This document shows positions 1 to 64,000 of a stretch of DNA of 64,000 nt, piece after piece (the stretch's first letter is position 1; each line of letters opens with the position of its first letter). Source of the stretch: Desulfatibacillum sp. Its GTDB lineage: Bacteria > Desulfobacterota > Desulfobacteria > Desulfobacterales > SpSt-501. The stretch lies in the NCBI GenBank assembly GCA_020725555.1, contig DYEU01000026.1:1-64000 (forward strand). The letters run 5' to 3'. Under the pieces are notes generated by a model. That model worked only from the letters and a program-made list of their open reading frames with translations. It was not told the DNA's origin and searched no databases. The translations under genes were made by a program, and so were the position numbers.

Positions 1-145
1 ATCAGCGGCCGGGTGTTGTCGCGCCGGTTGACGGTGTCGCCATCGGCAGTCAGCAAACTGGCCCAGCGCGGGCGCACAGGCCCCTGAACGGAAACGCGGC
101 AAATGCCTACTTCGGGGCTCTGGAATGAAAAGCAGCACTCGAAAA

Positions 146-175
146 CCATAAAAGTCAATATTTCACCATCGTCCC
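146..175 (+). repeat. Left arm of a 30-bp inverted repeat
   Basis: Positions 146-175 match the reverse complement of 1284-1313 at 29 of 30 bases, with 150-175 perfect. The arm sits just upstream of the recognisable transposase fragment. Together the arms bracket the transposase scrap and the toxin-antitoxin genes. They may be transposon ends or two inverted copies of one IS terminus; which of these is inference. Confidence 0.8.
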
Positions 176-198
176 CCATTTCACCCCATTTCTTCCCG

Positions 199-417
199 AT
201 GAAAGCGGTTGCCCAAATGATCCGTAACCATCTGGAGGGAATTGTCGCCTGGACGAGAAGCCGCATGACCAACGGTTTTCTTGAGGCGCTCAATGGCCTT
301 TTCCAGGCTGCTAAACGCAAAGTCCGAGGCTATCGCCGGATGTCGACCATCCGAACTGTCCTGTTCCTGATCGCGGGCAAACTCGATTTCAAAAAACTCA
401 ACCCCCCTGCTTTATAA
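199..417 (+). pseudogene. ISL3-family transposase, C-terminal remnant
   Basis: The translated fragment carries the hallmark C-terminal stretch of ISL3-type transposases: HLEGIVAWTRSR, TNGFLEALNGLFQAAKR, then a GYRR and FLIAGKLDF ending. About 70 residues are recognisable, against roughly 400 or more in an intact enzyme, so the DDE catalytic part is missing and the gene is dead. The ATG at 199 marks where recognisable sequence begins. The frame is open from 103, but that upstream part does not look like transposase. The reverse complement of 436-441 (GGCTCT) resembles ISL3-type inverted-repeat tips, so the original right end may lie near 441. Base composition is clearly lower in G+C than the rest of the window, consistent with acquired DNA. 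Confidence 0.75.
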
Positions 418-529
418 CCCACTCAGAATTTAATAGAGCCTATATTTTCAAGTTACCCAGGGCTGAATTCCGGCCGACCCTTTTTCATAAAAAGCAATGG
501 AAGATCGTTGCGCGATTGCAAAGTGCGAT

Positions 530-868
530 TCAAGCCGGCCGGCCGCATGCAATACGCTTGGATCTGGAATGCACGGGTTCCGCCACCAGCCGCACGCCCA
601 ACGCCGCGCAGACACGGCTGATGGTATCGAAGCGCGGCTGTGCATCAGCCCGCAGCGCCTTGTAAAGCGCTTCACGAGTTAATCCGGACGCCTTGGCAAT
701 CTCGCTCATGCCGCGGGCACGGGCAATGTCCCCCAGCGCCGCTGCGAGCAGAGCCGGGTCGTTCGCCTCCAGTATATCGGTCAGATAAGCGGCCACCGCT
801 TCCTCATTGTCGAGATAGGGTGCAGCATCGAAATCCGGCAGGTCGGCCACCTTGATGCGTTTGGTCAT
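530..868 (-). CDS. Antitoxin of a HigBA-like type II toxin-antitoxin pair
   Basis: This 112-residue protein belongs to the putative addiction-module antidote family (COG3636-like, HigA-type). It starts MTKRIKVADLPDFDAAPYL and has a helix-turn-helix around residues 50-95 (MSEIAKASGLTREALYKAL followed by FDTISRVCAALGV). Antitoxins of this type bind and neutralise the RelE/ParE-fold toxin and repress their own promoter. The gene follows the toxin by 15 bases, the toxin-first order typical of HigBA. A strong ribosome site (GGAGGAAAGG) precedes the ATG, which would favour antitoxin translation from the shared mRNA. Confidence 0.85.
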   Translation of the reverse strand: MTKRIKVADLPDFDAAPYLDNEEAVAAYLTDILEANDPALLAAALGDIARARGMSEIAKASGLTREALYKALRADAQPRFDTISRVCAALGVRLVAEPVHSRSKRIACGRPA

Positions 869-883
869 TTTCCTTTCCTCCGT

Positions 884-1177
884 TCAGTCCAGCAATGCCG
901 CCAGGGCCTTGGCACGCTTGATGTCGGCCTTCTGGGTGCGCTTCGATCCGCCGGCAAGCAGCACAATCGTCTGCGCGCCGCGCTGCGTGAAATACACGCG
1001 CCAGCCCGCACCCATGTGAATGCGTATTTCTGACACACCGCCACCCACGGGTTCCACGTCCCCTAGCAAACCGCGCTCGATGCGCTTGATCCGGGCCAAT
1101 ACCACCCCCCGCACCGCTGGATCGGAAAGATTGTCGAGCCAGGCGATGAATTCAGGCAGAGGCTTGATCGTGAACAT
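884..1177 (-). CDS. RelE/ParE-superfamily toxin (HigB-like addiction-module killer)
   Basis: This 97-residue protein matches the putative addiction-module killer family (COG3657-like) of RelE/ParE-fold toxins. Visible signatures are FIAWLDNLSDPAVRGVVLARI near the N-terminus, the central EIRIHMGAGWRVYF strand pair, and the C-terminal LLAGGSKRTQKADIKRAK. Characterised relatives are mRNA interferases; activity here is inferred from the family. The start is supported by a near-consensus promoter whose -10 box ends 6 bases before the ATG, so the toxin message is predicted to be leaderless. The ATG has no ribosome site of its own. It forms an operon with the downstream antitoxin. Confidence 0.85.
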   Translation of the reverse strand: MFTIKPLPEFIAWLDNLSDPAVRGVVLARIKRIERGLLGDVEPVGGGVSEIRIHMGAGWRVYFTQRGAQTIVLLAGGSKRTQKADIKRAKALAALLD

Positions 1178-1183
1178 GCGCTT

Positions 1184-1212
1184 ATTGTAGTCGAACGATT
1201 ACACCATGTCAA
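1184..1212 (-). promoter_or_regulatory. sigma70 promoter and candidate antitoxin operator for the TA operon
   Basis: On the minus strand the -35 box is TTGACA (1207-1212), followed by a 17-base spacer and a TACAAT -10 box (1184-1189). The spacer and -10 edge contain an imperfect palindrome at 1187-1202, GTA-N-TCG-NN-CGA-N-TAC, a likely binding site for the HTH antitoxin. Transcription would start about at the toxin ATG (1177). Confidence 0.7.
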
Positions 1213-1283
1213 ATCAGGTTGGTTTTCCGCAGCCAAGGTCTTTCTGACGACTTTTTAGATGTGAATCATCTCCGTGGAAATAA

Positions 1284-1313
1284 GGGACGATGGTGAAATA
1301 TTGACTTTTGTGG
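1284..1313 (-). repeat. Right arm of the 30-bp inverted repeat
   Basis: This is the inverted partner of 146-175, with 29 of 30 bases matching. Positions 1178-1395 hold no credible gene, only the TA promoter and this repeat arm. Confidence 0.8.
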
Positions 1314-1395
1314 ATCCGAGGCGAGCCCAAGGGGCACGTTGGCCTGCCGGATGCCGCGCGCCAAAACGCACCCCTTGCGCGCCCGGAGGAAAGCG

Positions 1396-1429
1396 AAAAG
1401 GCCGTAACCCGCTTGGGTTACGGCCTTTT
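1396..1429 (-). terminator. Intrinsic terminator downstream of tRNA-Leu
   Basis: A perfect 15-bp stem (AAAAGGCCGTAACCC / GGGTTACGGCCTTTT) with a GCTT loop. The A-run and T-run at its two ends make it usable in both directions. It ends the long minus-strand operon after tRNA-Leu and also shields it from the accessory patch. Confidence 0.88.
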
Positions 1430-1438
1430 CCTGTTGAA

Positions 1439-1524
1439 TGGTGCCCAAGGCCGGACTTGAACCGGCACGGGTCTCCCCACTACCCCCTCAAGATAGCGTG
1501 TCTACCAGGTTCCACCACTTGGGC
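1439..1524 (-). tRNA. tRNA-Leu (anticodon GAG)
   Basis: The 86-nt cloverleaf has acceptor stem GCCCAAG/CTTGGGC, a D-arm with GTGG...TGGTAGAC, anticodon stem CTATC/GGTAG with loop TTGAGGG (anticodon GAG), a class II long variable arm, the T-arm sequence GGTTCAAGTCC, and an encoded CCA end. It lies 10 bases downstream of secG on the same strand and just upstream of a strong terminator, so it is probably processed from the secG operon transcript. The mobile remnants nearby suggest its 3' side may be an insertion hotspot (inference). Confidence 0.95.
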
Positions 1525-1534
1525 ACGAGACGGA

Positions 1535-1885
1535 TCACGGGGCCTTGGCCTCCGGTGCCGCGGGCCGGGCGTCGGCCGCAGGCGGGGCTGCGGGCGCCTC
1601 GGGCGCGCGGGTTTCGACCGCGGCCGGCGGCTCGCTCACGACCGAGGTCATGGGCCGCCGGCTGGCGATGTAAGCGAGCGAAAACGACGTCAGCATGAAG
1701 ACCACCGCGGCGACCGTGGTCGCCTTGCTGAGAAAGGTCGAGGCGCCGGTCGGCCCGAAGAGGGTTTGGCTTCCCCCGCTGCCGAACACGGCCCCGATGT
1801 CCGCGCCTTTCCCCGTCTGGAGCAGGACGATCATGATCAGCGCGAAACAGACCAAAACGTGGAGGATGATCAAGACGACCGTCAT
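1535..1885 (-). CDS. secG: Protein translocase subunit SecG
   Basis: SecG is the small accessory subunit of the SecYEG inner-membrane channel. The 116-residue protein has the family layout: a first membrane helix at about residues 2-20, the conserved LLQTGKGADIGAVFGSGGSQTLFG loop, a second helix at about 50-72, then an Ala/Pro-rich cytoplasmic tail. Its start overlaps the tpiA stop by 4 bases, and gap-tpiA-secG is a widespread bacterial arrangement. The usual pgk gene is missing between gap and tpiA. Confidence 0.93.
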   Translation of the reverse strand: MTVVLIILHVLVCFALIMIVLLQTGKGADIGAVFGSGGSQTLFGPTGASTFLSKATTVAAVVFMLTSFSLAYIASRRPMTSVVSEPPAAVETRAPEAPAAPPAADARPAAPEAKAP

Positions 1886-2676
1886 GGTTCGATTGCGGTT
1901 CCTTTCCGCGGGCCGGGTTGCGCCGCGGCGACGATCCGCGCGAAACTCTCCGCCTGCAGGCTCGCCCCGCCGACGAGCGCGCCGTCCACATCCGGCATGC
2001 CCATGAGCTCGGCGGTGTTTTCGGGCTTCACGCTGCCGCCGTAGAGGATGCGCACGCCGGCCGCGAACGCCGGCGTGCCGAGCTCCGCCAGCCGGTTGCG
2101 GAGGAAGGCGTGGGCCTCCTGCGCTTGGGCGGCGGTCGCGGTCCGGCCCGTGCCGATGGCCCAGACCGGCTCGTAGGCGAGCACGAGCCGCCCGGCATCG
2201 GCTGTAAATGAATCTTTTAGGCCATCTCGCAGTTGTTTGTCAAGGATGGAAAAGGTCTGGCCGCGTTCGCGTTCCTCCTCGCGTTCCCCCACGCAGACGA
2301 TGGGGATGAGCCCCGCGGCGAGGACGGCCGCCACCTTGCGCCGGACCGTCTCGTCGGTTTCGCCGAAGAACTGCCGGCGCTCGGAGTGCCCGAGGATCAC
2401 GTAGCGGCAGCCCGCGGCGGCGAGCATCCGCGGGGAGACCTCGCCGGTGAAGGCCCCCTCGGTTTCCCAGAAGGCGTCCTGGGCGGCGAGCGCGACCGCC
2501 GACCCCGCCAGAGCGGCGGCGACCGCTTCGAGGGCGGGAAAGGCCGGGGCGAGGACGATGTCCCGGTCGCGCAACCCGGAGACGAGCGGCAGGAAGCGGC
2601 GCACGAAGTCCGCCGCCTCGGCCGAGGTCTTGTGCATCTTCCAGTTCCCGGCGATCAGGGGCCGGCGCTTCTCCAT
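1882..2676 (-). CDS. tpiA: Triosephosphate isomerase
   Basis: The enzyme interconverts dihydroxyacetone phosphate and glyceraldehyde 3-phosphate in glycolysis and gluconeogenesis. The 264-residue TIM barrel shows GNWKMHK with the substrate Lys near residue 12, the catalytic His in LGHSERR, the catalytic Glu in AYEPVWAIGTGRTA, and the phosphate-binding GGSVKPENTAELM and GALVGGASL segments. Length is near the family norm of about 250. It sits 39 bases after gap and overlaps secG by 4 bases. Confidence 0.97.
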   Translation of the reverse strand: MEKRRPLIAGNWKMHKTSAEAADFVRRFLPLVSGLRDRDIVLAPAFPALEAVAAALAGSAVALAAQDAFWETEGAFTGEVSPRMLAAAGCRYVILGHSERRQFFGETDETVRRKVAAVLAAGLIPIVCVGEREEERERGQTFSILDKQLRDGLKDSFTADAGRLVLAYEPVWAIGTGRTATAAQAQEAHAFLRNRLAELGTPAFAAGVRILYGGSVKPENTAELMGMPDVDGALVGGASLQAESFARIVAAAQPGPRKGTAIEP

Positions 2677-2715
2677 GGCGGTCTTCTCCGTTTCGGCCCG
2701 AGAGGGCCCCAGGGT

Positions 2716-3720
2716 TCAGAGCATCTCCCCCATCAGCACGGCGAGGTCCACCATGCGCGTGGAATAGCCCGTCTCGTTGTCGTACCAGGCGAGCACCTTG
2801 ACCAGGTCCTCGACCGCGTAGGTGTTCGGGGCGTCGACGATGGAGGAGAGGGCGCTGCCGTTGAAGTCCGCGGAGACGAGCGGCGCCTCGCAGTAGCCGA
2901 GGATCCCCCGCAGCGACTCCTCGGCGGCCTGCCGCAGCGCGGCGTTCACCTCGGAGACGGTGACCCCCTGCTTTTCGATCCGCACCACGAGGTCGACGAG
3001 CGAGACGTTGGGCGTGGGCACGCGCACGGCGAGCCCGTTCAGCTTGCCGGCGAGCTCGGGGAGCACCAGGCCCACGGCCTTCGCCGCCCCCGTGGTCGTG
3101 GGCACCATCGACAGCGCCGCCGCCCGCGCGCGCCGCAGGTCCTTGTGCGGGAAGTCGAGCAGGCGCTGGTCGCCCGTGTAGGAATGGACGGTCGTCATCA
3201 GGCCGCAGCGGATCTTGAAGTGCTCGTGCAGGACCTTGGCGACCGGGGCGAGGCAGTTCGTGGTGCAGGAGGCGTTGGAGACGATGTGGTGCTGCCGGGG
3301 GTCGTAGCGGTGCTCGTTGACGCCCATCACCACCGTCAGGTCGGGGTTGGAGGCCGGGGCGGAGATGATCACCTTGCGGGCGCCGGCCGCGAGGTGGCGC
3401 GCGGCGTCCTCGCGCTTCGTGAAGAGCCCCGTGCACTCGGCGACGATCTCGACCCCCAGGCCTTTCCAGTCGATCTTGTCGGGCTCCCGGACGGAGCGGA
3501 TGGCGATCGCCTTGCCGCCGACCTCGATCGCGTCCCCCCGCGCGGTCACCTCGGCCGCGAGGGTCCCGTGCACCGAATCGTAGCGCAAGAGGTGCGCCAT
3601 GGTGTCGGCGTTGGTGAGGTCGTTGATCGCGACCACCTCGACCTTGGGGTTCTTGAGGGCCTGGCGCAGCATGACCCGGCCGATCCTGCCGAAACCGTTG
3701 ATGCCGACTCTGACCGTCAT
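2716..3720 (-). CDS. gap: Glyceraldehyde-3-phosphate dehydrogenase, type I
   Basis: The enzyme oxidises glyceraldehyde 3-phosphate to 1,3-bisphosphoglycerate with NAD(P). The 334-residue protein begins with the Rossmann motif VGINGFGRIGR and contains the active-site Cys in SNASCTTNCLAPV, the His in MTTVHSYTGDQ, and the C-terminal WYDNETGYSTRMVDL. No phosphoglycerate kinase gene follows it, unlike the common gap-pgk-tpi order. It lies 12 bases after rimI, so it is probably on the rpoN-region transcript. Confidence 0.97.
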   Translation of the reverse strand: MTVRVGINGFGRIGRVMLRQALKNPKVEVVAINDLTNADTMAHLLRYDSVHGTLAAEVTARGDAIEVGGKAIAIRSVREPDKIDWKGLGVEIVAECTGLFTKREDAARHLAAGARKVIISAPASNPDLTVVMGVNEHRYDPRQHHIVSNASCTTNCLAPVAKVLHEHFKIRCGLMTTVHSYTGDQRLLDFPHKDLRRARAAALSMVPTTTGAAKAVGLVLPELAGKLNGLAVRVPTPNVSLVDLVVRIEKQGVTVSEVNAALRQAAEESLRGILGYCEAPLVSADFNGSALSSIVDAPNTYAVEDLVKVLAWYDNETGYSTRMVDLAVLMGEML

Positions 3721-3732
3721 CGGGAATCCTCC

Positions 3733-4182
3733 TTACGCGTGAAAGGTGAGCACCACGGCGTCTTCCCCGCCGGCACGGTAGTAGCCGCGCCGGCGGGCGA
3801 TCTCCTGAAATCCGAACGAACGGTAAAACGAACGGGCACCCGCGTTGGCGGACTGCGTTTCGAGAAAGACCCGCCGCGCCCCGCCCGCGCGGATCCGCCG
3901 CAGCCCCTCCTCGAGCAGGCGGGCGGCGATGCCGCGGCGGCGCCAGTCCGGGTGCACGGCGAGCCTGAGGATCTCCGCCTCGTCGGCGGCGATCCGGTAG
4001 CAGAGGTAGCCGATCGGCTCCCCGCCCTCCGTTGCGCGGACGATGAGGCTTCCCCCCCCCGCCCCGCCCGCCGCGGCGGCGAGGGATTCCCGTCCCCAGG
4101 GCTCGGCGAAACAGAGGGATTCCAGATCGGCCAGCCGCTCGAGGTCGCTTGCGGCCGCGATCTCGGCCCGCCAGCGGCTCAT
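3733..4182 (-). CDS. rimI: GNAT acetyltransferase, RimI-like
   Basis: This 149-residue GNAT-fold protein carries the acetyl-CoA-binding block LAVHPDWRRRGIAARLLEEGL and the later motif ETQSANAGARSFYRSFGF seen in ribosomal-protein-alanine N-acetyltransferases. RimI acetylates the N-terminus of S18 in E. coli; the target here is inferred. The ATG at 4182 overlaps the stop of the PTS EIIA gene, which fixes the start. Other GNAT substrates cannot be excluded. Confidence 0.8.
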   Translation of the reverse strand: MSRWRAEIAAASDLERLADLESLCFAEPWGRESLAAAAGGAGGGSLIVRATEGGEPIGYLCYRIAADEAEILRLAVHPDWRRRGIAARLLEEGLRRIRAGGARRVFLETQSANAGARSFYRSFGFQEIARRRGYYRAGGEDAVVLTFHA

Positions 4183-4598
4183 GGCGCGCCCCGCTTGTTG
4201 CCCTTGAGGATGCCGCTGGCCAGGGTGATGCTTTTGCGCCCGTAGGCTTCCAGCGAGGCGGCGAGCTCCACGAGCGGGAGCCGCTCCCGCTGGCCGAGGG
4301 CGTGGACGAGGACCGGCAGGTTGACGCCCGAGAGGACGTCGACCCGGCCTTCCTCCAGGAACGAGTAGCTGATGTTGGAGGGGGTCCCGCCGAACATGTC
4401 GGTAAGGATCAAGACCCCGTCCCCCTGGCTCACCTTCTTCACGGCGGCGGCCACCTTTTCGCGCAGCCGGTCGACGTTCTGGTTGAGGTCGATCGAGACG
4501 GCGACCGTGGCCGGGGGACGGCTGCCCAGGATGAATTCCGAGGCTTCGAGCAACGCCTCGCCCAGCTGGCCGTGGGTGACGACGACGATTCCGATCAT
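4179..4598 (-). CDS. PTS EIIA component, mannose/fructose (ManX) type
   Basis: The 139-residue EIIA-Man domain has the phosphoryl-accepting His in VVVTHGQLGEAL (about residue 10) and the conserved GDGVLILTDMFGGTPSNIS segment. There are no EIIB, EIIC or EIID genes here, so sugar transport is unlikely to be its role. In related genomes such orphan EIIA proteins sit beside rapZ and ptsN and are thought to be regulatory. HPr and EI, which often follow, are absent. Start and stop overlap the neighbouring genes on both sides (ATGA). Confidence 0.88.
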   Translation of the reverse strand: MIGIVVVTHGQLGEALLEASEFILGSRPPATVAVSIDLNQNVDRLREKVAAAVKKVSQGDGVLILTDMFGGTPSNISYSFLEEGRVDVLSGVNLPVLVHALGQRERLPLVELAASLEAYGRKSITLASGILKGNKRGAP

Positions 4599-5512
4599 GG
4601 CTGCCATCCGTTGCGGGGCGGCCGGCGGCCCTCGCCGGCCGGGTCTGCGGTGCGCTCGACGTCGCGGTGCACAAGCCGCACGGCGGGGTGACGGGCGGCG
4701 AGGTGCTCGTAGAGCCGGCGCGCGACCGCCACCGAGCGATGCCGGCCGCCGGTGCATCCCACCGCGACGGTGAGCCGGCTTTTGCCCTCGCGCGCGTAGC
4801 GCGGCACCAGAAAATCGAGCAGGGCCCGGGTCTTCTCCAGGAACTCGGCCCCCTCCGGGCTCCCCAGCACGAAGGCCTGGATCCGCTCGTGCTCGCCGTC
4901 GAGGGGCTGGAGCTCGGGGACGAAATGGGGGTTGGCGAGAAAGCGCACGTCGAGCACGAGGTCCGCCTCCAGCGGCAGGCCGTATTTGAAGCCGAAGGAG
5001 AGGACCTGCACGTCCATCGGCGCGATGGCCCGGCGGCTGCGGGCGATTTCGAGGATGCGCGCCTTGAGCTCGTGCGCGGTGAGCGAGGAGGTGTCCACCA
5101 CGTGGTCGGCCGCGGCGCGGATCGGGCGCATCTGCTCGGCCTCGAGGCGGATGCCGGCGACGAGCTCCCGGTCGCGGGCGAGCGGGTGCCGGCGGCGGGT
5201 CTCGCTGAAGCGCTTCACGAGCACGGCTTCTTCGGCCTCGAGAAAGATGATCTCGCAGTGCACCCCCTGCTCCCGCAGGCGGGCGAGCACGGACTCCTGC
5301 CGGCCGGCGAACCCCTTTTCGCGGGCGTCCATCACGAAGGCGAACCCGGCGATCTCCGAATCCCGCGAGACGGGCAGTTCCAGGAATTTCGGCAGCAGAT
5401 CGACCGGCAGGTTCTCGACGCAGAAAAAGCCGGCGTCCTCGAGGGCCGCCGCGGCGACGCTCTTGCCCGAGCCGGAGAGCCCGGTGACGATGAAGAAGGG
5501 CAGGTGCTTCAT
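4595..5512 (-). CDS. rapZ: RNase adapter / nucleotide-binding protein RapZ (YvcJ family)
   Basis: The 305-residue P-loop protein has Walker A GLSGSGKSVAAAALED near the N-terminus and the C-terminal signature TVAVGCTGGRHRSVAVARRLYEHL. In E. coli RapZ binds glucosamine-6-phosphate and guides RNase E to GlmZ; in other phyla its role is less clear. It lies between ptsN and the EIIA gene, the standard rpoN-linked position. The C-terminus is a little longer than the roughly 284 residues usual, ending in an Arg/Pro-rich tail. Confidence 0.92.
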   Translation of the reverse strand: MKHLPFFIVTGLSGSGKSVAAAALEDAGFFCVENLPVDLLPKFLELPVSRDSEIAGFAFVMDAREKGFAGRQESVLARLREQGVHCEIIFLEAEEAVLVKRFSETRRRHPLARDRELVAGIRLEAEQMRPIRAAADHVVDTSSLTAHELKARILEIARSRRAIAPMDVQVLSFGFKYGLPLEADLVLDVRFLANPHFVPELQPLDGEHERIQAFVLGSPEGAEFLEKTRALLDFLVPRYAREGKSRLTVAVGCTGGRHRSVAVARRLYEHLAARHPAVRLVHRDVERTADPAGEGRRPPRNGWQP

Positions 5513-5548
5513 GGCGTGACGGCGGCGGGGCCTCGCCCCCCCGGGCGC

Positions 5549-6007
5549 TCAGGGCTCCTGGTCCTCCTGCCGGATGATCTCACGGATCTCCCGGCGGTCC
5601 GCGGCCTGAAGTAGCCGCTCCTTGAACGGCTCGTGCTTGAGCATCCGCGAGATGCGGGCGAGCATCTGCAGGTGGGATCCCGTGGAATTCTCCGGGGTCA
5701 CGAGCAGGAAAAACAGGCGCGTCGGCCGGCCGTCGAGGGATTCGAAATCGACCCCCTCCCGGCTGCGTCCGAAGCCGATCATCAACCGCTCAAGCCGCCG
5801 GTGTTTGCCGTGCGGGATGCCGATGCCCCCGCCGATCCCGGTGCTGCCCAGCCGTTCCCGCTCGAGCAGCACCGTGACCAGCTCCTCGACGGGGATGGCG
5901 GCGAGCCGGGCCACGGGGGCGGCGAGCTCCTCGAGCACCTCGGCCTTGGAGTGCGCCCGGAGCTCCGGGAGCACGGCTTCCTCGGGAAGGAAATCGAGAA
6001 TGTTCAT
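5549..6007 (-). CDS. ptsN: Nitrogen-PTS EIIA protein
   Basis: The 152-residue EIIA-Ntr (fructose-type EIIA domain) has the phosphorylated His in GIGGGIGIPHGKH. PtsN is a regulatory phosphocarrier that modulates K+ transport and sigma54-linked processes in proteobacteria. It lies 70 bases downstream of hpf and 36 bases upstream of rapZ, in the canonical rpoN-hpf-ptsN-rapZ order. Confidence 0.93.
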   Translation of the reverse strand: MNILDFLPEEAVLPELRAHSKAEVLEELAAPVARLAAIPVEELVTVLLERERLGSTGIGGGIGIPHGKHRRLERLMIGFGRSREGVDFESLDGRPTRLFFLLVTPENSTGSHLQMLARISRMLKHEPFKERLLQAADRREIREIIRQEDQEP

Positions 6008-6077
6008 GATCGGTTTCGTCCCGGCTCGGCTTCCGGGCGGCAGGGGCGTCCCCCGCCCGGTCCGGCTGCGCTGCCGC

Positions 6078-6614
6078 TCAGCCCGGAGGCTGCAGCAGGC
6101 CGTAGTGCCCGTCCTTGCGGCGGTAGATCACGTTGATCTGCGAGGAGCGGGCGTTCATGAACGCCAGAAAGTCCCGGGAGCTCATGTCCATCTGCAACAC
6201 GGCCTCCTCGACGTCCATCGGCTTGGTGTCGAGGGTCTCGATGCGCACCTCGCGCCGGGGGGGCTCCACCTCGGCGGCGGGGGCGGCCTCCTCGCGGATG
6301 GCGCGCGTTCTGCCCTTGGCGATCGTGCGGCGCTCGCGGATCTTCTGTTTCCCCCGCTTGAGCTGGGTTTCCAGCTTGTCGAGGACCATGTCGATGGCGG
6401 AGTAGAGATCCCCGGTCTCCTCCTTGCCGGTGATCGTCATGCGGTCGGCGGTGATGTGGATTTCCGCCGAGTGGCGGTGCTTTTCGACGGACAGCACGAC
6501 CTGCGCCGTCGCCGGGTTGTCGAAGAGCTTGTCGAAGCGGTTGAGCTTTTCGCTGACATACGACTTCAGGTGTTCGGAGGAATCGACGTTCTTGAACGAA
6601 ATCGCTGTCTGCAT
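6078..6614 (-). CDS. hpf: Ribosome hibernation promoting factor, long form
   Basis: The N-terminal residues 1-100 form the HPF/YfiA domain (HLKSYVSEKLNRFDKLFD, then EKHRHSAEIHITADRM). A charged linker follows. Residues of about 125-178 form the dimerisation domain typical of long HPFs (PMDVEEAVLQMDMSSRDFLA, VIYRRKDGHYGLLQP). Long HPFs alone can pair 70S ribosomes into 100S particles. Length is 178 residues. The gene starts 11 bases after rpoN. Confidence 0.93.
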   Translation of the reverse strand: MQTAISFKNVDSSEHLKSYVSEKLNRFDKLFDNPATAQVVLSVEKHRHSAEIHITADRMTITGKEETGDLYSAIDMVLDKLETQLKRGKQKIRERRTIAKGRTRAIREEAAPAAEVEPPRREVRIETLDTKPMDVEEAVLQMDMSSRDFLAFMNARSSQINVIYRRKDGHYGLLQPPG

Positions 6615-6625
6615 GCAAACCCTCC

Positions 6626-8080
6626 CTAGAGGATCTTTCGTTTGCTCGACGGCAGCAGCCGCATCATCTCGCGGTACTTCGCCACCGTGCGGCGCGCGAT
6701 GCGGATGTTCTCCCGCCGCAGGATCTGGGCGATCTGGTCGTCGCTCAGGGGGTGCCGGGGGTCCTCGGCGCCGATGATCCGGCGGATGCGCTCCATGACG
6801 CTCGCCGAGGCGATCGCGCCGCCCTCCTCGCGCTGGATCGAGCTGTTGAAGAAGTACTTGAGCTCGAAGATGCCCTGGGGCGTGTGCGCGTACTTGTTGG
6901 TGGTCACCCGGCTGATCGTCGATTCGTGCATCCCGATGTCCTGGGCCACGTCGCGCAGGACCATCGGCTTGAGGTGGGCGATGCCTTTCTCGAAGAACTC
7001 CCGCTGGAAACGCAGGATGCTCTCCATGACGCGGTAGATGGTCTTCTGGCGCTGGTGGATGCTTTTGATCAGCCAGGCGGCCGAGCGCATCTTCTGCTGG
7101 ATGTAGCTCTCGGCCTCGGCGCCCACCCGCCGCCCGCGGCCCACGGCGCGCTTGAGCATGGAGTTCACCCGCAGCCGCGGGAGCCCGTCGTCGTTGAGGA
7201 CGATGACGAAATCGTCGTCCATCTTGTAGACGTAGATGTCCGGGGTGATGTACTGGGGGGTCTCGTCGCTGTAAGGGCGTCCCGGCCGGGGCTCCATCCC
7301 CTTGATGATGTTCACGGCGGCGATGACCTCTTCGGGGGAGGCGTGCAGCGCCTTGCAGATCGCCTTGTAGTTCTTGCGCTCGAGGTGCGGCAGGTGATCC
7401 CGGATGATGTCGGTGACGAGGGTGTTTTCGAAGCCCAGGTAGCGGGCCTGGATCAGCAGGCATTCGCGCAGGTCCCGGGCGCAGACGCCGATGGGGTCGA
7501 AGGTCTGCAGCACCCGGAGCACGCGCTCGGCCTCTTCGACCGCCACCCCGTTGGCGGCCGCCGCCTCCTCGAGGCTCACCTCGAGGTAGCCGTCGCGGTT
7601 CAGGTTGCCGATCAGGTAGCTCGCCACGGCCTCGTCGGCGGGGCTCGGCTTGGTCATCAGAAACTGCCACAGCAGGTGGTCGTTCAGCGTTTCCTTGCGG
7701 CTGACGAAGGCCTCGTACTTGGGGGCCTCGCGCTCCTCGGTCTCGACCGCGGTGCGCGAGGGGGGGGTGCTGAAGTCCTCGAGAAACGCGCTCCAGTCCG
7801 GCTCCGAGCGCTCCCCTGCGGTGAGGGCCGGCTCCGAGGCGGCGGAGGGCTCCCCGGGGGAAAACTCGACCCGCTCCCCGTCCCCTTCCATGCCCTCGAC
7901 GCCGCCGTCGCCCTCGGCGTCGACCACCTCCTCGAGGGCGGGGTTTTCCTCGAGCTCCTTGCGGATCGTGGCCATCAGCTCGAGCCGCGACAGCTGCAGC
8001 AGCTTGATCGCCAGCTGCAGCTGCGGCGTCATGATGAGCTGTTGGGTCAGCTTCAGTTGCTGGCGCAGTTCCAAAGCCAT
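6626..8080 (-). CDS. rpoN: RNA polymerase sigma-54 factor
   Basis: This 484-residue sigma54 has the glutamine-rich activator-contact region I (QQLKLTQQLIMTPQLQLAIKLLQL), an acidic region II (about residues 60-120), core-binding region III, the HTH segment MHESTISRVTTNKYAHTPQG, and the C-terminal RpoN box ARRTVAKYREMMRLLPSSKRK that reads the -24 element. It starts 1 base after lptB. Sigma54 would govern nitrogen, motility or envelope genes elsewhere in the genome. Confidence 0.98.
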   Translation of the reverse strand: MALELRQQLKLTQQLIMTPQLQLAIKLLQLSRLELMATIRKELEENPALEEVVDAEGDGGVEGMEGDGERVEFSPGEPSAASEPALTAGERSEPDWSAFLEDFSTPPSRTAVETEEREAPKYEAFVSRKETLNDHLLWQFLMTKPSPADEAVASYLIGNLNRDGYLEVSLEEAAAANGVAVEEAERVLRVLQTFDPIGVCARDLRECLLIQARYLGFENTLVTDIIRDHLPHLERKNYKAICKALHASPEEVIAAVNIIKGMEPRPGRPYSDETPQYITPDIYVYKMDDDFVIVLNDDGLPRLRVNSMLKRAVGRGRRVGAEAESYIQQKMRSAAWLIKSIHQRQKTIYRVMESILRFQREFFEKGIAHLKPMVLRDVAQDIGMHESTISRVTTNKYAHTPQGIFELKYFFNSSIQREEGGAIASASVMERIRRIIGAEDPRHPLSDDQIAQILRRENIRIARRTVAKYREMMRLLPSSKRKIL

Positions 8081-8081
8081 C

Positions 8082-8936
8082 TCAGAGACGAAAGTCCTCC
8101 CCGAGGTAGTGGCGGCAGACGGCCTCGTTGCGCACGACGGCCTCCGGCGGGCCGCTTTCGATCAGCCGGCCCTCGACCAGGATCGAGGCCCGGTCGCAGA
8201 CCCGCAGGGTGTCGCGCACGTTGTGATCCGAGATCAGGATGCCGATGCCCCGGCGTCGCAGATGGTCGATGATGCCCTTGAGGTCGGCCACCGCCAGCGG
8301 GTCGATCCCCGCGAACGGTTCGTCGAGCAACATGAACCTCGGATTCATGCACAAAGCGCGGGCGATCTCGAGCCGGCGCTTTTCCCCGCCCGAGAGCACC
8401 TCCGCCGTCCGGTCCGCCAGATGGAGGATGCCCAGCTCCGCGAGCAGCTCCTCCGCCCGCCGCTCGCGCTCTTCCCGGGAGAGCGGGAGGAACTCGAGCA
8501 CCGCGAGCAGGTTTTCCCGGGCGGAGAGCCGCCGGAAGACGGAGGTTTCCTGGGGCAGATAGCCGATGCCCCGCCTCGCCCTCCGGTGCATGGGCTCGCC
8601 GGTGATGTCGACCCCCGCGAGCCGCACCCGCCCGGCGTCGGGTTCGACCAGCCCGGTGAGCATGTAGAAACAGGTGGTCTTGCCCGCACCGTTCGGCCCG
8701 AGCAGGCCGTGGACCTCGCCGGCCAACACCGCGAGGTCGACCCCGTCCACCACGGGACGCCCCCGGTAGCGTTTGACGAGACCGGCGGCCTCGAGCCGGA
8801 CCGCAAAAGCCTCCCCCGCGCCGGGGGAGGCCCCTTGATCGGCCGCAACGCCCGCGCACCCTGTCGCCGCGTTTTCCGTTGGGGCATTCTGCGGCTTCAC
8901 GGGGACTAGGTTAGTGGTTCTCCATCGAAAAATCAA
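8082..8936 (-). CDS. lptB: Lipopolysaccharide export ABC transporter ATPase LptB
   Basis: The ABC ATPase drives LPS extraction with LptFG. It shows Walker A GLLGPNGAGKTTCFYMLTG, the Q-loop region GYLPQETSVFRRLSARENL, ABC signature LSGGEKRRLEIARAL, Walker B FMLLDEPFAGIDP and the switch His in ISDHNVRDTL. The frame opens with a TTG at 8936 that overlaps the lptC end, and a GTG at 8900 is equally possible. Either way there is an N-terminal extension of about 30-45 residues before the usual LptB start, so the exact start is uncertain. Confidence 0.94.
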   Translation of the reverse strand: MIFRWRTTNLVPVKPQNAPTENAATGCAGVAADQGASPGAGEAFAVRLEAAGLVKRYRGRPVVDGVDLAVLAGEVHGLLGPNGAGKTTCFYMLTGLVEPDAGRVRLAGVDITGEPMHRRARRGIGYLPQETSVFRRLSARENLLAVLEFLPLSREERERRAEELLAELGILHLADRTAEVLSGGEKRRLEIARALCMNPRFMLLDEPFAGIDPLAVADLKGIIDHLRRRGIGILISDHNVRDTLRVCDRASILVEGRLIESGPPEAVVRNEAVCRHYLGEDFRL

Positions 8937-9531
8937 CCGCTTCGCCCGGCCGAAGCCGCAGGCGGACGCGGCCGTCGAATTCGGCCGTCGCCTCCCCCGG
9001 GAAAACGCGGAGGGCGTCGGCGGTCAGCCGCAGGCTCGGCCCGGTCACCTCGACCGGCTCGGGCGCAAGGACCGTCTCGCTGCGGCGGTCGTGTTCCAGG
9101 CGGGCGGTGCGCAGGCGGTAGCCCCCGCTGCGGACGACCACCCCGCCGCGGGCGACCAGGCGCTCGGTCTCCGGCGCGATCGACCCCTCCGGGGCGGTGA
9201 GGAGGACCTCACGCCCCTCCGCGGTGAAGAAGGTGAGCGTGAGGCCCGTGAGGGTCGTGCGGTGTTCGAGCGGGCGGTGCTCGGCCGCCTGGGCGTCGAG
9301 CCGCCATTTGACCCCGCCCTCGCGGCTGGAGGCCTGGCGGAAATCGCGCGCGACCAGGATCTCCTCCCGGCCGGCCTTCGCGGGCGGCGAGGGCGGGGCT
9401 TCGTCGCCGGGGGCAGGGCGCAAAAACGAGATGGCCGCGGCGAGGGCCGCGGCGGCGGCCGCGGCGGCAAGCACCCGGCGGAGGGATCGGCGGCGAGCGG
9501 GCATCGGGCGTGACCTCGTGGGCTTACCCAT
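8911..9531 (-). CDS. lptC: LPS export periplasmic-bridge protein LptC
   Basis: The 206-residue protein has a short basic N-terminus, one membrane anchor (LAAAAAAAALAAAISFL, about residues 20-37), a Pro-rich linker and a periplasmic beta-jellyroll domain with WRLDAQAAEH and VLLTAPEGSIAPETERLVARGGV, typical of LptC. LptC links LptBFG to LptA. The ATG at 9531 is chosen because a TTGACA-17-TAGGCT promoter ends 7 bases before it. LptA, which normally lies between lptC and lptB, is not in the window. Confidence 0.82.
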   Translation of the reverse strand: MGKPTRSRPMPARRRSLRRVLAAAAAAAALAAAISFLRPAPGDEAPPSPPAKAGREEILVARDFRQASSREGGVKWRLDAQAAEHRPLEHRTTLTGLTLTFFTAEGREVLLTAPEGSIAPETERLVARGGVVVRSGGYRLRTARLEHDRRSETVLAPEPVEVTGPSLRLTADALRVFPGEATAEFDGRVRLRLRPGEAVDFSMENH

Positions 9532-9538
9532 CCGATCG

Positions 9539-9574
9539 AGCCTACGGGCGGGGCCGGGGCCTGTCAAGTTGACT
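9539..9574. promoter_or_regulatory. Divergent promoter pair between lptC and the M23 peptidase gene
   Basis: Minus strand: TTGACA (9562-9567), 17-base spacer, TAGGCT (9539-9544), which would start transcription at about the lptC ATG. Plus strand: TTGACT (9569-9574), with a weaker -10 candidate near 9592-9598 (CTAAATG). The two -35 boxes lie back to back in TGTCAAGTTGACT, so the promoters may compete for polymerase. Confidence 0.55.
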
Positions 9575-9651
9575 CTTTTGAGCCTTCCCTGCTAAATGGG
9601 CTGACCTCGCCGCCGCCTGCGGCGAAACATCCCCGGAAAGGCCTTCCCCGC

Positions 9652-11121
9652 GTGGCTTCGTCCGTTTTCGCGATCCGGCGGCCGCTCGCCGCCGCCCTCG
9701 GCCTCCTCGGCGCCGCCCTCGTTGCGCTGTTGCTTTGGTTCGCCCTCGGCCGGCTGGAGGGGACCCCGCCCGATCTCAGCGTCCAGCCCGACGTCCCCGC
9801 CGCCGTGGGGCCGGCCCTGGAGCTGACGGTGACGGCCGAGGACGCCCAGAGCGGGGTGCGGCGGCTGCGCGTCGAGCTCACCCAGGCCGGGCGCGACATC
9901 GTCCTGCTGGAAGAGCCCCCGCCGGGTGCCGGGCGGCCGGAGGCGGGCAAGGCCTCCCGCGTGAGCCGCACCGTCCGCCTCGACCCCCGCGCCCAGGGCC
10001 TGGCCGACGGGCCCGCCGTGCTGCGCATCACCGCGGCCGACGCCTCCTGGCGCGGCTGGGGGGGGGGCAACGCCGCCGAGCGGCGCTTCGAGCTGCGCAT
10101 CGACACCCGGCCGCCGCGGATCGAAAACCGCGGGCCGCAGACGGCGGTCGCCCCCGGCGGCTCGGGGCTGGCGGTCTACCGCCTCTCGGAGCCTTGCCCG
10201 CAGAGCGGCGTGCGCGTGGGCGAGGAGTTCTTCCCCGGCCGGGGGGGCCTCTTCCCCGAGGATCCGCTGGTGCATGCGGCGCTCTTCGCCCTGCCCCACG
10301 ACACCCCCACGACGCCGGGGCTCGTTCTCGAGGCGCGCGACGAGGCGGGCAACCGCACCCAGGTGCCGCTGCCCGTCTTTTTCCACAAGCGAAGCTTCCG
10401 GCGCGACGCGATCCCCGTGAGCGAGGCCTTTCTCCGCCAGGTTCTCGCCGAGTTCGAGCGCCTGCTGCCGCCCGACCGGGCCGCCGACCCGAAGGAGGCC
10501 TTCCTCTGGGTCAACCGCGACCTGCGCCGGGAAAACCACCGCGCCCTGACCGAACTCACGCGCACCGTGCGCCCGGAGATCCTCTGGGAGGGCGCCTTCC
10601 TGCGGATGCCCAACGCGGCGCCGCGGGCGGGGTTCGCCGACCGGCGCACCTACCTCTACGAGGGCCGGCCGATCGACGAGCAGGATCACCTCGGCGTGGA
10701 CCTCGCCTCGACCGCCCAGGCCGCCGTGCCGGCGGCCAATGCCGGTGTGGTCGCCTTCGTCGGCCCGCTGGGGATCTACGGCCAGACGGTCCTCGTCGAT
10801 CACGGCCTGGGCCTGTTCAGCATGTACGGCCACCTGAGCGCCGTCGCGGTCTCCGCCGGGGAGCGGGTGGCGCGCGGGCAGACCCTGGGGCGTACCGGCA
10901 GCACGGGGCTTGCGGCCGGGGATCACCTCCATTTCAGCCTGATCGTCCATCACCGCTTCGTGGACCCCGTCGAGTGGTGGGACCCGCTCTGGATCCAGGA
11001 GCGCGTGCTGCGCAAACTCGAGGCGGCCCGCAGAGGGGAGGGTGCTGCGCCCGCCGCCGCCCCGCCCAAGGAGGGGCCGGGCCGGCCCGCGGCGGCCAAA
11101 CGGCCCGGCCGCGGCCGATGA
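9652..11121 (+). CDS. M23-family metallopeptidase (LytM domain), membrane-anchored
   Basis: The 489-residue protein starts at a GTG. It has one N-terminal membrane segment (about residues 10-32), a beta-rich Ig-like region (about 40-250) of unknown role, and a C-terminal LytM domain (about 340-445) with the metal ligands in [11 protein letters not shown] and the paired histidines in GDHLHFSL. These enzymes cut peptidoglycan cross-bridges or, when degenerate, activate amidases; here the zinc ligands look intact. It overlaps thpR by 4 bases. It is transcribed away from lptC. Confidence 0.9.
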
Positions 11122-11723
11122 GCGCCGGCGGCTTGGGCGGGGGGGAGAGCGGCCGGGGGGTGCGCACCTTCGCCGCCGTCGCGATCCCCGCGGCCCTGCG
11201 CGAGGCGCTCGCCGCCCTCCAGGCGGAGTGCCGGCGCCTCGGCCTGCCGGCCCGCTGGGTCCGGCCCGAAGGGATCCACCTCACCCTGAAGTTCCTCGGG
11301 GAGACGCCGCGGCCGCGGCTTGCCGCGGCGGCGGCGTCCCTGGCCGAGGCGGGGGCGGGCGTTTCCGGCTTCCGGCTGCGGGCGGAGGGCCTGGGGGTCT
11401 TCCCCGACCCGCGGCGGGCCCGCGTCCTCTGGGTGGGGGTCGCCGACGACTCCGGCCGGCTGGCGCCCCTCGTGCAGCGCCTCGAGGCGGCCTTCCTGCG
11501 GCGCGGGTTCGCCCCCGAGCGGCGCCCCTTCCGGCCGCACCTGACCATCGGCCGCTTCCCGGGGCCCTGCCCGCCGGAGGCGCTCGCGGAGGCGCTCGCG
11601 CGGCACCGCGGGCCCGCGCTGGGGGAGATCCCGGTCGAGGCGCTCGTGCTCTTCGCAAGCGAGCTCCGGCCGGATGGCGCCCGGTACCACGAGATCGCGC
11701 GCGTTGCGCTCGCGGCGCCGTGA
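11118..11723 (+). CDS. thpR: RNA 2',3'-cyclic phosphodiesterase (2'-5' RNA ligase family)
   Basis: The 201-residue 2H phosphoesterase has both catalytic HxT motifs: HLTLKFLGE (about residue 53) and HLTIGRF (about residue 140). ThpR hydrolyses 2',3'-cyclic phosphate ends of RNA. The ATG overlaps the M23 stop (ATGA). It sits just upstream of recA, a neighbourhood common in this bacterial group. Confidence 0.92.
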
Positions 11724-11809
11724 GGAGGTTTCACCCGGACCCCGCGCCGCCCCCCGGGCGGCAGCCTGCGGCCGGAAACGACGTGCAGGACGAACCAAGG
11801 AGGGCTCTC

Positions 11810-12835
<1,026 letters not shown>

Positions 12836-12839
12836 CCCC

Positions 12840-15476
12840 ATGACCGGCAACGAGATCCGCAGGCGTTTCCTCGACTATTTCCGCGAGCGCGGCCACCAGG
12901 TGGTGCGCAGCTCGCCGCTCGTGCCCCAGGACGACCCGACGCTGCTCTTCATCAACGCCGGCATGGTCCAGTTCAAGCGGGTCTTTCTGGGGGAGGAGAG
13001 GCGCGACTACGTGCGGGCGGTGAGCTCCCAGAAGTGCGTGCGGGCCGGGGGCAAGCACAACGACCTGGAAAACGTGGGCTACACGGCGCGCCACCACACC
13101 TTCTTCGAGATGCTCGGCAACTTCTCCTTCGGCGACTATTTCAAAGAACGCGCCGTCGAGTACGCCTGGGACCTCCTCACGCGGGGCTTCGGGCTGCCCG
13201 CGGAGCGGCTCTACGCCTCGATCTATCTCGACGACGAGGAGGCCCACGACATCTGGCGGCGGCAGGTCGGGCTCCCCGGGGAGCGCATCGTGCGCTTCGG
13301 GGAAAAGGACAACTTCTGGTCCATGGGCGACACCGGCCCCTGCGGCCCCTGCTCCGAGATCATCCTCGACCGCGGCCCCGCCTACGGCTGCGGGCGCCCG
13401 GAGTGCACCGTGGGGTGCGACTGCGACCGCTTTCTCGAGATCTGGAACCTCGTCTTCATGCAGTTCAACCGCGCCCCCGACGGGACCCTCACGCGGCTGC
13501 CGCGGCCGAGCATCGACACGGGGATGGGCCTCGAGCGCATCGCCGCGGTGGTCCAGGACGTCGAGACCAACTTCGACACCGATCTGCTGCGCCCGATCAT
13601 CGCCCGCGCCGAGGACCTGAGCGGGGTCGCCTACGGGTCGCGCCCGGATGCGGACGTGGCGATGAAGGTGATCGCCGACCACTCCCGGGCGGCGGCCTTC
13701 CTGATCGGCGACGGGGTCCTCCCCGCCAACGAGGGCCGCGGCTACGTGCTCCGGCGGATTCTCCGCCGCGCCGTCCGCTACGGCCGGCACCTCGGCCTGA
13801 AGCGCCCCTTCCTGCACGAGACCGCCGCGGCGGTCTTCGCGATCATGGGCGAGGCCTACCCCGAGCTCCGCCAGGGCGCCGCCGCGATCGCCGCGGTGAT
13901 CCGCAACGAGGAGGAGCGCTTCCGCCGCACGCTCGACACGGGCCTCAACCTCCTGAACGACACCCTCGAGGGGCTCGCCGCCCGCGGGGCGACCGTCGTG
14001 CCCGGGGAGGTCATCTTCCGCCTCTACGACACCTACGGCTTCCCGGTGGACATCGTGCGCGACGTCACGCGCGAAAAAGGGCTCCAGCTCGACCTCGAGG
14101 GCTTCGAGCGCGAAATGGACGCCCAGCGGGCGCGTTCGCGCTCGGTGGCCTCCTTCCACCGCATCGGCGACGCCTACCGCCGGCTTTCGGCCGAGGGGTT
14201 CCAGCCCGAGTTCGTGGGCTACGACACCCTGGCAGCCGAGGGGCGGGTCCTGCTGCTCGTCGCCGGGGAGCGCGAGGTGGAGCAGGCCGAGGCCGGGGGG
14301 GACGTCGAGCTCGTCGCCGACCGCACGCCGTTCTACGCCGAGTCCGGCGGCCAGGTCGGCGATCGCGGCCGGATCCGCGGGCCCTCCGGCGAGATGGAGG
14401 TCACCGACACCCGCCGCGATCCCACCGGCATCGTCATCCACCGCGGCCGGGTCGCCGCGGGGGTGCTGCGGCGCGGGGAGGCCGTCCGGCTCGAGGTGGA
14501 CGCCGAGGCCCGGGCCGCCACGGCCCGCAACCACACCGCCACCCACCTCCTGCACGCCGCCCTGCGGCAGGTCCTCGGCGAGCACGTCAAGCAGGCCGGA
14601 TCGCTCGTCGCCCCCGACCGGCTGCGCTTCGATTTCACCCACGGGGCGCCGGTTGCGCCCGAGGAGCTCGAGCGCGTCGAGCAGCGGGTGAACGAGGCGA
14701 TCCGCCGCAACCTCCCCGCCGAGACGGCGGACATGGCCGTGGAGGAGGCCCTGCGCAGCGGGGCGGTCGCGCTCTTCGAGGAGAAGTACGGCGAGCGCGT
14801 GCGCGTGGTGACGCTCGCCGACGTGAGCCGCGAGCTTTGCGGCGGCACCCACACCGCGCGCACCGGGGACATCGGCTTTTTCCAGATTCTCGCCGAAAGC
14901 GGGGTCGCCGCGGGCGTGCGGCGCATCGAGGCCGTCACCGGCGAGGCCGCCGTCCGCCGGGCCCAGGAGACCGCCCGCCTCCTGCGCGAGGCGGGGCGGC
15001 TCCTCAAGGAGAAGCCCGAGGCGCTCCCCGAGCGGATCGCCCGGCTGCTCGAGGAGCTGCGGGAGGCCGAGCGGACGATCGCCCGGCTCGAGGCCAAGCG
15101 CTCCGCGGCGGCCGCCGCCGAGGCGCTGGCCGAGGCCGAGCGCATCGCCGGGGTGGCGGTGGTCGTCCGGCGCGTCGAGGCCGACTCCCCCGCGGCCCTG
15201 CGCGAGATGCTCGACCGCTTCAAGGAGCGGCTGGGCTCCGGGGTGTGCGTCCTGGGCAGCGTCGCCGGCGGCAAGGCGTTTGTCGCCGCGGGGGTGACCG
15301 CGGACCTCACCGGGAAGTTCCACGCCGGGAGATTGGTCCAGGAGGCGGCAGCGACGGTCGGCGGCCGCGGGGGCGGGCGCCCCGACATGGCCCAGGGCGG
15401 CGGCCCGCAGGCCGAGCATCTCGAGCGCGCGCTCGCCCGGGTGCGGGAGCGGATCCGGGAGGCGGCCTCCTCCTGA
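12840..15476 (+). CDS. alaS: Alanine-tRNA ligase
   Basis: The 878-residue class II synthetase is full length. It has the catalytic core at residues 1-450 (motif 2 region RHHTFFEMLGNFSFGDYFK), the editing-domain zinc site HTATHLLHAAL and CGGTHTARTG (about residues 560-670), a coiled coil at about 720-770, and a C-Ala domain ending in GGGRPDMAQGGG. It starts 4 bases after recA, a conserved pairing in many bacteria. It converges on the next gene with only a 7-base gap and no visible terminator. Confidence 0.98.
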   Translation: MTGNEIRRRFLDYFRERGHQVVRSSPLVPQDDPTLLFINAGMVQFKRVFLGEERRDYVRAVSSQKCVRAGGKHNDLENVGYTARHHTFFEMLGNFSFGDYFKERAVEYAWDLLTRGFGLPAERLYASIYLDDEEAHDIWRRQVGLPGERIVRFGEKDNFWSMGDTGPCGPCSEIILDRGPAYGCGRPECTVGCDCDRFLEIWNLVFMQFNRAPDGTLTRLPRPSIDTGMGLERIAAVVQDVETNFDTDLLRPIIARAEDLSGVAYGSRPDADVAMKVIADHSRAAAFLIGDGVLPANEGRGYVLRRILRRAVRYGRHLGLKRPFLHETAAAVFAIMGEAYPELRQGAAAIAAVIRNEEERFRRTLDTGLNLLNDTLEGLAARGATVVPGEVIFRLYDTYGFPVDIVRDVTREKGLQLDLEGFEREMDAQRARSRSVASFHRIGDAYRRLSAEGFQPEFVGYDTLAAEGRVLLLVAGEREVEQAEAGGDVELVADRTPFYAESGGQVGDRGRIRGPSGEMEVTDTRRDPTGIVIHRGRVAAGVLRRGEAVRLEVDAEARAATARNHTATHLLHAALRQVLGEHVKQAGSLVAPDRLRFDFTHGAPVAPEELERVEQRVNEAIRRNLPAETADMAVEEALRSGAVALFEEKYGERVRVVTLADVSRELCGGTHTARTGDIGFFQILAESGVAAGVRRIEAVTGEAAVRRAQETARLLREAGRLLKEKPEALPERIARLLEELREAERTIARLEAKRSAAAAAEALAEAERIAGVAVVVRRVEADSPAALREMLDRFKERLGSGVCVLGSVAGGKAFVAAGVTADLTGKFHAGRLVQEAAATVGGRGGGRPDMAQGGGPQAEHLERALARVRERIREAASS

Positions 15477-15483
15477 GGCCGGC

Positions 15484-17880
15484 CTACAGGTCGATCGTGT
15501 TCGTGCTGGAGAGGACGTTCGAGGCCCCGAGGCCGGCGGCCGGCGGCGGGGCGCCGAGCAGGCGGGCCTCGATCTCCCGGCGCGCCGGCTCGATCCAGCC
15601 GAACACCCGGCGCACGAGGGCCGCCGTCCGCGCGTCGGGGGCTTTCTCGAGGAAGCCTTTCTCCTCGCGGCGGATCTGGTCGAGGAGCAGGAGGTCGGTT
15701 TCGCCGCCGATGCGGCCGATGCCGCGGATCAGGACCGCGAGGTGCTGCAGCAGCCCGGCGTGCAGGGAGAGGGCGGCGGCCCCGCGGTGCACGGCGGCGT
15801 CGGCCTTGCCGTAGAGCGACAGCCCGGTGTGCAGGATCGAGGCGGCCGTGTCGCCCCCGACCAGGGCGAGCAGGATGTGCTCTTCGCGCTCGAGCGCCAG
15901 CAGGAACCGGGCCGGTAGACCGGAAATCCCGGCCGTCGCGGGATCGAGGGCCGCGGCGAGGCTTTTGCGGATCGTCTGCGCCTTGGCGAGGAAGCGGCGC
16001 GATTCGTTCTTCACCCTCCAGAGGGCGTAGGCGACGGCCCGCTCGTCCAGCCCGTCCCGCACCCGGAGGATCTCCTCCGGCGTGAGTTCGATGTCGACGT
16101 TGATCTCCTTGTTGTAGCGCCGCAGGAACTGGATCGCGAGCATGAGGGCGTTGCGGTCCGGGTATTCGACCCGCGCCGGGTCGCCCACGAAATCCGCGAG
16201 CACGATGCGCAGGCCCTGAAGCGGCTGGCGCGTCTCCTTGATCACGAGCTGCAGCGCGTTCAGGAAGGGCAGCCGGTCGGCGCGGCGCGGCATCTCGCGC
16301 AGAAACTCCCACAGGACGGCGAAGACCTTTTTCGGAAAGCGCGCGAGATCGGGCACGCGCTTCTCGAAGAGCGACCGCTGGAAGTTGCCGCGGCCGTCGA
16401 AACAGGAACGGAAGAGGCGCAGAATCGCCTCCATCTCCTCAGGCGGGAGCTCGAAGGCGGCAGCGAGCGCCCCCGCGTCGCGGGCGAGGTAGAGCGGCTC
16501 CCCGTCCCTCCCGGCGCGCAGGCGGCGGCGTGCCGCGGCGCGGTCCTTGGCGAGGTCGACGGCGCGGGCCATCGGTGCCGACACCTTGCCGACCTCCTGC
16601 TCGGCGCCGTCGCGCCAGATTTTCAGGCGCCCGCTGTCCACGGCGAGGTCGCCCAGGGTCTCCGCCGGGAGCCGGTCCAGGTTCTCCTGCAGCCGCTGCA
16701 GCACGCCCTCGAGCAGGGGGGCCGCGGCCGGCCGGGCTTCGAGAACCTGCACGAGGCGGCCGATGTCGCGGAGCCGTTCGCCAAGCCCCCCGAGGTCGAG
16801 CCCCCCGTAATCGCCGCCCAGGAGCCCCTCCGCACCCCGCTGCGCGGCCGCCCGGTGCTCGGCCGGCAGCCGGCCGAAGAAGGCGGCCAGGCCGGCGGCG
16901 ATCTCCGCGGCGGCCGGGGCGGGGGCGGCGGCCGCCTGCGCCGGCGAAGCCTCCGCGGGGGCCGGCGCGGGGGACCCGCGCTCCGCCGGCGGGGCGGGGG
17001 CGGCCGCGGCGTGCGGCGCCGCGCCGGCTTCGGCCCCGGCCGCGGGGGCCCGCTCGCGGCCGACCTCGAGCGGCGGCCGCCGCAGGGCCTCGCGCAGGCG
17101 GCGAAGGGCGAAGATCGCCCGGTAGACGTCGGGCGCCTGCCGCCTGAGCGAGGCCCCCTCCGGCCGCTTGAGCAGCCCGGCCACCCGGGCGACGATCGTC
17201 TTCAAGGCCTCCGGCGCGAGGTCGTTTTCGGCGGCGAGGAGCGTCAGGTTGGGGTCGGGGCGGCCGAGATCGTCGGCCACCGGCAGGACCTGGCGCGGCC
17301 GGCCGTCGCGCACGAAGGGGATCGCCGTTCCCTTCTCCGCGGCCTGGCGGTGGCCGGCGAGGATGCGCACGGCGGCGCGGAGGGAGTCGAGCGCCTCGGG
17401 GGATTCCCCCGGCAGCCGGATCTCCAGCCGATCGAACCCCTCGGCGGCGAGCATTTCCGCCGCCTTGAAGAAGCGGCCTTCCAGGTGCTTCAGGCGGATC
17501 CCCGCGCGGCGGATGAGGGCGGTCACCTGCGCGCCGTCGACGTGGAGCTCGCCCAGGCGCACCTCGAGGTCGGGCCGCGGCCCGCCGGGTCCGGGGGCCG
17601 GTCGCAGGCGGCGGATGCGCAGGATGCCGTCCCCGGAGGGCGCCCGGCCGAGCTCCTGCAGCACGGCGGCGAGCTGGGGGAAGCTGTCCTTCCCGGCCCG
17701 CATCCCCTCCCAGTAGAGGACGTCGCGAAAGCAGGCGTTGAGGAGATAGACGGCCTCGACCAGCCGCATCCGCAGGGCATCCTGCGACTCGGCCGCCCCG
17801 TCCTCGGCGGCGCGGCCGGCCTCCTCCGGCGCAGAAAACCCCTGCAGCTCCTCGAGCAGCCGTGAGGCGAGATCGTCCAT
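15484..17880 (-). CDS. Large protein of unknown function
   Basis: I do not recognise this 798-residue protein. It appears to be cytoplasmic, with no signal peptide or membrane helix. Residues 1-265 are mixed alpha/beta, including ILRIRRLRPAPGPGG and a LYLLNACFRDVLYWEG-like helix. Residues of about 270-335 form a low-complexity Ala/Pro linker. Residues 340-798 are strongly helical and rich in Leu/Arg, with the notable stretch KKVFAVLWEFLREMPRRADR and a final SSTNTIDL. The two-lobe, helical-repeat look suggests a scaffold or regulatory role, but nothing specific. It is encoded 58 bases after dapB on the same strand. Confidence 0.75.
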   Translation of the reverse strand: MDDLASRLLEELQGFSAPEEAGRAAEDGAAESQDALRMRLVEAVYLLNACFRDVLYWEGMRAGKDSFPQLAAVLQELGRAPSGDGILRIRRLRPAPGPGGPRPDLEVRLGELHVDGAQVTALIRRAGIRLKHLEGRFFKAAEMLAAEGFDRLEIRLPGESPEALDSLRAAVRILAGHRQAAEKGTAIPFVRDGRPRQVLPVADDLGRPDPNLTLLAAENDLAPEALKTIVARVAGLLKRPEGASLRRQAPDVYRAIFALRRLREALRRPPLEVGRERAPAAGAEAGAAPHAAAAPAPPAERGSPAPAPAEASPAQAAAAPAPAAAEIAAGLAAFFGRLPAEHRAAAQRGAEGLLGGDYGGLDLGGLGERLRDIGRLVQVLEARPAAAPLLEGVLQRLQENLDRLPAETLGDLAVDSGRLKIWRDGAEQEVGKVSAPMARAVDLAKDRAAARRRLRAGRDGEPLYLARDAGALAAAFELPPEEMEAILRLFRSCFDGRGNFQRSLFEKRVPDLARFPKKVFAVLWEFLREMPRRADRLPFLNALQLVIKETRQPLQGLRIVLADFVGDPARVEYPDRNALMLAIQFLRRYNKEINVDIELTPEEILRVRDGLDERAVAYALWRVKNESRRFLAKAQTIRKSLAAALDPATAGISGLPARFLLALEREEHILLALVGGDTAASILHTGLSLYGKADAAVHRGAAALSLHAGLLQHLAVLIRGIGRIGGETDLLLLDQIRREEKGFLEKAPDARTAALVRRVFGWIEPARREIEARLLGAPPPAAGLGASNVLSSTNTIDL

Positions 17881-17938
17881 CGTTCGGTCCCCCCGGGGGG
17901 AGGCGGCCGACCGGCGGAACGCGCGGCGGCGCCTGCCC

Positions 17939-18808
17939 TCAAGGGGTGTTTTCGGCCGCCGGGGGCGATTTCTTGAGGGGCTTCCCTTCCAGGACGTCGA
18001 TCATGGAAAAGATCCGGCCGCGGGCGCCCTCCCGCAGCCGGTCGCGCAGAAAGACCAGGGCGTCGAGGGTCCCCTGGACGTAGACGTCCCGGCCGTTCAC
18101 GCGGTGGGTGAATTCGAAGCAGACCGTTTCGTCCTCCGAGACCAGGCGGTAGGTGTGCCAGGCATGGCCGCCGAGGTAGGCCTCCGGCACGCCGAGCCGG
18201 GTCCGCTGCTCCTGCGGGTCGCGCACCCGGCGGATCTCCTCCTCGCGGAAGGGGACCCCCAGGCGGTTGAAGACGGCGACGAGGGCCCGCGCCGTGCCCG
18301 AGGTGTCGGCCTTGCCCTGCTGGTGGCTCTCCTCGATCGTCAGGCGGAAGCCGCGGAACAGCCCCGGAAACCGCTCGGCCGCCGCCTCCATCATGGCCTG
18401 GAAGCCGACGATCGGCCGGGCCATGTTGGGCGCGACCACGGCGGCGACGGGGGAGGCGGCGACCAGCGCCTCGAGCGCCCGGCGATCGCCGCCGGTCGTG
18501 CCCATGACGAAGGGCAGGCCGTGGCGGCAGTAAAAGGCGGCGTTCGGCACGACGGCCGCGGGGTGGGTGTAGTCGACGCACAGCACCTCCGGCCAGGCGG
18601 CGCGAATCTCGGCGATCGCGGCCTCGCGCGCCTCGGGCCGCACGAGCCGCACCCGGACCGCGCCGATCGGCTGCTCGGCGGCCGCGATGTCGGGCCCCGT
18701 GAGCGCATAGGGGACGAGCCGGAAGCGGGGGTCCGCGGCCAGGCGCAGGGCGACCTGCGAGGCGATCCGGCCGGGGATCCCGTTCACCATGACGGCGATG
18801 GGCTCCAT
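17939..18808 (-). CDS. dapB: 4-hydroxy-tetrahydrodipicolinate reductase, plant type
   Basis: DapB makes tetrahydrodipicolinate for lysine and diaminopimelate (peptidoglycan) synthesis. The 289-residue protein has the nucleotide-binding MVNGIPGRIASQVA, VDYTHPAAVVPNAAFYCRHG and the substrate-loop IEESHQQGKADTSGTA with Lys and Gly-Thr. The MVNG opening and spacing match the plant-like DapB subfamily (TIGR02130 type) rather than the E. coli one. The start at 18808 lies 11 bases after the MurU-AmgK stop. Confidence 0.9.
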   Translation of the reverse strand: MEPIAVMVNGIPGRIASQVALRLAADPRFRLVPYALTGPDIAAAEQPIGAVRVRLVRPEAREAAIAEIRAAWPEVLCVDYTHPAAVVPNAAFYCRHGLPFVMGTTGGDRRALEALVAASPVAAVVAPNMARPIVGFQAMMEAAAERFPGLFRGFRLTIEESHQQGKADTSGTARALVAVFNRLGVPFREEEIRRVRDPQEQRTRLGVPEAYLGGHAWHTYRLVSEDETVCFEFTHRVNGRDVYVQGTLDALVFLRDRLREGARGRIFSMIDVLEGKPLKKSPPAAENTP

Positions 18809-18819
18809 CGGGCACCTCC

Positions 18820-20556
18820 TCAGGGGCCGCCGGCCAAGCCGGCGGCGGGATGGCGGGGCCCCGGCGGGACCCCGGAACGGAGGCGTTCCGCCGCGCGGGC
18901 GACGGTCGCCTCGAGATGCGGGAAGGCCGCGGGGGAGCGCTCCGCGAGGAGCGCCGCGAGCCCCCGCAGGGCGGGTTCGATATAGCGGGCGAAGGCGGCC
19001 TTGCCTTTCGCCGTGGCCAGAAAGGCGAAGGCCCCGAGCATCTGCAGGCTGCGCGCGACGGCGCAGGCGGAGTACCCGCGGCGGAAGGCCCTGGGGTCGA
19101 CCGGCCGCCGGGCGGCGAGGCGCTCCAGGGCGTAGGCGAGCAGGGCCTCCCGCTCCGCGGGGCCGAGCCCCACGTAGGGGTCGAGCAGGAGCGAGGCGAG
19201 ATCGTAGGCGAAGGGGCCGATCCGCGCCCCCTGGAAGTCGATCAGGCGGCAGCGGCCGCCCCGGAGGAGGATGTTCCGCGACTGGAAGTCGCGGTGCATC
19301 AGCCCGGCGGGCTCGGCGCCGGCGGCGAGGTCGGCCAACCGCGCGAAATCGGAGGCGAGCGCGCCGCGATCGAAGGGGAGCCCCGCGAAGCCTTCGAGGA
19401 AGGCCTCGCCGAAGTAGCGGCACTCGCGCTCGAGGACGAGGGCCCGGTCGTAGCGCGGGGTCTGCCAGCACCAGGCGGGGTCGAAGCCCTCGATGCCGCG
19501 CTGCGAGAAGTCGACCAGCGTGTCGATCGCCTCGCGGTAGAGCGCAAGCCGCTCCGCCGGCCCCGCCGCGCCGCGGGCCGCCTCCTGCAGGTGCAGGTCG
19601 CCCAGGTCCTCGACCCAGACCAGCCCCGCGAACGGCTCCGCGAAATGGATGCGCGGCACGGGCAGCCCTTGCGCCGCCAGGTGGCGGCCGATGCGCACAA
19701 AGGCCTCCGCCTCGCTCACCCCGCCCCCCGGGGGGCTCAGGCCGTGGTCGGCGAGGACGAGCGTGCGGGGGGTGTCCCCCACGCGGTACCACCGGCGATC
19801 GGAGCCGTCGCCCGCGAGGGGGGTCCAGGAGACCCCCGGCGGCGGCTCCCCCCCGAAGGCGTCCCGCCAGGCCTCGGCGAGCGATTCCCGACGGCAGATC
19901 TCGCGGTAGCGCGGGACCGTGCCCGCGTCGGCCCAGTCCGCGGCCGGGGCGACCCAGGCGGCGAGGCGCCGGCCGCGGGCGATCATCTCCCGGAAGGCGT
20001 CGATGCTGTGGGCGAACCCCTCGGCCGGGAGGAAGTCGAGGACGGCGGGTTCGAGGACCTGGACGCCGCTGAAGGCGAGCGCACCGGGCGCCCCGGGGGC
20101 GTCGAAGCCGCGGATGTGCCCTGTGGCGTCGACCTCCACCCGGTTGCATTCGGGGGCGTCGATCAGCACGAGCGTCGCGTCCGGCCGCGAGCGGCGGTGG
20201 GTTTCCCAGATGCGGCGCAAGGGGAAGCGGTGGACGACGTCGGCGTTGATCACGAAGAAGGGGCGCCCGTCCCAGAAATCGCGCAGGTTGGCGATCGCCC
20301 CGCCCGTCCCCCGCAGCACCGGCTCCCGCCGCACCAGCACGGGGATCCCCCAGGAGCGCGAGCGCACGAAGGCCTCGATCGCCTCCGCCCGGTGGTGGGC
20401 GTTCACGGCCACCGCCTCGCAGCCGGCCTGCGCGAGCGCGGTGAGCTGCCGCTCGAGGAGGGGGCGGCCCGCGACGGGGAAGAGGGCCTTGGGCAGCGCC
20501 TCCGAGTAGGGCCGGAGCCGGGTCCCGTGGCCCGCGGCGAGGACCAGGGCCTTCAT
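18820..20556 (-). CDS. Bifunctional MurU-AmgK: MurNAc-1-P uridylyltransferase fused to anomeric MurNAc/GlcNAc kinase
   Basis: Residues 1-222 are a sugar-1-phosphate nucleotidyltransferase (LAAGHGTRLRPYSEALPKAL, VINADVV), MurU-like. Residues 240-578 are an aminoglycoside-phosphotransferase-fold kinase with the catalytic HRDFQSRN (421-428) and metal-binding LIDFQGARIGPFAYDLASLL (438-457), closely resembling AmgK. Separate AmgK and MurU in Pseudomonas turn recycled MurNAc into MurNAc-1-P and then UDP-MurNAc, bypassing MurA and giving intrinsic fosfomycin tolerance. The fusion would do both steps. The ATG at 20556 overlaps the plsB stop; upstream reading of this frame is antisense-like and was discarded. 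Exact sugar specificity is inferred. Confidence 0.85.
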   Translation of the reverse strand: MKALVLAAGHGTRLRPYSEALPKALFPVAGRPLLERQLTALAQAGCEAVAVNAHHRAEAIEAFVRSRSWGIPVLVRREPVLRGTGGAIANLRDFWDGRPFFVINADVVHRFPLRRIWETHRRSRPDATLVLIDAPECNRVEVDATGHIRGFDAPGAPGALAFSGVQVLEPAVLDFLPAEGFAHSIDAFREMIARGRRLAAWVAPAADWADAGTVPRYREICRRESLAEAWRDAFGGEPPPGVSWTPLAGDGSDRRWYRVGDTPRTLVLADHGLSPPGGGVSEAEAFVRIGRHLAAQGLPVPRIHFAEPFAGLVWVEDLGDLHLQEAARGAAGPAERLALYREAIDTLVDFSQRGIEGFDPAWCWQTPRYDRALVLERECRYFGEAFLEGFAGLPFDRGALASDFARLADLAAGAEPAGLMHRDFQSRNILLRGGRCRLIDFQGARIGPFAYDLASLLLDPYVGLGPAEREALLAYALERLAARRPVDPRAFRRGYSACAVARSLQMLGAFAFLATAKGKAAFARYIEPALRGLAALLAERSPAAFPHLEATVARAAERLRSGVPPGPRHPAAGLAGGP

Positions 20557-23195
20557 CCGCCCTCCCGCAGCGCCCGCAGCGCGCGCTCGATCGACGCCGC
20601 GCAGCCGTGGAGCCACGCCTCCCGGTCGGCCTCGCGCGCGGCGCGCGCCGCAAACCAGGCGGCGGCGTTCTCGAGGCTCACGCGCGAGAGCGCCTCCGGC
20701 AGGTCGATCACGCGGTCGTTGAGCAGCGTGCGGCCGAGGGCCACGAGCGCGCGGGCCCGCTCGCGGCCGCGTTCCTCGAAAGCGCACGGGTCGTGGAGCA
20801 TCCCGGCGAGGGCGACGCGGTAGGCCTCCAGGGCGCTCTTCAGAAACAGGGCGAAGCGGCGCAGCGTGCGGTAGCCGGCCGCGGTGAGGTTGAAGGTGTC
20901 GGCGAGGCTCGGGTGGGGGACCAGGGCGGCGCGGCGCACGAAAAACCCGAGGCTTTCGGCGACGAGCTCCTCCTCGGGCCGCTCGGGGTCGCCGACGAAC
21001 TCGAGCTCGAGCAGCTCGCGCAGGAAGGCCGTCTCCGCGGGAAGCCCCTCGGCCGAGAACTGGAAGGCGTCCTGCGCGAGGATCGCCAGCGCCGTGTACG
21101 CGGCGGGGAGGAAGAAATGGACGCAGGTGTTCTTGTAGTACTCGAGCCGGGGACGGCGCATCGGCCGCAACAGGTAGCCTTCCCCGGAGCCTTCCTCGCC
21201 GGGGACGGCGGCCCCGCGGGGCTCGAGGATGCGCCGCTGGACGTAGTCCCCGAAGGCCTCGAACACGGCCCGGCGGGGGTCGGTGAGCAGCGTGTCGGCG
21301 AGCCGCACCCCCCGTTCCTCGAGGTAGGCGAGGTACTCCTCGACCCCGTGCCGGACCTCCTCGCGCGTGAAGCGTTCCCGGCCGGCGTGGAGCAGCGCCG
21401 CCGCCACCAGCGCGTGGGCGGTCACCACGCCGGCGCGGTTGATCTCCTCGGCGACCCGCCGGGCGGTCCGCCGCACGAAGTCCCGGAAGGCCTCGGGCTC
21501 CATGGCCGCAAGCGGGGTGCCTTCCCGGTTTTCGAGCTCGCGCAGCGACACGGGCGTGCCGAACTGGACGTAGACGTCGCCGTGCCGGCGCTTGAGCGCC
21601 TTGCGGGCCCGCAGCAGCTCGCCGAGCGACTCCGGGCGTTTCTGGCCGCCTTCGATTTCGTGCAGGTAGGAGGACTCCTCGGGGACGCGGTCGTAGCCGA
21701 TCGCCACCGGCGCGAGGATCAAGTCCTCGCAGGCGCCGTCGCGGTAGGCGGAGAGCAGCATGGCGAGCAGCCCCAGCCGCGGCACGAGCATCTTGCCCGT
21801 GCGGCTGCGGCCGCCCTCGATGAACTGCTCGATGCAGTAGCCCGCTTCCAGGACGGTGTGGAGGTACTCGGCGAAGACCCGGGCGTAGAGCGGCGCCCCC
21901 CGGAAGGTGCGCCGGATGAAAAACGCGCCGCCGCGGCGGAAGAGGGGGCCGAGCGGCCAGAAGGAAAGGTTTTTGCCGGCGGCGACGAGCGGGCAGGTGA
22001 GGTCGTGGTGGTAGACCACGTAGGAGAGGAGCAGGTAGTCGGCGTGGCTGCGGTGGGCGGGCAGGTAGACGACCGGGCCGCGCACGGCGAGCCGCTTGAC
22101 GGCCTCGAGCCCCTCGCGGTTGACGCGGATCCCCGCGAAGAGCGAGCGCAGGATCCAGCCGTCGATCCCCGAGTAGAACCGGATCCACCCGGGCCGCTGG
22201 TCGGCCGCGATCTCGTCGAGGAAGGCCTCGGCGGCGCGGCGCGCCTCGTCCCAGGAGAGGCCCCGGGCGGCGGCGTGCTCGCGCAGGAATTCCTGGAAGC
22301 GCCGCCGGTTGAGGACCCGTTCCCGGATCTCCTCGCGCGACACCGGCACCGGCCCGGTGATGCTGCGGCGGTGGCGCCGGACGAGGTCGAGGATCTCCCC
22401 GGCCAGGAGGGCGGCCTGGAAGGCGGGCGGCCGCCCGGCCAGGTCGGGGCGGGCGAGGAACGCGCTAAGATCGATGGGCGAGGAGACCTCGACGAAGGCG
22501 CGGCCGGGGTGGTGAAAGAGGCCGTAGAGGAGCCGCAGGGGGCCGGGGCGGTCCTCGGGGCCGAAGAGGAGGTCCACCCACCGCAGCCGGCCGGGCGGGG
22601 GCGACTTGCTGAAGAAGACGATCTGCGGGACGAGCAGCACGGGGCGGCCGGTGCGGCGGTGAAAGGCGATCAGGCCGGCGAGCGCGTCGGGGGCCTCCCG
22701 GCCGCGGCGCAGGCGAAGGCGCCGCCGCGGGGGCGCGAGCGCGGCGAAGGCGGCGCGGGCCTCGCCAAGGGGAGCATCCCCTCCGTCTCCGGCCGCCTCC
22801 TCCCCGCCCGCGGCGTTCTGCGGACCCGCCGGGGGCGGGGTGCGGATGCCGACCGCCCACCCGGCCAGGCCGGCCCCGCAGCCCAGGAGGGCGCGGGGGG
22901 CGGGCAGCCCGAGCGCGGCGTAGCGGGTGCAGGCGAAGAGCAGGGAAAAGAGGCTCCCGGCCGGGTCCACGTAGATCACCAGAGCCTCGCCGGGGAGGTC
23001 CCGCAGCCGGGCCTGCTGGCTTTCCTCGAAGCGCACCCCGGAGAAGAACAGCCGCAGGGCGAGGGCCGTGAACCGGCCGAAGCGCTCGGGGATCGCATGC
23101 AGGCAGAGGTCTTCCGGGCGGCCGCCCGGACGCGCGGGCCGCCTTCGCAGGCGTTGCCGCCGAAGCGGCGGCAGGGGCGGGGACTCGGCGTTCAT
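20553..23195 (-). CDS. plsB: Glycerol-3-phosphate 1-O-acyltransferase PlsB
   Basis: PlsB performs the first acylation in membrane phospholipid synthesis. The 880-residue protein is slightly longer than E. coli PlsB (about 807). It contains the HX4D catalytic motif HRSHAD (381-386), FIEGGRSRTGKM (about 454-465), and the PlsB-like substrate-binding blocks VAIGYDRVPEESSYLHEI and VYVQFGTPVSLRE. The N-terminal 200 residues are Arg/Pro-rich and poorly conserved. It is the first gene of the minus-strand block and overlaps the MurU-AmgK start by 4 bases. Confidence 0.92.
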   Translation of the reverse strand: MNAESPPLPPLRRQRLRRRPARPGGRPEDLCLHAIPERFGRFTALALRLFFSGVRFEESQQARLRDLPGEALVIYVDPAGSLFSLLFACTRYAALGLPAPRALLGCGAGLAGWAVGIRTPPPAGPQNAAGGEEAAGDGGDAPLGEARAAFAALAPPRRRLRLRRGREAPDALAGLIAFHRRTGRPVLLVPQIVFFSKSPPPGRLRWVDLLFGPEDRPGPLRLLYGLFHHPGRAFVEVSSPIDLSAFLARPDLAGRPPAFQAALLAGEILDLVRRHRRSITGPVPVSREEIRERVLNRRRFQEFLREHAAARGLSWDEARRAAEAFLDEIAADQRPGWIRFYSGIDGWILRSLFAGIRVNREGLEAVKRLAVRGPVVYLPAHRSHADYLLLSYVVYHHDLTCPLVAAGKNLSFWPLGPLFRRGGAFFIRRTFRGAPLYARVFAEYLHTVLEAGYCIEQFIEGGRSRTGKMLVPRLGLLAMLLSAYRDGACEDLILAPVAIGYDRVPEESSYLHEIEGGQKRPESLGELLRARKALKRRHGDVYVQFGTPVSLRELENREGTPLAAMEPEAFRDFVRRTARRVAEEINRAGVVTAHALVAAALLHAGRERFTREEVRHGVEEYLAYLEERGVRLADTLLTDPRRAVFEAFGDYVQRRILEPRGAAVPGEEGSGEGYLLRPMRRPRLEYYKNTCVHFFLPAAYTALAILAQDAFQFSAEGLPAETAFLRELLELEFVGDPERPEEELVAESLGFFVRRAALVPHPSLADTFNLTAAGYRTLRRFALFLKSALEAYRVALAGMLHDPCAFEERGRERARALVALGRTLLNDRVIDLPEALSRVSLENAAAWFAARAAREADREAWLHGCAASIERALRALREGG

Positions 23196-23246
23196 GCGGA
23201 GGCCACCGGGGATCGGCGCAGCGGGCCGGGGTTTTGGGTTGCCGGC

Positions 23247-23275
23247 ACGGTAGCAAAAGCGGCGCCGGTTTTCAA
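23247..23275 (-). promoter_or_regulatory. Candidate plsB promoter
   Basis: TTGAAA (23270-23275), 17-base spacer, TACCGT (23247-23252) on the minus strand, about 50 bases before the plsB ATG. The -10 match is weak, so this is tentative. Confidence 0.35.
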
Positions 23276-23281
23276 ACCGGC

Positions 23282-23310
23282 TTGTAAGGGGGCACCCGAT
23301 ATGCTATTCT
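23282..23310 (+). promoter_or_regulatory. Candidate promoter for the small membrane protein gene
   Basis: TTGTAA (23282-23287), 17-base spacer, TATTCT (23305-23310). It would give a leader of about 95 bases, followed by a strong GAAAGGAGGA ribosome site before the ATG at 23413. Confidence 0.5.
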
Positions 23311-23412
23311 TGAGCGTTATCAACGCAACCGATCGATCCGGCGCCGGTTTGCGCCCGGAAGCCCGGTTTCAGAAGAAACGCATCAGCTGCAGGAAAGGAG
23401 GATCGGCGATTT

Positions 23413-23703
23413 ATGAAGACTTTGATCGGCGGAGCGGTGGCGGCGGCCCTGGGGCTCATCGGCATCGGCATCTGGTGGCAGGATCTGCTGACGGTGTTGA
23501 AGGGCAGCATCCCCGCGATGCTGCTTCTGGGAGGGGGGCTGGCCATCTATCTGGGATTCGACGAGATGAAAGACACCTGGAAGAAGGACGAGACCCCGCC
23601 TTCCTCGGTCCCCGCGGATGAGCTCGAAAAATACAAGAGCGAGGTGGCCGAGCTGAAAAAGGAGCTGGAGACGCTCAAGAGCGAACGCAAGAGCGAATCC
23701 TGA
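23413..23703 (+). CDS. Small membrane/coiled-coil protein, unknown function
   Basis: The 96-residue protein has two predicted membrane helices (about residues 4-22 and 33-50), a short charged loop, then a heptad-rich coiled coil at about residues 68-93 (ELEKYKSEVAELKKELETLK). No known family is recognised. It is a single-gene unit with its own promoter and ribosome site, flanked by convergent or divergent neighbours. Coding looks real from the sharp ribosome site and sensible hydropathy. Confidence 0.7.
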   Translation: MKTLIGGAVAAALGLIGIGIWWQDLLTVLKGSIPAMLLLGGGLAIYLGFDEMKDTWKKDETPPSSVPADELEKYKSEVAELKKELETLKSERKSES

Positions 23704-23721
23704 AGCGATCCCCCGGACTCC

Positions 23722-23743
23722 GGCGGCCCGCCCCGGGGCCGCC
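23722..23743. terminator. GC-rich hairpin between convergent genes
   Basis: An 8-bp stem GGCGGCCC/GGGCCGCC with a 6-base loop between the small membrane protein gene and rnhA. It lacks a good T-run, so terminator function is tentative. Confidence 0.4.
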
Positions 23744-23749
23744 GGGGGC

Positions 23750-24406
23750 TCAGCCCGTTTTCCTCTCCCGGATCGCCCGCACGGCGAGGCGATCGGCGAG
23801 CTCGTTTTCGGCAACACCGCGGTGGCCGGGGACCTTGACCAGCGTAAGCCTCGGGAACGCCTGCATTTCCTTGCGGATGGCCGCGATCAGCGCGCGGTTC
23901 TTTTCCGCCTTCCAGCCGAGCGTCAGCACCCCGTAGGCGTAGTGGCTGTCGGTGTAGAGCACGACCGGCCGGCTCTTGTCGCGCACCGCGGCCAGCCCGG
24001 TGCGGATGGCGGTCAACTCGGCGATGTTGTTGGTCGCCTCGCCGATGTAGGCCGAGATCTCGCGCCGCCGCCCGCCGCAGACGAGCACCACCCCGATGCC
24101 GGCCGGGCCGGGGTTCCCGGAGCAGGCGCCGTCGGTGTAGATGTGGATCGCCTCCGGCTCGGACGCCTCCGCCTCCCCCCCGGCGGCCGGGGCGGGGGGC
24201 GGCCCCGCGAGCGGCTGCAGCCGCTCGGCCGGCACGCGGTAGTCCCGCGGGTCCTCGAGGCGGTAGCGGATGCGCACCCGGCCGCCGCGGGCGAGCGGCC
24301 GCCCATCCGGGTGCGTCTCGGCCCAGACCTTGCATTTTCCGAACCCCATCCGGCTCCAGGTGCTCCCCCAGGCCGGGACGCATTCGGGGCGGCTGTCGCG
24401 GGCCAT
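23750..24406 (-). CDS. rnhA: Ribonuclease HI with N-terminal RNA/DNA-hybrid-binding-like extension
   Basis: The RNase H domain occupies about residues 80-218, with acidic catalytic residues in IYTDGACSGNPG (Asp), NNIAELTAI (Glu), VVLYTDSHYAYGVL (Asp) and the C-terminal GVAENELADRLA (Asp). It removes RNA from RNA/DNA hybrids. The first 75 residues include GFGKCKVWAETHPDG and may form a small extra domain; this part is not recognised with confidence. Length is 218 residues against about 155 for the minimal enzyme. It lies 8 bases after namZ, which is transcribed first. Confidence 0.93.
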   Translation of the reverse strand: MARDSRPECVPAWGSTWSRMGFGKCKVWAETHPDGRPLARGGRVRIRYRLEDPRDYRVPAERLQPLAGPPPAPAAGGEAEASEPEAIHIYTDGACSGNPGPAGIGVVLVCGGRRREISAYIGEATNNIAELTAIRTGLAAVRDKSRPVVLYTDSHYAYGVLTLGWKAEKNRALIAAIRKEMQAFPRLTLVKVPGHRGVAENELADRLAVRAIRERKTG

Positions 24407-24414
24407 CGTCCCCC

Positions 24415-25590
24415 TCACGCGTAGAGGTGCACCGCCCGGCTCGCCGCGCGGAACTCCTCGAGCTCCCCGCGCCAGGAGGCCTCGAGCCGCTCGACCGGCT
24501 CCAGGGCCTCGAGGCGGCGCCGCAGCCCGGCATCCCCGATCAAGAGATCGATCGGCGGGCGCTCGAACTCGTACTCGTAGGGGGGCGGGCGCCAGGCGAA
24601 ATCCCGCGGGTGCGCGGCGAGGACCGCCTGGAGCAGCCGCAAGGTGGTCGCGTAGGGGCGGTAGCGGTCGGCGTCGGTCACGTGGAGCTGGAAGCCGCGG
24701 CAGGGGCGGCCGCACCATTTTTGGGCCGTGGGCTCGAAGACGACCGGCCGCAGGAAGACCCCCGGCAGGCTCCCCTCGGGAAAGCGCGCGGCGAGCGCGC
24801 GGACGTCGAGGAAAGGGGCGCCGAAGAGCTCGAAGGGCTGGGTCGTCCCCCGCCCCTCGGAGACGTTGGTTCCCTCCCAGAGCACCTGGCCGGGGTAGAC
24901 GCTGGCGGCGGCATAGGACGGCAAGTTGGGCGAGGGGGGGATCCAGGGCAGGCCGGTCTCCGGGAAGCGCAGCGAGCGGCCCCAGCCGCGCATCGGGATC
25001 CAGCGCAGCTCGCAGGCGATGCCCCCGGGGCCGGCGATCCAGCGGCCGAGTTCGGCGAAGGTCATCCCGTGGCGCATCGGCAGGGGAAAGCGGCCCACGA
25101 ACGAGGCGCACTCCGGCCGCAGGAGGTTGCCTTCGACCTCGGCGCCTCCCAGGGGGTTGGGGCGGTCGAGCACCACCACCGGGATGCCCGCCGCGCCGGC
25201 CGTCTCCATGCAGTGGGCGAGGGTCGAGGCGAAGGTGTAGACCCGCGTGCCGGCGTCCTGGAGATCGACCACGAGCGCGTCGAGCCCCGCGAACATCGCG
25301 GCGGTGGGAACCCGCGTTTTGCCGTAGAGGCTGAAGACGGGCAGCCCGAGCTCGGGATCGACCCCGTCGTCGGATTCGATCATGTTGTCCTGCTTTTCGG
25401 CCCAGAAGCCGTGCTGGGGCGAAAAGAGGGCGCGCAGCCGGCCCCCGAAGCGCTCCCGGAGGAGCGTGCGCGCGTGGCGGAGCCGGCGGTCGACCGAGGC
25501 CGGGTTGCAAAGCAGCCCGAAGCGCAGACCCCGGAACCACGCGGGCGGGTCGGCGAGCAGCCGCTCCAGGCCGGTCTCGACGGTGGGCAT
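24415..25590 (-). CDS. namZ: Exo-beta-N-acetylmuramidase NamZ (DUF1343 family)
   Basis: The 391-residue DUF1343 protein has the family blocks GLLCNPASVD, LFSPQHGFWAEKQDNMI, VVDLQDAGTRVYTF, VVLDRPNPLGG, MRHGMTFAELGRW and GTNVSEGRGTTQPFELFGAPF. NamZ (GH171) removes MurNAc from the non-reducing ends of peptidoglycan fragments. No signal peptide is present. A TTGCCG-18-TACAAG promoter ends 6 bases before this ATG, which supports the start, so the protein appears cytoplasmic, unlike secreted relatives. Its product would feed the MurU-AmgK fusion encoded about 4 kb away. Confidence 0.9.
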   Translation of the reverse strand: MPTVETGLERLLADPPAWFRGLRFGLLCNPASVDRRLRHARTLLRERFGGRLRALFSPQHGFWAEKQDNMIESDDGVDPELGLPVFSLYGKTRVPTAAMFAGLDALVVDLQDAGTRVYTFASTLAHCMETAGAAGIPVVVLDRPNPLGGAEVEGNLLRPECASFVGRFPLPMRHGMTFAELGRWIAGPGGIACELRWIPMRGWGRSLRFPETGLPWIPPSPNLPSYAAASVYPGQVLWEGTNVSEGRGTTQPFELFGAPFLDVRALAARFPEGSLPGVFLRPVVFEPTAQKWCGRPCRGFQLHVTDADRYRPYATTLRLLQAVLAAHPRDFAWRPPPYEYEFERPPIDLLIGDAGLRRRLEALEPVERLEASWRGELEEFRAASRAVHLYA

Positions 25591-25596
25591 GGGCGC

Positions 25597-25626
25597 CTTG
25601 TAGCAGACTGCGGCGCAGGGCGGCAA
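25597..25626 (-). promoter_or_regulatory. namZ promoter, predicted leaderless start
   Basis: TTGCCG (25621-25626), 18-base spacer, TACAAG (25597-25602) on the minus strand. The -10 box ends 6 bases before the ATG at 25590, so transcription would begin about at the start codon. Confidence 0.5.
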
Positions 25627-25671
25627 GCCCGGGAGCCCCCCCGGCCCGGGGGCGGGGCGGCCCCCCGGTGC

Positions 25672-25700
25672 TTGACAGCTTGCGGCGAAACCCATAGAAA
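25672..25700 (+). promoter_or_regulatory. Promoter of the 2-oxoacid:ferredoxin oxidoreductase operon
   Basis: Consensus TTGACA (25672-25677), 17-base spacer, TAGAAA (25695-25700). The leader to the GTG at 25741 would be about 34 bases. It drives the plus-strand operon and is divergent from namZ. Confidence 0.6.
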
Positions 25701-25740
25701 GCCGCCTTTGGGCCGCGAAACGGCGGCCGGGGGGGGACGC

Positions 25741-26460
25741 GTGGCGCTCCGCTTGAACGGCGTGGTGGTCATCACCGGGCACTACGGCTGCGGCAAGTCC
25801 GAGATCGCGATCCACCTCGCCGTCCACCACCGCCGCCAAGGGCTGCGGGTCGGGCTGGCGGACCTGGACGTGGTGAACCCCTACTTCCGCTCGCGCGAGG
25901 CGGCCGAGCGGCTGGAGCGGCTCGGCATCGAAGTGGTGGCCCCGGCCCCCGCCCTGCGCCAATCGGAGCTGCCCGCCGTGAGCCCGGCCGTCGCGGGGTT
26001 GATCCGCCGGCCGCTCGACCTCGTCGTCCTGGACGCGGGGGGGGACCCGGCGGGGGCGACGGTGCTCGCCTCTCTCGGGGCGGCCTTCGCCGCCAGGCCG
26101 CCCGCGGTGCTCATGGTCGTGAACCCCTTTCGCCCGGAAACGGCCACCGTCCCCCGCTGCCTTGCGCTCCGGGGCGCGATCGAGCAGGCCGCGCGGTTGG
26201 CGGTCACGGGGCTTGCGGGCAACCCCAACCTGATCGACGAGACCGGGCCGCAGGAGGTCCTCGAGGGGCGGCGCTTCCTGACGGCGCTCGCCGCCGCCGC
26301 GGGGCTGCCGCTCGTCTTCCTCGCGGTCGCCGAGGGCGTGCTCGCCCGACTCGACCCCGCCGCCTGGGAGGAGCCCGTGCTCCCCATCCGGCGGCAGCTC
26401 GTGCCCCCCTGGGAGAAGGCCCGGGACCTGCAAGAACCGGAAGGAGACCCCCCGGCATGA
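25741..26460 (+). CDS. MinD/ParA-like P-loop ATPase associated with 2-oxoacid oxidoreductase
   Basis: This 239-residue protein carries a P-loop variant VVITGHYGCGKSEIAIHLA, a switch-like GLADLDVVNPYFRSRE and Walker B LVVLDAGGDPAGA. It resembles the CobQ/CobB/MinD/ParA nucleotide-binding family. Homologues precede ferredoxin and KorAB/VorB genes in related anaerobes, so a role in assembling or regulating the complex is a guess from context. It starts at a GTG; an ATGA overlap joins it to the ferredoxin gene. Confidence 0.8.
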   Translation: MALRLNGVVVITGHYGCGKSEIAIHLAVHHRRQGLRVGLADLDVVNPYFRSREAAERLERLGIEVVAPAPALRQSELPAVSPAVAGLIRRPLDLVVLDAGGDPAGATVLASLGAAFAARPPAVLMVVNPFRPETATVPRCLALRGAIEQAARLAVTGLAGNPNLIDETGPQEVLEGRRFLTALAAAAGLPLVFLAVAEGVLARLDPAAWEEPVLPIRRQLVPPWEKARDLQEPEGDPPA

Positions 26461-26705
26461 AACCGACCTATGTCCACCGCATCGAGCGGGAGCGCTGCAA
26501 GGGCTGCGGCCTTTGTGTGGCGTCCTGCCCCAAGAACGTGCTCGAGATCCACACCGAGCTCAACCGCAAGGGCTATTTCCCCGCCTTCCAGGCGCGCCCC
26601 GAGGATTGCATTTTCTGCGCCATCTGCTGTACGGTGTGCCCGGACGTGGCCATCGAGATCGAGGAGATCAACGCCCCCGCGGCGGCGGGGAAAGGAAACC
26701 GTTGA
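26457..26705 (+). CDS. 2-oxoacid:ferredoxin oxidoreductase delta subunit (2[4Fe-4S] ferredoxin)
   Basis: The 82-residue ferredoxin has two cluster motifs: CKGCGLCVASCPKN and CIFCAICCTVCPDV. It is the electron-transfer subunit that passes electrons from the thiamine-diphosphate site to an external ferredoxin. The position directly before the alpha subunit gene matches the Kor/Vor operon pattern. Confidence 0.92.
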   Translation: MKPTYVHRIERERCKGCGLCVASCPKNVLEIHTELNRKGYFPAFQARPEDCIFCAICCTVCPDVAIEIEEINAPAAAGKGNR

Positions 26706-26706
26706 C

Positions 26707-27786
26707 ATGGCCAAGGTGCTGATGAAAGGCAACGAGGCGATCGCCGAGGCGGCCGTGCGCGCCGGCTGCCGGAATTACTTCGCCTACCCCATCACCCCGC
26801 AGTCCGAGGTGGCCGAGTACCTCTCGCGCCGGCTGCCCGAGGTGGGGGGCGTTTTCCTCCAGGGGGAAAGCGAGGTGGCGGTCTCTTACATGATCTTCGG
26901 CGCGGCGGCGGCCGGCGAGCGGGTCTTCACGACCTCCTCGAGCCCCGGGATCAGCCTCATGTGCGAGGGGCTGAGCTACATCGCCGCGGCCGAGCTGCCC
27001 TGCGTCTTCGTGAACATCATGCGCGGCGGCCCGGGCCTGGGGGGGATCCTGCCCTCGCAGGCGGACTATTTCCAGGCCGTGAAGGGGGGCGGCCACGGCG
27101 ACTACCGGCTGCTCGTCCTCGCGCCGGCGAGCGTCCAGGAGGCCGTGGAGATGATGATGGAGGCCTTCGGGCTCGCCGAGAAATACCGCAACCCGGTCAT
27201 GATCCTGGGCGACGGCCTGATCGGCCAGATGATGGAGCCGGTCGCGTTCCCCGAGCAGCTCAAACGCGACCCCCCCTCCCCGGACGGCTGGGCGACGAAC
27301 GGCATGGACCGCCGCGGCGGCGACCGCCGCAACCTCATCCGCACCCTCTACCTCGTCCCTTCCGAGCTCAATGCCCACAACCTCAAGCTCAAGGCCAAGT
27401 ACGAGCGCATGCGGCGCGAGGAGGTGCGCTGGGAGAGCTACGCCGTCGACCCCGAGATCCGGCTCTTGCTCGTGAGCTACGGCACGATGAGCCGGGTGTG
27501 CCGCACGGCGATCGACCGGCTGCGGGAGGAGGGGATCCCCGCGGGGATGATCCGGCCCCAAACGCTTTTTCCCTTTCCGCGGGAGGCGATCTTCGCGGCG
27601 GCGGGCCAGCCCCGTGTCCAGGCGGTCTTGAGCGTCGAGATGAGCATGGGGCAGCTCGTCGAGGACGTGGAGTGGGCCGTGTGCGGCGCCCGGCCCGTCT
27701 TCTGGTACGGGAAATGTGGGGGCGAGGTCCCCACCCCCGAGGACGTGATGGAGGAGGCCCGGCGGGTTCTTCGCGAAGCCGCCTGA
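26707..27786 (+). CDS. 2-oxoacid:ferredoxin oxidoreductase alpha subunit (VorB/KorA type)
   Basis: The 359-residue alpha subunit has the family start MKGNEAIAEAAVRAGCRNYF, followed by YPITPQSEVAEYL, FTTSSSPGISLM and the C-terminal ETSM-like SVEMSMGQLVEDV. The complex oxidatively decarboxylates a 2-oxoacid to its acyl-CoA with ferredoxin reduction. The 2-oxoglutarate or branched-chain 2-oxoacid substrate cannot be told from sequence alone; the VorB-like alpha subunit favours 3-methyl-2-oxobutanoate or 2-oxoglutarate. The ATG lies 1 base after the ferredoxin stop. Confidence 0.9.
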   Translation: MAKVLMKGNEAIAEAAVRAGCRNYFAYPITPQSEVAEYLSRRLPEVGGVFLQGESEVAVSYMIFGAAAAGERVFTTSSSPGISLMCEGLSYIAAAELPCVFVNIMRGGPGLGGILPSQADYFQAVKGGGHGDYRLLVLAPASVQEAVEMMMEAFGLAEKYRNPVMILGDGLIGQMMEPVAFPEQLKRDPPSPDGWATNGMDRRGGDRRNLIRTLYLVPSELNAHNLKLKAKYERMRREEVRWESYAVDPEIRLLLVSYGTMSRVCRTAIDRLREEGIPAGMIRPQTLFPFPREAIFAAAGQPRVQAVLSVEMSMGQLVEDVEWAVCGARPVFWYGKCGGEVPTPEDVMEEARRVLREAA

Positions 27787-27854
27787 GCAACAACCGCCGC
27801 CGGGGACGTGCGCTCCCCGCCGTCCCGGCGGATGCGAAGGGAAGGCGATCGATC

Positions 27855-28629
27855 ATGGGAAAGAGCTTTCACCGGCCGCAGGCCCTGGCCGATGTCCCGA
27901 CCCACTACTGCCCGGGGTGCACCCACGGGATCGCCCATCGGCTCGTGGCCGAGGTGATCGACGAGCTCGGCCTGCGCGGCCGCACCGTGGGCGTCGCGCC
28001 GGTCGGCTGCGCGGTGCTCTGCTACAACTACTTCACCTTCGATTTCATCGAGGCCGCCCACGGCCGCGCCCCGGCCATCGCCACCGGGCTCAAGCGCGTG
28101 CGGCCGGACCTCATCGTCTTCACCTACCAGGGGGACGGCGACCTCGCCAGCATCGGCATGAGCGAGATCATCCACGCGGCCAACCGCGGCGAGAAGTTCA
28201 CCACCGTTTTCATCAACAACGCGGTCTACGGCATGACGGGCGGCCAGATGGCACCCACCACCCTTCCCGAGCAGCGCACCACGACCTCGCCCTTCGGCCG
28301 CAAGCCGGCCCAGACCGGCATGCCGGTGAAGGTGGCCGAGCTCCTCGCCGCCCTCGAGACGCCGGGCTACATCGTGCGCGAGGCGCTCATCCGGCCGAAG
28401 TACATCCAGCGCGCCCGCAAGGCGATCCGCCGGGCCTTCGCCTACCAGGCGGAGAACACCTGCTTCAGCCTGGTCGAGCTCATCAGCACCTGCCCGACGA
28501 ACTGGGGCCTGACCCCGCTCGATGCGCTCTCGTGGGCCGAGCAGAAGATGCTGCCCTACTACCCGCTCGGGGTGTTCAAGACCCCGGAGGAGGGGCGGCG
28601 CGACCCGGGCGCCGCGGAAAGGAGCGCGC

Positions 28630-28640
<11 letters not shown>
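27855..28640 (+). CDS. 2-oxoacid:ferredoxin oxidoreductase beta subunit (thiamine-diphosphate binding)
   Basis: The 261-residue beta subunit has HYCPGCTHGIAHRL near the N-terminus and the thiamine-diphosphate/Mg motif GDGDLASIGMSE ... FINNAVYGMTGGQMAPTT. It carries the decarboxylation chemistry of the complex. It follows alpha by 68 bases and overlaps the gamma subunit start by 11 bases, indicating coupled translation. Confidence 0.93.
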
Positions 28641-29169
<529 letters not shown>

Positions 29170-29212
29170 GCGGGCGGGAGCCCCCGCCCCGGAAGGCCAC
29201 GGGAACCCGGCG

Positions 29213-30304
29213 ATGACGCTTGCCGTCCCCCCCCACATCCTTGCCATCCCGCCCTATGTCCCCGGCAAGCCGATCGAGGAGCTCGAGCGCGAGCGCGGCA
29301 TCACCGGTTCGGTCAAGCTCGCCTCGAACGAAAACCCCCTCGGCCCCTCGCCCCGGGCGCTCGCGGCGCTCGCGGCGTCCCTGGAAACGCTCCACCGCTA
29401 CCCCGACAGCACGGGGTACCGCCTGACGCGAAAGATCGCCCGCCGCCTGGGCCTTGCGCCCGAGCAGGTCGTTCTGGGCAACGGCTCCGACGAGATCCTC
29501 GCCCTCCTCGCGCGGGCGTTTCTCCAGCCCGGCGACGAGGTCCTCCTGCCCGCGCCCGCCTTCGCCATCTACGAGATCGAGGCCCGCGCCTCGGGCGCGG
29601 TGCCGGTCCCGGTGCCGCTGAGAGACTTTCGCACCGACCTCGAGGCGATGGCCGGGCGCGTCGGCGCGCGGACGCGGATCGTCTTTCTGAACAGCCCGCA
29701 CAACCCGACCGGCCACCGGATCGGCCGGGAGGCGCTCGCCGGCTTCCTTGCGCGCCTGCCCGCCGAGGTGATCGCCGTGGTCGACGAGGCCTACATCGAG
29801 TTCGTGCGCGACCCCGGGGAAGCGGACCCCCGGCCCCTCCTCGAGGGCCCGCGGCCCGTCGTGGTCCTCCGAACCTTTTCGAAGGCTTACGGGCTCGCGG
29901 GGCTGCGCGTCGGCTACGGCCTCATGCCGGCCGGGCTCGCCGCCGTGCTGCACCGCGTGCGGCCGCCCTTCAACGTGAACCGCGCCGCCCAGGTGGCCGC
30001 CGAGGCGGCCCTCGACGACGAGGCCTTCCTCGCGGAGAGCCGGCGGGTCGTCCACGAGGGGATCGATTTCCTGCGCGAGGGGCTCGAGCGCCTGGGGCTC
30101 TTCTGCCTGCCGAGCGAGGCGAATTTCCTCATGTTCGCACTCCCCGGCGAGGCCCGGCCGGTTTACGAAGGGCTGCTTGCGCGCGGGGTGATCGTGCGGC
30201 CGCTCGCCTCCTACGGCTACCCCCGCCACCTGCGGGTGAGCGTGGGGCGCCCCGAGGAGAACCGCCGCTTTCTCGACGCCCTGCGTGCGGTTCTCGGCCG
30301 GTGA
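29213..30304 (+). CDS. hisC: Histidinol-phosphate aminotransferase
   Basis: The 363-residue class II aminotransferase converts imidazole-acetol phosphate to histidinol phosphate. Visible features are [34 protein letters not shown] and the PLP lysine in [16 protein letters not shown]. HisC proteins can also act on aromatic 2-oxoacids. Other his genes are not in the window. It is 10 bases upstream of cmk. Confidence 0.92.
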
Positions 30305-30314
30305 GGCGCCGCCC

Positions 30315-31016
30315 ATGCCCGCGGAGACGAAGCTCCTGATCACGATCGACGGGCCGGCCGGGGCGGGAAAGACGACCGCCAGCCGCCGGCTCGCCGCACG
30401 CCTGGGCTACCGGCACATCGACACCGGGGCCCTCTACCGCGCGGTCGCCTACGCGGCCCGCGCCCGCGGCATCGACCCCGAGGACGACGCGGCGCTCGGC
30501 CGGCTGCTCGCCGCGCCGACGATCGGCTTCGCCCCCGCCCCGGCCGAGGGCCCGGCCCGCGTGACGGTCGACGGCGAGGACGTGACCGAGGCCATCCGCA
30601 CCCCCGAGATCGCGCAGCTCGCCTCGGCGATCTCGGCCCGGCCCGTGGTGCGGGCCGGCCTCCTCGGTCTCCAGCGCGACCTCGGCCGCGGCAAGGGGGC
30701 GGTCTTCGAGGGCCGGGACATGGGCACCGTGGTCTTCCCGGAGGCGGACCTCAAGTTCTTCCTCACCGCCTCCGAGGAGGCGCGCGCCCGGCGGCGTTAC
30801 GCGGAGATGGGGGGGGAGCGGTCCGGGTTGCGCTTCGAGGCCGTGCGCGACGAGCTGCGCCGCCGCGACCGCCGCGACGCCGAGCGCGCCGTCGCCCCGC
30901 TGCGGGCGGCGGCGGACGCCATCCTCATCGATTCCTCCGATCTCACCCTCGAGCAGGTGGTCGAGGCCATGCTCGGCCGCGTGCAGGCCCGGCTCGCCCC
31001 GCCGCGAAACGGCTGA
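30315..31016 (+). CDS. cmk: Cytidylate kinase
   Basis: The 233-residue enzyme phosphorylates (d)CMP. It has Walker A IDGPAGAGKTTASRRLA, RHIDTGALYRAVAYAA, GRDMGTVVFPEADLKFFLTAS and the C-terminal RDRRDAERAVAPL. The ATG at 30315 is preferred over an upstream in-frame GTG at 30285 that would overlap hisC. cmk before rpsA is a widely conserved order. Confidence 0.96.
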   Translation: MPAETKLLITIDGPAGAGKTTASRRLAARLGYRHIDTGALYRAVAYAARARGIDPEDDAALGRLLAAPTIGFAPAPAEGPARVTVDGEDVTEAIRTPEIAQLASAISARPVVRAGLLGLQRDLGRGKGAVFEGRDMGTVVFPEADLKFFLTASEEARARRRYAEMGGERSGLRFEAVRDELRRRDRRDAERAVAPLRAAADAILIDSSDLTLEQVVEAMLGRVQARLAPPRNG

Positions 31017-31053
31017 CGGGGGGCCCGCCGCCCGGGTGCGACCCATTTTTCCC

Positions 31054-31082
31054 TTTCCATTTCGCCCCGTCTTTGTTACAAG
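31054..31082 (+). promoter_or_regulatory. Possible rpsA promoter
   Basis: TTTCCA (31054-31059), 17-base spacer, TACAAG (31077-31082) in a locally T-rich stretch upstream of rpsA. Matches to consensus are moderate. Confidence 0.35.
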
Positions 31083-31140
31083 AGTCGAGTTTTGCGCATC
31101 CCGGGGGCGCGAATTCAGGGCAAGGGGGACACGGGGGATC

Positions 31141-32919
31141 ATGGTTCACGACCCAACCGACAGCAAACACGAGGCGAGCCGGCCGCAGCCGGAGTCCGGA
31201 GCACCGGCGGAGGGGGGCGGCGCCCGCGAGGGCGCCGAAGCCGCCGAGCCATCGATGAACCTCTACGAGGACAGCTTCGGGCAGTTCAAGGAAGGCGAGG
31301 TCGTCAGCGGGGTCATCACCGCGGTCGACAAGGACTGGGTGATGGTCGACATCGGCTACAAGTCCGAGGGCCAGATCCGCATCCAGGAATTCCGCGCCGA
31401 GGACGGCTCCATCACCGCCCGCATCGGCGAGCGGGTCGATGTCATGGTCGAGTGGTGGGACGACGAGGACGAGCGCGTCATCCTCTCCAAGGAGAAGGCC
31501 GCCAACATCAAGGTCTGGGAGAAGATCAAGCGCTGCCACGACGAGGACGGCACCATCACCGGGACGATCACCAACCGCGTCAAGGGCGGCTTTTCGGTCG
31601 ACATCGGCGTGCCCGCCTTCCTGCCCGGCTCGCAGGCGGACCTGCGGCCGGTGCGCAACCTCGACGAGCTGGTCGGCAAGACCTTCGACTTCAAGATCCT
31701 CAAATACAACCGCAAGCGCAGCAACATCGTCCTCTCCCGCCGCGTGCTCCTCGAGAAGGAACGCGCCGTCAAGCGCGCCGCCACGCTCGCCACGATCCAG
31801 GAAGGCAAGGTCATGCCCGGCGTGGTCAAGAACATCACCGAGTACGGCGTGTTCGTGGACCTGGGCGGGCTGGACGGCCTGCTGCACATCACCGACATGT
31901 CCTGGGGGCGGATCAAGCACCCCTCGGACCTCTTCAAGATCGGCGACGCCGTGCAGGTCAAGGTGCTGCACCTCGATCTCGAGCGGGAGCGGGTCTCGCT
32001 CGGCCTCAAGCAGCTCACCCCCGACCCCTGGACGCTCGCCGCCCAGAAGTACCCCGCGGGCACCCGGGTGACGGGCCGGGTCGTGAGCCTCACCGATTAC
32101 GGGGCCTTCGTCGAGCTCGAGCCCGGCATCGAGGGGCTGATCCACGTCTCGGAGATGTCCTGGACGCGCAAGGTCCGCCACCCCTCGAAGATCGTCTCCA
32201 TCGGCGAGACCGTGGAGGCGGTGGTGCTCGACATCAAGCCCGACGCGCGGCGCATTTCGCTCGGCATGAAGCAGATCGCCCCCAACCCCTGGGACGTCGT
32301 CGCCGAGAAATACCCCGTGGGGACGACGATCGAGGGCAAGATCAAGAACATCACCGACTTCGGCATCTTCATCGGGATCGACGAGGGCATCGACGGCCTC
32401 GTGCACATCTCCGACATCTCCTGGACCAAGCGCATCAAGCACCCCTCGGAGCTCTACAAGAAGGGGGACGTGGTCCAGGCGATCGTGCTCGACATCGAGA
32501 AGGAAAACGAGCGCTTCTCGCTCGGCATCAAGCAGCTGACCGAGGACCCCTGGAAGAGCGTGCACACGCGCTACCGCGTGGGCAGCGAGATCACCGGCAC
32601 CGTGACCAACGTGACCGATTTCGGGGTCTTCGTCGAGCTCGAGGAAGGGATCGAGGGCCTGGTCCACGTCTCCGAGATCAGCAAGGAGAAGATCAAGACC
32701 CCCGTGGGCCGCTTCCAGGTGGGGGAGGCGATCACCGCCAAGGTGATGACCATCAACAGCGAGGAGCGCCGCATCGGCCTCTCCATCAAGCGGCTGGAGG
32801 TCGAGCGCGAACAGAGCCTGCTGAACGAGTACGTGAGCAGCATGGGGCAGTCGACCTCGGCGACCACGACCTTCGGCGAGCTCCTGCGCGAGAACCTCCA
32901 GGAGAAGATGAAGGAATAG
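31141..32919 (+). CDS. rpsA: 30S ribosomal protein S1
   Basis: The 592-residue protein has six S1 (OB-fold) repeats at roughly residues 55-120, 137-203, 221-290, 308-377, 395-464 and 482-550, each with the VxGxVxxIxDxGxFVxL pattern and SEMSW or SDISW turns. S1 recruits mRNA to the ribosome. An N-terminal acidic, Glu/Pro-rich extension precedes the first repeat. The ATG at 31141 is preceded by GGGGGAC. A strong terminator follows. Confidence 0.97.
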   Translation: MVHDPTDSKHEASRPQPESGAPAEGGGAREGAEAAEPSMNLYEDSFGQFKEGEVVSGVITAVDKDWVMVDIGYKSEGQIRIQEFRAEDGSITARIGERVDVMVEWWDDEDERVILSKEKAANIKVWEKIKRCHDEDGTITGTITNRVKGGFSVDIGVPAFLPGSQADLRPVRNLDELVGKTFDFKILKYNRKRSNIVLSRRVLLEKERAVKRAATLATIQEGKVMPGVVKNITEYGVFVDLGGLDGLLHITDMSWGRIKHPSDLFKIGDAVQVKVLHLDLERERVSLGLKQLTPDPWTLAAQKYPAGTRVTGRVVSLTDYGAFVELEPGIEGLIHVSEMSWTRKVRHPSKIVSIGETVEAVVLDIKPDARRISLGMKQIAPNPWDVVAEKYPVGTTIEGKIKNITDFGIFIGIDEGIDGLVHISDISWTKRIKHPSELYKKGDVVQAIVLDIEKENERFSLGIKQLTEDPWKSVHTRYRVGSEITGTVTNVTDFGVFVELEEGIEGLVHVSEISKEKIKTPVGRFQVGEAITAKVMTINSEERRIGLSIKRLEVEREQSLLNEYVSSMGQSTSATTTFGELLRENLQEKMKE

Positions 32920-32947
32920 GGCTTCGCGGAGCCCCGGCAGACAGCGG

Positions 32948-32981
32948 AGCCCCGCCCCGGAGAGCCGGGGCGGGGCTTTGC
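32948..32981 (+). terminator. Intrinsic terminator after rpsA
   Basis: A 13-bp stem AGCCCCGCCCCGG/CCGGGGCGGGGCT with an AGAG loop, then TTGCGTTT. It separates rpsA from the next operon. Confidence 0.8.
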
Positions 32982-32998
32982 GTTTCGGAGCGCCGGAA

Positions 32999-33832
32999 AT
33001 GGGGGGAAGCCTCCTCGTCTTCACCGACCTCGACGGGACACTCCTCGACGCCGACTACGGCTTCGCGGATGCCGCGCCGGCGCTGGCCGAGATCCGCCGG
33101 CGCGGCATCCCGCTGATCCCCTGCTCCAGCAAGACCCGCGACGAGGTCGAGCGTCTCCGCCGGCGGCTGGGGCTCGCGGACCCCTTCATCGTCGAGAACG
33201 GGGCCGCCTGCTGCATCCCCGAGGGCTGGCGCGGGATCCCCCTCGCGGAGGGGCGCCGCGAGGGGGGCTGCCGCGTGATCCGCTGCGGCGTCGCCTACGA
33301 GCGGCTGCGGCGTTTTCTCGCGGGGCCGGGGCGGGCCCTGGGCGCCCGCGGCTTCGGCGACGCCGGCGTCGCGGAGATCGCCCGGCGGACGGGGCTCCCG
33401 GCCGAGGAGGCGGCGCTCGCGCGCCGGCGGGAGGCGAGCGAGCCGTTCTGGTTCGAAGGGCCGGAGCGGGCCGCGGAGCTCGCCGCCGCCGCCGCCCGCC
33501 GGGGGCTTGCCGTCACCCGCGGCGGCCGCTTTTTCCATCTGATCGGCGCGGGCGTGGACAAGGGCGCGGCGGTGCGGCGGCTTGTGGCCCTGATCGCGCC
33601 GCATCTGCCCGCGCCGCTGCGCACGATCGGCCTGGGCGACGGCGAAAACGACCTCCCCCTGCTCGCGGCGGTCGACCGTCCCGTTCTGCTGCCGCGGCCG
33701 GAGGGCGGCTTCGTGCCCTGCGACCTCACCGGGCTCCTGCGCGAGCGCCAAGGCGGCGCCCGGGGGTGGAACGCGGCCGTGCTCCGCCTGCTCGCCGCGC
33801 TCGATGCCGGCCCGGCGGACCCGCGCCCCTAG
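32999..33832 (+). CDS. HAD-family mannosyl/glucosyl-3-phosphoglycerate phosphatase
   Basis: The 277-residue HAD subclass IIB phosphatase has the nucleophile motif VFTDLDGTLLDADYG, motif II CSSKTRDEVERLR, ENGAACCIP, and motif III/IV GLGDGENDLPLLAAVDRP. It matches the MpgP/GpgP type. It would dephosphorylate the product of the downstream glycosyltransferase to glucosyl- or mannosylglycerate. The ATG at 32999 is preferred over an upstream GTG; a 30-base gap separates it from gpgS. Confidence 0.85.
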   Translation: MGGSLLVFTDLDGTLLDADYGFADAAPALAEIRRRGIPLIPCSSKTRDEVERLRRRLGLADPFIVENGAACCIPEGWRGIPLAEGRREGGCRVIRCGVAYERLRRFLAGPGRALGARGFGDAGVAEIARRTGLPAEEAALARRREASEPFWFEGPERAAELAAAAARRGLAVTRGGRFFHLIGAGVDKGAAVRRLVALIAPHLPAPLRTIGLGDGENDLPLLAAVDRPVLLPRPEGGFVPCDLTGLLRERQGGARGWNAAVLRLLAALDAGPADPRP

Positions 33833-33862
33833 CCGCCGGCCCCGACGAAGGGAGGACCCCCC

Positions 33863-35077
33863 ATGGCCGATTTCTGGCAGACCGGACCCGTCACGGTCCT
33901 GCAGCGCCTGCGGGACCGCCCCATCGAGGACCTCGAGGCCGAACTGCGCCGGATCGCGCGCCGGCGCAAGATCGTTCTCCTGCTGCCCGCCCTCTTCAGC
34001 GAGTTCGAGACGCCGGCCATGCCGCTCATCCTCGAGGAGCTCCGGCAGGTCCCCTACCTCCACGCCGTCGTGCTCTCCCTCGACCGCGCCGGCCGCGGGG
34101 AGTTCGAAGAGGCCCGGCGGCGCATGGCGGGGCTCTCCTGCCCGGTGAAGATCGTCTGGCACGACGGGCCGCGGCTGCAGGCGCTCTACCGGGAGCTCCG
34201 CGAGAACGAATTCCAGCTCGAGCACCCGGGCAAGGGGCGCTCGGTGTGGATGACGCTCGGCTACGTCTGCTCCGAGCGCGAGGTCTACGCCGTCGCCACC
34301 CACGACGGCGACATCCTGAACTACCGCCGCGAGATGCTCGCCCGGCTCGTCTACCCCGTCGTCCACCCGGCGACGGAGTTCGAGTTCGCCAAGGGCTACT
34401 ACGCGCGGGTGACCGACCGGCTCTACGGCCGGGTGACCCGGCTCTTCTACTCCCCGCTCGTCGAGACGCTGGCGCGCATCCTCGGCAGGAGCGCCTTCCT
34501 GAACTACCTGGGCAATTTCCGCTACGCCCTCTCCGGCGAGTTCGCCCTGATCGCCGGCCTCGCCATGGGGATCCGCATCTCGCCCACCTGGGGCCTGGAG
34601 GTGTCGCTTTTGAGCGAGATCTACCAGCGCGCCTCGGTCAACCGCATCTGCCAGGTGGAGATCGCCGAGACCTACGAGCACAAGCACCAGGGGCTCGAGA
34701 AGAAGAAACCGGAGGAGGGGCTGATGCGCATGGCCTGCGACATCGCCATGGCCCTCTTCCGCGTGCTGGCCCAGGAGGGGGCCGTCCTGAGCAACGCCTT
34801 CTTCCGCACGCTGTTGGCGGCCTACATCCAGGAGGCGCGGGTGGCGATCGAGAAATACCACGCCGTCTCGCTGATCAACGGGCTTTCCTTCGACCGGCAC
34901 GCGGAGGTGGAGGCCGTGGAGGCGTTCGTGGAGTCGCTGCGCTGCGCGATCGCCGAGTTCGTGGAGGACCCGGTCGGCATCCCGCTGCTGCCGGCCTGGA
35001 CGCGGATCTCCGCCGCCATCCCCGATTTTCAGGAACGCCTCTTCGAGGCGGTCGAAGAGGACAACGCCGGGGGGTGA
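33863..35077 (+). CDS. Glucosyl-3-phosphoglycerate synthase-like glycosyltransferase
   Basis: The 404-residue protein resembles GT81-type glucosyl-3-phosphoglycerate synthases. An N-terminal Rossmann-like half ends in the metal-binding AVATHDGDILNYRREML, and a helical C-terminal half includes GYYARVTDRLYGRVTRLFYSPL and GLAMGIRISPTWGLEVSLLSEIY. It would join glucose (or mannose) from an NDP-sugar to 3-phosphoglycerate. Paired with the upstream phosphatase it makes a compatible solute used against salt, heat or nitrogen stress. Mannose versus glucose cannot be settled from sequence. Confidence 0.82.
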   Translation: MADFWQTGPVTVLQRLRDRPIEDLEAELRRIARRRKIVLLLPALFSEFETPAMPLILEELRQVPYLHAVVLSLDRAGRGEFEEARRRMAGLSCPVKIVWHDGPRLQALYRELRENEFQLEHPGKGRSVWMTLGYVCSEREVYAVATHDGDILNYRREMLARLVYPVVHPATEFEFAKGYYARVTDRLYGRVTRLFYSPLVETLARILGRSAFLNYLGNFRYALSGEFALIAGLAMGIRISPTWGLEVSLLSEIYQRASVNRICQVEIAETYEHKHQGLEKKKPEEGLMRMACDIAMALFRVLAQEGAVLSNAFFRTLLAAYIQEARVAIEKYHAVSLINGLSFDRHAEVEAVEAFVESLRCAIAEFVEDPVGIPLLPAWTRISAAIPDFQERLFEAVEEDNAGG

Positions 35078-35089
35078 CGCCGGCGGGGC

Positions 35090-35698
35090 TCAGGCGAAGA
35101 GGCTCACGTCCCCCGCCCCGCGCCGCAGGATCTGCGGCGTGTCCCCGATCAGGGAGACCACGCTCGAGGGCTCGCCCGGCGCCGGGCCGCCGTCGATCAC
35201 CGCGTCGACCTGCCGGCCGAAGAGGTCGTGCAGGAGCGAGGCGTCGTTCAGGATCTCCCCCTCCTCGGTCGCCGCGCTCGTCGAGATGATCGGGTTGCCC
35301 AGCTCGCGCACGAGGGCGAGGCAGATCTCGTTCGCCGGGACGCGGATCCCTGCCGTCTTGCGCTTGGTGAGGAGAATCTTGGGCACGAGCCGGGACCCCT
35401 CGAGGATGAAGGTGTAGGGCCCGGGGAGCAGCCGCCGCATCGTCCGGTAGGCCCAGTTCGTCACCTTGGCGTAGCGGCTGATGTGGGTGAGGTCCGAGCA
35501 GATGAAGCTGAAGGGCTTCGATTTCTCGCGGCGCTTGATCTGGTAGATGCGCTCGATCGCCCGCAGGTTCATCAAATCGCAGCCGATGCCGTAGACCGTG
35601 TCGGTCGGGTAGATCACCGTGCCCCCCGCCCGCAGGATCTCCACGACCTTGCGGATCAGGCGCGGCTGGGGGTTCTGGGGATTGATCGCGAGCAGCAT
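35090..35698 (-). CDS. YciO/Sua5/TsaC-family L-threonylcarbamoyladenylate synthase-like protein
   Basis: The 202-residue YrdC-domain protein shows AINPQNPQPRLIRKVVEIL, TVIYPTDTVYGIGCDLMN, KRREKSKPFSFICSDLTHI and a closing SLIGDTPQILRRGAG. Relatives make threonylcarbamoyl-AMP for tRNA t6A; the YciO branch (which this N-terminus resembles) is less understood. A TTGACT-16-TATGAT promoter ends 8 bases before the ATG. It is divergent from guaB. Confidence 0.88.
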   Translation of the reverse strand: MLLAINPQNPQPRLIRKVVEILRAGGTVIYPTDTVYGIGCDLMNLRAIERIYQIKRREKSKPFSFICSDLTHISRYAKVTNWAYRTMRRLLPGPYTFILEGSRLVPKILLTKRKTAGIRVPANEICLALVRELGNPIISTSAATEEGEILNDASLLHDLFGRQVDAVIDGGPAPGEPSSVVSLIGDTPQILRRGAGDVSLFA

Positions 35699-35706
35699 GG
35701 CCCCGC

Positions 35707-35734
35707 ATCATAGCACCGCCGGCGTCGAAGTCAA
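35707..35734 (-). promoter_or_regulatory. Promoter of the YciO/Sua5-type gene, predicted leaderless
   Basis: TTGACT (35729-35734), 16-base spacer, TATGAT (35707-35712) on the minus strand. Transcription would start within about 3 bases of the ATG at 35698. Confidence 0.62.
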
Positions 35735-35802
35735 CGCCGGGGTCGATCCAATTGCCTGAAAATCTGGTGTTTTCCGGCCTTCCCGCCGGCCGCCGGGCGG
35801 GG

Positions 35803-35831
35803 TTGCCAAAGCCGGGGCCATCTGCTAATTC
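35803..35831 (+). promoter_or_regulatory. guaB promoter
   Basis: TTGCCA (35803-35808), 17-base spacer, TAATTC (35826-35831), with a leader of about 29 bases containing AAAGGAG before the ATG at 35867. Confidence 0.55.
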
Positions 35832-35866
35832 ACCAGCCACCGCCACCGCTCGCAAAGGAGTGCCCC

Positions 35867-37333
35867 ATGCCGACCCTTGCGCCCGAAGAGGCCTATTCGT
35901 TCGACGACCTTCTGTTGCTGCCGCGCTACTCCGCGGTGCTGCCCAAGGACGTCTCCGTCCAGACCCAGCTCACCCGCCGCATCCGGCTCAACCTGCCGAT
36001 CGTCAGCGCGGCCATGGACACCGTCACCGAGGCCGAGACGGCGATCAGCATGGCCCGCGAGGGCGGCCTCGGCTTCATCCACCGCAACCTCGACATCCGG
36101 GCACAGGCCATGGAGGTCGACAAGGTCAAGAAGTCCGAAAGCGGCATGATCGTCGACCCCGTGACCATCCACCCCGACCAGAAGGTGGCCGAGGTGCTCC
36201 GCCTGATGGAGCAGTACCGCATCTCCGGCGTTCCCGTGGTCGAGGGCGAGCGCCTGGTCGGCATCGTCACCAACCGCGACCTGCGCTTCGAGACCGACCT
36301 GGACAAGAAGGTCGCCGAGGTGATGACCAAGGACCACCTCGTGACCGTCCACGAGGGCATCAGCCTCGAGGAGTCGAAGAAGCTCCTCCACCGGCACCGC
36401 ATCGAGAAGCTCCTCGTCGTCGACCGCAAGGGCCGGCTGACGGGGCTGATCACCATCAAGGACATCGAGAAGATCCGGAAATACCCGAATGCCTCGAAGG
36501 ACGCCCTCGGCCGGCTGCGCGTGGGGGCGGCCGTGGGGGTGGGCGCGGACATGGAGGAGCGCACCGACAGCCTGCTCAAGGCCGGGGCCGACGTGATCCT
36601 GATCGACACCTCCCACGGCCACTCGAAGAACGTGATCGAGGCCGTCAAGTACCTCAAGCGCAACTTCAAGAAGATCGAGCTCGTCGCCGGCAACGTCGCC
36701 ACCGCCGAGGGGGCGCGCGACCTGATCCGGGCCGGGGTCGACGCCGTGAAGATCGGCATCGGCCCGGGCTCCATCTGCACGACGCGGGTGGTGGCCGGCG
36801 TCGGCGTCCCGCAGCTCAGCGCGATCATGAACTGCCGGGCGGTCTCCGAGAAGACCGGGGTGCCTCTCATCGCCGACGGGGGCATCCGCTTCTCCGGCGA
36901 CATCACCAAGGCCCTCGCCGCCGGCGCCCACTCGGTCATGATCGGGGGGCTCTTCGCCGGCACCGAGGAGAGCCCCGGCGAGCTGATCCTCTACCAGGGC
37001 CGCAGCTACAAGGTCTACCGCGGCATGGGGTCGATCGAGGCCATGAAGAAGGGCAGTCGCGACCGCTACAGCCTCGGGGACGACGACGCCGAGGGCGACA
37101 AGCTCGTCCCGGAGGGCATCGTCGGCCGCGTCCCCTACCGCGGCTCCCTCCAGGCCAACCTCTTCCAGCTCGTGGGCGGGCTGAAGGCGGGCATGGGGTA
37201 CTGCGGCTGCCGGACGCTCGAGGAGCTGCGCCGCAAGGGCCGCTTCATCAAGATCACCGCCGCCGGGATCCGCGAGTCCCACGTGCACGACGTGATCATC
37301 ACCAAGGAGGCCCCGAACTACCGCCTCGAGTAG
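35867..37333 (+). CDS. guaB: IMP dehydrogenase
   Basis: The 488-residue enzyme makes XMP from IMP, the rate-limiting step to GMP. It has the barrel start [16 protein letters not shown], two CBS repeats at about residues 95-215, the active-site Cys in [18 protein letters not shown], and the flap region [14 protein letters not shown]. The AAAGGAG site precedes the ATG by 7 bases. Length is typical. Confidence 0.98.
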
Positions 37334-37413
37334 GCGGCTCCCCGACCCCCTGCACCCGGCCCGGCGCGGTTCCGGCCCGGCGGCGGCCCCGGCCGGCCGC
37401 CGCCTGAGGTTCC

Positions 37414-40400
37414 ATGAGCGATTTCGTCCACCTCCACGTGCACACCCAGTACAGCCTGCTCGACGGGGCCGTGCGGATCGACGACCTCGTCCGGCGCGCG
37501 GTGGAGTTCGGCATGCCCGCGGTCGCCATGACCGACCACGGCGTCCTCTTCGGCGCGGTGGAGTTCTACGAAAAGGCGACCCGCGCCGGCATCCAGCCCG
37601 TCATCGGCTGCGAGATGTACCTCGCCCCCCGCAGCCGGCTCGACCGCAACCCCGCCGACCAGCGCGAGATGAGCCACATCGTGCTGCTCGCCGAGACCGA
37701 CGAGGGCTACCGCAACCTCTGCCGGCTGGCGACCGCCGCCCAGCTCGAGGGCTTCTATTACAAGCCCCGGATCGACCGCGAGATTCTCCGGGAATGCTCG
37801 CGGGGCCTGATCGCCCTCTCGGCCTGCCTGCACGGGGAGATCCCGCGCCGCATCCTCGAGGGCCGCCCCGACCTCGCCGAGGAGGCGGCGCGCTTCTACC
37901 GCGATCTCTTCGGCGAGGGGCGCTTCTACCTCGAGCTCCAGCACAACGGCCTTCCCGACCAGGAACGGGTGAACGCGGCCCTCGTGGAGCTCGGCCGCCG
38001 GCTGTCCGTTCCCCTGGTCGCGAGCAACGACTGCCACTACCTCTCCCCCGAGGACGTGCGCGCCCACGACGTGCTCCTGTGCATCCAGACCGGCAAGACC
38101 GTCCGGGACGCCGACCGGCTCCGCTTCCGGACCGACCAGCTCTACTTCAAGTCGCCCGCGGAGATGCGGGAGCAGTTCCGCGACCTGCCCGAGGCCCTCG
38201 CCCACAGCGTGGAGATCGCCCGGCGCTGCCGCATCCGCCTCGATTTCGAGACCCACCACTTCCCGCGCTTCGTCGCCGCCGAGGGGGGCTCGGCCGAGGC
38301 GCTCTTCGAGCAGAAGGCCCGGGAGGGCTTCGGCCACGTCTGGCGGCGCGTCCAGGCGCGAAACCCCGAGGCCGAGGAGGCGGCGTACCGCGCGCGCCTC
38401 GACTACGAGATCGACGTCATCCGCCGCACCGGCTTCGCCGGCTATTTCCTCATCGTCGCCGATTTCATCCGCTACGCGAAGGAAAAGGGCATCCCCGTCG
38501 GACCCGGCCGGGGCTCGGCCGCCGGCAGCCTCGTCGCCTACTGCCTGGGCATCACCGACCTCGATCCGCTCGCCCACGGGCTGCTCTTCGAGCGCTTTCT
38601 CAACCCCGAGCGCAAGAGCCTGCCGGACATCGACGTCGATTTCTGCATCGAGGGCCGCGAGGACGTCTACCGCTACGTCGTCGAGCGCTACGGCGGGGGG
38701 GACTACGTCGCGCAGATCATCACCTTCGGCAAGCTCAAGACGCGCGCGGTCATCCGCGACGTGGGCCGGGCCCTCGACATCCCGCTCGCCGAGGTCGACG
38801 CCATCGCCAAACTCGTCCCCGACGTGATCAACATCGGCCTCGACGAGGCGCTCGAGCGGGAGCCGCGGCTGCGCGAGCTCGTCGCCCGCAAGCCGGAGTA
38901 CGAGGAGCTCATCCGCATCAGCCGGGTGCTCGAGGGGCTGCCCCGGCACGCCTCGACCCACGCCGCAGGCGTGGTGATCGCCGACCGGCCGCTCGTCGAT
39001 TACCTGCCGCTCTTCCGCGGCAAAAACGGCGAGGTGGTCACCCAGTACGACATGAAGGCCGTGGAGAGAATCGGCCTCGTCAAATTCGACTTCCTCGGGC
39101 TGCGCAACCTGACCGTGATCGCCGCGACCCTGGAGCTCATCCGCCGCCAGGGCAAGATCCCGCCCGACCTCGACCGGCTCGACCTCGAGGACGCCGCGAC
39201 CTACCGGCTGCTCTGCCGCGCGGACACCACCGGCGTCTTCCAGCTCGAAAGCGCGGGGATGAAGGACCTGCTGCTCCGGCTCAAGCCCGGCTCCTTCGCC
39301 GACGTCATCGCCCTGGTCGCCCTCTACCGCCCGGGGCCGCGCGACTCGGGCATGGTCGACGAGTACGTCGACCGCAAGCACGGACGCAAGGCGGTGCACT
39401 ACCTCGTGCCCGAGCTCGAGCCCATCCTGCGGGAGACCTACGGGGTCATCGTCTACCAGGAGCAGGTGATGAAGATCGCCGCGGCCCTCGCCGACTACAC
39501 CCCGGCCGAGGCCGACGACCTGCGCAAGGCGATGGGCAAGAAGATCCCCGAGATCATGAGCGCCCACCGCGAGCGGTTCGTGCGCGGGGCCGTCGCCCGC
39601 GGCATGCCGGCCGACCGGGCCCGCGGCCTCTTCGACCTGATGGAGAAATTCGGGGGCTACGGCTTCAACAAGTCCCACAGCGCGGCCTACGCGCTGATCG
39701 CCTACCAGACGGCCTACCTCAAGGCCCACTTCCCGGTCGAGTTTCTCGCCGCGCTGCTCTCGAGCGAAATGGGCTCGACCGACCAGATCGTGAAATTCCT
39801 GGCGGAGTGCCGCACCCACGGGATCGAGGTTTTGCCGCCGGACATCAACCGCAGCGACAAGGCCTTCACCGTGGACGGCCGCCGCATCCGCTACGGCCTG
39901 ATGGCGGTGCGCAACGTCGGGGAGGGGGCGATCGACGCCGTCCTCGAGGCCCGCGCCGCGGGGCCGTTCCGCTCGCTCTTCGATTTCTGCGAGCGGGTCG
40001 ACCTGCGCAAGGTGAACCGGCGGGTGATCGAGAGCCTGATCAAGTGCGGCGCCTTCGACGGCACCGACCCCCGGCGCGCCCGCCTCCTCGCCGCCCTCGA
40101 GGCCGCGCTCGACTACGGCCAGCGCGTCCAGCGCGAGCGCTGCAACCCCCAGATCCGGCTCTTCGACGAGGCCTCCTGCGCCGGGCCGGTCCCGACCCCG
40201 GAAATCCCCGACGGCCCCGCGGAAAGCGAGCGCGAGCGGCTCGAGGGCGAAAAGGAGTCGCTCGGCTTCTACCTGAGCGGGCATCCCCTGAACGGGTTCG
40301 AGGAGATCCTCGAGCGCTACGCCACGACCGACGCCCTGCGCATCAAGGAGGCCGCCGACGGCGCGACGGTCCGGATCGGGGGCCTCGTGCGGCAGGCGAA

Positions 40401-40872
40401 GACGATCCAGACGCGCAAGGGGGACCTCATGGCCTTCGTGACCCTGGAGGACGCCCACGGGACGGTCGAGGCGACGGTGTTCTCGCGGCTCTTCGCCGCG
40501 GCCGCCGACCTGCTCGTCGAGGACCGGCCCGTCCTGGTCCAGGGGCAGGTGCAGCGCGAGGAGCAGGCGGTCAAGATCGTCGCCGAGTCGGTGATCCCCC
40601 TCGAGCGGGCCGAGGAGCTTGTGCCCGCGCACGTCCACCTCAGGCTGGACCTCGAGGGCATCGGCCGCGAGCGCCTGCTCGCGGTGCGCGATCTGCTGCG
40701 GCGGCACCGGGGGGACTGCCGGGTCTTTCTCCACCTGCGCGCGGCGAGCGGCGCGGAGGCGGTGATCGAGCTCGCCGAGGAGTACCGCCTGCGGCCGGGG
40801 CCGGAGCTGCGCCGCGAGCTGGGCGAGCTGCTCGGCCCGGGGGCCGTCGAGACGCGCTGCGCCGCAGGCTGA
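37414..40872 (+). CDS. dnaE: DNA polymerase III alpha subunit
   Basis: The 1152-residue replicative polymerase has an N-terminal PHP domain (HLHVHTQYSLLDGAV), the polymerase palm with PGRGSAAGSLVAYCLGITDLDPL and PDIDVDFCIEGREDVYRYV, the fingers/tau-binding region, a helix-hairpin-helix near GFNKSHSAAYALIAYQTAYLKA, and an OB domain (VRIGGLVRQAKTIQTRKGDLMAFVTLED). It follows guaB by 80 bases. Length matches DnaE1. Confidence 0.98.
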   Translation: MSDFVHLHVHTQYSLLDGAVRIDDLVRRAVEFGMPAVAMTDHGVLFGAVEFYEKATRAGIQPVIGCEMYLAPRSRLDRNPADQREMSHIVLLAETDEGYRNLCRLATAAQLEGFYYKPRIDREILRECSRGLIALSACLHGEIPRRILEGRPDLAEEAARFYRDLFGEGRFYLELQHNGLPDQERVNAALVELGRRLSVPLVASNDCHYLSPEDVRAHDVLLCIQTGKTVRDADRLRFRTDQLYFKSPAEMREQFRDLPEALAHSVEIARRCRIRLDFETHHFPRFVAAEGGSAEALFEQKAREGFGHVWRRVQARNPEAEEAAYRARLDYEIDVIRRTGFAGYFLIVADFIRYAKEKGIPVGPGRGSAAGSLVAYCLGITDLDPLAHGLLFERFLNPERKSLPDIDVDFCIEGREDVYRYVVERYGGGDYVAQIITFGKLKTRAVIRDVGRALDIPLAEVDAIAKLVPDVINIGLDEALEREPRLRELVARKPEYEELIRISRVLEGLPRHASTHAAGVVIADRPLVDYLPLFRGKNGEVVTQYDMKAVERIGLVKFDFLGLRNLTVIAATLELIRRQGKIPPDLDRLDLEDAATYRLLCRADTTGVFQLESAGMKDLLLRLKPGSFADVIALVALYRPGPRDSGMVDEYVDRKHGRKAVHYLVPELEPILRETYGVIVYQEQVMKIAAALADYTPAEADDLRKAMGKKIPEIMSAHRERFVRGAVARGMPADRARGLFDLMEKFGGYGFNKSHSAAYALIAYQTAYLKAHFPVEFLAALLSSEMGSTDQIVKFLAECRTHGIEVLPPDINRSDKAFTVDGRRIRYGLMAVRNVGEGAIDAVLEARAAGPFRSLFDFCERVDLRKVNRRVIESLIKCGAFDGTDPRRARLLAALEAALDYGQRVQRERCNPQIRLFDEASCAGPVPTPEIPDGPAESERERLEGEKESLGFYLSGHPLNGFEEILERYATTDALRIKEAADGATVRIGGLVRQAKTIQTRKGDLMAFVTLEDAHGTVEATVFSRLFAAAADLLVEDRPVLVQGQVQREEQAVKIVAESVIPLERAEELVPAHVHLRLDLEGIGRERLLAVRDLLRRHRGDCRVFLHLRAASGAEAVIELAEEYRLRPGPELRRELGELLGPGAVETRCAAG

Positions 40873-40915
40873 GGCGTTTGCCCCGGGCTGCCCGCCGCCG
40901 GGAAGGGAGGAGGAG

Positions 40916-42307
40916 ATGATCGCTAGCGGCCTGCCCGTGTTCGCCGTGCTCCTGGCCGGGGGCAGCGGAACGCGCCTCTGGCCGGTTTCGCGGGAGCTCC
41001 ACCCGAAGCAGCTCGCCCGGCTGCTCGGCCGGGACTCGCTCATCCAGAGCACGCTCAGGCGGCTGGTGCCGCCGTTTCCGGCGTCCGCCGTGCGCGTCGT
41101 CTGCCGGGCGGACCAGGAGCACGAAATCGCCCGCCACCTCGAAGCGGTCGGGGTCCCGGCCGCGGGCCGGATCTACACCGAGCCCGTCGGCCGCAACACC
41201 GCCGCCGCCGTGCTGCGCGCCTGCCTCGAGATCCGCCGCGAGGCGCCCGAGGCGGTGCTGGGGGTCTTCCCCGCCGATCACGTCATCGGCCGGCGCGAAG
41301 CCTTCCACGAGGCCCTGGCGCGGGCGCTCCGGCTCGCGGCCGAGGGCCGGGTCGTGGCCTTCGGCATCCGGCCGCGCTACCCCGAGACCGGCTACGGCTA
41401 CATCGAGGCCGAACCCCCAGGAGGCGAGGCGGCGCCCATCCGCCGCTTTGTCGAGAAGCCCGACCTCGCCGCCGCCCGCCGCTACGTCGAGGCCGGCACC
41501 TACTTCTGGAACAGCGGCATGTTCGCCTTCCGCGCCGCGGTGGCGATCGAGGAGTTCGCCCGCCACGCGCCGGAGCTGCTCGCGGGCCTCGAGCCCCTCT
41601 GCGGCCGGCCCGGGCCGATCGCCGCCGAGGAGTACGCGCGGCTGCCGGACGTCTCCTTCGACGTCGCCGTGATGGAGAAGACCTCCCGCGGCGTCGTCCT
41701 GCCGGTCGACCTGGGCTGGAGCGACATCGGCTCCTGGAAGTCCCTCTACGATTTCCTGCCCAAGGACGCGGGCGGCAACGTGCTCGAGGGGGACGTGATC
41801 GCCCGGGAGACGCGCGGCTGCCTGGTCCTGGGGCGCAGCCGGCTGATCGCCGTCAACCGCATCGCGGACCTCGTCGTGGTCGAGACCCCGGACTCCCTGT
41901 TCATCTCCGATCTCGAGTCGAGCCGCGACGTGAAGGAGATCGTCGCCGAGCTCAAGCGGCGCGGCCGGCCGGAGGCCGAACGGCACCTGACGGTCGCCCA
42001 CCCCTGGGGCACGCTCACGCGGCTCGACTCCCAGGCGAGCGGGCTCACCTGCCGCCTCTCGCTCGACCCCGGCGCCTGCGCGCGGCTCGGGGAGCCCGGC
42101 GACGAGGCGCTGCACCTCGTCGTGCTGAACGGCGAGGTGCGGATCCGGGGCCGGCGCCGCCGCCCGCGGCGGCTTGGCGCGGGCGAGGGGGTGCGGCTCG
42201 CCGCCCCGGCGGGGGTCGAGGTCGAAAACCCGACGGGCTCCGCCGTGGACCTCGTGGCCGTCTTCTGGAAGGCCGAGGCGGCCGCGGCGGGCGAGGGCCC
42301 CGCATGA
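40916..42307 (+). CDS. manC: Mannose-1-phosphate guanylyltransferase with degenerate C-terminal cupin
   Basis: The 463-residue protein makes GDP-mannose. The nucleotidyltransferase domain (1-340) has AGGSGTRLWPVSRELHPKQL, FPADHVIG, FVEKPDLAAARRYV and TYFWNSGMF. The C-terminal domain of about 110 residues keeps the PWGTLTRLDS opening but lacks the metal-binding HHHRxEHW motif of bifunctional ManC, so isomerase activity is probably lost. Its stop overlaps the start of the PilZ glycosyltransferase by 4 bases, strongly coupling the two products. Confidence 0.9.
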   Translation: MIASGLPVFAVLLAGGSGTRLWPVSRELHPKQLARLLGRDSLIQSTLRRLVPPFPASAVRVVCRADQEHEIARHLEAVGVPAAGRIYTEPVGRNTAAAVLRACLEIRREAPEAVLGVFPADHVIGRREAFHEALARALRLAAEGRVVAFGIRPRYPETGYGYIEAEPPGGEAAPIRRFVEKPDLAAARRYVEAGTYFWNSGMFAFRAAVAIEEFARHAPELLAGLEPLCGRPGPIAAEEYARLPDVSFDVAVMEKTSRGVVLPVDLGWSDIGSWKSLYDFLPKDAGGNVLEGDVIARETRGCLVLGRSRLIAVNRIADLVVVETPDSLFISDLESSRDVKEIVAELKRRGRPEAERHLTVAHPWGTLTRLDSQASGLTCRLSLDPGACARLGEPGDEALHLVVLNGEVRIRGRRRRPRRLGAGEGVRLAAPAGVEVENPTGSAVDLVAVFWKAEAAAAGEGPA

Positions 42308-44592
42308 GCCCGGGGCCCGCCGGCGCCGGCCGCCCCGCGGGGGCGCCTTCCGGGGCGCCCGCCGCGGCGGCGCTCGCCCTCCTCGTCGCGGTCGGCGTGA
42401 GCGCCGCCTTTCCCCTGGCCGACGAAAACCAGTTCCGGCTTGCCCTGGCGCTCTTGCTCGCGATGGGGGCGGCCGGCCGCCTGCTATCGCGCACGGGGGA
42501 TTTCGGCCGGCTGGCGCTCATCCTCCTCGGCGGCTATCTCAGCCTGCGCTACTGGACCTTTCGCACCTTCGAGACGCTCGCCTACACGGGCGTCTGGGAC
42601 GTGATCTTCCTCCTGTTGCTCTACCTCGCCGAGACCTACGGGATCGCCACCCACCTGATCGGCCTCTTCGTCAACGTCGCCCCCCTCGAACGGCGCCCCG
42701 CCCCCCTGCCCGCCGACCCGGCGCGGTGGCCGACGGTCGACGTCCTGGTCCCGACCCTGAACGAGCCGCTCGACATCCTGCGCATCACGCTCACGGCCTG
42801 CGTGCAGCTCGATTACCCGCGCGAGAAACTCGCGGTCTTCGTGCTCGACGACGGCGGGACCGCCCAGCGCCTGAACGACCCCGACCCCCGCCGCGCCGCG
42901 GCCGCCTGCGAACGCTCCCGGAAGCTGCGGGAGCTCGCCGCCTCCCTGGGGGTGCACTACCGCACGCGCGAGCACAACCTCCACGCCAAGGCCGGAAACC
43001 TCAACGCCGCCCTGGGGGTGGCGGTCGAGGACGCCCGGGGCGGCCGGACCGCCCCGGCCCGCAACCCCGGCCTCGGGGAGTCGCACCCGCAGGGGGAGCT
43101 TTTGCTCGTCCTCGACTGCGACCACGTGCCGACCCGGGATTTCCTCAGGAACACCGTGGGGTTTTTCCTCGCCGACGAGCGGCTGGCGACCGTGCAGACG
43201 CCGCACTTCTTCATCAACCCGACCCCGGTCGAGAAGAACCTCGGCACCGCGGGCGAAAGCCCGGGCGAAAACGAGATGTTCTACGGCGCCATCCAGCTCG
43301 GCCTCGATTTCTGGAACGCCTCCTTCTTCTGCGGCTCGGCCGCCCTGCTCCGGCGGCGGGCGCTTGTCGAGATCGGCGGGCTGGTCGAGGACACGATCAC
43401 CGAGGATGCCGGGACCGCCCTCAGGCTGCACGCTTCCGGCTGGCGCAGCCTCTACCTCAACAAGGCGATGACCATGGGGTTGTCGCCCGAGTCCTTCGAC
43501 AGCTTCATCATCCAGCGCAGCCGCTGGGCGAAGGGGATGATCCAGATCCTGCTCCTCCACAACCCCCTGCGGCTGCCGGGCCTGAGCGTCGCCCAGCGCC
43601 TGTGCTACCTGAACGCCTGCCTCTTCTGGCTCTTCGGCTTCGCGCGCCTCATCTTCTTTCTCTCCCCGCTCATGTTCCTCGTCTTCAACCTGCGGGTCTA
43701 CAACGCCTCGCTCGCCCAGGTGCTCGCCTACGCCGTCCCGCACCTGGTCGCCTCCTATTTCGTCTCCAACCGCCTCTACGGCCGCTTCCGCCACCCCTTC
43801 ACCTCCGAGCTCTTCGAGATCATCCAGAGCATCTACCTGATCCCCGCCGTGCTCTCGGTCTTCCTGCGGCCGCGCGCCCCGCGCTTCCGGGTCACCCCCA
43901 AGACGGCCTCGCTCGAGCAGGACACGCTGACCCATCTCGCCACCCCCTTCTACCTGATGCTGCTTCTCAACCTGCTCGCCTTCTGCGCCGGGGCCATCCT
44001 CTACCTGAACCGGCCGGTGCTGCTCGACACGATCGCCATCTGCCTGTGCTGGAACACCTTCAACCTCTTCCTCGTCGTCTGCTGCCTGGGGGTCGTCTGG
44101 GAGCGGCGCCAGCTGCGCCGCACCCACCGCATCACCCCGCGCGAGGGGGTCCATCTCGTCGACCGCCGGCGGGGGACGCGGGTCGACGCCGTCCTGCGCG
44201 ACCTCTCGGTCACCGGCGCCGGCTTCGAGATCGCCGACCGGGCGCCGCTGCTCTCCGGGCGGCTCGAGCTCGAGGCCCTCGACAGCAGCGGCCGCCTCCA
44301 CCGGCTGCCCCTCCGGCTGGTGCGCATCGAGCCCTTCGGCGGCGGCGTGCGGGTCGGCTGCCGCTTCGAGGACGAGGACGAGGCGGTGCGGCGGGCGATC
44401 GTGGACTACGTCTACGGGGACAGCGCGCGCTGGAAGTATTTCGCCGACCTGCGGCAGGTGCGGGAAGTCGGCACCGTGCGCGCCCTCGTGCGGCTGACGG
44501 CGACGGGGATCAGGGCGAGCCTGCGCCATGCGGCCGGCCTGCTGCGCTGGGTGGCCGGCCGACGCATCCGGGGGTACCGGAGGGCGGCCTGA
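42304..44592 (+). CDS. Cellulose-synthase-like GT2 glycosyltransferase with C-terminal PilZ domain
   Basis: The 762-residue membrane protein has N-terminal membrane helices (about 21-125), a cytoplasmic GT2 domain (about 143-430) with VLDDGG (181-185), VLDCDHVP (269-276), the catalytic-base ITEDAG (365-370) and QRSRW (404-408), further membrane helices to about 600, and a PilZ domain with the c-di-GMP motifs RRTHR and DLSVTGAG. This is BcsA architecture, but no bcsB, bcsC or bcsZ is nearby. Coupling to manC suggests a mannose-containing beta-glycan rather than cellulose (inference). Confidence 0.9.
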   Translation: MSPGPAGAGRPAGAPSGAPAAAALALLVAVGVSAAFPLADENQFRLALALLLAMGAAGRLLSRTGDFGRLALILLGGYLSLRYWTFRTFETLAYTGVWDVIFLLLLYLAETYGIATHLIGLFVNVAPLERRPAPLPADPARWPTVDVLVPTLNEPLDILRITLTACVQLDYPREKLAVFVLDDGGTAQRLNDPDPRRAAAACERSRKLRELAASLGVHYRTREHNLHAKAGNLNAALGVAVEDARGGRTAPARNPGLGESHPQGELLLVLDCDHVPTRDFLRNTVGFFLADERLATVQTPHFFINPTPVEKNLGTAGESPGENEMFYGAIQLGLDFWNASFFCGSAALLRRRALVEIGGLVEDTITEDAGTALRLHASGWRSLYLNKAMTMGLSPESFDSFIIQRSRWAKGMIQILLLHNPLRLPGLSVAQRLCYLNACLFWLFGFARLIFFLSPLMFLVFNLRVYNASLAQVLAYAVPHLVASYFVSNRLYGRFRHPFTSELFEIIQSIYLIPAVLSVFLRPRAPRFRVTPKTASLEQDTLTHLATPFYLMLLLNLLAFCAGAILYLNRPVLLDTIAICLCWNTFNLFLVVCCLGVVWERRQLRRTHRITPREGVHLVDRRRGTRVDAVLRDLSVTGAGFEIADRAPLLSGRLELEALDSSGRLHRLPLRLVRIEPFGGGVRVGCRFEDEDEAVRRAIVDYVYGDSARWKYFADLRQVREVGTVRALVRLTATGIRASLRHAAGLLRWVAGRRIRGYRRAA

Positions 44593-45598
44593 GGCGGGCG
44601 CGGGTCTCCTCGAAGGCCGCGAGCGCCTCGCGTTCCACGTCCGCCTCGCGGCCCTCGTAGCGCGGCGAAAGATGCATCACGCACAGGGCGCGCGCGCCCG
44701 CCAGGGCGGCGATCTCGCCGGCCTGCCGCGCCGTGAGGTGGTGTTTGCGCCGCGCGAGCGCGGCCTCGCGGTCGAGGAAGGCGGCCTCGATGAAGAGCAG
44801 GTCCGCCCCCCCGCAGAGGCGCACGATCGCCTCGCGGTTCTCCGGACGATCGCTCACGTCGGTCACGTAGCCGATCTTGCGGCCGGGCTGGATGCGGACC
44901 ACGTCGCGCCGGAGTTCCCCGAGCGGAATCGCCTGCCCGCCGCGGCCGTCGGCGCGCTCCGCCGCAATCGGCGTCTCCTCCGAAACCCCCGCGTAGAGCG
45001 CCTCCTTGAGAACCCCCAGCCAGCGTCCCGGGGCGAGCCCGCGCGCCGCAAGCCCCGTCTTGAGCACCCGCACCCGGAAGGGCTCGCTCACGGCGAAGGC
45101 GAGGCAGGGGATGCTGTGCGCGAGGACGGCGGCCTCGACGCGGAAGGCGGGCTCCGCCACGAGCAGCCCCGAAAAGGGGGCCTCGCGGGGCTCCCCGGCG
45201 GCGAAGCCCAGGCGCCCCTCGTAGGAGCGCTCGATGCGCCGTGCGGCATGGACTTCGATTGCCTGCAGCCGGAGCCCCGCGGCGAAGCGATCCATGAGGT
45301 CCCAGGAATAGGCCGCGAACTTGCCCTCGAGGTGGCCGAGAAACCCGGCGGGCCCGGCGACAACGATCTCCGAGCCCCGGCCGAGATGCAGGCGCAGCAG
45401 GCGGTCGAAGCCGATGAAATGGTCCATGTGGGTGTGGCTGACGAAGGCGTGGGTGACCTTCAGGAGGTCCCGCGGGGCGAGGGCGGAGAGGTCGCCCAGG
45501 TCGAAGAGCAGCCCGCGGCGCCGGTGCGCGAAGGGCCAGAACAGCACCGGATCTTCCAGCGGCCCGTTGACCAGCCGCGGGACCGAGAGGGCGGACAT
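44510..45598 (-). CDS. Ribonuclease Z-like metallo-beta-lactamase-fold hydrolase
   Basis: The 362-residue MBL-fold protein has the HxHxDH zinc motif in AFVSHTHMDHFIGFDRL, a later DVSDRPENREAIVRL, and CVMHLSPRYEGRE near the end, as in tRNase Z. tRNase Z trims tRNA 3' ends; this group also includes uncharacterised hydrolases, so the substrate is uncertain. The last 28 codons overlap the 3' end of the convergent PilZ glycosyltransferase gene by 83 bases. The start overlaps the stop of the 140-residue gene (ATGA). Confidence 0.85.
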   Translation of the reverse strand: MSALSVPRLVNGPLEDPVLFWPFAHRRRGLLFDLGDLSALAPRDLLKVTHAFVSHTHMDHFIGFDRLLRLHLGRGSEIVVAGPAGFLGHLEGKFAAYSWDLMDRFAAGLRLQAIEVHAARRIERSYEGRLGFAAGEPREAPFSGLLVAEPAFRVEAAVLAHSIPCLAFAVSEPFRVRVLKTGLAARGLAPGRWLGVLKEALYAGVSEETPIAAERADGRGGQAIPLGELRRDVVRIQPGRKIGYVTDVSDRPENREAIVRLCGGADLLFIEAAFLDREAALARRKHHLTARQAGEIAALAGARALCVMHLSPRYEGREADVEREALAAFEETRARLRPPSGTPGCVGRPPSAAGRPHGAGSP

Positions 45599-46020
45599 CA
45601 GACGGGGATGTGCTTTTTCACCTGCTGGTTGACCGTGCCGTAGATCTCCTCGTCGGCGCCGAAGATGTCCACCACGTCCTTGTGGGCGAGGAGCTTCTCG
45701 ATGATGAAGGCGGTCACATAGAGGCTGACCACGTTGCCGTCGGGGACGAGGTTGCGCACCGGGGCGATCTGGTAGTCGATGTCGAAATCGCTGGCGCGCG
45801 TGAGCTGTTCCAGGCAGAGGCGGATCTGTTCCTCAAGGCCGTTCTTGTTGGTGGTCTCCACGAGGCCGTTTTCGATGAGCTTCATGGAGATGGCGTTGGC
45901 CAGAGGTTCCACGCACTCCCGGAGGCTGTTCAGGGCGAGCCTGCGCTTGTGTTCCTTGTTCGATTCGATCTTGGAGAGGATCGAGGATTCCCTCGTGCTG
46001 GGTCGGAAGACCTTGGCCAT
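45598..46020 (-). CDS. Unknown 140-residue protein
   Basis: I do not recognise this family. The protein is mostly helical and soluble, with RESSILSKIESNKEHKRRLAL near the N-terminus and FIIEKLLAHKDVVDIFGADEEIYGTVN near the C-terminus. The codons are visibly richer in A/T than neighbouring genes (many AAG, GAG, AAC, ATG and CTG, few GCC/GGC runs), which suggests strong functional constraint or later acquisition. ATG at 46020 has GAAGGAAC upstream. It sits between recJ and the RNase Z-like gene, probably co-transcribed. Confidence 0.75.
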   Translation of the reverse strand: MAKVFRPSTRESSILSKIESNKEHKRRLALNSLRECVEPLANAISMKLIENGLVETTNKNGLEEQIRLCLEQLTRASDFDIDYQIAPVRNLVPDGNVVSLYVTAFIIEKLLAHKDVVDIFGADEEIYGTVNQQVKKHIPV

Positions 46021-46137
46021 GAAACGCCGTTCCTTCGTCGTGGGCTCGTGTGCATCGGGACCGCGCGGCGACGGTCCATTCCCCCTTCCTACCGGAGAAG
46101 ACGGCAACATTCAAGAAAAAAAAGCCGCCGGGGGCCT

Positions 46138-47868
46138 TTAGGTGGGGTCGACGTCTTCCACGAGCAGCTCGGGGGAGGGGCCATGGCCCCGGCCGGCGCG
46201 CAGGCGGTAGAGGAGGCGGGCGAAGCGGCCGCGTTCGGCCGCCCGCGGGTCGGGCCGGAACCAGACAGCGGAGAGCGTTCGTCCCCGCTCCCCGGAGCCG
46301 GCGCGGCGCAGCCGCAGGCGGAGGTGCCCCTGGGCCAGCCGGGTCGCAGCGACCGCCTCGACCTCATGGGCGACAAAGAGCGGCTCGGGGTTGCCGGTGC
46401 CGAAGGGGGTGAGGGCCTCGATCTCGGCGAGCGTGGAGGCGGCGATGTCGTCGATTTCCAGGGGGGCGTCGACCGACCAGGCGGGATCGAGGGCCCCTTC
46501 CGCACCGGCGGAGGCGACCACCTCCTCGAACGCCTCGCGGAAGGCCTCCAGCCGGCCGGCCGCGATTTCCAGCCCGGCCGCCTGCGCGTGCCCGCCCAGG
46601 GCTTCGAGGTGCCCGCGGCAGGCGCCGAGGCAGGCCGCGAGGTCGATGCCGGGCAGGGACCGTGCCGACCCGCGGCCCCGGTCGCCCGCGAGCGCGACCA
46701 GCACCACCGGCCGCGCATAACGCTCCGCGAGGCGGGCGGCGGCGATGCCGATCACCCCGGGGTGCCAGCCGGGCCGGGCGAGCACCAGGGTTTTCCCCGC
46801 GAGCCGCTCCGGCCGGGAGGCGATCTCGGCCTCGGCCTCGGCGAGGACGGCCCGCTCCAGCTCGCGGCGCGCGCGGTTGAGTTCCGTCAGCCGCCGGGCC
46901 AGGCGGCCGGCGGCGGCGGGGTCCCGGGCCGTGAGCAGCTCCGCGGCGAGTTGCGGATGCTCGAGGCGGCCGGCGGCGTTGAGCGGCGGGATCAAGCGGA
47001 AGGCCGCCTCCTCGCCGCTCACGCCGCCGTCGGCGGCGAGGCCCGCGGCGGCCTTGAGGGCCTCGAGGCCGGGGCGTGGGGAGCGGGCGAGGCGGCCTAA
47101 CCCGATGCGGGTGAGGATGCGGTTCTCCGCCGTGAGGGGGGCGAGGTCGGCGATCGTCCCCAGGGCGACGAGATCGCTCCAGGCGAGGAGGTTGGGCTCG
47201 GGCCGCCCGTCCCAGAAGCCCTCCTCGCGCAGCCGGCGGCGCAGAGCGACCGCGAGGTAGAAGGCGACACCGACGCCGGCCAGGTGGCCCAGCCCCGCCC
47301 CGCAGTCGGGCCGGCGGGGGTTGATGACCGCCAGGGCGGGCGGCAGCTCGGCGCCGACGGCATGGTGGTCGGTGACGATGACCTCGATGCCGGCGGCGGC
47401 CGCCTCGCGGATCGCCGCATGGCTCGAGGAGCCGCAGTCCACGGTGACGACGAGCCGGATCCCCCGGCCGCGCGCCGCCTCGCGGATGTGCCGGGGCTTG
47501 AGCCCGTAGCCGTCCTCGATGCGATGGGGGAGGTAGCGGGCGACGCGGGCGCCGCAGGCGGTGAGGAACCCCTCGAGCAGCACCGCGGCGGTCACGCCGT
47601 CCACGTCGTAGTCCCCGAAGAGGAGGATGGGCTCCCGGCCGCGCACGGCCCGGGCCAGGCGCTCGAGGGCCGGCTCCAGGTCCTTGAGCCCGCTGGGGGG
47701 GCGCAGGCGGTCGGGGGCGGCAGGGGTGAGAAAGGAGCGCGCCGCCTCGGCCGTGGTGAGGCCGCGGTTGGCGAGCAGCCGCGCCAGAAGCGGGGAAACC
47801 CCGAGCCTTTGCTCGAGCTCCCGCAAGACCCCCTCCGGCGGCCGGGCGAGGCGAAGCCGTTTCTTCAT
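46138..47868 (-). CDS. recJ: Single-stranded-DNA-specific exonuclease RecJ
   Basis: The 576-residue 5'-3' exonuclease belongs to the DHH family: LLFGDYDVDGVTAAVLLEGF, VVTVDCGSSSHAAI, IVTDHHAVGAELPPALAVINP, FRLIPPLNAAGRLEHP and the C-terminal DHHA1 motif GHAQAAGLEI. It acts in recombination and mismatch repair. A run of eight A residues at 46125-46132 (T-run in the mRNA sense) after the stop could contribute to termination. The promoter boxes end just before the ATG. Confidence 0.96.
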   Translation of the reverse strand: MKKRLRLARPPEGVLRELEQRLGVSPLLARLLANRGLTTAEAARSFLTPAAPDRLRPPSGLKDLEPALERLARAVRGREPILLFGDYDVDGVTAAVLLEGFLTACGARVARYLPHRIEDGYGLKPRHIREAARGRGIRLVVTVDCGSSSHAAIREAAAAGIEVIVTDHHAVGAELPPALAVINPRRPDCGAGLGHLAGVGVAFYLAVALRRRLREEGFWDGRPEPNLLAWSDLVALGTIADLAPLTAENRILTRIGLGRLARSPRPGLEALKAAAGLAADGGVSGEEAAFRLIPPLNAAGRLEHPQLAAELLTARDPAAAGRLARRLTELNRARRELERAVLAEAEAEIASRPERLAGKTLVLARPGWHPGVIGIAAARLAERYARPVVLVALAGDRGRGSARSLPGIDLAACLGACRGHLEALGGHAQAAGLEIAAGRLEAFREAFEEVVASAGAEGALDPAWSVDAPLEIDDIAASTLAEIEALTPFGTGNPEPLFVAHEVEAVAATRLAQGHLRLRLRRAGSGERGRTLSAVWFRPDPRAAERGRFARLLYRLRAGRGHGPSPELLVEDVDPT

Positions 47869-47875
47869 CGGGGCC

Positions 47876-47904
47876 TCTATAGCCGAAGCGGCCCGGCGCC
47901 TCAA
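47876..47904 (-). promoter_or_regulatory. recJ promoter, predicted leaderless
   Basis: TTGAGG (47899-47904), 17-base spacer, TATAGA (47876-47881) on the minus strand; transcription would start about 1 base before the recJ ATG (47868). Confidence 0.55.
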
Positions 47905-47933
47905 CGGCCGGGGAGGTCGTCGTCGGGACCCCG

Positions 47934-47961
47934 TTGCAATCCCGCGGGGCGTGGCTATACT
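47934..47961 (+). promoter_or_regulatory. miaB promoter, very short leader
   Basis: TTGCAA (47934-47939), 16-base spacer, TATACT (47956-47961). The leader to the ATG at 47975 would be about 7 bases, too short for a normal ribosome site. Confidence 0.6.
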
Positions 47962-47974
47962 GGCCTGACGAGCC

Positions 47975-49339
47975 ATGTCCGCGCGCACCTTCTACATCTA
48001 CACCCTGGGCTGCCAGATGAACGTCTACGACGCCGAGCGTGTTGCGGCCGCGCTCCGCGGGCGCGGCTGGCGGGATGCGCCGGTCGCCGCGGAGGCCGAC
48101 CTCGTCGTCGTGCACACCTGCGCGGTGCGTGCCAAGGCGGAGCAGAAAGCCTTCAGCCTGATCGGCCGGCTCGAGCCCCTCAAGCGGGGCCGGCCGGGCG
48201 TGCTGCTCGCCGTCGGCGGCTGCGTCGCCCAGCAGGAGGGCGAGCGGCTGCTCGAACGCGCCCCCCACGTGGATGTCGTCTTCGGGACGCATGCCGTCGA
48301 GCGGCTCCCGGCGCTCGTGGAGCGGCGGCTTAAGGATCCCCGCCCGCTCGTCGACGTCGCCGCGGCCGAGGAGCCGGCGCCGGCCGGGCCGGCCGGGGCG
48401 CACCCGGGTTCTTCGCCCGTCTCCCGCTACGTCACGATCATGCGCGGCTGCGACAACTTCTGCGCCTACTGCGTCGTCCCGCACGTGCGCGGGCCGGAGC
48501 GCAGCCGGCCCCCCGAGGAGATCTTGGCCGAAGTCCGCGCCTTCGTCGCCGCGGGGGCCCGGGAGGTCGTGCTGCTCGGGCAGAACGTGAACAGCTACGG
48601 CGCCAAGGAGGGGTGGGGGGGCTTTGCGCGGCTGCTCGAGCGGGTGAACGCGGTCGAGGGGCTCCGCCGCATCCGCTTCACGACCTCGCACCCCAAGGAT
48701 TTGACCGACGAGCTCATCTGCGCCTTCGGCCGGCTCGAGAAGCTCTGCCCGCACATCCACCTGCCGGTCCAGTCGGGATCGGACCGGGTGCTATCGGCCA
48801 TGAACCGCCGCTACAGCCGGGCGCAGTACCTTGACAAGGTTTCGAAACTGCGGGATAGTTTTCCCGGGATCGCGATCACCTCCGATCTGATCGTCGGCTT
48901 CCCGGGGGAGACGGCGGAGGATTTCGAAGAGACCCTGAGCCTTCTCCGGCAGGCCCGCTTCGACGGCGTCTTCGCCTTCATGTACTCCGACCGCCCGCAC
49001 ACCCCCGCCGCCGGGCTCGAGCCGAAGGTCCCCCCCGTGGAGAAACGCCGGCGCCTCCAGGTGTTGCTCGGCGTGCAGGAGGAGATCACCTCGGCCATCC
49101 ACCGCGCCCTGGTGGGCACCCGGCAGGAGGTGCTCGTCGAGGGCCCGGCCCGCCTTCCGCGCGGCGGCGGGGGCGGTCCCGCCGCAGCCCGCTGGACGGG
49201 CCGCACCGCCGCCAACAAGATCGTCCACGTCCGTGCCGGAAACGGGGGCGGCCGGGCGGTCGCCCCGGGCGCGTGCGTGACCGTGCGGATCGAGCGGGCC
49301 CACGCGCACTCCCTCTCCGGGGTGCTCGACCCGGGGTGA
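47975..49339 (+). CDS. miaB: tRNA-2-methylthio-N6-dimethylallyladenosine synthase
   Basis: The 454-residue radical SAM methylthiotransferase modifies A37 of tRNAs. It has the N-terminal UPF0004 domain (YTLGCQMNVYDAERV, VVVHTCAVRAKAEQKA), the radical SAM cluster motif CDNFCAYCVVPHVRG, and a C-terminal TRAM domain. TLGCQMN and the YDAER spacing favour MiaB over MtaB or RimO. The bifunctional nuclease gene follows by 34 bases. Confidence 0.95.
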   Translation: MSARTFYIYTLGCQMNVYDAERVAAALRGRGWRDAPVAAEADLVVVHTCAVRAKAEQKAFSLIGRLEPLKRGRPGVLLAVGGCVAQQEGERLLERAPHVDVVFGTHAVERLPALVERRLKDPRPLVDVAAAEEPAPAGPAGAHPGSSPVSRYVTIMRGCDNFCAYCVVPHVRGPERSRPPEEILAEVRAFVAAGAREVVLLGQNVNSYGAKEGWGGFARLLERVNAVEGLRRIRFTTSHPKDLTDELICAFGRLEKLCPHIHLPVQSGSDRVLSAMNRRYSRAQYLDKVSKLRDSFPGIAITSDLIVGFPGETAEDFEETLSLLRQARFDGVFAFMYSDRPHTPAAGLEPKVPPVEKRRRLQVLLGVQEEITSAIHRALVGTRQEVLVEGPARLPRGGGGGPAAARWTGRTAANKIVHVRAGNGGGRAVAPGACVTVRIERAHAHSLSGVLDPG

Positions 49340-49373
49340 AGCGCTCCGGATCCCGCACGGGAAGGAGGCGGCC

Positions 49374-49871
49374 ATGATGCGCAGGGTGCACATCGCGGGG
49401 CTGACGATGGACCCCGCCTCGAACACGCCGATCGTGCTGCTCAAAACCGAGGACGAGGAGAAGGTGGTGCCGATCTGGATCGGCCTGCTCGAGGCGACCT
49501 CGATCGCCTCGGCCCTGCAGAAGATCTCCTACGAGCGGCCGATGACCCACGATCTCTTCAAGAATTTCATCGAGGAGAACCACACCGTCATCGAGCGCAT
49601 CGAGGTCTGCGACCTCCGGGACAACACCTTCTTCGCCCGCATCCACTTCGTCTCCGAGGACCGGCGCTTCGACATGGACGCGCGCCCGAGCGATGCCATC
49701 GCCCTCGCCCTGCGCTTCGACGCCCCCATCTTCATCCACGAGGAGGTGATCGAGCGCTCCCGGGTGCGGGAGGCCGACGTCGAGGTGGCCGACACGAGCG
49801 AGGAAGGAAAGAAGTGGGCCGACTACCTCGAGAACCTCTCGGCCGAAGACTTCGGCAAGTACAAAGTCTGA
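49374..49871 (+). CDS. Bifunctional nuclease-family protein (DUF151)
   Basis: The 165-residue DUF151/BFN protein shows VHIAGLTMDPASNTPIVLLK, PIWIGLLEATSIASAL and the core DARPSDAIALALRFDAPIFIHEEV, plus a UVR-like C-terminal tail ending FGKYKV. Plant homologues have RNase and DNase activity; the bacterial role is uncertain. Its position after miaB is recurrent in this group (inference from memory). Confidence 0.88.
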   Translation: MMRRVHIAGLTMDPASNTPIVLLKTEDEEKVVPIWIGLLEATSIASALQKISYERPMTHDLFKNFIEENHTVIERIEVCDLRDNTFFARIHFVSEDRRFDMDARPSDAIALALRFDAPIFIHEEVIERSRVREADVEVADTSEEGKKWADYLENLSAEDFGKYKV

Positions 49872-50177
49872 GATTTTTCAAAAATCGGCGAAAATCGAAG
49901 CCGGCTGACCGGACCGACCCGCCGCCCGCCGCCCTGTCCAGACCTAGCTTGCTGGAATCGCTCGCGATTTTTCCCTGCCCGCGCAACCCTTGGAATTTTC
50001 CGGCCTCTCTTGCCCGCATGAAAAAAACACCCCTGGAATCGGTGGGATAAAGTTTGTCGAGAACCCCCGGCCCGTTTCCGTTTCCCGGCCGATTCGCGGT
50101 TTGACCCCACCGCTGCGGCCGGTGTAGAGGGGGCGTCGGCATCCAGGGTGGCTCTCTATTCCGGAAGGCGGAAATCC
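49872..50177. other. 306-base intergenic region
   Basis: No gene is apparent. A weak A/T hairpin (GATTTT-TCA-AAAATC) follows the DUF151 gene at 49873-49887 and may help end that transcript. A weak promoter-like pair TTGACC (50101-50106), 16-base spacer, TGTAGA (50123-50128) precedes the receiver gene. The region is noticeably less G+C rich than the flanking genes. Confidence 0.4.
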
Positions 50178-50552
50178 ATGGCATCGGTGCTGGTGATCGA
50201 GGACGACCGGAACATCCGGGAGGTGATCGCCGCCGCTCTCGCCCGCTTCGGGCATCGGGTGGAGACGGCGGGGGACGGGCCGGAGGGCATCCGCAAGTTC
50301 GATGCCGGCGGCTACGACCTGGTGATCAGCGACTTCCGGCTCCCCGGGGCGGACGGCGCGGCAGTCCTCGCCCACATCCGGCGCGCCTGTCCCGGCCGGC
50401 GCGTCCCGGCGATCGGGATCTCCGGCACCCCCTGGCTGTTGCAGGGGGCGGGCTTCGATCTCGTGCTGACCAAGCCGTTTCCCCTGAAGGAGCTCCTCGA
50501 ATCGGTCAGCCGCCTGACCGGGCTTCGGACCCCTTCCGAGGCCGCCGCCTGA
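50178..50552 (+). CDS. Single-domain response regulator (CheY-like)
   Basis: The 124-residue receiver has the acidic pocket VLVIEDDRNI, the phosphoacceptor Asp in DLVISDFRLPGADG, the switch Ser in AIGISGTPW and the Lys in VLTKPFPL. No output domain is present, so it acts through protein contacts. The partner kinase is unknown; the hybrid kinase 1.6 kb away carries its own receiver. Its 3' end overlaps the convergent aminopeptidase gene by 47 bases. Confidence 0.9.
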   Translation: MASVLVIEDDRNIREVIAAALARFGHRVETAGDGPEGIRKFDAGGYDLVISDFRLPGADGAAVLAHIRRACPGRRVPAIGISGTPWLLQGAGFDLVLTKPFPLKELLESVSRLTGLRTPSEAAA

Positions 50553-51771
50553 GCGGCTCCCCCCTCCAGAGGGCCTCGCAGAATTCCCCGTTTTCGTAGA
50601 TCGTGCGGCGCGAGCCGTCCGCGAGCAGCGCCGTCACGCGCTTGGGCTCGCCGTTGACGAAATCCCAGTGCAGCGCGGAGTCGTTGAACCCGAGCCGTTT
50701 GCGGGCCGCCCCGTCCAGCCGGCGCGGGTCCCCGGCGTAGGTGTTGCGGTAGGAGGAGCCGAGGGCGATGTGGCAGTTGCCGAACGCGCCGCCGAAGTTC
50801 TCGTCGTAGAGGGTGTTCGCCATGAAGCGGTCGATGGGCGAAAGGCGCCGGTCGGTCAGGGAGACCTCCCCGAGGCGCGAGGCCCCGGGGTCGAGGGCGA
50901 GCTGGCGGCGCAGGAACGCCTGCCCCTCGCGTGCCGTGGCGCGCCGCAGGCGGCCGTCGCGGAATTCCAGCCGCACCCCGCCGACGATGCGGCCGCCGCG
51001 AAAGGAGGGGAGATCGGCGGTGAAGACCCCCGCGGTGCCCCGCCAGTCGGGGCTCAAGAAAATCTCGAAGCTGGGGAGGTTCCGGCCGGTGACCCCCACC
51101 CAGCGGCGCTGTTCCCCGACGCGGACCCTCAGGTCGCAGGAGGCCGACTCGATGCGCAGCTCCCGGGGCGCGAGCCGGTCGAGCCGCGCCCGGATCGCCG
51201 CGACCCGCCGGTGGATCCGCCGCCAGGCGGCGACCGGGTCGGGCCGGTCGAGGAAGCAGGCGCGTGCCGCGGCGCGCGCGTAGGCCCGGAGGCTCAGGCC
51301 CGCGCGGCGGGCGAGCGCGGCGGTGGGCAGCACGCAGAGGGTCCAGCTGTAGCGGCCCTGCGCCTCGCGGTCTTCGAGGATCCGGCGCAGGGGGGCGCCC
51401 GCGGCCTGGATCCGGGCGAGCGCCCCGGGCGGGGCGTCCGCGAGGTGGGTGAGCGCCGTGGGGGCGAGCAGCGAGATCGTCCCGTTCAGCCGCCGCGCAA
51501 GCTCCCTCTCGCCGGGGGCGATGAAGTCGAGCTGCGCCCCGTCGCCCAGGCGGCAGAGCGCCCGCTCCATCGCGGGGGTGGGCGCGCAGCGCAGCACCGG
51601 GTGCAGGCCGCGGCGCAGGAGAAGCTCGTAGAGCCGCTCGGCGAGGCGGGCCGCCTCCGGCGGGTGGCGCAGGGCGACGATGTCCCCGCGGCGGAAGGGC
51701 TCGCGGCGGGCCGTGCACAGCCCCCACCACAGCACCCGCGCGAAGCGTTCGAGCTCGGTTTCGCTGAGCAT
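50506..51771 (-). CDS. M29-family aminopeptidase
   Basis: The 421-residue enzyme matches the thermophilic aminopeptidase family (AmpS, aminopeptidase T). Metal-binding and active-site blocks are visible: EIFLSPD (Glu), LGEVSLTD (Glu), FGNCHIALGSSY (His and Tyr) and ALHWDFV (His and Asp). It would remove N-terminal residues from peptides using two metal ions. No signal peptide, so cytoplasmic. It overlaps the receiver gene at its 3' end. Confidence 0.93.
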   Translation of the reverse strand: MLSETELERFARVLWWGLCTARREPFRRGDIVALRHPPEAARLAERLYELLLRRGLHPVLRCAPTPAMERALCRLGDGAQLDFIAPGERELARRLNGTISLLAPTALTHLADAPPGALARIQAAGAPLRRILEDREAQGRYSWTLCVLPTAALARRAGLSLRAYARAAARACFLDRPDPVAAWRRIHRRVAAIRARLDRLAPRELRIESASCDLRVRVGEQRRWVGVTGRNLPSFEIFLSPDWRGTAGVFTADLPSFRGGRIVGGVRLEFRDGRLRRATAREGQAFLRRQLALDPGASRLGEVSLTDRRLSPIDRFMANTLYDENFGGAFGNCHIALGSSYRNTYAGDPRRLDGAARKRLGFNDSALHWDFVNGEPKRVTALLADGSRRTIYENGEFCEALWRGEPLRRRPRKGSEARSGG

Positions 51772-51822
51772 CGGCCCGTTCCCCCCGGGCAGGCCGGCCG
51801 GTTCCGGCCCCGGCGGCCCGCG

Positions 51823-52071
51823 TCAGTCGTCCTTGAGAAAGAGCCGGTGGTATTCGGCCTCGTCCAGGTGGCGGCGGAGCAGCCGGTGGACGAGGTCGAA
51901 GACCCCGGAGAGCTCCTCGGGCTCGAGCCGCGGCAGCAGGGCGGCGAGGAGCGCGTCGTCGGAAAATTTCTGGAGCACCCAGGCGACGGTGTGCTCGTCG
52001 GTCTTGCGGTCCAGGCCGAAGCCGACGAGCCCGTCGTATTCCTCGACGAAGCGGTGGCTGTGTCGTCCCAT
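51823..52071 (-). CDS. Small protein of unknown function
   Basis: The 82-residue protein MGRHSHRFVEEYDGLVGFGL... is acidic and helical, with DEHTVAWVLQKFSDDALLAALL and a final LDEAEYHRLFLKDD. No known family is recognised. A clear GAGGAG ribosome site precedes the ATG at 52071, which is why the longer upstream frame was not used. It lies 78 bases after the hybrid kinase. Confidence 0.65.
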   Translation of the reverse strand: MGRHSHRFVEEYDGLVGFGLDRKTDEHTVAWVLQKFSDDALLAALLPRLEPEELSGVFDLVHRLLRRHLDEAEYHRLFLKDD

Positions 52072-52149
52072 GCGCTCCTCCGCGGGACGGCCGCGCGGGG
52101 CCGCCGCCTCGGGGTTCCTACCCCGCGGGGCCCCGTTTTGCAAGAGGCC

Positions 52150-53948
<1,799 letters not shown>

Positions 53949-53952
<4 letters not shown>

Positions 53953-55175
53953 GGCAGCGCCTCCCCCCAAAGCGAGGCCATGGCCTCCAGGTGATGGGCG
54001 GTTTGCGCGGCGACGGAGGCCAACGACTCCGGCGGGAGCCCCAGCGCCTCCCAGGCCGCGGGCCGCAGCGGCGGGACGAGCACCTCGCCGCTGGAGCCGA
54101 TCCCGAGGGCGTTGACCAGGACGTCGGCCACGTGCACGATCGCCGCCGGCAGGGGGTCGGGGGAGGCCTCGGGCTCGTGGTGGAAGCTGGCGGCGTGCTC
54201 GAGCAGGAGGGGAAGTCGCCACCGCTGCAGCAGCACCTGCCCGATCCAGGCGTGGATGCAGCCGAGCTCGCGGCGTTCGGCGTCGCTGAGGCAGAGGCCC
54301 TCCCGCCGCGCGGTCCGGAGCGCCCCGAGCATCTCCTCGGGGAAGAAGAGGTAGAGGACCAGCCGGCCGAGATCGTGCAGCAGCCCTGCGGAGAAGAGCT
54401 GCTCGGTCTGGCGCAGATTTTTCTGCGCGGCGAACAGCCGACTGGCGATGCCGCAGGCGAGGCTGTGCTCCAGGAAGCGGCGCATGTCGATCACGCGCCG
54501 CGGGATGCGGCGGAAGGCCGAAATGACGCTCAGCCCGAGGGCGAGCGCCGAGAGCTCCCGCGTGCCGATCAGCGTGACCGCAAGCGACACCCGGTCCACG
54601 GGGGCGGGCAGGCCGTAGAGGGCGGAGTTGACGATCTTCAGGAGCATCGCCGTGAGGCTCGGGCTCTTGTGGATCACCTGGGCCATCCGGTCGGCCGTGG
54701 CGAGCGGGTTGGCGATCACCTCGTTGAGCTCGAAGACGATCGTCGAGATCTCGGGCAGGGCGATCTCCCGTTCCATGAAGATCTCGAGGAAATCGCGCCG
54801 CCGCGCGGGCCCCCCGCCGGCCGGCGCCTCCGGGGGAAGCTCCGGCGCCTCCGGCGGCGGAAGGCGCCGCGCGGCCCGGTAGAGGGCCGCGGCGCGGAGC
54901 ATTTCGGCCACGGCCGGGTGCCCGCGGTCGGCGTGGCGGAAGCGGGGCTCGAGCTCGCGCCGGAGGGCCTCGAGCTGCCGCGGGTCAACCCCCGGCGGAT
55001 CCGCGGCCGGCTTCGTCTCCCCGCGCACGGCGACGCGGCTCACCCCCCACATTTTGAAAATGCGGATGTGCTCGGCGCCGATTGTCTTGCCGCGGGAGAG
55101 CAAAAGACGGCCGTTCACGTCCCGGACATCCTCGGCCAGGACCATCCCGGGCCGGACCTGCGCCAATCCCGTCAT
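53949..55175 (-). CDS. HDOD-domain signalling protein
   Basis: The 408-residue protein has a short N-terminal beta domain (MTGLAQVRPGMVLAEDVRDVNGRLLLSRG), a Pro-rich linker, and an HDOD domain at about residues 150-350 with PLATADRMAQVIHKSPSLTAMLLKIVNS and LLHDLGRLVLYLFFP. HDOD proteins are enzymatically dead HD-domain relatives that relay regulatory signals. The ATG at 55175 was chosen over an upstream frame because the VRPGMVLAEDV motif is the family N-terminus. It is translationally coupled to the hybrid kinase, suggesting one pathway. Confidence 0.9.
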
Positions 55176-55336
55176 GTCGATCGCCTCCTCGACCCGCGCG
55201 GGGCGCGCGCGAGGGCGCAACACCCCCGGCGCGCCGGCCGCGGTTCCCTGAAGGCGTTATCGTCCCGCGGGGGGCGGAACTTGAGGTCGGGGAGGGAGCG
55301 CCGTGCGCGCAGGCGGGGCCCGCGGCGTGCCGGGGG

Positions 55337-55723
55337 TCAGGGCGCGGTCTCGAGGGCGTGGAAGGCGCGGCGGATGTGCGCGATGCGCCGCCGGTTGACG
55401 CCCAGGTCCCAGAAGCCGACGCGGCACGCCGCGCGGAAGTGGATCACGCAGGCCTCCTCGTCGATCCGGAATTCGAGGTCGTCGACGAAGCCGAAGAGGC
55501 GCGAGCGGCACTCCGCGCGGATCGCGAGTTCCTCCACGGCCGTCACCCGCGTGCGCGGAAGCGCCCGCAGGACGGCGAGCAGCCGCTCGCGGGCCGCCGG
55601 CGCCGGCCCCGTGAAGGCGATCGGGGCGAGCCGCCGGCCCGGCGGGGCCGAGGTGCTTGCGACGCAGCAGGGCGCCTTCGGGCAGGGCGGCAACGCCGGG
55701 GCGGGGGGCGGGGTGGGGCTCAT
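55337..55723 (-). CDS. DUF1499 family protein
   Basis: The 128-residue protein fits DUF1499: PPCPKAPCCVASTS at the N-terminus, LAVLRALPRTRV, then the core CRSRLFGFVDDLEFRIDEEACVIHFRAACRVGFWDLGVNRRRI. Function is unknown. It follows the hydrolase-OsmC fusion with an ATGA overlap, so the two are likely made together. Confidence 0.88.
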   Translation of the reverse strand: MSPTPPPAPALPPCPKAPCCVASTSAPPGRRLAPIAFTGPAPAARERLLAVLRALPRTRVTAVEELAIRAECRSRLFGFVDDLEFRIDEEACVIHFRAACRVGFWDLGVNRRRIAHIRRAFHALETAP

Positions 55724-56967
55724 GGATCGGCTTCCCCGGGGCCGCCCGGCTCCCGCAGGCGGGTGGCGACGACGACGTTGCCGGTGAGCGTGCGGTGGAC
55801 CGGGCAGCGGTCGGCGATCGCGAGCATCCGCTCCCGCTGCCCGCGGTCGAGCGGTCCTTCGAGCTCGATGTCGCGCTCGATCCGGTCGAGAACCCCCTCC
55901 CGCTGCTCGCACTCCGCACATTCGGCGGCGTGGATCTTCTTGTGGCGCAGGCGGACGGAGACGGCCTCGAGCGGCCAGCCCTTGCGGTCGGCGTACATGC
56001 GCAGCGTCATGGCCGTGCAGGCGCCCAGCGAGGCGACCAGGAGATCGAAGGGGCTCGGCCCCTGGTCGGTGCCGCCGAGCGCCACGGGCTCGTCGGCGAT
56101 CAGGGAGTGCCGGTGGATGCGGATTTCGGTGAGCAGCCCGCCCGGGCCCGTGCGCGCCGTGATGGGCCGGGGGGCGGGCGACGGGGGCTCGGCCGGCAGG
56201 GCCTCCTCGGCGATGTAGCGCCGCGCCCAGGCGGCGATCACCGCGCCGGCGTAACGCGAGTCCGCCGGGTTGGAGAGCAGGTGGTCCGCCCCCGCGAGGG
56301 CGACGAAGCTCTTGGGGTGGCGGGCGGCCTCGAAGATGCGCGCCGCGTGCGCGATGCCGACCGTCTCGTCCTGCGGGGAATGCAGGATGAGCAGCGCGCG
56401 GTTCAGTTCCCGGATCGTGCGCGCGGGGTCGAGGCGCGCGAGGTCCTCGACGAATTTGCGGCGGAGGCGGAAGGGGCGGCCGCCGATCGTGACCTCGGCT
56501 TCCCCCCGGGCGGCGATCGCCGCGGCGGCGGGGCCGAGCAGCCGGAAGACGTCCCGCGGGTCGAAGGGGGCGGCCAAGGTCGCGACCGCGCGGCAGGAGG
56601 GGACGGCGGGGGCCGCCTGCAGCACCGCGGCCCCGCCCCAGGAGTGGCCGACGAGGAGCCGGGGGCCTTCATAAGCGGCTTCGAGAAAGCGGGCCGCGGC
56701 CTTCACGTCCTCGACGTTCGAGAGAAAACTCGTGGCGGCGAAATCGCCGCCGCTCTCGCCCAGCCCGGTGAAGTCGAAGCGCAGCACCGCAATCCCCTCC
56801 CGCGTGAGGGCCCGGCAGAGGTGGTGCGCCGCCTTGAGGTGTTTCGAGCAGGTGAAGCAGTGGGCGAAGAGGGCGTAGGCGAGGGGCCGGCCGTCGAGCG
56901 GCAAATCGAGCAGTGCGGCCAGCCGCTGTCCCTCGGATCCGGGAAAATCGAGTCTCTCCAGTCGCAT
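55720..56967 (-). CDS. Alpha/beta hydrolase fused to OsmC-like peroxidase domain
   Basis: Residues 1-260 are an alpha/beta hydrolase with the nucleophile elbow VGHSWGGAAV, an LRFDFTGLGESGG loop and a late ADHLLS segment (His). Residues 270-415 are an OsmC domain with the two redox cysteines in LGACTAMTLRMYADRKGW and RCPVHRTLTGNV. OsmC domains reduce organic hydroperoxides. The fusion is a known arrangement; the hydrolase substrate is not clear. Start at 56967 is from the family N-terminus MRLERLDFPGSEGQRLAALL. Confidence 0.92.
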   Translation of the reverse strand: MRLERLDFPGSEGQRLAALLDLPLDGRPLAYALFAHCFTCSKHLKAAHHLCRALTREGIAVLRFDFTGLGESGGDFAATSFLSNVEDVKAAARFLEAAYEGPRLLVGHSWGGAAVLQAAPAVPSCRAVATLAAPFDPRDVFRLLGPAAAAIAARGEAEVTIGGRPFRLRRKFVEDLARLDPARTIRELNRALLILHSPQDETVGIAHAARIFEAARHPKSFVALAGADHLLSNPADSRYAGAVIAAWARRYIAEEALPAEPPSPAPRPITARTGPGGLLTEIRIHRHSLIADEPVALGGTDQGPSPFDLLVASLGACTAMTLRMYADRKGWPLEAVSVRLRHKKIHAAECAECEQREGVLDRIERDIELEGPLDRGQRERMLAIADRCPVHRTLTGNVVVATRLREPGGPGEADP

Positions 56968-57011
56968 CGGTGCCTTCGCCTTTCTTCGCGCCTCCCCCCC
57001 GGCCGCGAGCC

Positions 57012-58046
57012 TCAGGCCGCCGCCGCAAAACGGGGCCGCAGGCGGCCGGCGATCTCCTCGGGGTAGCCGACGCAGATGCTCTCCTCGTAGAGCCACCGCA
57101 GGGCGGTCGCATCCGGGGTCGCCAGCCGCGGGTTGTAGTAGATGCGCGGGGAGAAGACGAGGTGGAGCCGGAAGTGCTTCTCGCCCCCCCGCCCCGGGAA
57201 GAAGCAGACGTTGAAGCTGCCGATCCCCATCTCCGCGTAGCCGGCGATCGCCGCCGCGAGGCCCGCGGCGATGTCGCGGCGGGCCGCCTCGTCAAGGTCG
57301 AGCATCGTCGTGCGCCCCTCGACGACGCCGAGGACGTCCCCGGCGACGCCGGCCGGCGCGAAGGCCGCCAGCCACGCCACCCCGCCGATCCGGCCGAGGA
57401 AGCGGGATCCGCGGCCGGCCTCCTCGGCGACGAGTTCCTCCCAGTAGACGCCGCCCGTGCGGCGCCACCACGCCTCGGAGGCGGCGAGCTCCTCGCGCAG
57501 CCGGTTGGGCGCCGTCGAGCTGCAGAAGACCTGGAGGTGGGGGTGGATGAGCGAGCTGCCCGAGGCGGGGAGAAAGTTCCAGCTCAGCAGGAAGTAGACC
57601 GCTTCGGGGTGGCCGCGGCGGAGCGCCCGCTCGTAGAACTCCCCGGCGAGGGCGAGCCCGTCGGCGATGCGGCCTGCGGGGACGGCCCCGGGCGGGAAAT
57701 GGTGCTCCGGCCCCATCGTCGCGACCGCGCCGAGGGCGTCGTAGGGGGCGAGGTTCGGGAAGAGCCACTGTTCACCGCGGCGCATCCGGCCCTCGGCGGC
57801 GAAGGCGGGCGGAAAGCAGGGGGTGTGGGTGAGGACCCGTTCCGGGCAGAAGGGGCACTCGGCGCGGGTCTGCTCCGCGAGGGCGGCCGCGTCCGGCAGG
57901 TCGAAGGCGAGCGGCCGGAAATGGCAGATCCGCGCACTGCGGCCGGTCAGCGGGTCCCGGCGGACTTCGACGGGGATCGACCGCGGCGCCATCGCCGCGA
58001 AGGGGTCGAGCAGCTCGGCCCGTTTTTCGTGGACCTCGAAGTTCAT
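57012..58046 (-). CDS. GalT-like HIT-superfamily nucleotidyltransferase
   Basis: The 344-residue protein has a zinc-type CPFCPERVLT, the active-site HIT-like SLIHPHLQVFCSS (His-Pro-His), and FNVCFFPGRGGEKHFRLHLVFSPRI. It resembles galactose-1-phosphate uridylyltransferase and ADP-glucose phosphorylase, but the exact sugar is uncertain. No galactose genes are nearby. The ATG at 58046 is chosen as the start of the MNFEVHEKRAELLDPF opening. Confidence 0.8.
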   Translation of the reverse strand: MNFEVHEKRAELLDPFAAMAPRSIPVEVRRDPLTGRSARICHFRPLAFDLPDAAALAEQTRAECPFCPERVLTHTPCFPPAFAAEGRMRRGEQWLFPNLAPYDALGAVATMGPEHHFPPGAVPAGRIADGLALAGEFYERALRRGHPEAVYFLLSWNFLPASGSSLIHPHLQVFCSSTAPNRLREELAASEAWWRRTGGVYWEELVAEEAGRGSRFLGRIGGVAWLAAFAPAGVAGDVLGVVEGRTTMLDLDEAARRDIAAGLAAAIAGYAEMGIGSFNVCFFPGRGGEKHFRLHLVFSPRIYYNPRLATPDATALRWLYEESICVGYPEEIAGRLRPRFAAAA

Positions 58047-58065
58047 GGCGCGCATCCTTTCGCGT

Positions 58066-58755
58066 TCAGGAAAAGGGCTCGGTGAAGACGCGCGCCCGGG
58101 GAAAGCGCGCATCGATCACCTGGAGGGCCTCGGCGATCATCTCCCCCCGGCCGCAGAGGTAGAAGTCGTAGTCCCCCTCGGCAAGCTCCTCGCGCAGGGC
58201 GTCGGTCACGCGGCCGGGGCGGGTCCCCGCGGGCAGGGGCTGCGCCTGCCGCGAGAGGCAGCCGCGGTAGCGGGCGGCGCGGGGCTCGAGAAATTCGCGG
58301 TAGAAGAGCCCGCCGGCTCGCCCGGCGCCGTGGAAGAGGACGAAGCCGCGCACGCCGGAGGCGGCCATGGACCGAAAGGGGGCGATGCCGACCCCCGTGG
58401 CGGCGAAGACCGGCGTCCGCGGGGCGGGCGCGAACACAAAATAGCCGTGCGGCCCCGACGCGGCGATCGCGGTGCCCGGGGGCGCCTCGCAGAGAAAGGG
58501 GCTGATGCTCCCCCCGGGGACGCGGCGGACGAGGATCCGGAGCACCCCCTCCCCCGGGCCGGAGGCGATCGTGTAGTCCCGCTCGACCCCCCCTTCCCGG
58601 ATCCGCAGCCGTTGCCCCGGCAGGAAGCGGAAGCCCGGGGGCCGCTCCAAGTCGAGCTCGAAGACCTCCGGCGACAGGGAGCGGCGGGCGAGCAGCCGGA
58701 GGGTCTGCCGGCCGGCGATCGGCGGGGCGGGCGCGTTCAGGCTTCCCGGCGCCAT
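58066..58755 (-). CDS. FAD-dependent ferredoxin-reductase-like oxidoreductase
   Basis: The 229-residue FNR-superfamily protein has the FAD-binding RLRIREGGVERDYTIASGPGEG, the NAD(P)-binding ATGVGIAPFRSMAASG and the C-terminal LCGRGEMIAEALQVIDARF, VFTEPFS end. It would shuttle electrons between NAD(P)H and an iron-sulfur or flavin partner that is not encoded nearby. Start at 58755 overlaps the cobalamin adenosyltransferase stop by 19 bases. Confidence 0.88.
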   Translation of the reverse strand: MAPGSLNAPAPPIAGRQTLRLLARRSLSPEVFELDLERPPGFRFLPGQRLRIREGGVERDYTIASGPGEGVLRILVRRVPGGSISPFLCEAPPGTAIAASGPHGYFVFAPAPRTPVFAATGVGIAPFRSMAASGVRGFVLFHGAGRAGGLFYREFLEPRAARYRGCLSRQAQPLPAGTRPGRVTDALREELAEGDYDFYLCGRGEMIAEALQVIDARFPRARVFTEPFS

Positions 58756-59309
58756 GGGGTTTCTTCGACCCCCGCGACCCGGTTCAGGGTCCGGGCCAGG
58801 ACGAAGAAGTAATCCGAGAGGCGGTTGAGGTAGCGCAGGGCCTCGCGCCGCCAGGCGGGGGCCTCCCCGGGCGACCCGCGGCCGAGGCGCACCAGGCGGC
58901 GCTCGGCCCGGCGACACACGGTGCGGGCGAGATGGGCCCACGCCGCGGCCGGGCAGCCCCCCGGCAGCAGAAAGGAGCGCAATTCCGGCAGAGCGGCCTC
59001 CATGCGGCCGATCGCGCGCTCGAGCCGCGCGGTCCCCTCGGGGTCCAGGGGGGGGAGCAGCGCGGCGGAGGGCGCGGAGCCGTCCGCGGAGAGCCAGGCC
59101 CCGATCGGGAAGAGGTCGGACTGCACGGTGCGGAGCTCCGGCGCGCAGGACGCCGCCTCGGGGGGCAGGGCGGCGATTAGGCCGCCGATCACGGCGTTCA
59201 GCTCGTCCACGTCGCCGGAGGCCTCCAGCCGCTCGTCGTCCTTGAGGACGCGCTCGCCGCTGAAGAGGCTCGTTCTCCCGCCGTCCCCGCTGCCGGTTGC
59301 GACCTTCAT
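58737..59309 (-). CDS. Cob(I)alamin adenosyltransferase, PduO type
   Basis: The 190-residue ATR enzyme attaches the adenosyl group to cobalamin to make coenzyme B12. Signatures are ATGSGDGGRTSLFSGERV, EASGDVDELNAVIG, CRRAERRLVRLG and RYLNRLSDYFFVLART. It lies 54 bases after the threonine-dehydratase gene. Other B12-biosynthesis genes are absent from the window. Confidence 0.94.
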   Translation of the reverse strand: MKVATGSGDGGRTSLFSGERVLKDDERLEASGDVDELNAVIGGLIAALPPEAASCAPELRTVQSDLFPIGAWLSADGSAPSAALLPPLDPEGTARLERAIGRMEAALPELRSFLLPGGCPAAAWAHLARTVCRRAERRLVRLGRGSPGEAPAWRREALRYLNRLSDYFFVLARTLNRVAGVEETPWRREA

Positions 59310-59363
59310 CGTGCACCCCCCGGGACCCTGCGGCTTTCTGCCTAACGCATCCGGCGAGGGGGG

Positions 59364-60356
59364 TCAAGCCTGCGCCGGCCCGTCCTCGCCCTCGTCCGCC
59401 AGGATCTGCCGCAGGACGGCGCCGTCGATGTTGCCGCCGCTCAGCAGGACGCCGACCCGCCCGCCCGGCGGCACGGACCCCTCGAGCAGGGCGGCGAGGC
59501 CGAGGGCGCCGGAGGGTTCGACGACGAGCTTGAGGCGCTCGCCGAGCAGGCGCACGGCGCGGGCGATCGATTCCTCGCGGACGGTGGCCATGTCGGCCAC
59601 GAAGGCGCGCACCAGGGGGAAGGTGTGGCGGCCGAGCGAAGGGGTGCGCGTGCCGTCGGCGATCGTCGGCGGGTGGTGCACGGTGTGCAGGACCCCCGTG
59701 CGGAAGGAGCGCGTGGCGTCGTCGGCGAGCGCGGGCTCGACCCCGATCACGGCGCAGGAGGCGGAGCGGCTGCGGACGGCGACGGCGCAGCCGCTCAGCA
59801 GCCCCCCGCCGCCGCAGGGGACCAGGAGGCGGTCGAGACCGCCCGTCTGCTCCCAGAATTCGAGGGCCGCGGTTCCCTGCCCGGCGATCACGTCGGGGTG
59901 GTCGAAGGGCGGGATGAGGACCGAGCCTTCCCGGGCCTGGATTTCGCGCGCGATCTCCTCGCGGCTGCGCTCGCGGGGGTCGTAGAGGATCACCCGCGCC
60001 CCGTAGCCCTCGGTCGCCCGGCGCTTGATGCGCGGGGCGTCGTCGGGCATGACGACGGTCGCGGCCACGCCGAGGATCCGGCTCACGAGGGCGACGGCCT
60101 GGGCGTGGTTTCCCGAGGAAAAGGTGATGACCCCGCGGGTGCGCTCTTCGGCCGTGAGGCGGGAGACGGCGTTGTAGGCGCCGCGGAATTTGAAGGCCCC
60201 GGTGCGCTGGAGGTTTTCCGCCTTGAAGAAGAGCTCGCAGCCGAACCGGGCGTTCAGCGTCCGCGAGGTGAAGACGGGGGTGCGGTGGGCGATGCCCGCG
60301 AGCCGGCGGGCGGCGTCCTCCACGCGGTTCGACCATGCGGCGAGATCGGGGGTCAT
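59364..60356 (-). CDS. Threonine/serine dehydratase, PLP-dependent
   Basis: The 330-residue fold-type II enzyme has the PLP lysine in GAFKFRGAYNAVSRL, SSGNHAQAVALVSRIL, the phosphate-binding GGGGLLSG and a C-terminal LSGGNIDG. It converts threonine to 2-oxobutanoate (or serine to pyruvate). It lacks the C-terminal ACT regulatory domain of biosynthetic IlvA, so a catabolic TdcB-type role or serine racemase is possible. Confidence 0.9.
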   Translation of the reverse strand: MTPDLAAWSNRVEDAARRLAGIAHRTPVFTSRTLNARFGCELFFKAENLQRTGAFKFRGAYNAVSRLTAEERTRGVITFSSGNHAQAVALVSRILGVAATVVMPDDAPRIKRRATEGYGARVILYDPRERSREEIAREIQAREGSVLIPPFDHPDVIAGQGTAALEFWEQTGGLDRLLVPCGGGGLLSGCAVAVRSRSASCAVIGVEPALADDATRSFRTGVLHTVHHPPTIADGTRTPSLGRHTFPLVRAFVADMATVREESIARAVRLLGERLKLVVEPSGALGLAALLEGSVPPGGRVGVLLSGGNIDGAVLRQILADEGEDGPAQA

Positions 60357-60378
60357 CGGGCTCCTTTCCGGCCTGCGC

Positions 60379-60924
60379 TCACCAGGCCTCGGGCGGCAGG
60401 GGTTCCCAAGGGTAGCGGTCCTCGCGCACGCGAACCCAGACGAGACGGCCCGCTTCGCGCCACGGGTCGAGGACCAGCCCCTCGGCGAAGGCGCCGCCGG
60501 TGGCGGTCACCACGACGCTGTTGTGCTCCCGGAGATCGCTGCCGCGGTGGGCGACCCCCCAGTGCAGCTCAAGCGTGCGCAGCCCGAGCGGTGTGAGGTG
60601 CCGGAGCAGGTCCTCGGTCCAGTGGTAGCACAAGCCGCGCTCGCGGGCGCCGACCTGGACGAGGAGGTTGTGCCAGCGGGCGGGCGGGGCGACCCGGTAG
60701 TCCGCGGCGAGCCTGCGGGAGACGGCGTGGGCGGTGACGGCGAGCGCGTGCGCCTCGGCGCGGTCGACCCCCTCGCCGAGGGCGACCAGGGCGGCCTCGA
60801 GGCCGGCGATCCGCCGCTCCTCGGCTTCCTCCCCCGCGCCGCCCCGCAGGGCCGGCCCGGCGCAGGAGATGAGGAGCGGCAGGAGGCAGAGCCAACCGAG
60901 GGGGCGGCGGGGCGGGTTCAGCAT
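60379..60924 (-). CDS. Predicted lipoprotein with candidate Cys-His-Asp (transglutaminase/papain-like) triad
   Basis: The 181-residue protein has a lipoprotein signal (PLGWLCLLPLLISC, cleavage before Cys about residue 21). The mature part contains GLCYHWTEDLL, later DLREHNSVVVTA and LVLDPWREAGRLVW. Cys, His and Asp in this order resemble a papain-like or transglutaminase-like catalytic triad. This is inference from motif order; no family was recognised. It overlaps the SMUG1-type gene by 7 bases. Confidence 0.7.
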   Translation of the reverse strand: MLNPPRRPLGWLCLLPLLISCAGPALRGGAGEEAEERRIAGLEAALVALGEGVDRAEAHALAVTAHAVSRRLAADYRVAPPARWHNLLVQVGARERGLCYHWTEDLLRHLTPLGLRTLELHWGVAHRGSDLREHNSVVVTATGGAFAEGLVLDPWREAGRLVWVRVREDRYPWEPLPPEAW

Positions 60925-61646
60925 CGGACGCCGAGCTCCCCGAGGGCGGCGCGCGCCTGCTCCTCCCAGCCGCGTCGGGCGGCCGGGTTGGCGGGGCTGG
61001 GGTGGGGGAGAACGCCGAGGCGCACCCTCCGCCCCCCCAGGACGGCCCGCACGCGCGCCGCGGCGAAGCGGCCGACGCCGACGACCGCCTGCGGCGCAAG
61101 GAACGCGACGCTCCGGGCGAGCGCCCGGTCGCAGGCTTCGAAGAGCGGCAGGGCGGCCGCGGCCGGCAGCCGGTCGGGGGTGAGGTTGGCGCCCGCGCGG
61201 TCGAAGAAGAGGAGCGGGCAGTAGTTGAGGACGAAGAAGCGCCGGAAGAACTCCTCGGCCGGGCCGATCCGCGCGGCGAAGCCCCAGAGCCTGCGGCCGC
61301 TCGCCTCGCGGCGGGGGCAGGCGAACCCTGCGACGGGGCGTTTCGGGTGGAGGACCGGCGGCCGGCCGACGGGGGCCGTGATCCCCATCCAGTCGCGCAC
61401 GGCATGCACCTCGCCGAAGGGGATCCCCGTCTGCGCCATGCCCCAGGGGCCGGGGTTCATGCCGACGAGGAGCACCTCCTTGGGGGGGGTGCCGTAGCGC
61501 CGGACGTAGCGGCGGTAGGGCGCGAAGGCGTAGCGGAGCGGGTTGTAGACGAAGGCCACGGGGTCGGGGAAGGATACCCCCTCGAGCTCGCGGGCGAGCC
61601 GGCGGGCGATCGACTCCAGCCGGTTGGGCCGCAGGGCGCCGCTCAT
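60918..61646 (-). CDS. SMUG1-type uracil-DNA glycosylase
   Basis: The 242-residue protein has the unmistakable SMUG1 motifs VGMNPGPWGMAQTGIPFGEV (water-activating Asn) and LPHPSPANPAARRGWEEQA (His). SMUG1 excises uracil and oxidised pyrimidines from single- and double-stranded DNA. Bacterial SMUG1 is much rarer than Ung, which is not in this window. The start overlaps the next gene's stop (ATGA). Confidence 0.93.
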   Translation of the reverse strand: MSGALRPNRLESIARRLARELEGVSFPDPVAFVYNPLRYAFAPYRRYVRRYGTPPKEVLLVGMNPGPWGMAQTGIPFGEVHAVRDWMGITAPVGRPPVLHPKRPVAGFACPRREASGRRLWGFAARIGPAEEFFRRFFVLNYCPLLFFDRAGANLTPDRLPAAAALPLFEACDRALARSVAFLAPQAVVGVGRFAAARVRAVLGGRRVRLGVLPHPSPANPAARRGWEEQARAALGELGVRC

Positions 61647-62269
61647 GGCCGGACGGCCCCCACGCCGAGCAGGGCGAGGCCGGCGGCCTGCGCCAGGTGA
61701 AAGAGGCCGTTGTGGTCGAACTCCCAGACGAGGCGCACGCGGAGTCCGCGGGCCGCCTGCAGGGCCCCGGCGAGAAGGCTTGTCCCGCAGCCCGCGGCGA
61801 GCCACGGGCGGGCCGGGGCGGAGGCGCAACCGGCGTGGAACACCGCCCCGGCCGCGAGGACGGCCGCCTGGAAGGCGAGCAGCGCCGCGAACCCCCGCCG
61901 CCGGCCGCCGGCGGCGGACCCGAGAAGCGCCGCCCCCGCAAGGAGCGCGGCCTGGACGCCGGCCGGGAGCCCGCCCCCCGCGGCGCTCCAGAGCAGCAGG
62001 GCGAAGGCGGCCGCGGCCAGGGCGAGGGCGGCCGTCACCGCCCGCCACAGGCGCGCCCGGCCCGGGCCGGGGAGCCGCAGACCGTGGTAGGCCGCGCCCG
62101 CGAGTGCGGCGGCCGCCGCCGCGGCGAAGAGGAGGGTCCAGAGGAGGCGTTCCCGCGGGTCCAGGCCGGGGGCGCCCCGGGCGGCCGCGGTGCAGGCGGC
62201 GGCAACGAGGGCGAGCAGGACGTCGGTTGCGGCGCTCGTGCGCTCGGTGGGGGAGTCGATCCAGCGCAT
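61643..62269 (-). CDS. Multi-pass membrane protein, unknown function
   Basis: The 208-residue protein has about six predicted hydrophobic helices, Ala/Leu-rich, with an N-terminal MRWIDSPTERTSAATDVLL and a C-terminal EFDHNGLFHLAQAAGLALLG. I recall but cannot confirm a DUF for this pattern. The ATG at 62269 is 27 bases after the aldolase stop; the gene overlaps the SMUG1-type start. Confidence 0.78.
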   Translation of the reverse strand: MRWIDSPTERTSAATDVLLALVAAACTAAARGAPGLDPRERLLWTLLFAAAAAAALAGAAYHGLRLPGPGRARLWRAVTAALALAAAAFALLLWSAAGGGLPAGVQAALLAGAALLGSAAGGRRRGFAALLAFQAAVLAAGAVFHAGCASAPARPWLAAGCGTSLLAGALQAARGLRVRLVWEFDHNGLFHLAQAAGLALLGVGAVRP

Positions 62270-62296
62270 GGCGGCGGATTCCCGGCCCGGCACCCC

Positions 62297-63049
62297 TCAG
62301 CGGCCCAGCGCGGCGAGCGCCTCCCGGGTGGCGCGCACGAGGTGGCCGAGATCGGTGCCGAGGCCGATCAGGCGGAAGCCCCGGTCGATGTAGCGCCGCG
62401 CCGCCTGCGGGTCCGAGCAATAGATCCCGAGCGGCTTGCCCGCCTCCAGCACGGCCTCGCGGACCCGGTCGACGGCCCGGGCGACCTCGGGGTCCTCGAC
62501 CTGGCCGGGCTTGCCCATGCTGGCGGAGAGGTCGTAGGGCCCGACGAAGACGGCGTCGACCCCGGGGACGCGCACGATCTCCCGGATGCGGGCCACGGCC
62601 TCGACGTGCTCGGCCTGGAGGATGACGGCGACCTGCCGGTTGGCCGCGGCCACGTATTCCCGGAACCCGAAGCCGTAGCGGTGGGCGCGGGCCCCGCCCA
62701 TGCCCCGGGTGCCCTCGGGGGCGTAGCGGCAGGCGCGGGCCACGCGCTCGGCTTCCGCGGCCGTGCGCACGAGGGGGACCAGCACGCCGGCCGCGCCGAT
62801 GTCGAGCGCCTTCTTGATCCAGACTTCCTCGAGCGAGGGGACCCGCACGACGCAGGGGCATCGCCCGCCCACGGCCTGGAGCATCCGCTGGGCGGTGAGG
62901 ACGTCGTACGGCCCGTGCTCGGTGTCGAGGATCAGCCAGTCGAAGCCGGCCTCGGCGAAGATCTCGGCCGCCTCGGGGGAGGGCAGGCAGAGGAAGGCCC
63001 CGATCAGGGGCCGGCCCGACTGCAGGCGCGACGGGAGGTCCGCGCTCAT
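62297..63049 (-). CDS. HpcH/HpaI-type class II aldolase family protein
   Basis: The 250-residue TIM-barrel enzyme has FLCLPSPEAAEIFAEAGFDWLILDTEHGPYD, CPCVVRVPSLEEVWIKKALD, the metal-binding QAEHVEAVARI and VFVGPYDLSASMG. Relatives split or form 2-oxo-3-deoxy acids such as 4-hydroxy-2-oxoheptanedioate or 2-keto-3-deoxy sugars. The substrate is not clear from sequence. It overlaps the DUF2520 gene by 4 bases. Confidence 0.9.
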   Translation of the reverse strand: MSADLPSRLQSGRPLIGAFLCLPSPEAAEIFAEAGFDWLILDTEHGPYDVLTAQRMLQAVGGRCPCVVRVPSLEEVWIKKALDIGAAGVLVPLVRTAAEAERVARACRYAPEGTRGMGGARAHRYGFGFREYVAAANRQVAVILQAEHVEAVARIREIVRVPGVDAVFVGPYDLSASMGKPGQVEDPEVARAVDRVREAVLEAGKPLGIYCSDPQAARRYIDRGFRLIGLGTDLGHLVRATREALAALGR

Positions 63050-63936
63050 GGTTCCGCATCCGGGCGGGCGGGGCGGCCCGCGAGCAGGCGCAGGAGCTCC
63101 TCGGCCTTCTCCGGGGCGAGCGTCCCCTTGTCGCGGCCGATCGGCACCGTGTGCCGGCCCAGCTCGCGGTAGAGCGGCACGATGTCCGGGGCCTGCCGCT
63201 CGAGCGCCGCGAGATGGCGCCGGACGGTGGCGACGTCGCCGCGGGCGATCGGCCCGGTCAGGCAGCGGGGGTAGCCGACGGCCTCGATGTTGGCGAGCGT
63301 GCCGCGCAACAGCGGCAGGTAGGCCTTCACGGCGTCGGCAGGGGTCTTGCCGAAGCGGTTCCAGAGATCGGCTGCGATCTTCACGATCGTCGTGAAGTAG
63401 TTGCAGGCGATGGCCGCGGCGGCGTGGTAGAGCACCTTGTCCTCGGAGCTGAGCACGACGATGTCGCCCTGGAGCGCCCGGGCCATCTCCGTGAGCAGGC
63501 TGCGCACCGGTTCCTCGGCCTCGATGGCGAAGGTCGATCCGGGAAGGTGGGCGATCGCCTGATCCGCGTCGGCGAAGCTCTGGCAGGGGTGGATCGAGCC
63601 GACGAGGGCCCCTTGGGCGCGCGCGGCCTCAAGCGACTGGACCGTGCTCGCGCCGCTGCAATGGAGCGCGATCTGGCCGGGCCGCCACCGCAGCGAGCCG
63701 CACAGGGGGGCGATCGCGTCGTCGGCGGTCGTGAGGAAAACCACCTCCGCGGCGTCGACCAGCTCCTGGGCCGAGGGGAAGCGCCGTGCGCCGGGCACGA
63801 GCGCGACGAAGCGCCGGGCGGGCTCGTCCTTCAGGTCGGCCACGCCGACCACGGCATAGCCCTGTTCCGCAAGGCGCACCCCGAAGGTCGTGCCCACGGG
63901 GCCGGCGCCGATGAATCCGATCCGTTTCCGCTCCAT
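63046..63936 (-). CDS. DUF2520 / Rossmann-fold reductase-like protein
   Basis: The 296-residue protein has an N-terminal NAD(P)-binding motif IGFIGAGPVGTTFGVRLAEQGY, HCSGASTVQSLEAARAQGALVGSIHPCQSFADA and a C-terminal DUF2520 helical domain (KVLYHAAAAIACNYFTTI). This arrangement resembles ketopantoate-reductase or F420-dependent NADP oxidoreductase-like proteins. No substrate can be assigned. It is coupled to the aldolase downstream (ATGA). Confidence 0.88.
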   Translation of the reverse strand: MERKRIGFIGAGPVGTTFGVRLAEQGYAVVGVADLKDEPARRFVALVPGARRFPSAQELVDAAEVVFLTTADDAIAPLCGSLRWRPGQIALHCSGASTVQSLEAARAQGALVGSIHPCQSFADADQAIAHLPGSTFAIEAEEPVRSLLTEMARALQGDIVVLSSEDKVLYHAAAAIACNYFTTIVKIAADLWNRFGKTPADAVKAYLPLLRGTLANIEAVGYPRCLTGPIARGDVATVRRHLAALERQAPDIVPLYRELGRHTVPIGRDKGTLAPEKAEELLRLLAGRPARPDAEP

Positions 63937-64000
63937 GCCGAAGGCTCCTCAAAGGAAAAGGGATTCAAAACCACGTTTGCCCCGGGTCGCGCAGGGCCTC
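63937..64000. other. Window end, 5' flank of the DUF2520 gene
   Basis: Sixty-four bases upstream of the DUF2520 start contain no complete gene. CTTTGAGGAGCC on the minus strand supplies a plausible ribosome site for that gene. Confidence 0.4.

What the first reader, a model, noticed from the sequence alone, without database searches (positions are those of the whole stretch)
18820..20556. MurU and AmgK fused into one MurNAc-to-UDP-MurNAc salvage enzyme
Sequence shows an N-terminal nucleotidyltransferase (LAAGHGTRLRPYSEALPKAL) joined in frame to an AmgK-like kinase with HRDFQSRN and LIDFQGARIGPFAYDL. In Pseudomonas these steps are two proteins. The fusion would channel MurNAc-1-P directly and bypass MurA, predicting intrinsic fosfomycin tolerance.
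Basis: partly seen in the sequence, partly recalled or inferred. Interest (0 to 1): 0.72.

Follow-up and report, generated by a model that had tools for sequence, protein, structure and literature searches.

The report
Fused MurU-AmgK cell-wall salvage enzyme
In a large group of sulfate-reducing-type bacteria (Desulfobacterales) the two enzymes that turn the cell-wall sugar MurNAc back into the building block UDP-MurNAc are one protein, usually encoded near an apparently cytosolic enzyme that releases MurNAc, which suggests a compact cell-wall recycling route not found in the papers I could search.

Summary
Window 18820-20556 (minus strand) is one 578-aa reading frame: a MurU-like nucleotidyltransferase (aa 1-220), a short linker, and an AmgK-like APH-fold kinase (aa 244-540). 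It is not an artefact: a similar fusion is found in nearly all of 58 genomes of the same order (Desulfobacterales by named relatives). Neighbouring Desulfobacterota carry murU and amgK as two adjacent genes. By HMM, tree, fold and residues the halves are divergent MurU and AmgK, far below NCBI's curated cut-offs, as are the Bacteroidota relatives. The substrate is inferred, not shown. So free MurNAc is probably made in the cytosol by NamZ (and/or NagZ) and converted by the fusion to UDP-MurNAc. Channelling and fosfomycin tolerance are untested; the genome's MurA keeps the fosfomycin-target cysteine. Verdict: a new variant of a known enzyme pair, of moderate interest.

The parts
18820..20556 (-). 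fused murU-amgK gene, 578 aa plus stop
   Evidence: single open frame; conserved as one frame across the order
19897..20556 (-). MurU-like nucleotidyltransferase domain (aa 1-220); G-x-G-T-R...PK, N52, E78, D106, D210
   Evidence: PF00483; best NCBIfam NF045761; clade with MurU; residues; fold 4y7t/4y7v
19828..19896 (-). interdomain linker (aa 221-243), conserved length
   Evidence: spacing 32-40 aa between G212 and G249 in 27 aligned fusions
18937..19827 (-). AmgK-like APH-fold kinase domain (aa 244-540); HRDFQSRN, IDFQ
   Evidence: PF01636; best NCBIfam NF045698/NF045759; 3csv Z 29.8
24415..25590 (-). NamZ, exo-beta-N-acetylmuramidase, no leader peptide; likely source of free MurNAc
   Evidence: PF07075 253.8 bits and PF20732 166.8 bits; N-termini; upstream of the fusion in 36 of 47 fused loci with at least 6.5 kb upstream
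20553..23195 (-). PlsB-like glycerol-3-phosphate acyltransferase, overlaps the fusion's start by ATGA; conserved neighbour, no inferred role
23750..24406 (-). RNase H domain protein between namZ and plsB; conserved neighbour, no inferred role
17939..18808 (-). dapB (plant-type dihydrodipicolinate reductase), 11 bp downstream; its product feeds diaminopimelate synthesis
   Evidence: TIGR02130 315.8 bits, above cut-off; conserved downstream

Best explanation
The protein is a bifunctional MurNAc salvage enzyme. The C-terminal AmgK-type kinase phosphorylates the anomeric hydroxyl of free MurNAc with ATP to give MurNAc-alpha-1-phosphate, and the N-terminal MurU-type domain transfers UMP from UTP to give UDP-MurNAc. 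The MurNAc most likely arises in the cytosol, released by the clustered leaderless NamZ and/or by NagZ from imported GlcNAc-MurNAc, because the anhydro-MurNAc kinase AnmK and the MurNAc-6P etherase MurQ were not found. Shown here: the fusion, its conservation, domain identity by HMM, tree, fold and residues, the namZ linkage, and no AnmK or MurQ above cut-off. Inferred: substrates, direction of flux, cytosolic NamZ. Not tested: channelling.
For: Best family matches for both halves are MurU and AmgK. In the plasmid collection, all 20 hits of the kinase half at E 5e-6 or better are AmgK-type loci of lineages such as Acinetobacter, Neisseria, Bacteroides and Rhizobiaceae, many next to a MurU-like gene, and no annotated resistance kinase. 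N half in one clade with PpMurU and PaMurU, SH-aLRT 96. MurU is the top PDB fold match, TM 0.86-0.90 of the target. Catalytic and base-pocket residues N52, E78, D106, D210 as in MurU; GMPP has Ala at 52. namZ in the cluster here, in 36 of 47 fused loci, and, in an otherwise different neighbourhood (DnaJ-NamZ-LpxD-FabZ-LpxA-LpxI-MurU-AmgK-Der), beside the unfused genes. NamZ in 55 of 58 genomes; AnmK 0 of 58 and MurQ 0 of 58 above cut-off; NagZ family 55 of 58 and AmpG 49 of 58. Precedent: Tannerella forsythia, a MurNAc auxotroph with no predicted AnmK, is described as using AmgK and MurU, and its AmpG imports GlcNAc-MurNAc (PMC7670621).
Against: Scores are far below the NCBIfam equivalog cut-offs: 109.6 vs 250 (MurU) and 81 vs 500 (AmgK), so the substrate may have shifted. 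N52 and E78 are also present in heptose-type relatives, so they are not unique to MurU. The kinase tree contained only AmgK-type references, no other APH kinases. In Desulfobulbales the unfused pair sits in a lipid A operon, so another hexosamine is possible. MupP was not searched. No biochemical data exist for this clade in the papers held.
Confidence: 0.8

Rival explanations
1. The fusion is a general N-acetylhexosamine salvage enzyme whose main substrate is GlcNAc or another amino sugar, making a UDP-sugar for lipid A, polysaccharide or peptidoglycan.
For: The matching family is named MurNAc/GlcNAc kinase; NamZ would release GlcNAc as well as MurNAc; the unfused pair lies in an LPS operon in Desulfobulbales.
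Against: The N half groups with MurU, not with RmlA- or GMPP-type enzymes. The linkage to namZ recurs in two different neighbourhoods.
Confidence: 0.12
2. It is an unrelated sugar-kinase plus NDP-sugar pyrophosphorylase pair, for example making GDP-mannose or GDP-heptose from the free sugar.
For: The second family of the N half is mannose-1-phosphate guanylyltransferase (86.9 bits), and GMPP structures rank close behind MurU.
Against: GMPP and heptose-type enzymes fall outside the MurU clade. GMPP has Ala at position 52. The kinase half matches AmgK alone.
Confidence: 0.06
3. One of the two domains is no longer catalytic and the fusion is a regulatory or moonlighting protein.
For: None found.
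Against: H421, D423, N428, D440, N52, E78, D106 and D210 are invariant in the 27 aligned fusions.
Confidence: 0.02

Closest known systems
MurU (N-acetylmuramate alpha-1-phosphate uridylyltransferase), Pseudomonas; PDB 4y7t, 8hhd
   Same: fold, nucleotidyltransferase signature, metal-binding Asp, Asn in the base pocket, clade membership
   Different: about 32-34% identity; fused to the kinase; score below the curated cut-off
AmgK (anomeric MurNAc/GlcNAc kinase), Pseudomonas and Caulobacter
   Same: APH fold, HRDxxxxN and IDFQ motifs, best family match
   Different: 81 of 500 bits; C-terminal to MurU, whereas the reference pairs fetched run amgK then murU
Bacteroidota amgK (with a RapZ C-terminal-like domain) next to murU
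   Same: the kinase is closer to this one than to the proteobacterial AmgK (HMM 174-207 vs 79-128 bits); Tannerella also lacks a predicted AnmK (PMC7670621)
   Different: kinase fused to a RapZ-like domain instead of MurU
Unfused murU + amgK of Desulfobulbales and other Desulfobacterota
   Same: adjacent genes in the same order MurU then AmgK; same clades
   Different: two genes; MurU there carries an extra C-terminal extension with hexapeptide-like repeats that this fusion lacks
NamZ exo-beta-N-acetylmuramidase (B. subtilis founder)
   Same: both NamZ Pfam domains over full length
   Different: no leader peptide here; the Bacillus enzyme is secreted (own knowledge)

Membership tests
MurU | nucleotidyltransferase signature G-x-G-x-R...PK and metal Asp residues | tested here: met
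   G9, G11, R13, P22, K23, D106, D210 in all 32 fused rows
MurU | phylogenetic grouping with characterised MurU rather than GMPP, HddC-like or RmlA | tested here: met
   SH-aLRT 96 for the 68-row MurU group, quick tree, no bootstrap
MurU | NCBIfam equivalog score cut-off (annotation threshold) | tested here: not met
   109.6 of 250 bits; Bacteroidota (146) and Legionella (238) homologues also miss it
MurU | UDP-MurNAc formation from MurNAc-1P and UTP | not testable with these tools
   needs enzyme assay
AmgK | APH fold with HRDxxxxN and D(F)Q catalytic motifs | tested here: met
   PF01636 above cut-off; invariant in 27 aligned fusions; 3csv Z 29.8, rmsd 2.6 over 311
AmgK | NCBIfam equivalog score cut-off (annotation threshold) | tested here: not met
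   81 of 500 and 77 of 550 bits, but next kinase family only 18 bits; Legionella 263 and Sphingomonas 243 also miss it
AmgK | grouping with AmgK apart from other APH-fold kinases in a tree | not tested
   the tree held no other APH kinases; only indirect support
AmgK | ATP-dependent phosphorylation of MurNAc at C1 | not testable with these tools
   needs enzyme assay
Pseudomonas-type anhMurNAc recycling route (AnmK-MupP-AmgK-MurU) | AnmK present | tested here: not met
   0 of 58 genomes above cut-off, controls ring
Pseudomonas-type anhMurNAc recycling route (AnmK-MupP-AmgK-MurU) | MupP present | not tested
   not searched
E. coli-type MurQ route | MurQ etherase present | tested here: not met
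   best 28.5 bits of 302 in 58 genomes

The most novel reading that the evidence does not exclude
Desulfobacterales use a third MurNAc recycling layout: GlcNAc-MurNAc or MurNAc-GlcNAc fragments reach the cytosol, a cytosolic NamZ (with NagZ) frees unmodified MurNAc, and a bifunctional AmgK-MurU fusion makes UDP-MurNAc in one protein, with no anhydro-MurNAc kinase, no MurNAc-6P etherase and no MurNAc-6P intermediate.
Probability: 0.4. Interest if true: 0.55.

Novelty: new variant of a known kind. Interest (0 to 1): 0.4.

Why it matters
It would extend the MurU salvage shunt to a major environmental lineage with an arrangement I did not find in the papers held, supply a single-protein catalyst from MurNAc to UDP-MurNAc (useful for cell-wall probes), and point to NamZ instead of AnmK as the source of MurNAc. 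It also shows that NCBI's curated MurU and AmgK models miss this clade, so surveys based on those cut-offs undercount the pathway.

Tried and rejected
Sequencing error or chance read-through joining two genes: rejected, conserved across the order. Some apparent fusions elsewhere in the phylum (frames of about 650 aa) proved on reading to be adjacent genes with a stop between (L182, L184, L185); one, G213 (L183), is a real 584-aa open frame while its family member G260 (L181) is split by one stop. One PDB search used an out-of-frame reference and gave nonsense hits, repeated correctly. The MurU structure paper and the NamZ founding paper are not held. No held paper joins MurU and AmgK with Deltaproteobacteria or NamZ with MurNAc and muramidase. 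A search for fosfomycin data in Desulfovibrio gave only incidental hits by title and abstract; none was read. Distance and facing of the two active sites were not measured, because I had no model coordinates.

Full report
Observation. The frame at 18820-20556 on the minus strand encodes 578 aa without a break. Pfam places an NTP_transferase domain at aa 2-220 and an APH domain at aa 244-483, both well above cut-off. The ATG overlaps the stop of a plsB-like gene and dapB starts 11 bp after the stop, so it is probably one operon.

Reality of the fusion. In 58 genomes of the same order, from about 52 families, most carry a protein matching across both domains. G011, G017, G041 and G044 lack a clear one. 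The distance between the two domains is nearly constant, and 26 relatives align at 34-76% identity to this one with intact catalytic residues. Named relatives are Desulfobacterales/Desulfobacteraceae and cultured Desulfobacter latus. In Desulfobulbaceae and other Desulfobacterota the same two proteins are adjacent separate genes in the order murU, amgK. The separate MurU is longer and carries an extension with hexapeptide-like repeats that the fusion lacks. An apparently independent fusion exists in G213, whose family member G260 differs by a single stop between the halves.

Identity of the halves. NCBIfam ranks MurU first for the N half (109.6 bits against 86.9 for mannose-1-P guanylyltransferase) and AmgK first and second for the C half (81 and 77 bits against 18 for the next kinase). 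None reaches the curated cut-off, but neither do the Bacteroidota, Legionella and Sphingomonas homologues tested alongside. With the kinase half as query, the plasmid collection, rich in aminoglycoside kinases, returned only 22 records; all but two at the weak end (Ruegeria and Paracoccus, E about 6e-3) are AmgK-type loci, many beside a MurU-like gene. In a maximum-likelihood tree the N halves form one group with Desulfobacterota, Bacteroidota and proteobacterial MurU, including the crystallised P. putida and P. aeruginosa enzymes (SH-aLRT 96), apart from GMPP, heptose-type and RmlA-type sequences. The kinase tree shows the fused kinases next to unfused Desulfobacterota and then Bacteroidota kinases, but it had no outside APH kinases, so it cannot prove AmgK membership. 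The model (pLDDT 92.8, pTM 0.90) matches MurU best in Foldseek; in VIA-align 3csv scores Z 29.8 for the kinase and MurU 28.3, tied with GMPP and tlr0611. The base-pocket Asn that the HddC authors treat as the MurU residue (PMC6981941) is N52 here and invariant; GMPP has Ala, but heptose-type relatives also have Asn.

Surroundings and pathway. The cluster korAB / namZ - RNase H - plsB - fusion - dapB ... alaS - recA is conserved over many families. NamZ is upstream in 36 of 47 fused loci with enough sequence; some genomes are counted twice because two searches reached them. In Desulfopila the unfused genes sit in DnaJ - NamZ - LpxD - FabZ - LpxA - LpxI - MurU - AmgK - Der; NamZ is upstream in 6 of 15 unfused loci with enough sequence. 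The link of NamZ to the pair therefore survives a complete change of other neighbours. These NamZ proteins begin about 20 residues before the first conserved block with no hydrophobic leader, so they are probably cytosolic; no signal-peptide program was available. Over the 58 genomes NamZ is in 55, NagZ-family in 55, AmpG in 49, AnmK in none and MurQ in none above cut-off. Two of the four genomes without a clear fusion also lack NamZ (G011, G041); with incomplete genomes this is weak support.

Mechanism. The simplest reading is that imported fragments are trimmed in the cytosol to MurNAc by NamZ and/or NagZ, and that the fusion phosphorylates and uridylylates it to UDP-MurNAc. T. forsythia is a precedent: MurNAc auxotroph, no predicted AnmK, AmgK and MurU proposed to make UDP-MurNAc, AmpG importing GlcNAc-MurNAc (PMC7670621). 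Its AmgK and MurU also support MurNAc-probe labelling in E. coli (PMC13041923).

Fosfomycin. The genome has one clear MurA with the target cysteine in LPGGCAIGARP, so the de novo route should be sensitive. In Pseudomonas and Caulobacter loss of the shunt raises sensitivity (PMC5371409, PMC13046382). Some tolerance is thus a fair prediction but nothing here measures it.

Judgement. The enzyme pair is known; the fusion with MurU first, its fixation in an order, and the NamZ-linked, AnmK-less setting are the new elements.

Noticed in passing
window 24415-25590 (-) and L036-L055, L121-L132: NamZ proteins of this phylum lack a leader peptide, unlike the secreted Bacillus enzyme (own knowledge), suggesting a cytosolic exo-muramidase.
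   Followed up: partly
G002:C8, G004:C116, G005:C399, G006:C107: Members of the same genus have a second NamZ-domain protein in frames of about 605-780 aa, away from the fusion; domain content not examined.
   Followed up: no
window 17939-18808 (-): DapB here is of the plant type (TIGR02130, 315.8 bits, above cut-off) and scores below the usual bacterial dapB cut-off (61 of 122 bits).
   Followed up: no
window 15484-17880 (-): A 798-aa protein between alaS and dapB has no Pfam match; homologues lie at the same place in some relatives (L036, L038, L060, L099).
   Followed up: no
L181 (G260) and L183 (G213): In another Desulfobacterota family murU and amgK are in frame, separated by one stop codon in one genome and fused in another: an apparent fusion by stop loss.
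   Followed up: partly
L163 (G007:C24:12541-13380): A second APH kinase in one Desulfobacterales genome groups with the alphaproteobacterial AmgK type; its neighbours were not checked.
   Followed up: no
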